DNA of 44,663 nt. Origin: Opitutales bacterium (GTDB taxonomy: Bacteria; Verrucomicrobiota; Verrucomicrobiia; Opitutales; Coraliomargaritaceae). A program made the position numbers and the translations under genes. Under the pieces are notes generated by a model. It saw only the letters and a list, made by a program, of their open reading frames with translations, was not told the origin of the DNA and did not search any database. Positions 1 through 44,663 of this stretch are shown here, piece after piece; positions within the stretch are counted from its first letter, which is position 1, and every line of letters begins with the position of its first letter. The stretch is from NCBI GenBank assembly GCA_018607135.1, contig JABBCA010000074.1:1-44663 (forward strand). Direction: 5' to 3'.

Positions 1-699
1 AAGACTAAGGTTACGGGCATCAAAAAAGCCAAGGGCAAGAATGTGCTCACTGCAGAGAAAGGTGATGAACACATTGAATTTGAAGTCGATAAAGTGCTCG
101 TTGCTGTAGGCCGTAAACCTTACACAGATGGCTTAGGACTCGAAAAAGCAGGTATTACACTCGACGAAAAGGGACGCATCCCTGTCGATGCCCATTACAA
201 AACCAATGTTGCAGGCATTTATGCCATTGGTGATGTCATTCCTGGCCCCATGCTTGCGCATAAAGCAGAGGAAGAAGCCGTTGCGTGCGTCGAACGTATC
301 GCTGGACAAGCGGGCCATGTGAATTACGACGTCATACCGAACGTCATTTACACGGAACCTGAAATTTCAAGTGTGGGCCTCACCGAAATAGCTGCCAAAG
401 AACAGGGGATTGCTATCAAAACAGGTAAATTCAACTTTGCTGGCAACGGCCGTGCCATCGCGTCAGACGGCACGGATGGCTTTGTAAAAGTGATCGCAGA
501 TAAGGAAACCGATAAATTACTCGGCGTCCAAATCATCTCCAAAGGCTCCTCCGAAATGATCGCAGCCGCAGTCACTCACATGGAATATGGTGGAAGCGCA
601 GAAGATATCGCGCGCACCATTCACGCCCACCCAACCATGACGGAAGCATTGAAGGAAGCAGCTATGGCCGTGGATGGAAACTCCATTCACAGCGCATAA
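1..699 (+). CDS. lpd: Dihydrolipoyl dehydrogenase, C-terminal part (partial at window edge)
   Basis: The frame is open from the first base, so the gene begins outside the window. The first in-frame start-like codon (GTG at 43) is internal. What is visible is the end of the NAD/FAD region ([12 protein letters not shown], then [18 protein letters not shown], the FAD-contacting GD motif) followed by the dimerisation domain. The C-terminal [10 protein letters not shown] carries the His-Pro of the catalytic His-Glu pair of dihydrolipoyl dehydrogenases. The family is the flavoprotein E3 subunit that reoxidises lipoamide in 2-oxoacid dehydrogenase complexes and the glycine cleavage system. The redox-active Cys pair would lie upstream of the window and cannot be checked. 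The gene is convergent with the rhomboid-like gene, with only 9 bases between stop codons. Confidence 0.93.
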
Positions 700-708
700 G
701 CTGTTAAA

Positions 709-1509
709 CTATCCTCGGCAAGCGTCGCAGACACAAACCGCGTCGCCATCAATCATCTTGTAGCGAAACTCGCGTTCTGGGTTGGAACGATCTGTGGCGC
801 CGCAGCTCGAGCAGCTATGCAGCGCCTCTATGGCTGTAGCACGACGCTCCTTATCGAATTGCTTGCGCCGTTTTTTGCTGATCACCGATTGAGTCATCGC
901 ATCTCGGAAAAACAGCACATAATTCAGTAATGGTGCAAGAATCGCGACTGCCATGCCGATAGAGCCTGCCCCGATTACGGAGACTGCAGTCATCGCAGCA
1001 ACAAACCACGCGATCCACTTTACTTTAACAGGGACGACAAAGAATATCAAAAATTGAATATTTGGATTCAGTGTCGCGAAGGCAAAAAAGACGCTCAAAT
1101 ACAAGAAATAAGGTGATAGAAATATTAATGCTGAGGGCGAAATCAACTGCCCCACAAACGCTCCCAGTATGGAGAGAAGGAAGCCCACAAAGAGGAATAC
1201 ATTAAAGCGAAACACTCCCCATGCCTGCTCGAGTGCACTACTCATCATCCAAAAAATATACCAATAAAACGCAAGAAAGAGCCCTTGGATCAAAGACTGT
1301 GCGACCGTCGGAGGAGCGATCACAAAGGAAAATAACCTCCACCACTCTCCGTTGAGAACTGCCTTGGGAATTAATACCAGAGAAACAAATTCAACTCGCC
1401 CAACCAGAATCGCCGCATACATCAACAACTGCGCTACGATCAAAATAAGCACCACATTGGGTATCGCGAGATGGCCAAAGCGCTTTTCTAGACTATCCAA
1501 AACTTTCAT
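709..1509 (-). CDS. Rhomboid-like multi-pass membrane protein with C-terminal zinc ribbon
   Basis: This 266-residue protein has about six hydrophobic segments between residues 15 and 205. GEWWRLFSFV, at about residue 54, resembles the GxWWRL signature at the start of the rhomboid fold, which supports the family call. The catalytic GxSG serine motif and the partner His in a late helix are not visible, so it is probably a non-proteolytic rhomboid-like protein. After a basic linker (SKKRRKQFDKERR) the tail has two cysteine pairs, CSSC and CVCDAC, which look like a small zinc ribbon. It is transcribed alone; the upstream 267 bases separate it from sufU. Its function is unknown. Confidence 0.7.
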   Translation of the reverse strand: MKVLDSLEKRFGHLAIPNVVLILIVAQLLMYAAILVGRVEFVSLVLIPKAVLNGEWWRLFSFVIAPPTVAQSLIQGLFLAFYWYIFWMMSSALEQAWGVFRFNVFLFVGFLLSILGAFVGQLISPSALIFLSPYFLYLSVFFAFATLNPNIQFLIFFVVPVKVKWIAWFVAAMTAVSVIGAGSIGMAVAILAPLLNYVLFFRDAMTQSVISKKRRKQFDKERRATAIEALHSCSSCGATDRSNPEREFRYKMIDGDAVCVCDACRG

Positions 1510-1640
1510 TCGGTATGTATTCGTCCTGACTTCGAAGAGTGCAAGCGAAACTGGATTTTTTCAGTGCTTCTGAAGTCGGTTTATAAAAAATGATCTTAAT
1601 GCACTATCAAGAAAGCTCTGAATTCTAAAGTCGCTTATGA

Positions 1641-1721
1641 GTCCTAGTTGTAGGACGTGCCTCTCGTAGAGGGTGCATTATGCAGTCAGGAAGGAATTAA
1701 CACAGCCTTTGCCAGGCAAAG
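1641..1721. other. Intergenic cluster of three short inverted repeats
   Basis: The 267-base gap between the rhomboid-like gene and sufU holds three closely spaced inverted repeats. GTCCTA-GTTG-TAGGAC is at 1641-1656, CCTCT-CGT-AGAGG at 1660-1672, and the near-continuous palindrome CTTTGCC-A-GGCAAAG at 1707-1721. None is followed by a clear T-run on the minus strand, so they are not ordinary intrinsic terminators for sufU. They could be a degenerate dispersed element, an RNA structure or a protein site. No gene is seen in the gap. Confidence 0.4.
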
Positions 1722-1776
1722 AACCTCGTTTTGCAGCAGAACAGATCTCTATCCTTAAACTTAATCGCATAAAGAA

Positions 1777-2205
1777 TTACTTCTCGCCTAAAGCCAACTC
1801 GCAAGTGTGCCAAGGCAAGGTCGCACATTTCACACGGGCGGGAAACTGACGCACTCCGACCAATGAGGCCAGTTCGCCATCAGACTCAATTAGGCCATCT
1901 ATGTCCGACGTGAGCAACTCACCGACTCGTCCGCTCAGCTCAGATGCTTCCTTTAAACTTTTGCCGACCAATGCCTCCACCATCATGGATGCAGACGCTT
2001 TGCAAATCGCGCAGCTCGCGGATTCAAATTGGATCGCTTCGATTCGATCTTTCTTAAGCGTCACATACACATTGAGCTTATCCCCACAGAGCGGATTATA
2101 ACCTTCCGCAGTATGCGTATACCCATCAAGACGCCCATAATTCCGTGGGTTCTTATTATGATCCAAGATGATTTCTTGGTAAAGATCGTTCAAAGAATGA
2201 CTCAT
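1777..2205 (-). CDS. sufU: SufU-type iron-sulfur assembly protein
   Basis: The protein is 142 residues, the usual length for SufU. The zinc-ligand set of the family is present: Cys40 and Asp42 in NPLCGD, Cys65 in [12 protein letters not shown], and Cys127 in RVKCATLPW. SufU takes the persulfide sulfur from SufS and passes it on to Fe-S cluster assembly. sufS lies directly upstream on the same strand with 6 bases between the genes, so the two are almost certainly co-transcribed. The extra Cys68, where many homologues have Ser, is a small oddity. SufBCD genes are not in this window. Confidence 0.93.
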
Positions 2206-2211
2206 CGGGCT

Positions 2212-3441
2212 TTATCCAAAGAAACGCTGCATCTTCTGCACAGCAGTTACTAAGCGGTCCACATCTTCGAAATTATTATAGAAGGCAAAGGATGCACGAG
2301 CGGTAGCCGGCACTCCGAACCGCTTTAGCAACGGCTGCGTGCAATGATGCCCTGCTCGCACCGCCACTCCATCTGCATCCAAGAAAGTTCCAATGTCGTG
2401 TGGGTGAATATCATTAATCAAAAATGAAATGACCGATGCTTTTTCTGGTGCGGTGCCGATCAATCGCATGCCCTCGATCGCGCTTAATTTCTCTGTAGCA
2501 TCCGTTAGCAAGGCTGACTCATGGGCCAGTGCACCGACTCGATCCATCGATTGTAAATAATCAATCGCCGCCGCCATTCCGATCACGCCTTCAATGTGTG
2601 GTGTGCCCGCTTCAAACTTACCAGGAATCCCCTTATAAGTCGTGCCCTCAAAATCGACCTTTTCTATCATATCTCCACCGCTCTGATAAGGTGGCAACCG
2701 CTCCAACCATTCACGTTTTCCCCAGAGCACTCCGATACCCGTAGGGCCAAAAATCTTATGCCCAGAAAACACAAAGAAATCGCAGTCCAGCGCAGATACG
2801 TCGACAGGCATGTGGGGAGTAGATTGAGCACCATCGATCAAAACGGGCACATTCAATGCATGAGCCTTACGAATGATACGTTCAATGGGGTTGATCGTGC
2901 CAAGTGCATTGGAGATGTGTGTGATCGCGACTAGCTTCGTTTTATCTGACAGCATCTGTTCAAAGGCCGCCATGTCTAAGACCCCACGTTCGTCGACTGG
3001 CACCACTTTAAGCACCGCACCCGTTTTCTGAGAGGCGATCTGCCAAGGCACGATGTTTGCATGGTGCTCCATATGGCTGATCACGATCTCATCCCCCTCC
3101 TTCAAGATCGTTTCAACAAACCCATGTGCAACAAGGTTGATACTCTCAGTCGTGCCTCGGGTAAAAACGACCTCATCTGCATCAGAAGCGCCTATAAAAC
3201 TCGCCACCTTAGTGCGCGCTGCCTCGTAGGCATCGGTTGCACACTCACTTAAATAATGAACCCCACGATGGATGTTTGAGTTTTCAGTAGCGTAATAGCG
3301 TTCGATTGCATCAATCACGAGCTGCGGCTTTTGCCCTGTCGCCGCGTTGTCTAAATACGTCAACGGCTTGCCGCGCACTTCTGTAGCGAGAATGGGGAAA
3401 TCGGCCCGAACTTGGGCAAAATCAAATAGTTGTGGACTCAT
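2212..3441 (-). CDS. sufS: Cysteine desulfurase, SufS type
   Basis: This 409-residue PLP enzyme removes sulfur from cysteine as an enzyme-bound persulfide and feeds SufU. The PLP-binding lysine is Lys229 in [13 protein letters not shown]. The persulfide-carrying cysteine is Cys367 in [11 protein letters not shown], a group-II desulfurase signature. The N-terminus RADFPIL and [11 protein letters not shown] are typical of SufS/CsdA, and the length is normal. The ATG at 3441 is the natural start. It is first in a two-gene unit with sufU and divergent from the hypothetical gene that starts at 3515. Confidence 0.95.
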
Positions 3442-3514
3442 GCAATTGGAAAGGTTTCCCAGTTGTCAGAGAATCTCAATTGTATTTCTAGTTTTTATCC
3501 TTCTTGATAGATGC

Positions 3515-4195
3515 ATGAAGCGAGACTTATCAGGTAAAATTATGGCCAAACTGATTGTGGGTGCTGCCATTGTCACGGCGGGCGTTCTCGGGGTCAGCTT
3601 TTACCTCTCCAGTTCAACCATTCACTCCCTCCTGACGGAGAATCATGAACTCAATAAAGCGATTAAAAACCTGACCGCTGAAGAGCAAATCGGATACGCA
3701 ACCTTGCAGTCTCAAAGACGAAACGAACATGGAGAACTCGAAAGCACAATTCGTTTCGTGCAAACCGCAGCAGGCAAGCCAAAGGAGATTGTCTCGGAGC
3801 AACTTTTTACCATAACAGGTGAAGTCATTCATTTTGATGCGCTGATTGTAAAATTCTCCAATGACTACGTGATAGATGGCAAAGAGCGCGCCCTTTACCT
3901 ATGGCGTCGAATCTATGGAGAAACAATCAGCCCATCCAGCGGCGAGCTGATCGAAATACCCAACCAAGCGCCTGAGCGCTACCACTCGATCACCCGCTCA
4001 CTACGCATGAAAGAGAGCGACATTTTCTGGGAAGCCATCTGGAACCTAGCAAACAACCCCGAGCAACTCAGCCAATACGGTATCACCGCAGTATTCGGCA
4101 ATGCTATCTACACCAAGCTCCAGTTAGGGCAAATCACATTGTTCAAGATCAGCCCAACCGGGCAAATCTACCCAGAAGTCTTGGATACCCATTAG
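3515..4195 (+). CDS. Hypothetical protein with N-terminal membrane anchor
   Basis: I do not recognise the family. The ATG at 3515 is preferred because earlier in-frame codons lie inside sufS on the other strand; ATG 3542 is an alternative. The product is about 226 residues, with one hydrophobic segment near the N-terminus ([20 protein letters not shown]). A short, probably helical stretch follows ([16 protein letters not shown]), and then a soluble domain without Cys motifs or obvious catalytic residues. The likely location is the inner membrane with the soluble part outside. It sits alone between sufS (divergent) and the formylglycine-generating enzyme gene (convergent). Confidence 0.65.
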
Positions 4196-4346
4196 CCAGC
4201 CGTGCATCGGAGACTCCAGTGCACTTTAAGGGAGCGTGCGACTCCATTCGGACACCATTGGATAGCTGCTGGCTTATTCAGGTGTAGTGTCGGGATGGAG
4301 CACGACGCTGCCGATAAACTGACGCATGGTATCCGCAACGAGACTG

Positions 4347-5324
4347 CTAAACATCCATCGCACAACGAAATCCGAGATTGGTCGTTGCTGAATCCGGTGT
4401 ATTGGCGGTGCGTGCTCCAAGACGATAGCGATTACAATAACTCTCGTGACACAGAAACGACCCTCCCTTCATTACTCGATTGTCTCCACTCGTTGGTCCT
4501 TTGGGATTCACACGCGTTTCAACCGAAGCCTCCTTATGCCATGCTGGGCTAAACCAATCAGCACACCACTCCCAGACATTGCCGATTTGGTTGTAAAAGC
4601 CCCACTCTGATTTGCGGAACGATCGCGCAGGAGCGGTCCATTGATAGCCATCCGCAGCGGTATTGCGGTTCGGAAAGTCACCTTGCCAGACATTGCAGCG
4701 GTGCTTCCCTTTCGGTTCCAACTCGCTGCCCCATGGATACATCGTCTGTTTCGTCGCACCGCGCGCTGCATACTCCCATTCTGCTTCAGTAGGTAAGCGT
4801 TTCCCCGCCCACTTAGCATAAGCGACCGCATCATTCCACGACACACTGACTACTGGATGGTCCATGCGTTTTTTAATCGTAGATCCAGCGCCTTCAGGCT
4901 TTTTCCAGTAAGCACCCTCAATCGCATACCACCATTGTAAGCCCTGAACCGTTTGCGTATCGCGCAGCTTTCGCTGACGAGAATCCGTGAGTTGTCCAAT
5001 AAACACATACGCCCAACCAAAGCGCTCAGATTCGGTCAAATAACCAGTCGCATCCACAAACTCAGCGTAATGCGCATTCGTCACCGTGGTTATATCTAGC
5101 CAAAATGGATCTAGAGTCACTTCGCGGACTGGACCTTCGCCATCACTTGGCCAGGCTTCTGGCCCCTCATAGCCCATTAAAAATGGACCACCCTCAAGGT
5201 GAACCATCCCTTCCGTTGAGCCTTCGGTCTCCTTGGGTGAAATCTCGCAACGCTCAGTTGCCGCCACTTCTCCGCGATGAGGTGTGCAACACGCTTTCTT
5301 CTCTGGCTCGAAAGATTCAAACAT
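4347..5324 (-). CDS. Formylglycine-generating enzyme (sulfatase-modifying factor)
   Basis: The C-terminal region GGSFLCHESYCNRYR, followed by ARTANTPDSATTNLGFRC, is nearly identical to the active site of characterised formylglycine-generating enzymes. The copper-binding, catalytic cysteine pair corresponds to Cys292 and Cys297. The domain opens with GMVHLEGGPFLMGYEGPEAWP and includes RLPTEAEWEYAARG and GNVWEWCADWF. These enzymes oxidise the cysteine of a CxPxR motif in type I sulfatases to formylglycine. ATG 5324 is chosen because it yields the usual short N-terminus with a CCTPHRGE segment; the longer reading from 5438 would run into the divergent rpe gene. No sulfatase is encoded in this window, so the substrate is elsewhere in the genome. 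Confidence 0.9.
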   Translation of the reverse strand: MFESFEPEKKACCTPHRGEVAATERCEISPKETEGSTEGMVHLEGGPFLMGYEGPEAWPSDGEGPVREVTLDPFWLDITTVTNAHYAEFVDATGYLTESERFGWAYVFIGQLTDSRQRKLRDTQTVQGLQWWYAIEGAYWKKPEGAGSTIKKRMDHPVVSVSWNDAVAYAKWAGKRLPTEAEWEYAARGATKQTMYPWGSELEPKGKHRCNVWQGDFPNRNTAADGYQWTAPARSFRKSEWGFYNQIGNVWEWCADWFSPAWHKEASVETRVNPKGPTSGDNRVMKGGSFLCHESYCNRYRLGARTANTPDSATTNLGFRCAMDV

Positions 5325-5414
5325 ATTGGTATTCACTAGTAGACTCTCAATTGCATCAAGAAAAACCCGTTGTGAACTAAGGTGTTCTTGCAGTTTCCAA
5401 TATCTGAAACAAAC

Positions 5415-6086
5415 ATGAGCTCCATGGCAGATGCACACGAAATCCTACTCGCTCCCTCAATCCTAGCTGGCGACCACGCCGATCTGAAAAGCAGCATTCA
5501 GGAAATTGCAAATGCAGGCTTAAAATGGGTCCACCTCGACATCATGGACGGGCATTTTGTGCCGAATCTTTCCTTTGGCCCCCAAACCGTAAAAGCGCTG
5601 CGTGCCTACTCAGACTTATTTTTCGATGTGCATCTCATGCTCGACAATCCCGATAAATATATCGACGCATTCCTCGACGCGGGTTCCGAGCAAATCACCA
5701 TTCATGTAGAGCCCAACTACCCAGTTGCCGAAACACTCGCGTATATTAAAAGCAAAGGCTGCAAGTGTGGTGTCGTGCTCAACCCGGATACACCTGCTGA
5801 AGATGCCAAACCATTTCTGAAAGACTGCGATATGGTGCTACTCATGACCGTGCAACCAGGATTCGGCGGACAAAGTTTCCGCGAAGACGTGCTTCCAAAG
5901 ATTGAGCAAATCTCCAAATGGCGTGATGAAATGGGCTTAAACTTCCGCCTCGAAATCGATGGCGGCGTCGATCTCAAAACTGCGGGTCTTTGCACCGAAC
6001 GCGGCGCCGACACACTCGTCGCAGGCACCGCATTTTTCAAAGCGGCGGATCGCGCCGAGTTTATTAACACTGTTTGTAAGCAGTAG
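5415..6086 (+). CDS. rpe: Ribulose-phosphate 3-epimerase
   Basis: This is a TIM-barrel enzyme of the pentose phosphate pathway that interconverts ribulose 5-phosphate and xylulose 5-phosphate. Family motifs are LAPSILAGDHADL at the N-terminus, WVHLDIMDGHFVPNLSFG with the metal-binding and catalytic residues, DVHLMLDNP, VQPGFGGQSF for phosphate binding, and LEIDGGV with the second catalytic aspartate. The length is about 223 residues, as usual. ATG 5415 is preferred over the upstream GTG at 5382; ATG 5424 is also possible. It is divergent from the formylglycine-generating enzyme gene, with a 90-base shared upstream region. Confidence 0.95.
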   Translation: MSSMADAHEILLAPSILAGDHADLKSSIQEIANAGLKWVHLDIMDGHFVPNLSFGPQTVKALRAYSDLFFDVHLMLDNPDKYIDAFLDAGSEQITIHVEPNYPVAETLAYIKSKGCKCGVVLNPDTPAEDAKPFLKDCDMVLLMTVQPGFGGQSFREDVLPKIEQISKWRDEMGLNFRLEIDGGVDLKTAGLCTERGADTLVAGTAFFKAADRAEFINTVCKQ

Positions 6087-6116
6087 CGAACGTGCTATTA
6101 ACCCAAACTTAAGCTA

Positions 6117-6154
6117 TCGGCTACCATTTTGAGAGACTCGTTACTTGTAGCCGA
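6117..6154. other. Inverted repeat between convergent genes rpe and the nitrilase gene
   Basis: TCGGCTAC at 6117-6124 and its exact complement GTAGCCGA at 6147-6154 can form an 8-bp stem with a 22-base loop. It lies in the 89-base gap between two converging genes, the place expected for a shared transcription end. No T-run follows on either strand, so a classical intrinsic terminator is not supported. Confidence 0.35.
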
Positions 6155-6175
6155 ATCGGTAACGATTGGGTCCTT

Positions 6176-6967
6176 TCAATAGATATCCTTTCGGCAATCT
6201 TTGAGTGCGGCGAGTTGCTCACGGGCGAGGCCTACAGCCTTTAAATCCACTTCCGCATAAAAGAGACCTTCCGACTCGTCTGCTTCAACGAGCACTTCGC
6301 CCAAGGGGTCCACGATCATACTGTGGCCAAAATAAGTGGTATCTCCGACATCAGACCCATGCCTTTCCGTTCCGCATTGATTGACTGCGATAAAAAAGCA
6401 CTGATTTTCAATTGCTCGCGCACGCACCAAAGTCAACCAATGCACTAAGCGTGGATGCGGAAAGGCCGCTGGCAGGACTTGCACTTCAGCACCTGCCTGA
6501 GCGCACGCTCGAAACAGTTCAGGAAAGCGTAAATCGTAACAAATGGAGCAACCTACTTTTCCAAGACTCGTATCCGCCACTATGATTTTATTTCCGGCTT
6601 CAACATGCTGCTCCTCATGAAAAAGTGAAAATAAATGGGTCTTTCTATATTTGGCCGCAATCGAACCATCTGTCTGAATCCAATATAGCGTGTTCGCTGC
6701 TGCACCCTTTTTTGTCTGTTCTAAAAACGAACCACACACTGCAATTTGATGATACTGAGCCGCTGCCTGAAGTGCTTGAATCGTTGAGGCTGCGTTCTCC
6801 AGTAATCCTTGGTTCAGCTCCCAATCAAAACCAGTCGTGCACATCTCAGGGAAACACACGAGCCCTGCATGCTGTTCAGCAGCCTCCTTTATGAAGTGAC
6901 ATACTTTGTGCAGATTTCTGGCAATCTCTCCACGCGCGACTTCGATCTGAGCTAAGGCTACTTTCAT
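6176..6967 (-). CDS. Carbon-nitrogen hydrolase, omega-amidase-like (nitrilase superfamily)
   Basis: The nitrilase catalytic triad is visible: Glu41 in VCFPEMCTTGF, Lys109 in AKYRKTHLF, and Cys143 in SICYDLRFPELFR. The phrase KYRKTHLFSLFHEEQHVEAG resembles the omega-amidase branch (NIT2/YafV). That branch hydrolyses alpha-ketoglutaramate or alpha-ketosuccinamate left by transaminases that use glutamine or asparagine. The protein is 263 residues, which fits. Its start lies 3 bases after the stop of the upstream acyltransferase gene, so the two are co-transcribed. The exact substrate cannot be read from sequence. Confidence 0.85.
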   Translation of the reverse strand: MKVALAQIEVARGEIARNLHKVCHFIKEAAEQHAGLVCFPEMCTTGFDWELNQGLLENAASTIQALQAAAQYHQIAVCGSFLEQTKKGAAANTLYWIQTDGSIAAKYRKTHLFSLFHEEQHVEAGNKIIVADTSLGKVGCSICYDLRFPELFRACAQAGAEVQVLPAAFPHPRLVHWLTLVRARAIENQCFFIAVNQCGTERHGSDVGDTTYFGHSMIVDPLGEVLVEADESEGLFYAEVDLKAVGLAREQLAALKDCRKDIY

Positions 6968-6970
6968 AAT

Positions 6971-8818
6971 TTACTCAACAACTTGATACTCAGGATTAAT
7001 GTCATGATAACGAGCAAATGAAGCATACCCTTTTTTACCAAAATAACGCTGCAACACTTTCGGATCTGTCTTCGTCAAATCGACGAGGATCAATCCATCG
7101 ATGACGTCACTAAAGGCTGGATCCACATTAAAACTCAAGAGGACGCCATTCAACTTTAGGTAATGCTTTAAGAGTATAGGAATACCCTTCGCATCATCTT
7201 CAAACCCAGATATAATAGCCGACACAGAATCCACAGAATTAATCGACTCACCTATATTCTTGAGGGATATACCGCGCATCATTCTCGGGGCCTTGGGTGC
7301 CTTTCGCGGCTTCACTAGCTGCGCCATTTCATCGTCGAAATTGTGTTCTCTGAAAAAGTGCACCATAAGATCTTTGGAAATCCGGTGATACGCATCCGTT
7401 ATGCTGACAGGCCCAAACAAAGTTTTGTAGTGGGGGTTGCGCACGACAAATTCGCCAATTCCACGCCAAATCAAGGCGAGTGACGCGTGCTTCTTTTGAT
7501 ATTTTAAACAAATAAAAGATCGTCCCAGCTCAATCGCAGGACCCAAGCGCTGCAAAAACTCGGTGCGATATTTAAATAAAGTCGCCGTATACAGCCCGTG
7601 TTTGCCTTTGGCTTCAACAATTTGATCCGCTAAACCGATCCGATAAGCGCCGACGAGCTCATCATGCGCACGATCCCACATGAACAGGTGCCAATAATAA
7701 TCATCGAATTCATCTAGATCACGAGCCAGGCCAGTGCCCTCTTGCACCGCACGAAAAGTCTCTTCACGCAAACGACCGATCTCCAACATCAGTTTGGGTA
7801 TTGCATTAGACTTCGCAATGCACACGACAAAATCGCCGTGCTCGACTAAGAGCTGATCCTGAGTCAAGGCTTCAACTTCAGCACGCAAGTGATGCTTTAG
7901 TTGCTCGGGAGCTAAGGGTGCAAGCGGTTTGCACCTACCCGTTGAACGAAATGGCAAACGTAGGTTCTTATGAGTCGTCTCTGGTTGTGGTTGATCGCGT
8001 AATGAATAGGTCTTTAATCTAAGATATTCAGTGGCACTCTCGTCGGTATCAAAACCTTCAATACGTTTTGGTTGAATCACCTCGCCAACACGAAGTTTGA
8101 TTTGTGTGCCCTTTGCGCGGCAAAACTCACGCGCAAGCAGTGCCGTGCGTAATCGCGGATGAATTAAGCCCATCGCTTGAAAGAACAAGCTATTACGACC
8201 TTCAAAATAGATTGGCAGAATTGGCGCTTGGGTGCGCTTGGCTAAACTTACAATATGATTTGTCCATTTCGGATCGACCACGGACTTTGGCTTCCACCCA
8301 AAACTAGAGACCTCACCTGCAGGGAACGCACCAAGGCACCCACCCTCGCGCAAGAGTTTAATCGCGGTGCGCATACCCTGCAAATTCGCGCGCTTTGAGG
8401 CCTCGGTTTCGAATGGGTCCACCTCAACGATATTACCGCGAATCCCCTCCATTTTGCCTAACAGATAATTACCCATTAGTTTATTGTCTGCGCGCACACT
8501 CTGCAGGAGCGCCCCAAGCACAACACCATCCACGCCGCCAAAAGGATGGTTTGCGATCACAATTAAGGGCCCCACCTTTGGAATTCGGTCAAATGACTCG
8601 GTGTCGACCTCAAATTGGACGTCCATCACCCGCAGTGTCTTCATGAAAAATTCTGGATCATGCTCCGAATCCGTAAGCTGCGCATGCACGTCTGCGTAAA
8701 TCTGATTCACACCACCAAACGAGAGTCCACGTGCCAACAATGGATTCAAAGCGCTCCAAGGGGCCGAGATCACTTTATCGAGATCGATTAATTTAGGGGC
8801 TGAGTCCGTATCTAGCAT
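6971..8818 (-). CDS. Two-domain acyltransferase (PlsC-like plus OlsB-like), candidate amino-acid lipid synthase
   Basis: The first half (about residues 60-290) is a lysophospholipid-acyltransferase-like domain with IVIANHPFGGVDG (His91) and GAFPAGEVSSFG. The spacing is HxxxxxD instead of the classical HxxxxD, as in the 'putative hemolysin' branch. The second half (about residues 330-530) resembles the OlsB/GNAT-like N-acyltransferase family: RLREETFRAVQEGTG, then DEFDDYYWHLFMWD, VGAYRIG, and ELGRSFI. This domain combination is known from OlsF-type enzymes, which make ornithine lipids by N- and O-acylation. That role, or glycine-lipid synthesis, is inferred. ATG 8818 is preferred; a TTG at 8866 would add 16 residues. 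It is followed after 3 bases by the nitrilase gene. Confidence 0.8.
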   Translation of the reverse strand: MLDTDSAPKLIDLDKVISAPWSALNPLLARGLSFGGVNQIYADVHAQLTDSEHDPEFFMKTLRVMDVQFEVDTESFDRIPKVGPLIVIANHPFGGVDGVVLGALLQSVRADNKLMGNYLLGKMEGIRGNIVEVDPFETEASKRANLQGMRTAIKLLREGGCLGAFPAGEVSSFGWKPKSVVDPKWTNHIVSLAKRTQAPILPIYFEGRNSLFFQAMGLIHPRLRTALLAREFCRAKGTQIKLRVGEVIQPKRIEGFDTDESATEYLRLKTYSLRDQPQPETTHKNLRLPFRSTGRCKPLAPLAPEQLKHHLRAEVEALTQDQLLVEHGDFVVCIAKSNAIPKLMLEIGRLREETFRAVQEGTGLARDLDEFDDYYWHLFMWDRAHDELVGAYRIGLADQIVEAKGKHGLYTATLFKYRTEFLQRLGPAIELGRSFICLKYQKKHASLALIWRGIGEFVVRNPHYKTLFGPVSITDAYHRISKDLMVHFFREHNFDDEMAQLVKPRKAPKAPRMMRGISLKNIGESINSVDSVSAIISGFEDDAKGIPILLKHYLKLNGVLLSFNVDPAFSDVIDGLILVDLTKTDPKVLQRYFGKKGYASFARYHDINPEYQVVE

Positions 8819-9078
8819 GGTGAAAATTGTATCGTTAGTATGAGTATCGGGAGCGCCCGTTTTCAACCATTCAATTTTGCACTTGAGGTATAAATGTGAG
8901 GAGACTGCACTCCGCTTTATATTTCACACAGAAAATCATTTTAGACACAAACACTGGTTCGAATGACACACCAACTCATTCTACCAATAAAGAAACGGCA
9001 AAAACTTGAAAAAACCCGCAAAATTAGGCTTGATTCAGAGTCTGCCAGCAACATGGTCTTCGTTTTCCAAAAACTTGA

Positions 9079-9155
9079 GGACGGTTAGCTCAGTTGGTTA
9101 GAGCACCTCGTTTACACCGAGGGGGTCGTGGGTTCGAATCCCTCACCGTCTACCA
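9079..9155 (+). tRNA. tRNA-Val (anticodon UAC), CCA encoded
   Basis: The sequence folds as a full cloverleaf. The acceptor stem is GGACGGT with ACCGTCT (G1-U72 wobble). The D arm is AGCTCAGTTGGTTAGAGC. The anticodon stem CCTCG/CGAGG carries loop TTTACAC with anticodon TAC, which reads valine codons. The T-loop is TTCGAAT, followed by discriminator A and an encoded CCA. The T-stem GTGGG/CCCTC contains one T-T mismatch, a small deviation. A strong terminator hairpin follows at 9171, and the ilvN start codon is at 9199. Confidence 0.95.
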
Positions 9156-9170
9156 TTTCAAGTTCGTCCC

Positions 9171-9193
9171 GCTCGGCTCTGCCGAGCTTTTTT
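9171..9193 (+). terminator. Intrinsic terminator between tRNA-Val and ilvN
   Basis: GCTCGGC at 9171-9177, loop TCT, and GCCGAGC at 9181-9187 form a perfect 7-bp GC-rich stem followed directly by six T residues. It should end the tRNA-Val transcript. The T-run stops only 5 bases before the ilvN ATG, leaving no room for a separate promoter or a Shine-Dalgarno site. Confidence 0.85.
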
Positions 9194-9198
9194 CTATC

Positions 9199-9672
9199 AT
9201 GCGCCACATCATATCCATCCTTGTCGAAAACAAATTCGGAACGCTCGCTCGTATCGCTGGCATGTTCAGCGGTCGTGGATTCAATATCGAGACACTCAAT
9301 GTGGGCCCCATGACAGACGAAAGCCTTTCACGCATCACTGCTACAATCGTGGGTGATAGCGACGCACTGGATCAAGCAATCAAGCAAGTCGATAAACTGA
9401 TCAACGTCTTGGAAGTGACTGAATTCACCAGCGGACAAGCCACGGAACGTGAACTGGTCATGCTAAAGGTTGGCTCATCAGCGGGCCAGCGCTCGGAAAT
9501 CATGCAAGTCTGCGATATCTTTCGCGCCAACATAATCGATGTTTCCGAAGAAACGCTCAACATTGAAATGACTGGTAATGCCAACAAGGTGACTGCGTTT
9601 CTCAAATTAATTGAGCCTTACGGCATCATTGAAATGGCACGCACAGGTAACCTTGCATTAAAGCGCGGTTAG
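9199..9672 (+). CDS. ilvN: Acetolactate synthase regulatory (small) subunit
   Basis: ATG 9199 gives a 157-residue protein that starts exactly as the family does (MRHIISILVENKFGTLARIA). An ACT domain follows over residues 3-75, with FSGRGFNIETLNVGP as the valine-binding region, and then the ALS small-subunit C-terminal domain. The subunit activates the catalytic subunit and confers feedback inhibition by valine. Longer reading upstream would pass through the tRNA and its terminator, so it is rejected. No Shine-Dalgarno is visible before the ATG. ilvC follows on the same strand after 78 bases; the catalytic subunit gene ilvB is not in the window. Confidence 0.93.
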   Translation: MRHIISILVENKFGTLARIAGMFSGRGFNIETLNVGPMTDESLSRITATIVGDSDALDQAIKQVDKLINVLEVTEFTSGQATERELVMLKVGSSAGQRSEIMQVCDIFRANIIDVSEETLNIEMTGNANKVTAFLKLIEPYGIIEMARTGNLALKRG

Positions 9673-9750
9673 TGCCAAGCTCCCGACCCATTTTAGAACT
9701 AGTATCTATTTAACCAGGTGGCGACAACGCTGCCGCAATCAACGAAAAAT

Positions 9751-10782
9751 ATGCCTGCAAAAGTCTATACAGATAAGGACGCTGACTTAAGAGTCCTCAA
9801 AAAGAAAACCCTAGCTATCATCGGTTACGGTTCACAGGGCCACGCCCACGCACAAAACTTGAAGGACAGTGGTCTGAATGTGATCATCGGTCTCTATAAG
9901 AAGAGCAAGTCTGTCAAAGTGGCACAAAGCCAAGGTTTTGAAGTATATGAGACCGCAGAAGCAGTTCAAAAAGCAGATGTGATCATGCTTGCGGTTCCTG
10001 ACATGCTTCAGGCTGAAGTTTACGAAAACGACATCCTCCCGAACCTCACTAAGGGTAAGACACTTGCATTCACACACGGTCTTGCGATCCACTTCGGTCT
10101 CATCGAAGCACCTAAAGGTATCGACGTCATCATGGTTGCTCCTAAGGGCCCAGGCCACGTGGTTCGCAGCCAATACGTTGAAGGTAAAGGTGTTCCAGCA
10201 TTGATCGCGATCAACAAGGGCTCTTCCCGCGACGCGAAGAAGGTGGCACTTGCATGGGCAAAGGGTGTTGGTGGCACACGCGCTGGCGTGATCCAAACCA
10301 CTTTCAAGGAAGAGTGTGAAACTGACCTCTTCGGCGAACAAGCCGTTCTTTGCGGTGGTGCATCCGAGCTTGTGATGGCTGGCTTCGAAACACTTGTTGA
10401 AGCAGGTTACCAACCAGAAATGGCCTACTTCGAGTGCTTGCACGAGTTGAAGCTCATCGTCGACCTCATGGTGGAGTCTGGTGTTTCTGGCATGCGTTTC
10501 TCCGTTTCCGAAACAGCTGAATGGGGTGACTACATCAGTGGTCCTCGCGTCATCAATGCGTCTTCTCGTAAGGCAATGAAGGCGATCCTCAAGGACATCC
10601 AAACTGGCAAGTTCACCAAGAACTGGGTCAAGGAATACAAAGACGGCCTTCCAAAATACAAGCAGTTCATCAAGGACGGCCAAAACCATCCAATCGAAAA
10701 GACAGGTCAACGCCTCCGTTCACTCATGCCTTGGGTGAAGAAGCGCAACATCAAGGGTTCGCAAGCTGCTTACAATAACTAA
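9751..10782 (+). CDS. ilvC: Ketol-acid reductoisomerase
   Basis: The protein is 343 residues, matching short class I enzymes. The nucleotide-binding motif [20 protein letters not shown] is near residues 22-41. Further family markers are [31 protein letters not shown] with the Mg-binding acidic residues, and [12 protein letters not shown]. It performs the isomerisation and NADPH reduction after acetolactate synthase in valine and isoleucine synthesis. ATG 9751 gives the standard [13 protein letters not shown] start; an upstream GTG at 9718 is in frame but adds an unconserved tail. It lies downstream of ilvN and is followed by its own terminator. Confidence 0.96.
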
Positions 10783-10807
10783 GCCGTTTCACTACTGAAA
10801 TTTACAA

Positions 10808-10842
10808 GCGGTCGTCGGTTTTTACCGTCGGCCGCTTTTTTT
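10808..10842 (+). terminator. Intrinsic terminator after ilvC
   Basis: GCGGTCGTCGG at 10808-10818 pairs with CCGTCGGCCGC at 10825-10835, with one wobble and one mismatch, and is followed by seven T residues. It begins 25 bases after the ilvC stop codon. Confidence 0.85.
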
Positions 10843-10846
10843 ATTT

Positions 10847-10916
10847 CTGGAGGGTTGCGCTTAGTCGCAACCGCAGTTTAAACCTAAAACCGCGATGACA
10901 GAGCATCGCCCTCCAG
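10847..10916. repeat. 70-bp palindromic element with terminal inverted repeats and two internal hairpins
   Basis: The element is bounded by CTGGAGGG (10847-10854) and its exact complement CCCTCCAG (10909-10916). Inside are two perfect hairpins: GGTTGCG/CGCAACC (10853-10859 with 10866-10872) and GCGATG/CATCGC (10892-10897 with 10904-10909). The whole can fold as a three-way junction. It fills the space between the ilvC terminator and the hemC start, ending 9 bases before the ATG. The organisation resembles REP/MITE-type dispersed elements. Its copy number in the genome is unknown from this window. Confidence 0.6.
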
Positions 10917-10925
10917 CTGAAAACT

Positions 10926-11780
10926 ATGCCAAATCCGATCCAAATCGCCACTCGTAAAAGCCCACTGGCTCTCAAGCAAACTGAGATGGTGCGCGCGTGG
11001 CTGGCTGAAAAACTCCCTAACGATCGATTCGATGAGCTACGCCTCTCTACCAACGTCGACGAGCGACTCACGTGGTCACTCGAAAAACGCGGCGGCATCG
11101 GACTCTTCACTAAAGAACTAGAAGACGCTCTACTCGACGGCCGTGCACGCATTGCCGTGCATAGTGCCAAAGACCTGCCAACAGCTTTTCAGGCGGATCT
11201 GCATGTCGCAGGCTATCTACCACGCGCCCGTGCACACGATATCCTAGTCCATCGCACCGACTGCCCTCAACCGCAGACCATCGCCACCAGTAGCCCACGC
11301 CGTCGCGCGCAAGTCGGCATTCTACAAGAGCAAGCCGAGTGGACCACTATTCGCGGCAACGTTGCCACGCGCATGCGCAAGATCGTCGAAGGCGAAGCTG
11401 AAGCCACCCTGCTCGCAGCTGCTGGGCTCGACCGTTTAGACATTACTGAACACGACGGCCTGACTTTCGTTGAACTTCCGATAGAGCAAGTAGTTCCCGC
11501 ACCTGGACAAGCCGCCATCGCGATCCAATGCCGCGAAGCAGACCTCGATAAATACCAAGACCTCTTCTGCCAAAAGACCAAGCTAGCCGTCGAACTTGAG
11601 CGCTGCTTCCTCCGCAAACTCGGTGGCGGTTGCCAAACACCAGTTGGTGCCCATTACACAGAAGGCACGTTCTATATCTTCCACCCAGAAGTCGGCCACA
11701 CCACTTTCGAATTCGAACTCGATTCACTCAACGAGATCGAACCCATCATAGAGACCGTCATCCACGACCTCTCTTTGTAA
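10926..11780 (+). CDS. hemC: Hydroxymethylbilane synthase (porphobilinogen deaminase)
   Basis: This enzyme assembles four porphobilinogens into hydroxymethylbilane in haem and sirohaem synthesis. It has the IATRKSPLALKQTEMVRAWL start, FTKELEDALLDGRARIAVHSAKDLP with the catalytic Asp region, and TSSPRRRAQ and IRGNVATRM for substrate carboxylates. Cys236 in LGGGCQTPVG is the attachment site of the dipyrromethane cofactor. At 284 residues it is somewhat shorter than the usual 300-315, with the shortening in the C-terminal domain. The cobA-hemD fusion follows 55 bases downstream, so the two form a tetrapyrrole operon. Confidence 0.95.
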   Translation: MPNPIQIATRKSPLALKQTEMVRAWLAEKLPNDRFDELRLSTNVDERLTWSLEKRGGIGLFTKELEDALLDGRARIAVHSAKDLPTAFQADLHVAGYLPRARAHDILVHRTDCPQPQTIATSSPRRRAQVGILQEQAEWTTIRGNVATRMRKIVEGEAEATLLAAAGLDRLDITEHDGLTFVELPIEQVVPAPGQAAIAIQCREADLDKYQDLFCQKTKLAVELERCFLRKLGGGCQTPVGAHYTEGTFYIFHPEVGHTTFEFELDSLNEIEPIIETVIHDLSL

Positions 11781-11835
11781 TTCAGCAAATTTAGAAACCG
11801 AACTTCTAACTACTGAATTCTAACCTCGTTCAAAC

Positions 11836-13371
11836 ATGTCCAAGAAAACAGGAAAAGTTTATCTAATCGGTGCCGGCCCAGGCGATCCAGGTCTAGTCAC
11901 CGTTCGCGCGCGCCAGCTCATCGAAATTGCAGACGTCATTGTCTATGACTATCTGGCCAATCCAAAACTACTCGATTGGGCACGCGACGATGCGGAGCGT
12001 ATTTACGTCGGTAAAAGCGCGGGGCGCCACTCGATTCCTCAAGATGAAATCGAAGAGATCTTGGTAGCGCGCGCCCACAAAGGACAACAAGTCGTGCGCC
12101 TCAAAGGCGGTGATCCTTTCGTCTTCGGTCGTGGTGGCGAAGAAATCGACGAACTACAAACCGATAAAATACCATTTGAAATCGTCCCAGGGGTGACTGC
12201 AGCACTGGCAACCGCTGCCTATGCAGGCATCCCACTCTCTCACCGCGACTACAGCTCAGCGATTACCTTTCTCACAGGTCACGAGAACCCAGAGAAGCAC
12301 ACGCTCAGTATCGACTTTAAGGCCTACGCCAAAACAAACGGCACGCTCTGCCTGTATATGGGCATCGGGCAACTGCCACGCATCAGCGCAGAGCTCAAAG
12401 AAGGCGGCATGTCAGGCAAAACCCCAGTCGCGATCGTTGAATGGGCGACACTCAACCGTCAGCGCTCCGTCTATGGCACACTCGATACTATCGTCGACGA
12501 CCTAGCCGCTTCAGGCCTCGGCGCACCTGCAATGATCATCATTGGAGAAGTCGTTGCTCATCGATCCAAGACTGAATGGTTCGAAGGTCGTGAACTCTTC
12601 GGCAAACGCTTCGTGGTGACGCGTGCCCGCGAACAAGCGGGCCAACTCACGCAAATGCTTGAAGAGAAAGGCGCCGAAGTCATCGAGCTCCCATTCATTG
12701 AAGTCACTACTGATTTTGACCCAAAGGTTCTGAGTGAGATCCTTGCGGGCATCGCCGTTTACGAGTGGGTGATCTTCACCAGCGCCAATGGCGTAAAATC
12801 CTTCTTCGAACTCTTCTACAAAGCTTTCGACGACATCCGTTGCCTCGGCCCCATGCGAATCGCAGCAGTTGGTGCCGCAACTGCACGTGAGATCGAAAAA
12901 CATAAGCTCAAAGTCGACTTTGTGCCGAAACAAGCCAACGCAGCAGCACTAGCCGAGGAACTCATCGAAAACGAAGGCATCGAAAGTGTGCAAGTCCTCG
13001 TCGTGACAGGAAATCAAAACCGTGAAGAGCTCGTTCAACGTTTAGAAACTGAAGGCCGAGCAATCGTTGACACACTCCCACTCTACAAGACAAAGAAGAC
13101 CAATCTTCTTGAAAACGAAGCCGCAGCTCGCTTCCGAAAGGAAGGTGCCGATGCAATCCTGTTCACGAGCTCTTCGACAGTAAACTCGTTCATCGATCAG
13201 AACGCGGCCTTCCAACTCGAAGATGGCGCACGCCGCCCCGTGCTCGGTAGCATCGGTCCGATGACTTCAAAAACACTCACCGAAAAGAAACTCCCGATTG
13301 GCTTCGAAGCACCTGTCTCCAGCTTGGAACACTTCATCGAAGCTGCGGTTCAACACTTTAAGGAACGTTAA
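11836..13371 (+). CDS. cobA-hemD: Fused uroporphyrinogen-III C-methyltransferase / uroporphyrinogen-III synthase
   Basis: Residues 1-245 are a SUMT (CobA) domain, with [18 protein letters not shown] binding SAM, then [24 protein letters not shown], and PVAIVEWAT. Residues 255-511 are a HemD domain that starts [21 protein letters not shown] and contains [13 protein letters not shown] and [14 protein letters not shown]. HemD closes the ring of hydroxymethylbilane to uroporphyrinogen III. The CobA part then methylates it twice to precorrin-2 on the way to sirohaem or cobalamin. Such fusions are known in several phyla. It follows hemC. The nearby cysH fits a need for sirohaem in sulfite reduction, although no sulfite reductase is in the window. 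Confidence 0.95.
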
Positions 13372-13372
13372 A

Positions 13373-13464
13373 CAACGAACGTCCAACTTTGAATTTTTAA
13401 TAGGACTTTTCATTCGACGTTCGATGTTGAGCGTTCGATGTTCATTGTTCTCAACCCACTCCAC
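13373..13464. repeat. Intergenic dispersed-repeat remnant reading '[12 protein letters not shown]' on the minus strand
   Basis: This spacer contains the near-tandem 11-mer CGTTCGATGTT at 13418-13428 and 13432-13442. On the minus strand it translates as [14 protein letters not shown] followed by KLDVRCLTF. Spurious small ORFs of this composition (the 'NIEHRTSNIE' type) recur in many genomes as translations of a dispersed intergenic repeat. That recognition is from memory. I do not regard it as a protein-coding gene. It overlaps no conserved frame and ends about 20 bases before the cyclophilin gene. Confidence 0.5.
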
Positions 13465-13484
13465 ACAAACAACTCCATATTCTT

Positions 13485-13952
13485 ATGAACGTCATCCTAG
13501 AAACCACACAAGGCTCGATCGAATTCAAACTATTCGACGACATTGCACCTAAAACCTGCGAAAACTTCACCACACACGTGAAGAACGGCTATTACGATGG
13601 AGTGATCTTCCATCGTATCATCGAAGAGTTCATGATCCAAGGCGGCGACCCAACCGGCACAGGCCGTGGCGGTGAGTCCATCTGGGGCAAGAACTTCGAA
13701 GACGAATGCGCACGCGACGTCAAATTCGACAAGCCAGGCCTCCTCGCGATGGCCAACGCAGGCCCAGGCACCAACGGTAGCCAGTTCTTCATCACCACAG
13801 TGGCGACTCCTTGGTTGCACATGAACCACACGATCTTCGGTGAAGTCGTCAACGGCATGGACACCGTAGACGCACTCGAAGGTGTCAAAAAAGGCCCAGG
13901 TGACCGCCCAATCGAACAACAGAAGATCCTCTCGGGTAAAGTCGTCGATTAA
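13485..13952 (+). CDS. ppiB: Peptidyl-prolyl cis-trans isomerase, cyclophilin type
   Basis: The protein is a single 155-residue cyclophilin domain without signal peptide, so it is cytoplasmic. The active-site strand [21 protein letters not shown] contains the catalytic Arg and the Phe/Met/Gln set. Further markers are [21 protein letters not shown] and [17 protein letters not shown]. The tryptophan of the cyclosporin-binding position appears as [10 protein letters not shown]. It catalyses proline isomerisation during folding. It is followed by a clear intrinsic terminator and may be read with the upstream tetrapyrrole genes. Confidence 0.95.
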
Positions 13953-13978
13953 TTTAGGTTCTATCTGAACCACTACAA

Positions 13979-14008
13979 AGCGACTCCATAGCAATGGGGT
14001 CGCTTTTT
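13979..14008 (+). terminator. Intrinsic terminator after the cyclophilin gene
   Basis: AGCGACTCCAT at 13979-13989 pairs with ATGGGGTCGCT at 13994-14004 (one G-T pair) around a 4-base loop, and a T-run follows. It lies 26 bases after the ppiB stop. Confidence 0.88.
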
Positions 14009-14061
14009 ATTTGGAATCAACGCAGGCTTTGGCGTATTCATACAAAAACCAAAGCCATTTC

Positions 14062-14078
14062 TTGACTTTTTGAGTCAA
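14062..14078 (+). promoter_or_regulatory. Inverted repeat upstream of cysH, possible operator or promoter element
   Basis: TTGACT at 14062-14067 is mirrored exactly by AGTCAA at 14073-14078, 20 bases before the cysH ATG. The left half also resembles a -35 hexamer, but no convincing -10 box sits at the right distance. It could be a binding site for a sulfur-control regulator. Only the symmetry is seen directly. Confidence 0.35.
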
Positions 14079-14098
14079 AAACTAAAGTAATAGGCTCA

Positions 14099-14824
14099 AT
14101 GACCGACAGTATCACATCGCACACTGCGCCAGCAAAGGATTTGGACCTCGAAGCCGCATCCGCCGTTGAGCGCGTCCGCTGGGCTTACGCGCAGCATGGA
14201 GACCAGCTCGTGCTCAGCACAAGCTTTGGCGTGCAAAGTGCCGTGATGCTACATTTGGTGACCAGCCAAATACCGAAGATACCAATTATCTTCGTCGATA
14301 CAGGCTACCTCTTCCCAGAAACTTACCGCTTTGCAGAGTCTCTGAAAGAGCGTTTGAATCTGAATTTAAAGACCTACCTCCCCCTGCAGACCTCTGCACA
14401 CCAAGAAGCAGTGCATGGCAAACTTTGGGAGCAGGGTCTAGAAGGCCTAGAGCGCTATAATCGCATCAACAAAGTCGAACCAATGAACCGCGCAGTTAAG
14501 GAGCTAGGTGCCACCGGTTGGCTTTCAGGTCTACGCCGTAGCCAATCCTCCTCTCGTGGAGAGCGCCCGGTCGCTCAACAGCAGAATAAAATTTTGAAAG
14601 TGTATCCAATCATCGACTGGAATGATCGCGACATTTACAACTACCTCACCGAAAACGACCTTCCCTACCATCCACTTTGGGACATGGGCTACGTTTCTGT
14701 TGGTGATTGGCACAGCACGTCCAAACTAGGCGAAGGCATGGCTGAAGAAGACACCCGCTTCGGTGGCCTCAAGCGCGAGTGTGGGCTTCACGAAGTCACA
14801 GGCGGTTCTGATTATCAGATCTAA
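14099..14824 (+). CDS. cysH: Phosphoadenylyl-sulfate (PAPS) reductase, assimilatory
   Basis: This enzyme reduces activated sulfate to sulfite. The PP-loop-like [18 protein letters not shown] is at about residues 38-55, [17 protein letters not shown] at about 73, and [14 protein letters not shown] at about 149. The C-terminal catalytic cysteine is Cys228 in LKRECGLHE. Cys228 is the only cysteine in the protein, so the extra Cys motifs that hold the 4Fe-4S cluster of APS reductases are absent. This points to a PAPS-specific, thioredoxin-dependent enzyme. It is a single gene with a small inverted repeat just upstream. Confidence 0.93.
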
Positions 14825-14990
14825 ATCCAAGGACTCGACTAGGATTACGAATACGATTACGACAGCGACAATCTCAGAATGAGAATTCTCAACATTTCAG
14901 CATAGTCACACATTTTTGAGACAGTCTCCTGCGCGGGCCTCTTGTGCGATGTTTTGGTTAGCACTGGGACGTGCTCCTTCCAACTGAGGC

Positions 14991-15004
14991 GCGAGCAAGC
15001 TCGC
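14991..15004. repeat. REP-like GC palindrome in the cysH-menD spacer
   Basis: GCGAGC-AA-GCTCGC is a perfect 6-bp stem with a 2-base loop, of the kind seen at the core of bacterial REP sequences. It lies in the 268-base gap between convergent cysH and menD. The gap also has a low-complexity GATTACGAATACGATTACGA stretch near 14843. No gene is seen in the gap. Confidence 0.4.
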
Positions 15005-15092
15005 ACACTACCATTCATCACAAATAGGATACGGGAAAAAGCAGGACGAAGTCTAAAGTATCCACGTCGAACTTTACAGCGGTAAACTGAAA

Positions 15093-16847
15093 TTAGCGAT
15101 AACTACGCCAAAGTTCGGCAAGCAGCTCACGATCCGCCTTCCGATCGGTGCGTAACTCCAACACCCGAATACCTTCGCTGGGCAATAATGCGATACGGTC
15201 TGTCAGTGTCTCCCAATCTTCGACAAGTTCATGTTCGATTGAATGAGCACTGCACAGCGTAGCAATATCCACGCTTTGCGGCGTCGCAAAGTAGTCCTCA
15301 AAAGTCTCTGACATCGAAGCCACTGGAAGGTGTTCAAAGATACCACCGCCATTGTTGTTGATTAACACAATGGTCAGACTGCCCTTCAATTGCTGCTTTA
15401 GCATCAGTGCGTTGCTATCGTGTAAAAATGCTAAATCCCCAGTAAGCAGCACTGCGGGTCGACCGCGATGCGCAACACCCAGCGCCGTGCCCAGCGTGCC
15501 ATCAATTCCATTCGCGCCGCGATTTGCAAATACCGAACACGCACGATTTCCCGCGCACCAGAAAAACTCCGCATAGCGGACACTCATACTACTCGCGATG
15601 AAGACCGAAGTGCCAACAGGCAGATGGTTCGACATGAGCCAAGCCGCTTTGCCTTCAAACAGTTCAGAAGTCTGCTCTAGTTTAGCATTCAATCGATACG
15701 CGGTTTTGTTTTCGACCTCCATCCATTGAGCCGTCCAATCGGGGTCCACGCGTTGATGCGGAACATGCTCTGCGAGAGTGTGTGCAGAGCCATGCATACA
15801 GGTCGCCACACGATGCAAAGGATCCGTATTAACGGGGCGATCCGACAATAAAAACGAAACCGCATCCAAGTCCCCGAGCCACTGTCGCAGCACTTTACTA
15901 GTTGGTAACGCGCCGATCTGTAAAACTGCGGTTGGCTTCAACGCTTCAACTGCGGAAGTATCTCGAAGGAAAGCGTCATAATGAGCCACCAAAGCTGGAT
16001 TCTCAAAAGCGTGCCCACGTAAGGGGTTCAACACATCGCAAAAAACAGGCCAGCCCAACTTCTGTGACAACATGGTCACTGCATCGGCGAACGACTCATC
16101 GCCGTCGCGAGGATTATGAGAACCGACCACAATCAAACCATGCTGATGACTCGACAGACGTTCCACGGCCACAGCATCAAAATTCGCTCCCACCGCAACC
16201 AATTCGCAAGGTCGTGTCGTGACCGTCGCCGCAGCCTCTAGTGCGGATTCAGAGATGAAACTCTCCCCTTCAACAGGAGCCAAAGGATCTCGAAATGGAA
16301 AATTCAATTGCACCGGCCCAGGGTTGTCGCCCAAAGAACGATTCACCGCATGCAGCAAAGTCTGACGTAAATACGCTAGCATTTCTGTAGAGGTCTCAGG
16401 CAGAGCGATTTCATAAAACGCCCGCACGTAATCTCCAAAGAGTTTGAACTGGTCAATCGTCTGCCCTGACGAACAGTCCCTCAATTCAGGTGGACGGTCC
16501 GCGGTCAAAACAATCAGCGGCGTGCCGCTCATGGACGCTTCAATTACCGCAGGATAATAATTGGCTGCAGCTGAGCCCGAAGTGCAGACCAATGCCACAG
16601 GCTTACGCGTGCGTTTAGCCAGCCCGAGCGCAAAGAAAGCCGCGGAGCGCTCATCCAATACCGAGATCGCCTCTAGCTTAGCATTTCGCGCAGCTGCAAT
16701 CGTCAACGGAGTCGATCGCGAGCCTGGCGACACCACAACGGTTTCGACACCCAAACGAGCGAGCACTTCCATCGTCAATGCGCCCCAAGCGGAATTTACA
16801 GAGGAACATGCCACTGCATCGAAAGTTTTCGTAGTCATATCAGCCAC
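15093..16847 (-). CDS. menD: 2-succinyl-5-enolpyruvyl-6-hydroxy-3-cyclohexene-1-carboxylate synthase
   Basis: This ThDP-dependent enzyme makes the first committed menaquinone intermediate from isochorismate and 2-oxoglutarate. VVVSPGSRSTPLTIAAARN and LDERSAAFFALGLAKRT (with the ThDP-activating Glu) mark the N-terminal domain. VLTADRPPELRDCSSGQTIDQ is diagnostic of MenD. The cofactor-binding region in the last third reads LTGDLAFLHDSNALML and then LINNNGGGIFEHLP. The length of 584 is normal. No other men genes are adjacent, so it is isolated from the pathway cluster. It is divergent from the GH1 gene and outside the sugar regulon. Confidence 0.95.
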   Translation of the reverse strand: MADMTTKTFDAVACSSVNSAWGALTMEVLARLGVETVVVSPGSRSTPLTIAAARNAKLEAISVLDERSAAFFALGLAKRTRKPVALVCTSGSAAANYYPAVIEASMSGTPLIVLTADRPPELRDCSSGQTIDQFKLFGDYVRAFYEIALPETSTEMLAYLRQTLLHAVNRSLGDNPGPVQLNFPFRDPLAPVEGESFISESALEAAATVTTRPCELVAVGANFDAVAVERLSSHQHGLIVVGSHNPRDGDESFADAVTMLSQKLGWPVFCDVLNPLRGHAFENPALVAHYDAFLRDTSAVEALKPTAVLQIGALPTSKVLRQWLGDLDAVSFLLSDRPVNTDPLHRVATCMHGSAHTLAEHVPHQRVDPDWTAQWMEVENKTAYRLNAKLEQTSELFEGKAAWLMSNHLPVGTSVFIASSMSVRYAEFFWCAGNRACSVFANRGANGIDGTLGTALGVAHRGRPAVLLTGDLAFLHDSNALMLKQQLKGSLTIVLINNNGGGIFEHLPVASMSETFEDYFATPQSVDIATLCSAHSIEHELVEDWETLTDRIALLPSEGIRVLELRTDRKADRELLAELWRSYR

Positions 16848-16913
16848 AAATCTAACGAAAGCCGAAATACACTGAAAGACAACTACCGAGTCAGCGAGTT
16901 AACCCGAACGCAA

Positions 16914-16927
16914 TGAAAATATTTACA
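16914..16927 (+). promoter_or_regulatory. Predicted LacI-family operator upstream of the GH1 gene
   Basis: TGAAAATATTTACA lies 35 bases before the GH1 start codon. It matches, in the same orientation relative to the gene, the sites before the 20255 gene and before the GH94 gene (sense pattern TGAAAA-NN-TTTACA). It is an imperfect palindrome of the LacI-family type. A second, perfect palindrome TGACGTCA directly follows (16929-16936), and GACGTCA recurs 22 bases on; the meaning of those is unknown. Confidence 0.72.
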
Positions 16928-16962
16928 TTGACGTCATACAGAGTCTTCTTAGACGTCAGAGG

Positions 16963-18303
16963 ATGCAAATTACTTGGGGAGCATCGACATCATCGTATCA
17001 AATTGAAGGCGCATGGAATCAAGACGGTAAAGGTCCATCCATATGGGATGCTTATTGTCGCGAAGAAGGAAACATACTCCATGGCGACAATGGAGACGTC
17101 GCTTGTGACCATTACAACCGATACGCTGAAGATGTAGGTCTGATGAAAGACATCGGGCTGCAAAGTTATCGATTCTCAATCTCTTGGCCACGAGTCATTC
17201 CAAAAGGCACGGGCACAATAAACGACAAGGGGCTCGAATTCTACGATAAACTCGTCGATACATTGCTCGCACAGGAAATCGACCCACTGATTACACTGTT
17301 TCACTGGGATTATCCACTCGCCCTCATCCACCGCGGTGGCTGGCTCAACCCTGACAGTCCTAAATGGTATGCCGACTATGTTTCAGTCGTCGTTGAAAGA
17401 CTCAGTGATCGAGTTACTAATTGGATTACGTTCAATGAGCCTCAAGTTTTCATTAACGAAGGTCACCTAAATGATTTCCATGCACCAGGCTTACAACTCA
17501 GCCTCAGCGATACCTTACGTGCTGGACATCATGTGCTACTCGCTCATGGACTGGGTTGCCAAGCGATTCGAGCGCACTCAAAACAAGTTGCGCGTATTGG
17601 CTGGGCCCCTGCAGGCAAAACGTGGGCACCAGCTAGCGATCAACCAGAAGACATCGAAGCCGCGCACGAAATGACTTTTGGAGTGCCGAACAAGGATCTG
17701 TTTAACGACCCATGGTGGAGCGATCCTGTTGTGCTTGGTCACTACCCTGAAGCAGGAATCCAACGCTATGGCAATGCAATGATCGATTTCAACCCAGAGG
17801 ACATGAAGACAATCTGCCAACCTCTTGATTTCTTCGCGATCAATCTCTATTTCTGTGAAAGCATGGCTAAAGCCAGCCCAACTGGACCAGAAACAATCCA
17901 ATACGATGGCAATATACCACGCACCATGATGGATTGGCCGATAACTCCGGAAGTTCTCTATTGGAGCACTAAATGGAACTATGAGCGCTATAAATTACCA
18001 ATGATTATCAGCGAAAATGGTCTCGCCTGTATGGATTGGGTGCAAGCCGACGGAGCGGTGCACGACACGCAACGCATCGACTTCTACGCTTCATATTTAA
18101 AAGAACTCAAACGAGCGAAAGACGAGGGCGTCGATATTACCGGCTACTATGCTTGGTCACTGATGGACAACTTCGAATGGAGCCAGGGCTACCGTCAACG
18201 CTTTGGCCTCATTCACGTTGATATGGACACTGGCAAGCGCACGCTTAAGGATTCCGCAAAATGGTATCGTAATCTCATCGCCACGCAAGGCGCGGAGCTC
18301 TAA
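16963..18303 (+). CDS. GH1 beta-glucosidase
   Basis: The protein is 446 residues and has the full GH1 set. WGASTSSYQIEGAWNQDGKG is at the N-terminus. The acid/base is Glu159 in ITFNEPQVF. The nucleophile is Glu351 in MIISENGLAC. YAWSLMDNFEWSQGYRQRFG is near the C-terminus. There is no signal peptide, so it is cytoplasmic. ATG 16963 is the only ATG that fits, although it trims the usual FPxxF lead-in. The family hydrolyses beta-glucosides. Given its neighbours, the likely substrate is sophorose or short beta-1,2-gluco-oligosaccharides, but GH1 specificity cannot be read from sequence. The symporter gene starts 17 bases after its stop. Confidence 0.93.
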   Translation: MQITWGASTSSYQIEGAWNQDGKGPSIWDAYCREEGNILHGDNGDVACDHYNRYAEDVGLMKDIGLQSYRFSISWPRVIPKGTGTINDKGLEFYDKLVDTLLAQEIDPLITLFHWDYPLALIHRGGWLNPDSPKWYADYVSVVVERLSDRVTNWITFNEPQVFINEGHLNDFHAPGLQLSLSDTLRAGHHVLLAHGLGCQAIRAHSKQVARIGWAPAGKTWAPASDQPEDIEAAHEMTFGVPNKDLFNDPWWSDPVVLGHYPEAGIQRYGNAMIDFNPEDMKTICQPLDFFAINLYFCESMAKASPTGPETIQYDGNIPRTMMDWPITPEVLYWSTKWNYERYKLPMIISENGLACMDWVQADGAVHDTQRIDFYASYLKELKRAKDEGVDITGYYAWSLMDNFEWSQGYRQRFGLIHVDMDTGKRTLKDSAKWYRNLIATQGAEL

Positions 18304-18320
18304 CCTACGCACCTCAAAAC

Positions 18321-20114
18321 ATGCCCCACCCACTCCATGCTCTAAATCCGCAAGATCGGATTTCTTTGCCTCGATTGATTGCATATGGCAGCGGGGGCAT
18401 CATTCCAATTGCGCTGTTCAACATTGCTGGCCAGCTCATGGGACTTATTGGAAATATAGGATTGGGGCTGAGCGCTTTTCTGCTGGGTATTATTATGATC
18501 ATCCCACGTTTGTGGGATGCCATTTCTGATCCATTAATGGGACACATCTCAGACAATACTCGAACACGCTTTGGCCGTCGCCGCCCCTTCCTATTGATAG
18601 GCGGCATTATAGTAGCAATCAGCTTTGTAGTGATGTGGTGGATACCAGATGGCGACCTAATCCGAAGTTGGTTCACCACTGAAACTTCTTACAATTGGTT
18701 TCAATTGAGCTACATCCTCTTCTGGCTTCTGGTCTTTTACACCGCCTGCACCATTTTTGAAATACCACACGGTGCGCTGGGCATGGAGATGTCGAACGAC
18801 CCGCATGAGCGCACGCGCCTGTTCAGCGCGAAGAGCTTTTTAGGCAATCTCTTCGCAATGGGCACGCCTTGGCTCTTCTTCTTGGCAAATTTGGAGGTCT
18901 TTCGGGGAATCGAGGGGAACGAGGCAGATGGTATGCGCTGGGTATCGATGATGATCGCGGCTGTGCTATTACCTTCATGCATTTGGTGGTTTTTCGCCTG
19001 CAAAGAACCCAATGCACACGCAACGCAAACTCGCAAAAAATCAAAGTTCTGGCACGACATAAAAATTACATTCAAAAATCGAACTTTCCTCATACTCGTC
19101 GGCATTTTCTTCATCCTCGGCATGGGCTTCAACTTTGTTGGCCTTCTCAACTACTACATCACGATATTTTATCTGTATGGTGGAGACAAAGTCGCCGCAG
19201 GCCCTTTACTCGGAATCAACGGGACCATTTGGGCGATCACCGGCTTACTCGCGGTCTTCCCTCTAAACTGGATGGGCAAGCGCTTCGGCAAACGTCAGAC
19301 TTTAATCATCTCGATTCTACTAATGTGCGCTGCTCAGCTTAGCAAGATCGCCTGTTACAACCCAGAATACCCCTACCTCGTCACCATACCGACTGTATTA
19401 CTATCCGCTGGAATGCTCATGTTTTTCACCCTTGGTCCCTCCATGTTAGGGGATATCTGCGACGAGGACGAACTCAACACGGGCACACGCTCAGAGGGCA
19501 GCTACTATTCGATCTATTGGTGGTTCTTCAAAATGGGCACCGCCTTTGCTAGTTTCGTCACTGGCAGCCTGATCGTGTTTACACAATTCGACGAGAAGCA
19601 GACCTCACACGTCGATGCCCTCAACGGCAGCATTGCAGTAATGGAGCAATCCGTGAACCTCTGGCTAACTGAGGGGTATGATACTGACCAGCGCGATCGC
19701 GAATTCGAGAAACTTCTAAACGCCACCCAGGCTCACACCGCAAGACTACGCACGCACTTCATGGAACGTATGCAACAACACCCCCAGAATGAAATGCACA
19801 TAAACCACCTTGTTACCAAACTAGATACTCTCGAACGCTCAGTAAAGTCTCTACAAAACAACACACTCAAAGCGGTCGACGCTCCCAGCGAACTGTTACA
19901 AAAACTCACTTCAGTTAAAGCAGGCACGGCAGGTCTCACTCAGCAAAAGCCAAGCACACTACTCATGCTGCGCATTATAGAAATCGGCCTACCACTCATG
20001 CTTAGCATCTTTTCAATCCTACTGACGCTTCGCTACCCTCTGACTGAAGCGCGCTGCTATGAGATCAAAAACACACTCGAACAACGCAGACTACAAACTG
20101 AACAAGAGCCTTAA
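18321..20114 (+). CDS. GPH-family (MFS) sugar:cation symporter with large insertion near the C-terminus
   Basis: Of 597 residues, the first 420 or so carry eleven hydrophobic segments, and a last one is at about 550-570. WDAISDPLMGHISDNTRTRFGR at about residue 70 is the family signature of glycoside-pentoside-hexuronide symporters (the D-P-x-x-G region and basic loop). Typical members are 450-480 residues. Here a soluble stretch of about 125 residues (about 422-548), rich in charged residues and partly coiled-coil-like (for example LVTKLDTLERSVKSLQNN), separates the last two helices. It is co-transcribed with GH1. The inferred role is import of sophoro-oligosaccharides released by the GH144 enzyme. 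Confidence 0.85.
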   Translation: MPHPLHALNPQDRISLPRLIAYGSGGIIPIALFNIAGQLMGLIGNIGLGLSAFLLGIIMIIPRLWDAISDPLMGHISDNTRTRFGRRRPFLLIGGIIVAISFVVMWWIPDGDLIRSWFTTETSYNWFQLSYILFWLLVFYTACTIFEIPHGALGMEMSNDPHERTRLFSAKSFLGNLFAMGTPWLFFLANLEVFRGIEGNEADGMRWVSMMIAAVLLPSCIWWFFACKEPNAHATQTRKKSKFWHDIKITFKNRTFLILVGIFFILGMGFNFVGLLNYYITIFYLYGGDKVAAGPLLGINGTIWAITGLLAVFPLNWMGKRFGKRQTLIISILLMCAAQLSKIACYNPEYPYLVTIPTVLLSAGMLMFFTLGPSMLGDICDEDELNTGTRSEGSYYSIYWWFFKMGTAFASFVTGSLIVFTQFDEKQTSHVDALNGSIAVMEQSVNLWLTEGYDTDQRDREFEKLLNATQAHTARLRTHFMERMQQHPQNEMHINHLVTKLDTLERSVKSLQNNTLKAVDAPSELLQKLTSVKAGTAGLTQQKPSTLLMLRIIEIGLPLMLSIFSILLTLRYPLTEARCYEIKNTLEQRRLQTEQEP

Positions 20115-20194
20115 CTACAAAATCGCTGAAAAAGCACATAAAGACCTCAATAAATAGTTGACTCCTACAAACAAAGGTGTTCGGTTACACTAAA

Positions 20195-20208
20195 TGAAAA
20201 CATTTACA
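20195..20208 (+). promoter_or_regulatory. Predicted LacI-family operator upstream of the secreted-protein gene 20255
   Basis: TGAAAACATTTACA is the same 14-bp site as before GH1 and GH94. It is followed after 3 bases by TATAAC (20212-20217), a fair -10 box. The operator would then fill the spacer of the promoter, a position that suits repression. The -35 match is weak. The site marks a second transcription start inside the locus. Confidence 0.7.
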
Positions 20209-20254
20209 TTTTATAACTGCTAAAATCAATCTGTTATTTACCCCCCCAGAAACC

Positions 20255-20932
20255 ATGCGCCTCCATACAACATTAATAGCAAGGGCCCTCGCAGTCTCAT
20301 TTTTGGCTGCCTGCAATTCAACATGTGCAGCCGCTGAAGAAGCTACAGGTGAAATGATCGCCAATCCATATTTTGACAATGCTAGCTATGAGCATTGGAC
20401 TTTTTCAGGCAAATGGCGCCCAGACGGTGTTCAGCAGAGAATCGTCTTTGACATAACTGAAAGTAACGTAGGATTCCCAGCTGCTGTAGGCCGCAGCCTG
20501 CACCTCACACTAGATACACAACAGGCTAACCATTCAGCGAATCCGTCGGCCAAGTTAACCCGCTTAACAGCAAACAGACCCTACATATCAGTTTACAACG
20601 CCTCTGCGATTGGTCCCAGCGCCGACTATACACTATATTTCGAAATCGACGTCATTACCCAATCGGGCACTCACCGTGCCAAGAGCCAAGAAATCCAAAA
20701 ACCTTGGGCGCTACCAGAGGGCGACTTAGCACTCGAATTTCACTGGCTGCGAGATCGAAAATTTCTCGGAGACCTTCAATCGACTGGACGAGGCGGCGTT
20801 CCCCTCGAGTCCATAAAAGAAATCTACTACAAGGCAGTCATGCAGGTTACTCGCCCTACGGACCCAGGAACTGAGACTGTCTTTGTCACCTTGGACAACA
20901 TGTCACTCACCTATCTAGTCGAAATTGAATGA
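20255..20932 (+). CDS. Secreted protein of unknown function in the sugar regulon
   Basis: I do not recognise the family. The 225-residue product has an N-terminal signal sequence (LIARALAVSFLAACNSTCAAAEE, cleavage likely after CAAA). After it comes a single, probably beta-rich domain: EMIANPYFDNASYEHWTF resembles the opening of carbohydrate-binding jelly-roll modules, and VFVTLDNMSLTYLVEIE closes it. No catalytic motif is seen. A predicted LacI operator lies 46 bases upstream of the start. The gene is followed by the PEP-CTERM gene and the GH144 gene on the same strand. A role as a surface glucan-binding protein is a guess from context. Confidence 0.7.
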   Translation: MRLHTTLIARALAVSFLAACNSTCAAAEEATGEMIANPYFDNASYEHWTFSGKWRPDGVQQRIVFDITESNVGFPAAVGRSLHLTLDTQQANHSANPSAKLTRLTANRPYISVYNASAIGPSADYTLYFEIDVITQSGTHRAKSQEIQKPWALPEGDLALEFHWLRDRKFLGDLQSTGRGGVPLESIKEIYYKAVMQVTRPTDPGTETVFVTLDNMSLTYLVEIE

Positions 20933-21046
20933 ACACTACTCTTTGCGCTGGAAACAAACATCCAAGCCAACTTCACCCAGCCCCCCTTGCTTACATCTTA
21001 ACGGGACTCCAACGACACTCCAACCCACCACAAATAAAATACAAAA

Positions 21047-21691
21047 ATGAACTCAATACACAAACTACTCATAACCGCCGCCACAGCATCAATGCTGTCA
21101 GCTCTAAGCGCAAACGCGCAAAACTTGCTCGTCGATAACACTTTCGATACGAATGCCTCAATTGCCAGCTGGACTGGCATATCAGATGGATTCGACGCCG
21201 ATTACAATGTAACAAACTTTTTTCGCTTCGACTTTGATCGTATCACGACGGACCCTTGGATTGCTGATAACAATTTTTCATTTGTGAGCCAAGATGTGAG
21301 TGGTTTCACTGGCGACCAAAGTTACGACTCTACCGTCAGTTTGTTCTACAACACCACAATTACGGCTGGCAGCTACGACATCTTTGCTAAGTTTGTCTTT
21401 CTAGACGCATCAGATATCTCCCTTGGAGAATTTGAAGCGACCCACGACAACACTATTACAAGCACAGGTGCTGGTTTTATCACTCTCTACGATGGCAACT
21501 TTGTAACACCTACGAATACTGCTAAAATCAGTGTGCTCTTTTTTGCCAACGAAGTTGAAGCAGATCAAATTTTACAACTAGATGCCTTCAGTTTCACTGC
21601 TTCCGCAGTTCCGGAACCGAGCGCATATGCACTACTCGCTGGTATCCTCGGCCTCGGCTATGTAATGACGGCTCGCCGGCGTAAGGCCTAA
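21047..21691 (+). CDS. PEP-CTERM sorting-signal protein
   Basis: The protein is 214 residues with a Sec signal peptide (LLITAATASMLSALSANAQ). It ends in the PEP-CTERM tail: VPEPSAYALLAGILGLGY, then basic ARRRKA. Such tails direct export and processing by an exosortase. The body is beta-rich; NLLVDNTFDTNASIASWTG resembles the start of the neighbouring 20255 protein (a jelly-roll opening 'N..FD..S...W'). It may be a carbohydrate-binding exported protein. A good intrinsic terminator follows 37 bases after the stop. Confidence 0.88.
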   Translation: MNSIHKLLITAATASMLSALSANAQNLLVDNTFDTNASIASWTGISDGFDADYNVTNFFRFDFDRITTDPWIADNNFSFVSQDVSGFTGDQSYDSTVSLFYNTTITAGSYDIFAKFVFLDASDISLGEFEATHDNTITSTGAGFITLYDGNFVTPTNTAKISVLFFANEVEADQILQLDAFSFTASAVPEPSAYALLAGILGLGYVMTARRRKA

Positions 21692-21728
21692 AACCCAGCC
21701 AAGCGTCCACGTAAACCGAACGTATTTG

Positions 21729-21766
21729 GGCACCACGCCTGCGTGAGCGAGTGTGGTGCCTTTTTT
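21729..21766 (+). terminator. Intrinsic terminator between the PEP-CTERM and GH144 genes
   Basis: GGCACCAC at 21729-21736 pairs perfectly with GTGGTGCC at 21753-21760 and is followed by six T residues. The loop can form a further small CACGC/GCGTG hairpin. It separates the PEP-CTERM gene from the GH144 gene. The GTG at 21743 lies inside this hairpin, which supports the later ATG as the GH144 start. Confidence 0.83.
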
Positions 21767-21787
21767 ATAGCACTAGACCTAAATACC

Positions 21788-23410
21788 ATGAACACCTCCT
21801 ACCTTCAGTTTTTGAAGCAGTCCTTACCCAAAGCTGCGTCTATACTTGCCGCGACATTCATTTTTTTAAGTTCGAGCGGATCCACTGCCTTTTCAGCAGA
21901 TGGTAGCAACATCGTAAATCTAGAGGCGCTCCCACGCATGTTACGTATTGATTTGATGTGGGAACCGGCGGCTAAGGCCCGTAATTATGAAGTGCAGCGA
22001 AGTTCTTCGGCACATGGACCATTTCAGACTTTAAACAATCCATTACCGACGCTCTTTCTCTTTACCGATTACATTGGCGAGCCGGATAAGGTGTATTACT
22101 ACAGAGTGCGTGTGGATGAAGGTGAATGGTCAGACACAGTCACAGCGACGACGCAGCCATATGACCGAGATGGCTTTTTGACCGAAGTGCAGGAAGCTGG
22201 CTTTCGCTACTTCTACAACTTCGCACACCCAACTAGCCACCTACCCCGCGAAGGCATCAAAGCCAAGGACTCTTGGACAATGGATACGATATCTGGTGTG
22301 AGCACGGGCATGTATTTCTTCAACATGGCAATGGGCGTGGAACGTGGCTTTGTAACACGTAAAGACGCAGTTCAACACATTGCCGTGGCACTCAAGTTTC
22401 TAACAAGAGACACTGATCGTTTCCACGGCGCATTCCCACATTGGATTCACGGTGAAAGCGGAAAAGTTATCCCCTTTTCAAGCACGGACAATGGCGCTGA
22501 TATGGTTGAAACAGCGATACTTGCTAAAGGCCTACTCTTTGCTCGCGAATATTTTGATGAAACTAATCAACAAGAAGCATTCATACGGAGAACAGCAGAC
22601 AATCTATGGAGAACGATTGAATGGAACAAGTTCATCCACAACGATGCGATGGCTTGGCATTGGTCACCCAATTACGGTTTTGGTAATTTACCAATCGTCG
22701 GTTTCAATGAGGCGGAGATCGCCTACATACTCGGTGTCGGTTCACCCACCTACTCGATTAGTCCAGAAACTTACTGGAATGGCTGGGTTGGTAAAAACGC
22801 AAACTATTTCAACCCTCGTATGGTTGCTGGTGAAAACGGCACCATTCACCTACAACTGGGCCATGACTATGGTTTGCCGATGTTTTTGATGCATTATTCA
22901 TACATGGGTCTCGACCCTAGACAAGTGCCCATGCCAGATGGCAATCTCTTTGAAGAATTTGAGCGACTGACTCTAGCGAACCATGACTACTGCACACTCA
23001 ACGCAGGGCGTTTTGCTGGTTACGATAAATTCTGGGGCTTAACCGCAAGTCTAGATCCAGACGGCTACAAGGCTCATGAACCGATGCATGTGGATAATGG
23101 CACTATATCACCCACTGGCGCACTGGCATCAATGCCGTATCAACCCGAACTCGTCATGGAGATGATGGAAACCATGTATCTTCAATATGGCGAAATGCTC
23201 TGGGGACCTTTCGGTTTTTATGATGCTTTCAATTTCAGCCGCAACTGGGTAGCCTATGGTTACATCGGAATCGATGTAGGTCCGATTGGACCGATGATCG
23301 AGAACTACAGGACCGGAATTTTATGGCAGACTTTTATGAAAGCACCTGAAGTGAATACAGCTATCAAAGAAATCTGGACGCATCCCAACGCTAGCATACT
23401 AGCCGAATAA
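21788..23410 (+). CDS. Secreted GH144-type glycoamylase-domain protein, candidate endo-beta-1,2-glucanase
   Basis: From ATG 21788 the protein is 540 residues. A signal peptide (about residues 12-36, ending TAFSA) is followed by a fibronectin-III-like domain (about 40-125, with YEVQRSSSAHGPF and YYYRVRVDEGEWSDTV). The rest (about 130-535) is the glycoamylase fold (PF10091): MDTISGVSTGMYFFNM, GAFPHWIHGESGKVIPFS, DNGADMVETAILAKGLL, and WHWSPNYGF. Characterised members of this fold in GH144 are endo-beta-1,2-glucanases. It acts outside the cytoplasm. It is downstream of the 20255 and PEP-CTERM genes, after a terminator. The exact specificity is inferred; the family name 'glucoamylase' in databases is misleading. 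Confidence 0.86.
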   Translation: MNTSYLQFLKQSLPKAASILAATFIFLSSSGSTAFSADGSNIVNLEALPRMLRIDLMWEPAAKARNYEVQRSSSAHGPFQTLNNPLPTLFLFTDYIGEPDKVYYYRVRVDEGEWSDTVTATTQPYDRDGFLTEVQEAGFRYFYNFAHPTSHLPREGIKAKDSWTMDTISGVSTGMYFFNMAMGVERGFVTRKDAVQHIAVALKFLTRDTDRFHGAFPHWIHGESGKVIPFSSTDNGADMVETAILAKGLLFAREYFDETNQQEAFIRRTADNLWRTIEWNKFIHNDAMAWHWSPNYGFGNLPIVGFNEAEIAYILGVGSPTYSISPETYWNGWVGKNANYFNPRMVAGENGTIHLQLGHDYGLPMFLMHYSYMGLDPRQVPMPDGNLFEEFERLTLANHDYCTLNAGRFAGYDKFWGLTASLDPDGYKAHEPMHVDNGTISPTGALASMPYQPELVMEMMETMYLQYGEMLWGPFGFYDAFNFSRNWVAYGYIGIDVGPIGPMIENYRTGILWQTFMKAPEVNTAIKEIWTHPNASILAE

Positions 23411-23519
23411 GCGTCACCGCTTCCTTTTACAATTCCCCTTCGCGCAGCCTGAGATGTTTTCAAGCAGACTCCCCACCCCCAATATACCCAACCGAATAGC
23501 CCTCACCCAATATCCCTAT

Positions 23520-23773
23520 ATGAAAAATCTACTAAAAACAAAATACCCTCACACCACGAAATTTATCATTTTATTAGCGCTTACATGCCAAGGCGCGACC
23601 CGAGCTTTTACAATGAATGCCTCTGAGTGGTTTATCCCGGATGGAGAGCAAACTCAGTGCAAGGTGTCGATGACTCATCAATGTCATTCGGCCTAGCAAG
23701 TCTGTCTCAGCATTAAGGAAACGCTTTCTTCTGGAACTACAACAATTTCGATATTCCTGATTTTAATAACTGA
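23520..23773 (+). pseudogene. Decayed gene for a small secreted protein
   Basis: ATG 23520 opens a frame that encodes a normal signal peptide (FIILLALTCQGATRAF) and then MNASEWFIPDGEQTQ, after which it runs into non-protein-like residues and a stop at 23694. In another frame from about 23657 the text continues sensibly: VQGVDDSSMSFGLASLSQH, a TAA at 23714, and then in the same frame GNAFFWNYNNFDIPDFNN to a stop at 23771. One frameshift and one nonsense codon explain this. It may be the front end of a larger lost secreted protein. The alternative is a short real gene ending at 23696. It lies in the 435-base gap after the GH144 gene. Confidence 0.42.
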
Positions 23774-23845
23774 TGATCTGCTAATGCGGTGCGCTCTTGT
23801 CATCAAACCTATTGCGTGTATTCTCAGTAAGCAACTTATTAGGCC

Positions 23846-24643
23846 ATGAACACAACCTCAAATACATCTTGCTCCGTATTTAATCGTGGACACTCACGCA
23901 ATGGATTTACTCTCATCGAACTACTCGTTGTGATTGCAATCATAGCCATCCTCTCGGCTATTCTCGTGCCGGCAATTAATATGTCACGCCAGTCGGCATT
24001 GAGTGCGAAAAGCGTGTCAAACTTACGCCAAATTGGAGTGGCCATGTTCGCTCGCGCCTCAGATAATAATGGTCGCTTTCCGATCACGTTTGGACCACAG
24101 ATCCAAAATGGACCCAATCTACTATGGAGCCACGAGGTAGCCCCTTACATTAGCGGCAGCGATCAAGCTCCGAGTGGAGTGTCCGCATTAGGCTTAGTCG
24201 AAAGCTTGTGGCCAATTTTCATCTCACCTACAACGATTGCGCCAGGAGAGATTAATAAGTCCGCCCCCTATTTGGATTCAACCTATTCAATGAATGGTAA
24301 TTTAAATGAAATCGCGACTCTGGATGATACCAGTATCAGCCGGGGGTTGCCCACCATCAGAGTGGACAACCCAGCTCAGACGGTTCTACTCGTCGATGGA
24401 GGTCAGTGGGCCATAGGATCGCAGGCAGATGCCAGCCTCTACAGTGTGTATCAAGAAACTAAAAACAGCACGACTCCAGATGCGTCCGTATCGACGACCT
24501 CTCCCGATGGAAATGGTCTGTATGGGCACGGAACAGTCTCGTATCGTGATCAGGGTCGTGCCGCTACCTTGTGGTGCGATGGACACGTCTCACATGTTGA
24601 AAAAGGGGAATTTAAGCACAAACATTTCGCCATCAATTTTTAA
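23846..24643 (+). CDS. Prepilin-like protein (type II pseudopilin N-terminus, DG-type C-terminus)
   Basis: The 265-residue protein has a short basic leader, and a prepilin peptidase site in [19 protein letters not shown] with Glu at position +5, followed by the hydrophobic helix. The rest is a globular domain with [21 protein letters not shown] and a C-terminal [11 protein letters not shown]. This resembles the H-X9-DG 'prepilin-type processing-associated' family that is much expanded in Planctomycetes and Verrucomicrobia. It is presumably exported to the cell envelope. Its role is unknown. It follows the GH144 gene on the same strand but has no operator of its own, so regulon membership is uncertain. 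Confidence 0.88.
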
Positions 24644-25097
24644 ACGCGTTGCAACAAGCTCAATCAACAGCAAGCGTGCGAGCGATACAAAGATAATTAG
24701 CAGAGCCACAATTCCGAGCTGCGAATGACTAGAAAAGTAATCACGCAACCTTTGTGAGAGCTACATTACTGGCTATCTTTGACAACAGATACGACGATTT
24801 GTTTCGCTGACAAACCTAGTCTTTCACGGCATGTCTTATGACATTCGTTGACCTTCTCTGATGGAATGGGGCTGAACGATCGTAAGCGGTGTGGACCTCA
24901 GGTGGGCGATGATAAACGCAAATACTGGCTGTCCTAGATTTGTAGTTATCTATGAAACCACAATATGCGGTTGAACATATTACCCGTTTTAGTTGCAAGA
25001 TGACGTGCACACTTCATACGACAAACCGCCGCACGCGCAGAATTTTAAGCCAGTAGTTCTTCATCAAACACGAACAGTAATACCTGCGCGCGGGTCT
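24644..25097. other. 454-base intergenic region without recognisable gene
   Basis: This lies between the convergent prepilin-like and GH94 genes. I see no conserved frame, RNA gene, operator of the TGTAAA-NN-TTTWCA type or convincing terminator hairpin. The only longer frame (24816-25010, minus strand) has a composition unlike protein. It may contain worn-out sequence from a lost gene. Confidence 0.5.
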
Positions 25098-28000
25098 TTA
25101 AAGTTGAACCACCAAGCGATCTCCAAACATCATAGCATCGCGTAATTGTGCCTTTGACACAATAAGGCCACCATCTCGATAAGGATTTTCTTCGCGAACC
25201 GTTTCAAGGAGGCAGCCAGCACAGAGGATTGCTTTAGGACCATACTCACGCTCAAGCACCCGGAATTCAATTTCAACACGCTGGCCAGACAGCTCCCATG
25301 TAAGCACAATGCCATCTAACTTCTTAGGTAATACGGGATCAAAAACCCATGCGTCTGACTGCTCACGCAATCCAAACAATTGCCGGATCACTAAACCTGA
25401 ATACAAACCAGGACCACTCGAATAGAGACGCCAACCGCCTTTAGCTTCAACCGACCCGTCACGTAATTTATCAAAGTTTTCGGCCGCATCATAGCGGTCT
25501 AGAAACCCTGCATCAGAACTGCTAAAATACATATTGCTTTGACGAATGCCTGCATTCGAAAACGTCTTTTCAATACTAATAGGACAAATCGTCAAAAGCG
25601 CTTCAAAGAACTCTGAACCATTGCCCAGCTTCGCCAAAGCCTCCGCATATCTTATGTGCGCATGCACATACTGCAGTCCAATTTCACGTCCTATATTTGC
25701 AGATGATTCCGCACGCTTAAAAAAGGTTTCGATCCCACCTTGGTAAGGAGCCGGGCGATCCATCAAGCGCACGCCATCAGGAAACTTCAAGTTCGCCGCA
25801 ATACGCGACATTTGATGCTCCGCTTCATCGCGAGTAAGCAGGCCCGCAATGATCGAGCGTGTCATTGGGATCAAGCGATTCGCAATTCCAGTCCGTGTAT
25901 CTTTAGGATGTAAAAGTGGCTCCGCGGTCTCGAACGAGTCATCAAAAAGTAGAAAGCCTGCAACTTGACCGTCGATGAAAACACGCTCCCTAAAATCTTT
26001 TTTTACCGCGCCTGCCATCTGCCCAACACGTTCACGAAGTTCTAAATACTTCACGTCACACATACCTGCGTGCAACTCAGCAAGAGACTGAGCCAGTAGT
26101 CCTACAGTCCAACCACTGACCAAACGACTCGCTAGGTCAGCACTCACTGGCTGTAGTGAATCATCCCAATCTCCCCCACCATAGCGGATCAAAGACGTGC
26201 CAGGAACAAATTCACTTTCGATACGGTCCAGAGTTCGCACCACGTGTCCGGCTAAACATTCGGCTTCGTTCGTCAAAGAGTTGTCAGCGTTCAAGTAAGG
26301 AAGCTCCAGATCGAAAATCGAAAAATCGCCAGTCGCATCCAAATACATCGCTAAAGCTTTTAAAGGCCACACAACGATATCGCCGTGTGAATGATTCTGC
26401 GCGATATCACAATACTCATCGTGCATGAACCACTGAGGCCAATCTCCCGTATCCACATACTGGCTACTAAAGGTCTTTAACAAAATACTTTTCGCCAAGC
26501 CGTGATGTTGCTGCGCAATGAAATATTCGAAGGGCCCCTGACAGGCATCACGCGTGCCCCAAGCTGCTCCAGAATACTGCTCCAAACCATGCGGTGATGC
26601 ATAGTGAATCAATGCATTGTGTGAATACCAACGAAGCGCATCACTCAATCGAACAATTGAATCATCTTCATAAGCACAATCCAGGCCGCGATTGAATATT
26701 TCCCAGAAATCCGCACCATTTGTCTTGGTGGTTGCAGAAAGCTTTTTAACCACATCGGCAGCCCCTTCTAAGGATGCAGCAAAATTAAACTCAATTTTTT
26801 GTGTTGGATGAGTGACCACGACAAAGAGCGCGTCTTCGCCACTTCCGCCCAATAGCTCTGAGCCACCGATTTCTGAAAGTTCGGTTCCATCCCCACAGGA
26901 CATCCCAAATGAGAGATCGATGGAGCGCTCATGAGACAATTTATCACCATTTTTTTCGAATAAGATAAACCGACCGTCGTCCGAAACTTCTACCGTCGCA
27001 TCGACTGCATCCTCAGCTGCCCCCATTACCAACTCATTACTCAATAAGAAACGGCTTGCTTTCAGATTACTCTCCAAAGCAACCGTCAAACGATCACGAT
27101 CAGTGTCAATTGAAACATCGACCGTAATACTGCCGCCTTCTAGAACATAAATCCATCGATACGCGTCACGTTTCATTTCAAAGGCCGAAGGTGTTCCCAA
27201 CAGGCACCAGCCACCTTTCATCTCTATATAAATCCTCAGACCTGACATTCGCGATAGCCCCAGAGGCTCGCGCGGTAGGGAATTCATTTTATGGAATGAT
27301 GTGTTACCATAAACAGTCTGAGCAGAAAACACACCATACATGTAGACCGTAGTGGCTAGCACTTCGCGTATAGATTCAGTGCCAGCATTGCCAACCAAGA
27401 TACTACCGTGTGGACGTTCGACAAGACGTTCTTTAGCTCTCGTCACCACATGCGTATCCCCATCACAGAAAAATCCAAGAATTCCATCATTACGCTTTTC
27501 AATATGCCGCCACTTTAGCGGATATAAGTCCTGAAGCTCAGCGGTTGTTAAATCACGACCATGGACGCCCATTGCACTTTCAACGCAGTTTCGTGCGAGC
27601 GGCTTGGCATCTTTGAAATCATCTGCTACTGGCGATAGAAGCGCACGCAATGTAGTTAACACGCTTAGATCTGATTCAGAAGACGCCTCTGGGTGATGGC
27701 TCACATAAGTTAATCCAAAGATCACTTCAGTCGATGCACCGACTGCTAGTTCACATGGCTTGGACTGCAGTGCCGCGCAACTAAACTCAAATTGATAACG
27801 ACGATTCGATAGCTGTGGCTGCATTAAACCCTTTGGCTCTTCACCACAGCGGTAGCCATTCCCATACACATCAAATGCGTCAGTGGCATAACTCTCGGCT
27901 CCGGACAAACAACTCGCTAACACCCAAGGAAACTGACCTTCGACTTGTTTTAAATTCTGCCTAAAACACAAAACTGGCCCAGCGGATACGTCCTGATAAA

Positions 28001-28484
28001 CTGATTCATCTAAGTAATGAGCGGTATAGGCCTCATTACTTTGCAAAGCACTCTTTCCAGCACAACCAATGTCTTGCACCCAAACAACATCAAAGCACCC
28101 CGCCTTGTCACTGTCATTCTTTATGGCTACTGACCACACGAGTGAGGATGCATCCGAATCGACGCTCAGAGTTAAATCGATGCTCAGCCCTACAACATCT
28201 CCACTCCATCGAACTTTAGAGCCTGATACGGTAAAATCACTAAGTTTGCAATTTGGCCCCATGATACAGTGTAGAGCGACCCCCTGTCTGGTGTGCTCGC
28301 GCAAATAGATCCTCGATAGCGCTCCTTCCAAGACATTGCCCACAGTGCGCCCCACTAATATTTCCCCAGCAACTATCGATAGCAAACGGCCAGAATCACC
28401 AAGTGTGACACCAAATTTGCTGGCATCGCCAAGCGTCAACATCGAGTCATTTTGAGAGGTAAAAATCATTTTTTGAGTTAACAT
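25098..28484 (-). CDS. GH94 glycoside phosphorylase, candidate 1,2-beta-oligoglucan phosphorylase
   Basis: The 1128-residue protein has no signal peptide, so it is cytoplasmic. The C-terminal (alpha/alpha)6 region carries AWGTRDACQGPFEYF (Asp646), TGDWPQWFMHDEY and HSHGDIVVWPLKAL. GGGDWDDSLQP follows near Asp772, the position of the general acid in GH94. The length and these motifs fit 1,2-beta-oligoglucan phosphorylases (about 1,080-1,130 residues) better than cellobiose or laminaribiose phosphorylases (about 800). They exclude full cyclic beta-1,2-glucan synthases, which are much longer and membrane-bound. The reaction would be sophoro-oligosaccharide plus phosphate to alpha-glucose 1-phosphate. 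AAGGAGGG abuts the ATG, an unusually tight spacing. lacI lies 66 bases upstream. Confidence 0.85.
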   Translation of the reverse strand: MLTQKMIFTSQNDSMLTLGDASKFGVTLGDSGRLLSIVAGEILVGRTVGNVLEGALSRIYLREHTRQGVALHCIMGPNCKLSDFTVSGSKVRWSGDVVGLSIDLTLSVDSDASSLVWSVAIKNDSDKAGCFDVVWVQDIGCAGKSALQSNEAYTAHYLDESVYQDVSAGPVLCFRQNLKQVEGQFPWVLASCLSGAESYATDAFDVYGNGYRCGEEPKGLMQPQLSNRRYQFEFSCAALQSKPCELAVGASTEVIFGLTYVSHHPEASSESDLSVLTTLRALLSPVADDFKDAKPLARNCVESAMGVHGRDLTTAELQDLYPLKWRHIEKRNDGILGFFCDGDTHVVTRAKERLVERPHGSILVGNAGTESIREVLATTVYMYGVFSAQTVYGNTSFHKMNSLPREPLGLSRMSGLRIYIEMKGGWCLLGTPSAFEMKRDAYRWIYVLEGGSITVDVSIDTDRDRLTVALESNLKASRFLLSNELVMGAAEDAVDATVEVSDDGRFILFEKNGDKLSHERSIDLSFGMSCGDGTELSEIGGSELLGGSGEDALFVVVTHPTQKIEFNFAASLEGAADVVKKLSATTKTNGADFWEIFNRGLDCAYEDDSIVRLSDALRWYSHNALIHYASPHGLEQYSGAAWGTRDACQGPFEYFIAQQHHGLAKSILLKTFSSQYVDTGDWPQWFMHDEYCDIAQNHSHGDIVVWPLKALAMYLDATGDFSIFDLELPYLNADNSLTNEAECLAGHVVRTLDRIESEFVPGTSLIRYGGGDWDDSLQPVSADLASRLVSGWTVGLLAQSLAELHAGMCDVKYLELRERVGQMAGAVKKDFRERVFIDGQVAGFLLFDDSFETAEPLLHPKDTRTGIANRLIPMTRSIIAGLLTRDEAEHQMSRIAANLKFPDGVRLMDRPAPYQGGIETFFKRAESSANIGREIGLQYVHAHIRYAEALAKLGNGSEFFEALLTICPISIEKTFSNAGIRQSNMYFSSSDAGFLDRYDAAENFDKLRDGSVEAKGGWRLYSSGPGLYSGLVIRQLFGLREQSDAWVFDPVLPKKLDGIVLTWELSGQRVEIEFRVLEREYGPKAILCAGCLLETVREENPYRDGGLIVSKAQLRDAMMFGDRLVVQL

Positions 28485-28493
28485 CCCTCCTTA

Positions 28494-28507
28494 TGTAAAC
28501 ATTTTCA
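28494..28507 (-). promoter_or_regulatory. Predicted LacI-family operator upstream of the GH94 gene
   Basis: Read in the direction of the gene, the site is TGAAAATGTTTACA, the same pattern as the GH1 and 20255 sites. It ends 9 bases before the ATG and directly abuts the ribosome-binding sequence, so bound repressor would block transcription near the start. A TGTAAA half-site follows on the plus strand at 28514-28519. Confidence 0.72.
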
Positions 28508-28550
28508 TTTTTATGTAAAGAGAAATTAACGAGATTACAATTGAGCTTAA

Positions 28551-29603
28551 TCAAGAACTTAATACAGAGGTAGACTCTCTAATATTTAGAACAGCTTCCA
28601 AGTCATCATGCACGTAGGCTAAGGATGGATCATCCACTGACAAAGCCAACAGCTCAACTGCACGACGTGTTAGTGTTCCCAGAGGCTGACGTATCGTTGT
28701 CAACTTTGGAGAGCATGCTACGGCCCATGGGCCATCATCAAATCCTATTATGGAAATATCCTTGGGACACGAAACGCCTCGATCTTTTGCGAAATCGAGT
28801 GCACCAAATGCAATATTATCACTGGCACAGATCAATGCAGTCGGCACCTGCTTCATGGACAAAAAATGCTCACAACCAGCGCGACCAGTCTCTTGATCAT
28901 AAGAGCCCTTGTAGACCATTTCCTCTCTCACTTCAATTCCCGCCGCTTGTAGGCCATGAGCGTAACCACGTGAACGCTCTGAGAAATCTCGAGACTCATC
29001 TGGTCCCAGTATCAAGCCAATATGCTGATGCCCCAACTCCGCAATATACTTTGCAGCAGCAACCGCGCCGCTATAATTATCCACTCCTAAGACGTGGCAT
29101 TTTACAGTCTCACGTGGATAACTCGCAGGAAGCACGGAACTCATCAATATGAGTGGACTATGGTAATTTGATAAAGAATTCACTTCATCGGCCGTTAATG
29201 GCAAACCTGCATAAATCAAGCCAGAGCTACCTAAACCCACACGGCGTAACTCATCGACAATACTGCCCGCATCTCCTTTAAGTGCATTAATACGGACTTC
29301 CCAGTCGCTATCCTTAGTGGCCTGAATCATGCCGCCAGTAAAGCGACCATAAAACTCTGAGAAGAACACGTCTTCTTGACCAGGTATCAATACTCCTATC
29401 GTCGGATTAATCCCTTTTTGAATCAAGCGAGCTCCCGGATTTGGGCGATAGCGCATTTTATCGGCAAGCTCTAATATCTCTGAACGGCGAGCTTCTTTCA
29501 CCAAGTGAGAGGTATCAGGGTTCAATGCTCTTGAAATCGTTGCGATCGAGACACCAAGCTCTTGAGCCATCAAGCGAATACCGCTAAGTTTTTTGCCTTC
29601 CAT
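28551..29603 (-). CDS. LacI-family transcriptional regulator of the glucan locus
   Basis: From ATG 29603 the protein is 350 residues. The N-terminal helix-turn-helix is IRLMAQELGVSIATISRALN, and the hinge region follows with KMRYRPNPGARLIQKG. A periplasmic-binding-protein-like effector domain comes next: IGVLIPGQEDVFFSEFYGR, HIGLILGPDESRDFSERSRG, ALICASDNIAFGAL and ISIIGFDDG. The ATG 75 bases upstream is rejected because it lies before the predicted promoter and operator. It is transcribed toward the GH94 gene 66 bases downstream. The ligand is presumably a beta-1,2-gluco-oligosaccharide or a product of its breakdown. The four shared 14-bp sites in the locus, including one at its own promoter, are its likely targets. 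Confidence 0.92.
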   Translation of the reverse strand: MEGKKLSGIRLMAQELGVSIATISRALNPDTSHLVKEARRSEILELADKMRYRPNPGARLIQKGINPTIGVLIPGQEDVFFSEFYGRFTGGMIQATKDSDWEVRINALKGDAGSIVDELRRVGLGSSGLIYAGLPLTADEVNSLSNYHSPLILMSSVLPASYPRETVKCHVLGVDNYSGAVAAAKYIAELGHQHIGLILGPDESRDFSERSRGYAHGLQAAGIEVREEMVYKGSYDQETGRAGCEHFLSMKQVPTALICASDNIAFGALDFAKDRGVSCPKDISIIGFDDGPWAVACSPKLTTIRQPLGTLTRRAVELLALSVDDPSLAYVHDDLEAVLNIRESTSVLSS

Positions 29604-29622
29604 AATTATGGAATAGCAAAGA

Positions 29623-29650
29623 TCTATAGTGTAACTCTGTAAACTGTAAA
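29623..29650 (-). promoter_or_regulatory. Predicted lacI promoter (-35 TTTACA, -10 TATAGA)
   Basis: On the minus strand TTTACA (29645-29650) and TATAGA (29623-29628) are separated by 16 bases, close to sigma-70 consensus. The -35 box is half of the operator palindrome, so the regulator would block its own transcription. Transcription would begin about 13 bases before ATG 29603. Confidence 0.5.
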
Positions 29651-29658
29651 ACTTTACA
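29645..29658 (-). promoter_or_regulatory. Predicted autoregulatory operator of the LacI-family gene
   Basis: TGTAAAACTTTACA is the most symmetric of the four related sites; the symmetry extends to 18 bases (29643-29660). It overlaps the predicted -35 box of the lacI promoter and lies 42 bases from the start codon. An extra TGTAAA half-site sits beside it at 29638-29643. Confidence 0.7.
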
Positions 29659-29805
29659 GTGTAAGTATAACAATTCATGAGCCTGATTTAAACCAAGACA
29701 CTAACCAAAACTTACTTTAGTGCTCAGCTTTGCGAACTTGCCAAGCTTGACACTCACTCCGAGCGCTGGCAAATCGATCTGTTTCAACCTCAATTCCACT
29801 TAAAT

Positions 29806-30363
29806 ATGGCATCACCTACAAACGTTCGTAAGGGCAAAGTTCTTAACTATCAAAACGCGCCACACCTCGTGCTCGATGTGCAACACCGCACACAAGGTCG
29901 TCAAGCCGGCTTTATGCAGGTGACCATGCGTAACCTCAACTCGGGCGCGAGCACCAACACGAAGATTCGCACCACTGATTCGGTTGAAATCATGCACACC
30001 GATATGGTGAAGTTAGAGTTCAGCTATGTGGACGGTCAAGAATACCACTTCATGGAACCAGAAACCTTCGAAGACATCATCCTTGATGCGTCGCTCGTCG
30101 AAGACGCGAAGGACTTCCTAGTGGAAACACAAGTTTACAGTATCCTCCACGTGGATGATCGACCGATTTCAATTGAGCTCCCCGCTTCCATCGAAATGAA
30201 AGTCATCGAGTCTGCTGAAGGCGTGAAAGGTGACACCGCGAGCAACGTGCAAAAACCAGCCACACTCGAAACAGGGCTCACCATTCAAGTCCCCCTCTTC
30301 ATTAAAGAAGGCGATGTGCTCAAAGTCGGCACCGCAGACAAGTCCTACATGGGACGTGCCTAA
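29806..30363 (+). CDS. efp: Translation elongation factor P
   Basis: The protein is 185 residues with the KOW-like N-terminal domain (VRKGKVLNYQNAPHLVLDV) and two OB domains ending in GLTIQVPLFIKEGDVLKVGT. EF-P rescues ribosomes stalled on polyproline. The tip of the beta3-beta4 loop reads RTQGRQAGF. Residue 32 is Arg, the position that is lysine (beta-lysylated) in Escherichia coli and arginine (rhamnosylated by EarP) in Pseudomonas. It is a single gene, divergent from lacI and convergent with the cytochrome gene, 14 bases away. Confidence 0.95.
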   Translation: MASPTNVRKGKVLNYQNAPHLVLDVQHRTQGRQAGFMQVTMRNLNSGASTNTKIRTTDSVEIMHTDMVKLEFSYVDGQEYHFMEPETFEDIILDASLVEDAKDFLVETQVYSILHVDDRPISIELPASIEMKVIESAEGVKGDTASNVQKPATLETGLTIQVPLFIKEGDVLKVGTADKSYMGRA

Positions 30364-30377
30364 GTATTTCGCTAGTA

Positions 30378-31358
30378 TTAACGATGCACAACAACCAATT
30401 CTTCTTTGCTGCGTGCTAGTTGTTTCGCTGCAGTCGAACTGACTTTGGATCCGCCGAGAAAGACTTTTTCAAGACTTTGAATCTGCTTCAAGTGCACAAG
30501 ACCAGCGTCTGTGATTTGCGTGCCATAGAGGTTTAAATAAACGAGCTGCTTCAATCCAACGAGCTGCGCCAAATCAGCATCCGAAACTTTCGTGCGATCT
30601 AAATGCAGTCTCTGGAGATTCGTATACTGGCCCAAGTCTGCATAAAAGGAACTCGGCAAGTCCAGACCACTGACATCCAACCAAATCAATTGATCTCCAA
30701 ATTTTGACAATTCCGCAAGGGCTTCATTCAGTTTACCCTCGTCGGTAAAGGACAGGTCCACTCGAATCCTAGGGTCGTCCCATGAATTATACTCGGCTTT
30801 ACCACCTACTGAATCAATCGCGTCGATAATGGCTTCTGTCTCAGGGTCATCAATTTCGACATAGGTAGAAATACGCTTACGCAGGGCGTGCATATCTGGC
30901 CAAACGGCGCCCGCTTCAATCCACGCAACAATTGCCTGAATGCCTGCTTCCGTAACTGCGGTTTTGCTCTCAGGGGGCATTGCATCTTCATCCTCGCGAG
31001 GCAAAAGCATGCGTTCGACCACATAACTGGCATGCGCATCACCTGGAACGATCGAAGGCACACCACTCTCCCCACCAGTGGTCGCGGCAACTTCCTGATC
31101 GAGACGCAAGTCACCCTTCTGCTTTGTCGCACCATGGCAATTATAGCAATGATTCTTCATTACTAACTGAGCCGCTTCAAAGAGCGCCAACTCTTGTTGA
31201 GTCACTCCTGCTTGAGCATGTGGCGCAGCTGACATTCCGTCAGCTGCCATCTCCATGTCCTGCATTTCCTCAACAGCGCTCGTCATGCTGAGCGGAGCTG
31301 CAATGAACAAGAATAAGTATGATCGCAAGCGAATGGTCGTATTAAGTCTCAGTTGCAT
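30378..31358 (-). CDS. Exported c-type cytochrome domain protein with leucine-rich repeats
   Basis: A signal peptide (YLFLFIAAPLSMTSAVE) is followed by a planctomycete-type cytochrome c domain. The haem site is CYNCH (Cys71, Cys74, His75), with AMPPESKTAV supplying a candidate axial Met and IVAWIEAGAVWP closing the domain. Residues about 200-320 contain leucine-rich repeats (LIWLDVSGLDLPSSFY, LQRLHLDRTKVSDADL, LVYLNLYGTQITDAGL). It is the last gene of a three-gene unit; the DUF1501 gene stops 9 bases upstream. Its biochemical role is unknown; it is expected in the periplasm. Confidence 0.88.
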   Translation of the reverse strand: MQLRLNTTIRLRSYLFLFIAAPLSMTSAVEEMQDMEMAADGMSAAPHAQAGVTQQELALFEAAQLVMKNHCYNCHGATKQKGDLRLDQEVAATTGGESGVPSIVPGDAHASYVVERMLLPREDEDAMPPESKTAVTEAGIQAIVAWIEAGAVWPDMHALRKRISTYVEIDDPETEAIIDAIDSVGGKAEYNSWDDPRIRVDLSFTDEGKLNEALAELSKFGDQLIWLDVSGLDLPSSFYADLGQYTNLQRLHLDRTKVSDADLAQLVGLKQLVYLNLYGTQITDAGLVHLKQIQSLEKVFLGGSKVSSTAAKQLARSKEELVVVHR

Positions 31359-31367
31359 TCGATAAAA

Positions 31368-32651
31368 TTAAAACAGAGCTTTGATCGGCTGACCCTTGTC
31401 AGCCACTTGGAACGGACGACCACTTGGCGAATAAACAATCTTATCCAGAGGTAAACCCAGCGCGTAGGCAATGGTCGCATTGAAGTTTGGAACCGTTACA
31501 CCATTTTCAGTAATTGAATGCCCGCGTTCATCGGTCGCACCGTAAACTTGCCCTCCTTTAATTCCGCCACCAGCGAGCACACATGTAAATGCTGTCGGGT
31601 GGTGATTACGCCCATTATTGCTATTCAACTCTGGAGTGCGGCCAAACTCTGTGCCAATCACCACGAGTGTCTCATCTAAAAGTCCACGGTAGTGCAGGTC
31701 GTCGAGCAATGCTGACACACCGACATCCATTGGATTGGTTAATTGCGCGACGTTGTCGTGATTATCATTATGAGTGTCCCATCCGCCATGAGTCACTTCC
31801 ACGCAGCGAACACCATGCTCGATTAAGCGACGCGCCAAGATACAACTTTTCCCAAAACGAGAATCACCATATAGCTTGTGTGTGAGTGGTGGTTCTTTAC
31901 TCAAATCAAATGCTTCGAGGTCTTTACTCGTCATGAGTTTAATCGCTTCTTCATAAACATCACTATAGGCACGCACCTTTTTCGAAGGATACTTCTGATG
32001 AAAGGTTAAATCCATCATGCGGGCGAGTTCCATACGCTCCTGCATCTCGATCTCATCCACAGAGGGATGGCGTTTGATGTGAGGCAATCCCTCTTCAGGG
32101 TTCCCCAGATGTAAGGGTTCATACTTGGAATCAAGAAAACCAGCCCCCCCAATCGCATTATTACTGCCGCCGATTCGCACATTGCCAGGCAAGGTTGAGT
32201 TGGTCTTACCGGACATACTATTCAACCATGCTCCAATTCCTGGATGCTTGATCGTGCCGCGCTTTTCATAGCTGGTATGCATGAAATAATTCCCCTGCTC
32301 ATGCGCGCCTTGGTTTGAATACATCGAGCGGATAATAGCCAACTTGTCCATGCGCTTGGCTAAACTGGGCAAGTATTCCGATACACGAATACCAGAGACA
32401 TTGGTTGCAATGGTTTCAACAGGGCCCTGGTCCTGCCAACCTGGCTTTGGGTCAAAAGTGTCGATATGGCTCATACCACCACTTAAGTAAATATAGATAA
32501 TATTCTTTGCCGTCGGCTTGCGAACCATTTGAGAGGCCCATAAGGGAGTCTGGCCTACTGATGCGAGACCGACGCCGAGCAGCGCTTTGGCTGAATATTG
32601 AATAAACTTACGGCGTGAAAGCTCATCCAGTTGCTGTAATTCGTCATACAT
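31368..32651 (-). CDS. DUF1501 family protein with Tat signal
   Basis: The 427-residue protein starts with a twin-arginine-like leader (LSRRKFIQYSAKALLGVGLA). It carries DUF1501 features: YLSGGMSHIDTFDPKPG, HGGWDTHNDNHDN, and IGTEFGRTPELNSNNGRNHH. The domain belongs to the alkaline-phosphatase/sulfatase-like fold, but the activity of the family is not established. It is the middle gene of the unit, 28 bases after the DUF1549/DUF1553 gene, a pairing that is constant in Planctomycetes and Verrucomicrobia. Confidence 0.92.
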   Translation of the reverse strand: MYDELQQLDELSRRKFIQYSAKALLGVGLASVGQTPLWASQMVRKPTAKNIIYIYLSGGMSHIDTFDPKPGWQDQGPVETIATNVSGIRVSEYLPSLAKRMDKLAIIRSMYSNQGAHEQGNYFMHTSYEKRGTIKHPGIGAWLNSMSGKTNSTLPGNVRIGGSNNAIGGAGFLDSKYEPLHLGNPEEGLPHIKRHPSVDEIEMQERMELARMMDLTFHQKYPSKKVRAYSDVYEEAIKLMTSKDLEAFDLSKEPPLTHKLYGDSRFGKSCILARRLIEHGVRCVEVTHGGWDTHNDNHDNVAQLTNPMDVGVSALLDDLHYRGLLDETLVVIGTEFGRTPELNSNNGRNHHPTAFTCVLAGGGIKGGQVYGATDERGHSITENGVTVPNFNATIAYALGLPLDKIVYSPSGRPFQVADKGQPIKALF

Positions 32652-32679
32652 AGTGTGGTGGGGTTCGCAGGTGGGGCAC

Positions 32680-35016
32680 CTACTGAATAAAGAGAAATTG
32701 TTGAGTATTCATCATCGCCCAGATGATGCGTTGGCGTGCCTTATTTGGATCTTTTTTGTAATATGCGACTAATGCTTCCGTTTCTTGAGGCGTGGGCTTA
32801 CGCGATAGAAAGCCCACATAAAGTGTTTCTATCTTTTCTTCGATTGTGTTTGCCAAACGAGCTTCAACGACAGGCGCAGACTGCATCGCCATCAAACCAT
32901 TGATTTGCCACGAGTTCATTAAAAATAAAGCCTGTAACACATTACCTCCATCGTCAGCATTCTCGATTAACATTCGGTCCGACTGACCAAAGACTTCAAG
33001 TAGATGGCCATTGGCTTGAGGTGAATGAAGTTCTGAGGCGCGACGTATACTTTGCATCCACTTGACCTGCGCTCTTTTTCCATTCTTACCTTTGCCTGTG
33101 TAGGATTGATTCAGCATTTCAACATTCGACATCATCGTGCTCATACCAACTGGGTCGTCTTCGTAATCATCACTCAAATCGGGGTTCAACATTTCACGCC
33201 ACTCACGATTCGCATCCCTTACATTTGCTAAAATCTGTCTTCCTTCAGCAGTGTTTTTGCGCTGTGGATCATTGCGCACCGCTGCAGCATCAGTCTTAAG
33301 CTCATTATACCGTGTATAGGCTTCAGTGACTTTCTTTAAATAAGAGATTAACTCTTCTGACGATTTCTCATTGAGATAAACTGCGGCGGCGGGCTTCTGA
33401 CGGGAATCATAGTTACTACCACGATTGCGCCCGACATAACTTTGCTGAAGAATCGTATCAATATCAGGTGTCATTAACGTCGCGATCGAATCCCAGATTT
33501 GTTCCGAAGACATACGCTGAAAGACTGGTCCCTGTAGCAAGTAATCATCGTCTAAATCTGGATTATCAATTACGGCTGCACGTTGAAAATACTCAGTGTT
33601 GTATAAGACTCGTAGGTATTGCTTTAGATCATAATCGACTCCCCGCATGATCGACTCCAATAGCTCCATGAGTTCGGGCGACTGTGCAACAGAGTCATCA
33701 TTCATATCATCCACTGGTTCAATCAACCCCTTACCCATCGCATGCTTCCACAAGCGGTTGGCAACTACTGTGGTGAAGCGATCATTATTTTCCGACACCA
33801 ACCAATCCGCATAACTATCTACACGCGCAGTTGCGTCGTGTAGATCTGCACCCTCACCCAATTCTCCAAAAATTACATTTGGATTCACGACAGATTGAGG
33901 CTTTGCATCCTCATACTGATAATCACCGGGGAGTTTAAGCTTCTTATTCGTGTGCTGGACCCCCCACTTCAGCGGCTCAAAGAACTCACTAGCGGCCCTG
34001 AGAACTGGGCTATCTCGATATCTAATCTGCTTACCGCCATTCTGCTCACGCGCTAGCTCGCGCAACTCTTTATATATCGGCCAAGTTTCAGAATCCTTGT
34101 CGTTGATATTCACACGAGTCTGGATTCCATAAGTAAACGCGGACAATTCATAAAATTCTTTTTGTGTCCATTTATCAAAAGGATGATTGTGACACTGTGC
34201 GCACTGCATCTGAGTGCCTAAAAACACCTGCGCAGTCATCGCCATGTTATCCAGAGGCATCCCTGAATCGCGCAGATAATATCCGGTTGCAGGGTTATCC
34301 CATGGGTAGCCTTCTGCCGTCAACAATGAGGATACAAATTCATCATAGGGAACGTTTTGACGAATTTGATCCTTCAACCAGTCCGCATAATAAACTCCTC
34401 CGTAGCGACTTCCTTCTCGGCCAGTAGTTTTTACGCGTAACACATCCGCCCATAAATTAAAATTATGGCTTACATAACCATTGGAGTCTAACAACTTATC
34501 GACTAAATGACTGCGTTTGCTGGGCGAACTCTCATTAAAAAAATGAATCGCTTCAGCATAAGTTGGTATGCGACCAATGATTTTCAAGTAGGCTCTACGC
34601 AAAAAGGTTGCATCATCGACGATCTCCGCAGGAGGCACTTCATTGCTCGCCCAATACTTTTCTAAAATAAGATCGATTCGTTTACTCGCATTAAAATGCA
34701 GCTGGCTCTTCTCTACTGAAACCACCTCTGGGATATTCAACCCTTTATAGCCAGTTATAGTTAGTCGACCCACCTCTTGTTCATGGCGCACGAAACTTTG
34801 GTCTTTTACTGACAACTTCTCAATAGAAATACCATAAACCTTGCCGTCCGCAAAATTCTTAAAGCGCACGAGATCCCCCTCCATAGAATGAAGATCCGCA
34901 TCAATCGTCTTGCCAGAAGAACTCGTAAAAATACGAGCTGAGAGTGACAACGAAAACATAACCCCTAGAACTGGGACTAATATTGAGTAAAAAATGGACT
35001 GTTTCATAGAGAACAA
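32680..35016 (-). CDS. DUF1549/DUF1553 domain protein with N-terminal SHD1-like domain
   Basis: The 778-residue exported protein has a signal peptide (SILVPVLGVMFSLSLSARIF). A SHD1-like domain follows (about residues 28-82, with TSSSGKTIDADLHSMEGD and IEKLSVKDQSFV). Then come DUF1549 (about 105-320: DDATFLRRAYLKIIGRIPTY and the CAQCHNHPFDKWTQ Cys pair) and DUF1553 (about 390-760: RFTTVVANRLWKHAMGKGL, with WAMMNTQQFLFIQ at the end). It is the first gene of the module with DUF1501 and cytochrome c/LRR. The function is not established; the CxxCH suggests haem or metal. Confidence 0.92.
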   Translation of the reverse strand: MFSMKQSIFYSILVPVLGVMFSLSLSARIFTSSSGKTIDADLHSMEGDLVRFKNFADGKVYGISIEKLSVKDQSFVRHEQEVGRLTITGYKGLNIPEVVSVEKSQLHFNASKRIDLILEKYWASNEVPPAEIVDDATFLRRAYLKIIGRIPTYAEAIHFFNESSPSKRSHLVDKLLDSNGYVSHNFNLWADVLRVKTTGREGSRYGGVYYADWLKDQIRQNVPYDEFVSSLLTAEGYPWDNPATGYYLRDSGMPLDNMAMTAQVFLGTQMQCAQCHNHPFDKWTQKEFYELSAFTYGIQTRVNINDKDSETWPIYKELRELAREQNGGKQIRYRDSPVLRAASEFFEPLKWGVQHTNKKLKLPGDYQYEDAKPQSVVNPNVIFGELGEGADLHDATARVDSYADWLVSENNDRFTTVVANRLWKHAMGKGLIEPVDDMNDDSVAQSPELMELLESIMRGVDYDLKQYLRVLYNTEYFQRAAVIDNPDLDDDYLLQGPVFQRMSSEQIWDSIATLMTPDIDTILQQSYVGRNRGSNYDSRQKPAAAVYLNEKSSEELISYLKKVTEAYTRYNELKTDAAAVRNDPQRKNTAEGRQILANVRDANREWREMLNPDLSDDYEDDPVGMSTMMSNVEMLNQSYTGKGKNGKRAQVKWMQSIRRASELHSPQANGHLLEVFGQSDRMLIENADDGGNVLQALFLMNSWQINGLMAMQSAPVVEARLANTIEEKIETLYVGFLSRKPTPQETEALVAYYKKDPNKARQRIIWAMMNTQQFLFIQ

Positions 35017-35166
35017 ACGGCTTAACTAGGAGGTCACTAGATGAGAACTAAAAGGGGGTAATGTAGTGCATTAGAAAGCAATTGAAGATTTAGTGCAGTC
35101 TAAAAATACAATGGGATAGCGGACTACATAAGTGCCTATCGCCCTATTTTCTGAAAAGTTGCAAAA

Positions 35167-35199
35167 AAAAGCTCCGATCTCAATAAGATCGGAGCTTTT
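35167..35199 (-). terminator. Intrinsic terminator after the thymidine phosphorylase gene
   Basis: A perfect 14-bp inverted repeat (35167-35180 with 35186-35199, core GCTCCGATCT) has a 5-base loop. On the minus strand it runs into a long T tract (A-run at 35163-35170). It starts 15 bases after the gene's stop codon. Confidence 0.9.
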
Positions 35200-35214
35200 G
35201 AAAATTAAACTTGG

Positions 35215-36549
35215 TTAAGCGACTCGCTCAACAATCAATTCTGGTGGATTTGGACGTTTTGGAGCGAGACGATACGCAGTCTTGAGGTATTCAAGCGCCT
35301 CTTCCATTTTCGCTTCATCGTTGTAATGAATCATCATCAATGGCTCACCTTGTTTCACTTGGGTGCCTACCTTCTTGATTTCAGAAACACCCACTGCTGG
35401 GTCGTATTTACCATTCTTCTTAACTGCGAGCTTTTGCACACCTTCGGCGATTAGACCAGCGTTAATCGTGTGGACATAGCCACGTTTAGGAGCTGGCAAC
35501 TTACGAACATGCTTTGCGGTTGGGAACTTATCAGGATCATCGATCACGGAAGTGTCACCCCCTTGAGCAGCAACCATGTCCTTGAACTTCTGTAAGGCAC
35601 TGCCGTCCTTTAAGTGACGCTGAACGGTCTGCTTCGCAGAGAGGGTCGAACCAGCAACACCAGCAAGACGCACGATTTCCATGCCTAGCTTGAGCACCAG
35701 CTCTTGCAAATCTTCTGGGCCTTCACCGCTTAGAAGTTGAATCGCTTCCTTAATTTCAAGTGCCGTGCCTACAGTATCGCCTAATGGTTGATTCATATCC
35801 GTCACCAAAGCCACACAGCGGCGCTTCATTGAACGGCCCACACGAGTGATGGAACGAGCCAATTGCTTCGCTTGCTCAACATCCTTAATAAAAGAACCAT
35901 TGCCCCACTTGACGTCGATAACCAGACCTTCAGCACCTTCAGCAAGCTTACGGCTGAGCACGGAACCTGTAATTAAGGGCAAACTAGGAATCGTGCCTGT
36001 TTGCTGACGCAACTGGTAGAAGATTTCATCCACAGGTGCAATTTCAGGATCTTTACGAATAAAGGTGCAGCCCACCTTCTTCAATTGAGCTTTGAAGCCC
36101 TTCAAATCTAAAACTGGATTGAAACCTGGAATCGAAGATAATTTATCAAGGTTGCTGATCACATGCTCTTCGTCGACGCCGTTCATCGTGGGCATGACCA
36201 CACCACAGGCCGCGGCCAAAGGTGCTAAGACCAGTGTAGTCTTATCACCAACACCACCAGTGGAATACTTGTCGATCTTCGGACGTGCAATACCAGTCAA
36301 ATCAATGACCTCACCGGACAGCATCATTTCCTCTGCAAAAACAGCAGTTTCTTGGGCTGACATGCCTTGGAAATAGACTGCCATTGCAAGTGCAGCTTGT
36401 TGAAATTCAGGAAGTTCCTCATCCAAAATAGAGTCGACGATGTAGCGAATCTCTTCATCCGAGAACTCGCCACCGTCGCGTTTCTTTTCTACTAAGTAGC
36501 TAAAAGAAGGCTTGATGAACTTACGTGCGCTAATAATTTTCTTTCTCAT
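35215..36549 (-). CDS. deoA: Thymidine / pyrimidine-nucleoside phosphorylase
   Basis: This enzyme splits thymidine or uridine with phosphate into the base and (deoxy)ribose 1-phosphate. LVEKKRDGGEFSDEEIRYIV opens the alpha domain. The phosphate-binding KYSTGGVGDKTTLVLAPLAA and the substrate region SRKLAEGAEGLVIDVKWG follow. A PYNP C-terminal domain is at the end. Taking ATG 36549 gives 444 residues; an in-frame ATG at 36594 has a slightly better upstream AAAGG but adds an unconserved lead. It is a single gene with a strong terminator, divergent from argS. Confidence 0.92.
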   Translation of the reverse strand: MRKKIISARKFIKPSFSYLVEKKRDGGEFSDEEIRYIVDSILDEELPEFQQAALAMAVYFQGMSAQETAVFAEEMMLSGEVIDLTGIARPKIDKYSTGGVGDKTTLVLAPLAAACGVVMPTMNGVDEEHVISNLDKLSSIPGFNPVLDLKGFKAQLKKVGCTFIRKDPEIAPVDEIFYQLRQQTGTIPSLPLITGSVLSRKLAEGAEGLVIDVKWGNGSFIKDVEQAKQLARSITRVGRSMKRRCVALVTDMNQPLGDTVGTALEIKEAIQLLSGEGPEDLQELVLKLGMEIVRLAGVAGSTLSAKQTVQRHLKDGSALQKFKDMVAAQGGDTSVIDDPDKFPTAKHVRKLPAPKRGYVHTINAGLIAEGVQKLAVKKNGKYDPAVGVSEIKKVGTQVKQGEPLMMIHYNDEAKMEEALEYLKTAYRLAPKRPNPPELIVERVA

Positions 36550-36762
36550 TAAATGAGTAATATGTGTGCTTATGGTGGGCCGCTTGGGCGGCATAAACCT
36601 TTATGTATCAGTATTTTCGCCGTGCTTGTCGAGCTTAAAATGCGGCGCTATACAGATTTCAACGTAGTTAATCACAGTAATCTACACCAAGTTTTAACTG
36701 TAAAAGTCTGCTTTGTGGAAACGATAGCTTGACCCATTCAGTCCAGCATCTTCCCTACATCA

Positions 36763-38541
36763 ATGAAGGTCTGGTTTAATCCATCCAAAGCAATTGAAAG
36801 CGAACTCTCTGCAATCGCAGTCGAAACTGAAGGCTTCGGTGCCGACTTTGTGCCTGGCGTCCGCCCAGCTGACCCCAAATTTGGCGACTATCAAGCCAAT
36901 GGTGTGCTAGGCTTTGCGAAGAAGCACGGAATGAACCCGCGCGAGTTAGGCCAAAAGCTAATCGATGCCGCAATCGCATCCGGCCGATTCGATCCCGACA
37001 TGGTAGAACTTTCCCTCGCGGGTCCTGGATTCATCAATTTCAAGCTCAGCCAAGCCTTTATCTGGCAGTGGCAACTCGATTTCTCTACTAAGGAAGACTA
37101 CCAGAGCGGCGCCAAAGCGCTCAAAGGCGGTCGCAAGATCGTAATTGACTACCCAAGTGCCAACACTGCCAAGCAAGCACACATCGGCCACTTGCGCCCG
37201 ATGGTGATTGGTCAAGCAATCTCCCGACTGCTTGACTTCTGTGGCGCGGACCTCGTGCGTGACAATCATATCGGTGACTGGGGCACTAATTTCGGCACCT
37301 TGATCATGAAGATCAAACGCGACGGTATCGACCTCTCCACTCTCGGTGAGGATGCACTCGTCACCCTCGACCAGCTTTACAAGGACGGCAGCGCACTTGA
37401 GACCGAACAGCCAGAGCTGCGTGACATTTCTCGTAATGAGTTGGTTCAACTTCAAAATGGCGATCCTGAGAACACCGCTATCTGGGAGCAGATCGTTGAA
37501 ATCTCAAAAGTCGCGTTTGATAAACTCTTCGAGCAGATGGGCGTCGAAGTGGACATCACTCTTGGCGAATCTTTCTACCGCGACAAGGTGGAGCGTATCT
37601 ACGACGAACTCACCGAAGTCGGCCTTGCTGAAGAAAGCGATGGCGCTCTCGTCGTCTGGCACGATGAGGTCAAAAAATTTGCCCGCGACAATGAGCGCCC
37701 CTACCCATTCAACATTCGCAAGAGTGACGGCGCCTCGAACTACGCATCCACCGACCTTGCGACGGTGCTCTATCGACTTGAAGCATTCAACGCCGACGAA
37801 GTCATCTACCTAACCGATGCCCGTCAGCAAGACCACTTCCAGCAACTCTTCCTCACCACTGAGAAATGGTTTAAGGCAAAGGGCTACAAGCTACCCGAAC
37901 TCAGCCACGTCTTCTGGGGCACCATTTTAGGTTCCGACAAAAAGCCATTCAAAACCAAGTCTGGCGAATCCATCAAACTACAAGAGCTCCTCGACGAAGC
38001 CCGCAGTCGCGCCTTCGACGTAGTGACCGAGAAGAATCCTGACCTCTCCGAATCCGAGCGCCACGAGATTGCCGAGTCCGTCGGCATCGGCGCGATGAAA
38101 TACGCCGACCTGTCCAGCAACCGCACACAAGACTATGTCTTTAGCTGGGATCGTTTACTAAGTTTCGAAGGCAACACCGCCCCATACCTTCTCTATGCAG
38201 TCGCGCGTATCAACAGCATCTTTCGCAAAGTCGGTATCGATCCCGAAGCAGCTATTGAAGGAGCGAGCCAATTAGAAACAGAGACCGAGCAAGCCCTCGC
38301 ACGCAAACTCATGGGCTTTGTCACCGCGCTTGAGCTCACACTCAATGACCTGCGCCCACACTTCCTCTGCACCTATTTGTATGAGCTCACCAGCGCATAC
38401 AGTAGTTTCTATAATTCAGACAAAGTCATGGTAGACGACGAAGCCGTCAAAGCCCGTCGCCTCATCCTTTGCGCGCGCACACGCACAGTGCTCAGAACGG
38501 GCCTAGAGCTCCTCGGCATCAAGCCGCTAGAGCGTATGTAA
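36763..38541 (+). CDS. argS: Arginyl-tRNA synthetase
   Basis: This is a 592-residue class I synthetase. The N-terminal Add-1 domain includes GDYQANGVLGFAKK. The catalytic core has PSANTAKQAHIGHLRPMVIG, with the HIGH motif at residues 140-143. SNYASTDLATVLYRL and DQHFQQ-type DARQQDHFQQLF follow. The C-terminal DALR anticodon-binding domain ends in RTGLELLGIKPLERM, the normal ArgRS terminus. It is transcribed alone, divergent from the thymidine phosphorylase gene. Confidence 0.96.
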   Translation: MKVWFNPSKAIESELSAIAVETEGFGADFVPGVRPADPKFGDYQANGVLGFAKKHGMNPRELGQKLIDAAIASGRFDPDMVELSLAGPGFINFKLSQAFIWQWQLDFSTKEDYQSGAKALKGGRKIVIDYPSANTAKQAHIGHLRPMVIGQAISRLLDFCGADLVRDNHIGDWGTNFGTLIMKIKRDGIDLSTLGEDALVTLDQLYKDGSALETEQPELRDISRNELVQLQNGDPENTAIWEQIVEISKVAFDKLFEQMGVEVDITLGESFYRDKVERIYDELTEVGLAEESDGALVVWHDEVKKFARDNERPYPFNIRKSDGASNYASTDLATVLYRLEAFNADEVIYLTDARQQDHFQQLFLTTEKWFKAKGYKLPELSHVFWGTILGSDKKPFKTKSGESIKLQELLDEARSRAFDVVTEKNPDLSESERHEIAESVGIGAMKYADLSSNRTQDYVFSWDRLLSFEGNTAPYLLYAVARINSIFRKVGIDPEAAIEGASQLETETEQALARKLMGFVTALELTLNDLRPHFLCTYLYELTSAYSSFYNSDKVMVDDEAVKARRLILCARTRTVLRTGLELLGIKPLERM

Positions 38542-38649
38542 GCGCTCGCCGAGTTTTCACAACAAGATCGAGTCGTTTTAACAAGCACCACTTAGAATAC
38601 AGCTAGAATTGACGAACGAACCAGGATTGATGAGAGTGACTGCGTTTTG

Positions 38650-39864
38650 ATGATGATTCGATCCATTCTACTCTTGTTAGTGTTCTGCGCGCTCACTGCT
38701 TGTCGTAGCACAGAGACTGAGGTTATAGAGAATCCAGAACCTGCACCCGTGATTTCTAAAACCCAGACGCGGCTACAGCAAAAAAAGACTTCACATGAGG
38801 CAGTTCGCCCCCCGCCCCCAGAGCACACAAAAGAGTCGCCGAATAAGAAATCTGCACCCTCAACGCCTGATAAAGAACCAAGGCAAGAAACACCAGAGGT
38901 AATAAAGCCAGTCGCAGCGACAGTTCTCATCTCAGAAAAGAAGCCCTTGCTTCAAACAGAGCCAGCACCAATCAAGTCTACGTCACAGCCGGCCAAAGCA
39001 ACGTTCACTCCGAGCGTAGCTGTTGAACCAACCGTTGAACCGCCCAAGGAAGCACCGCTAAAGGACCCGTCGCAGATAAAGCCCAAACCATTGCCCCTGA
39101 AGCCTGCAAAGCCACAGCCAGAAGCCAAAGTAGCACTTCCGCCTAAAACGAATGCCAAGCCAGCTGAGCCGACGCAGCCTCTCCCTGAGGCTAAACTGAT
39201 ACCCCATCCCAAACCTAATGCGGCTGAGCCTATCGAACCCGCTAAAGAGCCTGAACCAACTCCTAAGCCTCAAGTTACTCCCCCTCCACAAAAGCCAAAG
39301 CCAGAAGTCCGCGAAGCTCCTACAGTCAAGATTCCAGAAAAAGTAGTGCGCCCCGCGCATCTAACTGCAAAACCGATCCCATTTGACATAAAATTCGAGC
39401 CGGCACCAGATGCTGAAGTCATACAAGCTGCTAAACTACTACAAGATTTCCTTGAAGAACGTGCCGAGCCGTCAACCTGCGGCGGCGACCTGTTGATGGT
39501 GTATGCGGGTGCTTGGAACTTGATCCAGAATCACCCTAAACTGAAAAGCAGCAACTTTGACAGTAGCTATTTCGTCCTTCAGCCCAATGGAAAAACTTTA
39601 GAAGTCGAAGGTGCATTGGCCATGGAACCGAAGGATGTCGCTGCGATTCTATCCAGTCTAAAGCAGATCATTGGCCGCGGCTCACGAATTCGAGCCATCG
39701 ATACGATTGAGATGGCAGAATGGTGGAGTTACACAGGTGAAGACATCGAGGAACCCCTGTTCGTCGTCGAACCGAAAGGCCGCGACAAGCAATATCTCTT
39801 CATCTTCAAGCAGGGTAAAATAGCACTCGTGGACGAGCTAGACGCCCTCCCCGATGTGTTTTAA
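38650..39864 (+). CDS. Proline/lysine-rich lipoprotein of unknown function
   Basis: From ATG 38650 (38653 also possible) the 404-residue protein starts with a lipoprotein signal; the lipobox is LTAC, with Cys18 as the lipid site. Residues about 25-235 are a low-complexity linker rich in Pro, Lys, Glu and Ala (many KP, EP and PKP units), as expected for an envelope-spanning spacer. The C-terminal 160 residues form a distinct domain (about 240-404: AAKLLQDFLEERAEPSTCGGDLLMVYAGAW and SSYFVLQPNGKTLEVEG, split here by other residues) that I do not recognise. It is transcribed alone, 108 bases after argS. Confidence 0.75.
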   Translation: MMIRSILLLLVFCALTACRSTETEVIENPEPAPVISKTQTRLQQKKTSHEAVRPPPPEHTKESPNKKSAPSTPDKEPRQETPEVIKPVAATVLISEKKPLLQTEPAPIKSTSQPAKATFTPSVAVEPTVEPPKEAPLKDPSQIKPKPLPLKPAKPQPEAKVALPPKTNAKPAEPTQPLPEAKLIPHPKPNAAEPIEPAKEPEPTPKPQVTPPPQKPKPEVREAPTVKIPEKVVRPAHLTAKPIPFDIKFEPAPDAEVIQAAKLLQDFLEERAEPSTCGGDLLMVYAGAWNLIQNHPKLKSSNFDSSYFVLQPNGKTLEVEGALAMEPKDVAAILSSLKQIIGRGSRIRAIDTIEMAEWWSYTGEDIEEPLFVVEPKGRDKQYLFIFKQGKIALVDELDALPDVF

Positions 39865-39886
39865 TGCTTCCTCTAACTTCAAAGAG

Positions 39887-41035
39887 CTACTTCAACTCCC
39901 AGCGATAGTGACAGGTAGATAGCAGCTCGCAGCCATCCTTTGCCACACGGACCACATCCTCGATACGGCAACCGCCGATCTCGGGATAATACAAGCCTGG
40001 CTCTACAGTAACTACATGCCCTTTGCGTAAACGCCCCGCTTTGGGTGAAACCCTAGGTTCCTCATGCACCTCTAGACCAAGCCCATGGCCTGTCGAATGG
40101 ATAAAGCCGACAAAGCCATCGTCCACACGCTTCGTCTCGTAGCCTTTTGCCGTAAACACATCAGCTGCGGCGGCGTGAACAGTCGCGCCACTCACCCCTG
40201 CTTTGATTTTCCGAATTGCTGCCAACTGCGATTCACGCACGGCTGCCACTAAGGCTCGTTGTGCATCGTTCGCGTTCCCTTTGAGGAACGTGCGTGTCAT
40301 GTCGCCATGGTAGCCGGTCTTCTGCACACGAGGAAACACATCGACGATGATGAGTTCGTTCGGCTTCAAAGGACCATGCCCGCCTTCGTGCGGATCGGTG
40401 GCTTGAACGCCTCCAGCAACAATCGTATTTTGTGCAATCGCGCCTTTGCCTAAGCAGGCTTGATCAATGATCGTGCGCAAACGCTCTGAAGTGAGTATTG
40501 CCCCATCATATTTGAGGCGCTTCCCCACTATTTGACTGGCTCTCAATACCTGCTCAGCAGCGCGAATACCCGCCGCGCTGGCAGCATTTCCTTCGCGAAT
40601 GGCTGCAGCCTCTAAATCCGACTTAATCGCACGTTGAGGGAAGAAAGAGTCTTCCGAAATTTGAACCTTTAATCCGGCATCTCTCAGTGCGGCGTAATAC
40701 ACTGCTGGAAAATCCGCAGGCACTTCAGCAGTTCGGACTTTAAATTTCTTGGCAAAAAACAGCATCAATTCTGCAGGCCCAGCGAATTGCCCCTTTAGCC
40801 CGAGACTTTTAACTGCCTCCGCTTGAACGGACTCCAACAAATACACCTCATGATAGTTCGATTGTGCTTTGACCCGCCCATACTCCAAGCGACTGACGAC
40901 CGCATAGGACTTCCCGTCCACCTGCATAGATAAAAACGGATCAGGCACAAATACACCACCAAGATAGAAAACATCAGCCGAAGATTCCGAAGCGGCATAA
41001 AGAAAGCGGATAACTGAGGATTTACTTTTCTTCAT
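39887..41035 (-). CDS. M24-family metallopeptidase, Xaa-Pro aminopeptidase-like
   Basis: The protein is about 382 residues from ATG 41035 (ATG 41053 also in frame). It has a creatinase-like N-terminal domain and a C-terminal pita-bread domain. The metal ligands are visible: IVDVFPRVQKTGYHGDMTRTF with the two Asp, IHSTGHGLGLEVHEEP with the His, and TVEPGLYYPEIGGCRIEDVV with the two Glu. It has no signal peptide. The family removes N-terminal residues before proline. It converges with the lipoprotein gene and is divergent from the DUF192 gene. Confidence 0.9.
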   Translation of the reverse strand: MKKSKSSVIRFLYAASESSADVFYLGGVFVPDPFLSMQVDGKSYAVVSRLEYGRVKAQSNYHEVYLLESVQAEAVKSLGLKGQFAGPAELMLFFAKKFKVRTAEVPADFPAVYYAALRDAGLKVQISEDSFFPQRAIKSDLEAAAIREGNAASAAGIRAAEQVLRASQIVGKRLKYDGAILTSERLRTIIDQACLGKGAIAQNTIVAGGVQATDPHEGGHGPLKPNELIIVDVFPRVQKTGYHGDMTRTFLKGNANDAQRALVAAVRESQLAAIRKIKAGVSGATVHAAAADVFTAKGYETKRVDDGFVGFIHSTGHGLGLEVHEEPRVSPKAGRLRKGHVVTVEPGLYYPEIGGCRIEDVVRVAKDGCELLSTCHYRWELK

Positions 41036-41106
41036 CACAAATTGCGTTATCAATATGTCTTCACTTTTTCTACTGTCACGCTCCTATCGACCTCAAAATC
41101 GATTTC

Positions 41107-41625
41107 ATGAAACTTACCTTCTCCACAACATTCGCAATTGCATGCGCGCTGATCCTCAGCGCCTGCTCTCCTCGAACTGAACGTGCAGCACCAATCAGTG
41201 CGGATACTTATTTCGAAATCCAAATAGGAGAAGCCACAGCGCACCTACAACTAGCATTGACCGATCCAGAACGCTCGAAGGGCTTGATGAATCGAACCGA
41301 ACTTGAGCAGGATCACGGCATGCTGTTCCTCTTCCCTAGTAGAGCTCAACGAAGCTTCTGGATGCGAAACACTTTAATCCCATTAGACATCGGCTTCTTC
41401 GATACCGACGGCAAACTCACAGAGACTCGATCGCTCTATCCGCACGATGAAACGCCCGTAAAATCGTATAGTAATGAGATCGTGATCGCGGTCGAAATGG
41501 ACCGTGGCTGGTTTGCGAAGAACAAAGTTCGACCAGGCATGTATATCAACTTAGAGACGCTGCGCGAAAAAGTGAAACAACGAGGGCACAACATCCATTC
41601 ATTCGACCTGAACGAAACAAACTAA
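41107..41625 (+). CDS. DUF192 family lipoprotein
   Basis: This 172-residue protein has a lipoprotein signal; the lipobox is LSAC with Cys20. The DUF192 domain runs from about residue 35 to 150: LQLALTDPERSKGLMNRTEL, GMLFLFPSRAQRSFWMRNT, PLDIGFFDTDG. Its function is unknown in the literature I can recall. The stop codon overlaps the start of the next gene by one base (TAATG), so the two are translationally coupled. Confidence 0.88.
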   Translation: MKLTFSTTFAIACALILSACSPRTERAAPISADTYFEIQIGEATAHLQLALTDPERSKGLMNRTELEQDHGMLFLFPSRAQRSFWMRNTLIPLDIGFFDTDGKLTETRSLYPHDETPVKSYSNEIVIAVEMDRGWFAKNKVRPGMYINLETLREKVKQRGHNIHSFDLNETN

Positions 41626-43247
41626 TGTCGGAAGACGAATACAGCCCTACCCCTTTGCAGCCTCGACGTGGTGATTTAATCAAACCACTCAGCAAAGGTG
41701 GCACGCGTGCACATCAACTGAACAAGACGAAGGCGCGCCCATTTAAGCCAGTCGGACTCTTCGCAAAGTTGTGCTTAATCATCATCACAATTGTCAGTTT
41801 TGCAGCGATTTTTCAATCCGATGTGCTCTGGACAAAATACGACTCTGTGGAGCGCACACCCTACCACTCGATGGCAGATTGGAAAGACGCGTGGCTATTA
41901 CCATCCATACGAAGCCATGACCCGATCAGCACATCTAGCTACTTTTGGGAACAATCAATTCCATTGCCCACAGCTGCTACTCACCGCGGAATCAACTTGC
42001 TTCTACACCTTGTTGCAGTGCTCTTTTTCTTAAAATGCCTTGAATCTTTAAAAGCACCTGGAAGCTTCGCTGCGACTTTAGTAATATCCACACACCCAGC
42101 GGTCATGCAGACATTGTTTTGGCCTGGCTATAGAGATCAAATCATTGGCCTGATCTTCATTCTCTTAGCCTTGCTAGCTGGCATTCGAAATCGAGGCGGA
42201 GCTGGCTACCTAATGACTCTGTTCTTTACTGTAGTGGCGTGCGTGATCCACCCAACTGCAATCGCCATTCCTGTGATATTGGCCTTAGTTATCACCCTTC
42301 AAAATAAAAAACTCCAGTTCAACAGCTTCAACCGTGTTCTGCCTTTAATATGCATCGCACTATTTATCGGAGTTTGGACTCAAGAGGGAGCATCTGCTAG
42401 CGAATCCTCTACTACTGTCGAGACAGCAGGTAACGCTCTCAACGAAGCTGGGCAGAACATGTTTTATTACCTCAAACAATCCCTTCTACCGATCGAGGGC
42501 AGCCTATTTACGCCGATGACAGATGATGGAGGCTATAGCGTGGGAGCTGGCATGAGCATACTCCCTTTCCTATTCTTTATTCCATTCTATTGTCTAGCAG
42601 CGCTCAATTTTGGTAAGCCTTGGGCGCGCGCTGGAATTCTTGGTCTAACCGCATTTCTCCTACTATCATTAAATGGAATCAGTAACACGGGTGTGTTTTT
42701 AGACGGCGATCGCGCACTCGAATCATTTGGTCTCTATGTTGCCTTACCTGCAATGGTCGCGATGCTCTTTTGTGGAGTCGCACACGCTTTCAATGCCATG
42801 GGCGCTGCTGGCAAACCATTATGGATCACTGTTTTCTCCATATTCTTTCTCATACACATAGGTGTCACAGGCAGTTATGCTTACCAAATCGGAACCCCCA
42901 CCACCATGTGGCAATCCATGTTGAACCAATGGCCCGATTCATGGGTGCCAAAGGCCGCATACATCAACACTCTTACACTAGCAAGTGACGATTCGCTTGC
43001 TGTAGATGAGCAAATTAAAATGCTCATTTCAGTCTTAGAGACTCGCCCCGACCTAATAGAAGAGCGAAAGATGCTCGCACGCATTTATCGAGATGCCGGC
43101 CAAAGCAATAACGCACTCACTCAGTTCAAACGTATTCTGCGAGAAAGTAGTCCCGACAATGACTTCTTAGAAGAAGCTGCCAAGTTCTACGATAGAGTTG
43201 GACTACGTTATGACGCGAGTAATACACGCGAACGCAAAACACCTTAA
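41625..43247 (+). CDS. Multi-pass membrane protein with C-terminal TPR-like region, possibly TMTC/GT-C-like
   Basis: The 540-residue protein has a cytoplasmic N-terminus (about 45 residues, basic) and about ten hydrophobic segments between residues 50 and 420. Its soluble C-terminus (about 430-540) has TPR-like helices (RKMLARIYRDAGQSNNALTQ). The arrangement of the segment HRGINLLLHLVAVLFFLKCL followed by HPAVMQTLFWPGYRDQI resembles TMTC-type GT-C proteins, in which this loop precedes TPR repeats. The catalytic acidic pair is not obvious, so the call is tentative. It overlaps the DUF192 lipoprotein gene by one base. Confidence 0.7.
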   Translation: MSEDEYSPTPLQPRRGDLIKPLSKGGTRAHQLNKTKARPFKPVGLFAKLCLIIITIVSFAAIFQSDVLWTKYDSVERTPYHSMADWKDAWLLPSIRSHDPISTSSYFWEQSIPLPTAATHRGINLLLHLVAVLFFLKCLESLKAPGSFAATLVISTHPAVMQTLFWPGYRDQIIGLIFILLALLAGIRNRGGAGYLMTLFFTVVACVIHPTAIAIPVILALVITLQNKKLQFNSFNRVLPLICIALFIGVWTQEGASASESSTTVETAGNALNEAGQNMFYYLKQSLLPIEGSLFTPMTDDGGYSVGAGMSILPFLFFIPFYCLAALNFGKPWARAGILGLTAFLLLSLNGISNTGVFLDGDRALESFGLYVALPAMVAMLFCGVAHAFNAMGAAGKPLWITVFSIFFLIHIGVTGSYAYQIGTPTTMWQSMLNQWPDSWVPKAAYINTLTLASDDSLAVDEQIKMLISVLETRPDLIEERKMLARIYRDAGQSNNALTQFKRILRESSPDNDFLEEAAKFYDRVGLRYDASNTRERKTP

Positions 43248-43271
43248 ATAATAACCGCTAAAAACTAGACC

Positions 43272-44579
43272 ATGTCACAAAAACAAACACCCAACATCGG
43301 CACACTCTCGCTACACGCCGGCCACACTCCTGATTCTGAAACTGGCTCACGGGCGGTGCCCATTTATCAAACGACCAGCTACATGTTTCGCGACACCGAC
43401 CACGCAGCTAAACTATTTGGCCTAGAAGAACTCGGATTCATCTACACACGTATTATGAATCCAACTACAGACGTATTGGAAAAACGTGTCGCCGCCCTAG
43501 AAGGTGGCGTTGCAGGCCTTGCTCACGCCAGTGGCCAAGCAGCGATCACTAGCTCGATTCTTAATATCGCAAAGGCTGGCGACAATATCGTCTCAGCCGC
43601 GCAGCTCTACGGTGGCACTTACACACTGTTTAAATACACACTACCTAAGCTCGGCATCGAAGTGCGCTTTGCCAATGCCGAAGATCCGTCATCGTTCGCC
43701 CCACTCATCGATGCAAATACCAAAGCCATCTACGGAGATACGGTCGGTAATCCAAAACTAAATATTTTCCCATTCGAAGAAGTTTCCGCACTCTGTCAAA
43801 AAGAGAAACTACCGCTCATCATCGATAACACTGCAGCCTCCCCAGCGGTTTGCCGCCCACTTGAGCACGGAGCCAATGTCGTCGTCAACAGCTTGACCAA
43901 ATACCTCGGCGGTCATGGCACGAGTATTGGTGGTATCGTTGTCGATGGCGGCAACTTTGACTGGGGCAGCGGACGCTTCGCTGAGTTCACTGAGCCTGAC
44001 CCTAGCTATCATGGACTCGTCCACTGGGATGCATTCAAGGCGTTCGAGCCAGCAGGTGGCGCCAACATCGCCTACATCATGAAAATGCGCCTCCAGTGGC
44101 TACGCGACACTGGAAATTGCACCTCACCGTTCAACTCTTTCTTGCATATTCAAGGCATCGAAACATTGCATCTTCGCATGGAACGTCATTGTGAAAATGC
44201 GCTCAAAGTTGCCGAGTTCCTACAAAACCACGAAGCAGTCAGCTGGGTAAATTTCCCTGGATTGAGCAATAACGCGCACCATGCAGCGGCGAAAAAGTAT
44301 TTCTATGAAGGTAAATTCGGGGCACTGGTTGGCTTTGGCTTAAAAGGTGGTGTCGAAGCAGGCCGTAAGTTCATCGATAGCCTCGAACTCTTCAGCCACT
44401 TGGCAAATATCGGCGATGCGAAATCACTCGCAATCCATCCCGCGAGCACCACACACCAACAACTCGATCAAACACAGCAACAGTCCACCGGTGTCACCGC
44501 AGACTTCGTGCGTCTCTCTGTAGGCATCGAGAATATCGAAGACCTCCTCGAAGATCTCGATCAAGCACTGAAGGCATAA
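43272..44579 (+). CDS. metY: O-acetylhomoserine sulfhydrylase (aminocarboxypropyltransferase)
   Basis: This is a 435-residue PLP enzyme of the Cys/Met metabolism family. [20 protein letters not shown] and [20 protein letters not shown] are the MetY N-terminal signatures. [20 protein letters not shown] binds substrate, and Lys210 in [12 protein letters not shown] binds PLP. The length of 430-440 separates it from MetB/MetC (about 390). It makes homocysteine directly from O-acetylhomoserine and sulfide, consistent with the assimilatory cysH elsewhere in the window. It starts 24 bases after the membrane-protein gene and is followed at once by tandem repeats. Confidence 0.95.
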
Positions 44580-44580
44580 C

Positions 44581-44663
44581 CCGTAGGGGCGCAACTTGAT
44601 GCGCCCGCGCTGAGCATAATCCGTAGGGGCGCAACTTGATGCGCCCGTGCTGAGCATAATCCG
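44581..44663. repeat. 40-bp tandem palindromic repeat running off the window edge
   Basis: Two copies of a 40-base unit occupy 44581-44620 and 44621-44660, differing by one base (CGCGC versus CGTGC), and a third copy begins at 44661. Each unit contains the hairpin GGGCGCA-ACTTGA-TGCGCCC. Units with this 'GTAGGGGCGCAACTTG' core resemble dispersed repeats seen in many genomes. It begins 2 bases after the metY stop and could serve as the end of that transcript. Confidence 0.75.

Follow-up and report, generated by a model that had tools for sequence, protein, structure and literature searches.

A secreted orphan protein behind an operator-like palindrome in the beta-1,2-glucan locus of an Opitutales bacterium

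Among GH1 enzymes, a beta-glucosidase that acts on sophoro-oligosaccharides has been described, as has an ABC-transporter subunit that binds beta-1,2-glucan oligosaccharides (PMC12369401). In another account, Groups 1 to 3 of beta-1,2-glucanases are assigned to GH192, GH193 and GH194 in that order, and PgSGL3, of Group 3, is an anomer-inverting enzyme with D148 and E214 as reported catalytic residues, whose mutants lost nearly all activity (PMC12102758). For a dedicated stand-alone module that binds beta-1,2-glucan, a limited literature search over partly available sources returned no example.

The locus described here lies in a stretch of 44,663 nucleotides, referred to below as the window, from an Opitutales bacterium. 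On the plus strand, the order of genes is a GH1 glycosidase, a transporter of the MFS_2 type, an orphan gene, a PEP-CTERM protein and a GH144 enzyme, while the minus strand carries an SOGP phosphorylase and a LacI-family regulator. The GH1 protein (16963-18303; PF00232, E 1e-144) is presumably a beta-glucosidase and has no signal peptide by eye, and it is followed by the MFS sugar transporter (18321-20114; PF13347, E 6e-73). The 214-residue PEP-CTERM protein (21047-21691) passes TIGR02595 with 18.1 bits against a cut-off of 16, whereas its PF07589 match (E 0.002) lies below the cut-off. The GH144 gene (21743-23410, with an inferred start at 21788; PF10091, 211 bits) encodes a predicted endo-beta-1,2-glucanase with a signal peptide by eye, similar to the characterised endo-beta-1,2-glucanase of PDB 5gzh/5gzk (E 2.2e-94). 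On the opposite strand, the SOGP-type 1,2-beta-oligoglucan phosphorylase (25098-28484; PF21958, E 3.8e-59; PF21250, E 2.2e-47) and the LacI-family protein (28551-29678; PF13377, E 3.6e-29; PF00356, E 2.3e-06), the presumed reader of the operator, complete the set. The gene at 23846-24643, after GH144, encodes a protein whose N-methylation motif is like that of type IV pilins, and an Rfam scan over 16800-30000 returned nothing above threshold.

The orphan gene and its operator

The orphan gene (20255-20932, plus strand) encodes an apparently secreted protein, possibly a lipoprotein, of the 225 residues given in a preliminary description of this DNA, and its reading frame is well founded. It is the only stop-free frame of the six, with 11-14 stops in each of the other five, and it has the best codon-usage fit among them (0.008 per codon against -0.034 to -0.094); the score is positive, yet the lowest among 23 genes compared. 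At 46 bp upstream of the gene stands a LacI-type palindrome of 16 bp, ATGAAAACATTTACAT (20194-20209), so that the gene does have its own copy of the glucan operator, as had been proposed. By contrast, the proposal that the operator overlaps a predicted promoter failed, since a sigma-70 scan of 20110-20255 gives no plus-strand site, the sole one listed being on the minus strand (20237-20208).

Pattern scans of the window and of the assembly place further copies ahead of GH1 (16913-16928) and ahead of SOGP (28493-28508). With up to three mismatches, the operator gives five strand-matches at three places in the window, whereas 100 shuffles average 0.59 and never exceed 4. A search of the 3,530,185-base assembly with the degenerate form ATGWAAAYRTTTWCAT returns four sites, and the pattern read backwards returns none; three of the four are those of the beta-1,2-glucan locus (GH1, orphan and SOGP) and one lies elsewhere before a PgSGL3 homologue, so each precedes either a gene of beta-1,2-glucan type or the orphan gene. 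Exact matches occur in 8 of 197 loci, all from the source genome, and the remaining 189 have none. Because the operator is rare and all four sites are tied to glucan genes or to the orphan, the latter very probably belongs to a LacI-type beta-1,2-glucan regulon.

The fourth site (C85:60323; 1501-1516 in locus L008) falls at the 5' end of a 464-codon frame opened by TTG, approximately 55 bp before the ATG taken as the real start of the PgSGL3 homologue. This frame (L008 1484-2878, the same as L046 9907-11301, on contig C85 of the source genome) matches PDB 8xuk, which is H744_1c0222, PgSGL3, with E 1e-58, and an Asp and a Glu of it align with D148 and E214 in that alignment, a 20-residue offset having been counted by hand. 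Its similarity to PgSGL3 and the retention of both catalytic acids mark it as a predicted GH194-type enzyme. Since this enzyme was reached only by way of the operator, no other finding speaks as strongly for the operator as a marker of beta-1,2-glucan genes. Its surroundings include a GH94 catalytic protein, a TonB receptor and a sulfatase with CBM96 upstream, and an IS200-like transposase downstream.

The orphan gene had also been described as the head of a unit that ends in GH144. This description needs qualifying, as a terminator-like hairpin with a T-run (21728-21766, plus strand) stands between the PEP-CTERM gene and GH144. It has an 11-bp outer stem, and the fold of 21700-21770 reaches -27.2 kcal/mol (z -3.3), a stability matched by one of 200 shuffles; the scan used for promoter-like sites did not list it, probably owing to the interrupted stem. 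Transcription from the orphan gene would thus reach GH144 only by read-through, and there may be less of the enzyme than of the small exported proteins.

The encoded protein and its relatives

The signal peptide assigned to the product earlier is borne out by eye, its N-terminus, MRLHTTLIARALAVSFLAACNSTCAAAEEA, resembling an export signal. A lipobox-like LAAC is present at residues 17-20, and no cysteine occurs beyond residue 25, but a PROSITE-like lipoprotein pattern does not match the protein; an outer-membrane lipoprotein is therefore possible but uncertain. Sequence searches agree with the earlier finding of no recognised domain, with zero matches in Pfam up to E 10, in NCBIfam up to E 1 and in PDB up to E 10.

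The opening of the protein had been likened to that of a carbohydrate-binding jelly roll, and by eye both the N-terminus NPYFDNASYEHWTFSG and the C-terminus VFVTLDNMSLTYL resemble the ends of CBM-type jelly rolls. Against a CBM_4_9 class HMM built from 24 domains of class genomes (24 of 30 returned loci, six partial matches being left out), the orphan scores 8.9 bits, a value attained by 3 of 5000 shuffles. The signal comes from residues 26-60 (9.5 bits), which also contain the motif from which the hypothesis arose, while the part after residue 55 gives only 2.8. With hhalign, the CBM_4_9 score is 23.8 (19 columns, probability 12%) compared with 22.05 for the top of 300 shuffles and 17.56 for the best of the 16 PEP-CTERM proteins of the genome. 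However, 25 of 4060 frames from GH144 loci reach 8.9 bits, among them a SpoIIAA-like protein at 9.0, and the curated PF02018 cut-off is not reached by the orphan. A profile of Planctomycete jelly-roll-like proteins encoded near GH144 gives -0.7 bits, as high as in 1262 of 5000 shuffles. A carbohydrate-binding jelly roll is thus possible but weakly supported: few shuffled sequences reach the score, but Pfam is silent and an unrelated protein attains it as well. With models that are not confident either, the orphan is not filed in CBM_4_9.

Structure prediction, one of the checks suggested for this reading, yielded no confident model. AlphaFold2 reached pLDDT 34 on the orphan alone and pLDDT 48 when given aligned CBM-like domains of GH144 loci, an input that presumes homology. 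Both models consist mostly of strands with one short helix, but at such low confidence they give no secure fold, and Foldseek returned no match at E 0.001 or better. The beta sandwiches to which they point are different, MATH domains in one case and furin, CBM22 and others in the other, so no fold is claimed. For the second model, VIA-align lists CBM28, CBM15 and CBM22 at Z 6.3-7.2 among many beta sandwiches, with a BcsB domain also matched within Z 6.3-7.9; the best match, a virus coat protein at Z 8.1, is in the range that the tool gives as typical without a clear match. These matches say no more than beta sandwich.

Relatives were sought at several depths, in samples that overlap. At E 0.01 or better, the class sample yielded 4 of 286 genomes, including the source genome (the other three at E 0.0015-0.009), and the order sample 1 of 372, the source genome itself. 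The family sample at E up to 10 gave 7 of 43 genomes, the source genome and six others, none of these with E below 0.096, and the phylum sample at E up to 0.05 gave 6 of 387, the source genome included. Apart from the orphan itself, every match in these samples was partial and had an E above 0.001, and the two same-genus genomes searched had no match. When seven weak matches (L002, L003, L004 and L068-L071; the family matches L009-L015 were left out) were realigned, E-values went down to 6e-6, but in a very small database. L003 and L068-L071 were rejected as relatives because each alignment covers a short part of a longer frame of a different kind, two of these frames having been read, and L002 and L004, judged by score, are matches that contain stops. 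Scans of genome and viral contig collections, sensitive to close relatives only, returned no credible relative, and a plasmid collection returned none. Among 4060 stop-to-stop frames of at least 100 residues from 100 GH144 loci, one duplicate pair included (L072 = L048), the best phmmer E was 0.41. By these comparisons, the protein has no credible relative in the sampled genomes, the GH144 loci or the collection scans, and the suggested survey of co-occurrence with GH144 had no homologues to draw on.

GH144 itself, searched at E 1e-20, was found in 40 of 384 genomes of the class, and among the genomes listed it is missing from one of the same genus and eight of the same family, so that the beta-1,2-glucan locus looks patchy in the source family. 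The closest GH144 (63%, G248:C8) sits in another family, with no orphan-like neighbour. Given this distribution, the source locus may have been acquired.

Proposed role and alternatives

To explain the gene, the four operator-like sites and the enzyme families, all of which were established by computation, we infer repression, binding, localisation and an expression ratio as follows. In the absence of glucan fragments, the LacI protein would occupy the palindrome at 20194-20209 and block transcription; an intracellular sophoro-oligosaccharide or a derivative would free it, as is inferred from the LacI family. The orphan product would then be exported and might end up as an outer-membrane lipoprotein. 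As a beta-sandwich protein without catalytic activity, it would keep beta-1,2-glucan close to the cell, for the secreted GH144 and for the GH194-type enzyme encoded elsewhere in the genome. Fragments would enter via the MFS transporter, and GH1 and the SOGP phosphorylase would break them down. Because of the hairpin that follows the PEP-CTERM gene, GH144 would be made in smaller amounts than the two small exported proteins. For the orphan, the most likely role is that of a stand-alone surface protein that binds glucan within a LacI-type regulon, tentatively and at somewhat less than an even chance. Rather doubtful is the fuller proposal that it founds a new family of stand-alone surface beta-1,2-glucan-binding proteins, produced in terminator-set excess over GH144 as the binding half of a LacI-controlled system. 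The failure to find a homologue leaves the conservation of binding residues unreadable and counts against glucan binding.

Other readings must be weighed against the same evidence. The next gene encodes a PEP-CTERM protein that resembles other such proteins of the source genome, where 16 proteins match PEP-CTERM with E no higher than 1 and 13 of them pass the cut-off. The orphan could thus belong to the secreted matrix or envelope proteins of exosortase/PEP-CTERM type, forming with this neighbour a surface layer or a biofilm component that retains secreted enzymes, without itself binding glucan. The two proteins had been said to begin similarly, and an N-terminal BLASTP alignment does exist, but it covers only 47 residues at 32% identity with E 0.10, a weak likeness. 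Moreover, Pfam and NCBIfam find no PEP-CTERM sorting signal at the orphan C-terminus, comparison with the 16 PEP-CTERM proteins shows no clear similarity (best E 0.08 in that set), and control by a glucan operator would still need a reason; we regard this reading as unlikely, if worth serious attention. The missing relatives, in same-genus genomes and in the other samples alike, together with the lowest though positive codon score, would suit a young or fast-evolving lineage-specific gene that has little or no glucan function and is transcribed since it happens to lie behind an operator. An intact frame of 225 codons with an export signal by eye, preceded by an operator copy of its own, argues against such an origin, which appears distinctly improbable.

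Substituted periplasmic glucans occur in nature, and no obvious de-substituting enzyme was seen among the nine locus proteins scanned. It is conceivable, then, that the orphan, which contains acidic and aromatic residues, is a small new catalytic beta-sandwich protein, for example a glucan-modifying enzyme that strips a substituent from beta-1,2-glucan. Of the readings considered, we give this one the least credence: the protein matches no enzyme family in Pfam, NCBIfam or PDB, and without homologues to compare, a conserved set of catalytic residues cannot be recognised.

If the orphan does bind beta-1,2-glucan, it would offer a handle on how the polymer is retained by a bacterium with no SusD-type receptor evident at its locus, as well as a reagent for detecting the polymer. 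Regardless of binding, one operator-like sequence connects GH144, SOGP, GH1 and a GH194-type enzyme in a regulon of four sites, which makes the orphan gene directly testable within an otherwise interpretable beta-1,2-glucan regulon.

Comparison with known systems

The Streptomyces griseus cluster, with GH1 (SGR_2426) and GH193, resembles the source locus in combining GH1, an endo-beta-1,2-glucanase family and a transporter (PMC12369401). It differs in having an ABC transporter with a sophoro-oligosaccharide-binding subunit where the source locus has an MFS protein; the words LacI and operator are absent from the text of that account, and no counterpart of the orphan was found in the part available. 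Surface glycan-binding proteins of the SusD/SGBP type are lipoproteins encoded beside a SusC/SusD pair, whereas the transporter adjoining the orphan is of the MFS type, and no match to a SusC/SusD pair was obtained among the nine locus proteins scanned. By eye, the orphan resembles CBM_4_9 domains (PF02018) in an N..F[ED]...W start and a D[DN].SL end, and like them it is apparently exported and has its place beside glycoside hydrolases. In contrast, the orphan is stand-alone rather than fused to an enzyme and has approximately 200 residues compared with 136 profile positions.

Exported candidates also occur at GH144 loci of other lineages. In Planctomycetota, ORFs of 226-381 residues in L091 and L113 have an NLL..xFE-like start, lie 2.5-4 kb from GH144 and bear PEP-CTERM or, by eye, dockerin-like tails; unlike the orphan, they form a family of their own, whose profile the orphan misses. 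This jelly-roll-like family, some of whose members carry PEP-CTERM or dockerin-like tails, is represented at L091 9582-11871, L113 14878-16308, L128 15124-17208 and L131 3829-5763, approximately 2.5-4.3 kb from GH144. Its profile also matches, at 23-30 bits, divergent minus-strand frames of about 905-969 residues that adjoin GH144 in four class genomes (L061 6010-8724, L063 6222-9065, L064 3487-6288 and L065 5935-8841) and have no Pfam family over the cut-off.

Over 99 GH144 loci (L072 dropped as the duplicate of L048; GH144 ORFs and ORFs under 150 residues excluded), CBM_4_9-like ORFs with 11 bits or more account for 11 of 173 within 1 kb of GH144, 5 of 287 at 1-4 kb and 4 of 431 beyond. Ten of the 11 near ORFs come from Saprospiria, where they follow GH144 on the same strand at a distance of 0.3-0.5 kb; being confined to one lineage, they may represent one event. 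They belong to L095, L098, L099, L102, L117, L122, L125, L129, L135 and L141 and have approximately 900-1200 residues. Three were scanned with Pfam: the PF02018 cut-off is reached in L099 and L135, and a Por tail is present in L117, L099 and L135. These tandem CBM_4_9-like proteins are candidate beta-1,2-glucan-binding proteins, apparently better conserved than the orphan. Those of L099, L117 and L135 differ from it in length, in several repeats seen by eye, in the Por tail and in having no sequence similarity to it, but like the orphan they are separate, secreted, apparently non-catalytic and placed beside GH144. Thus, the existence of exported, separate jelly-roll-like proteins beside GH144, while no proof, raises the prior for a glucan-binding role of the orphan.
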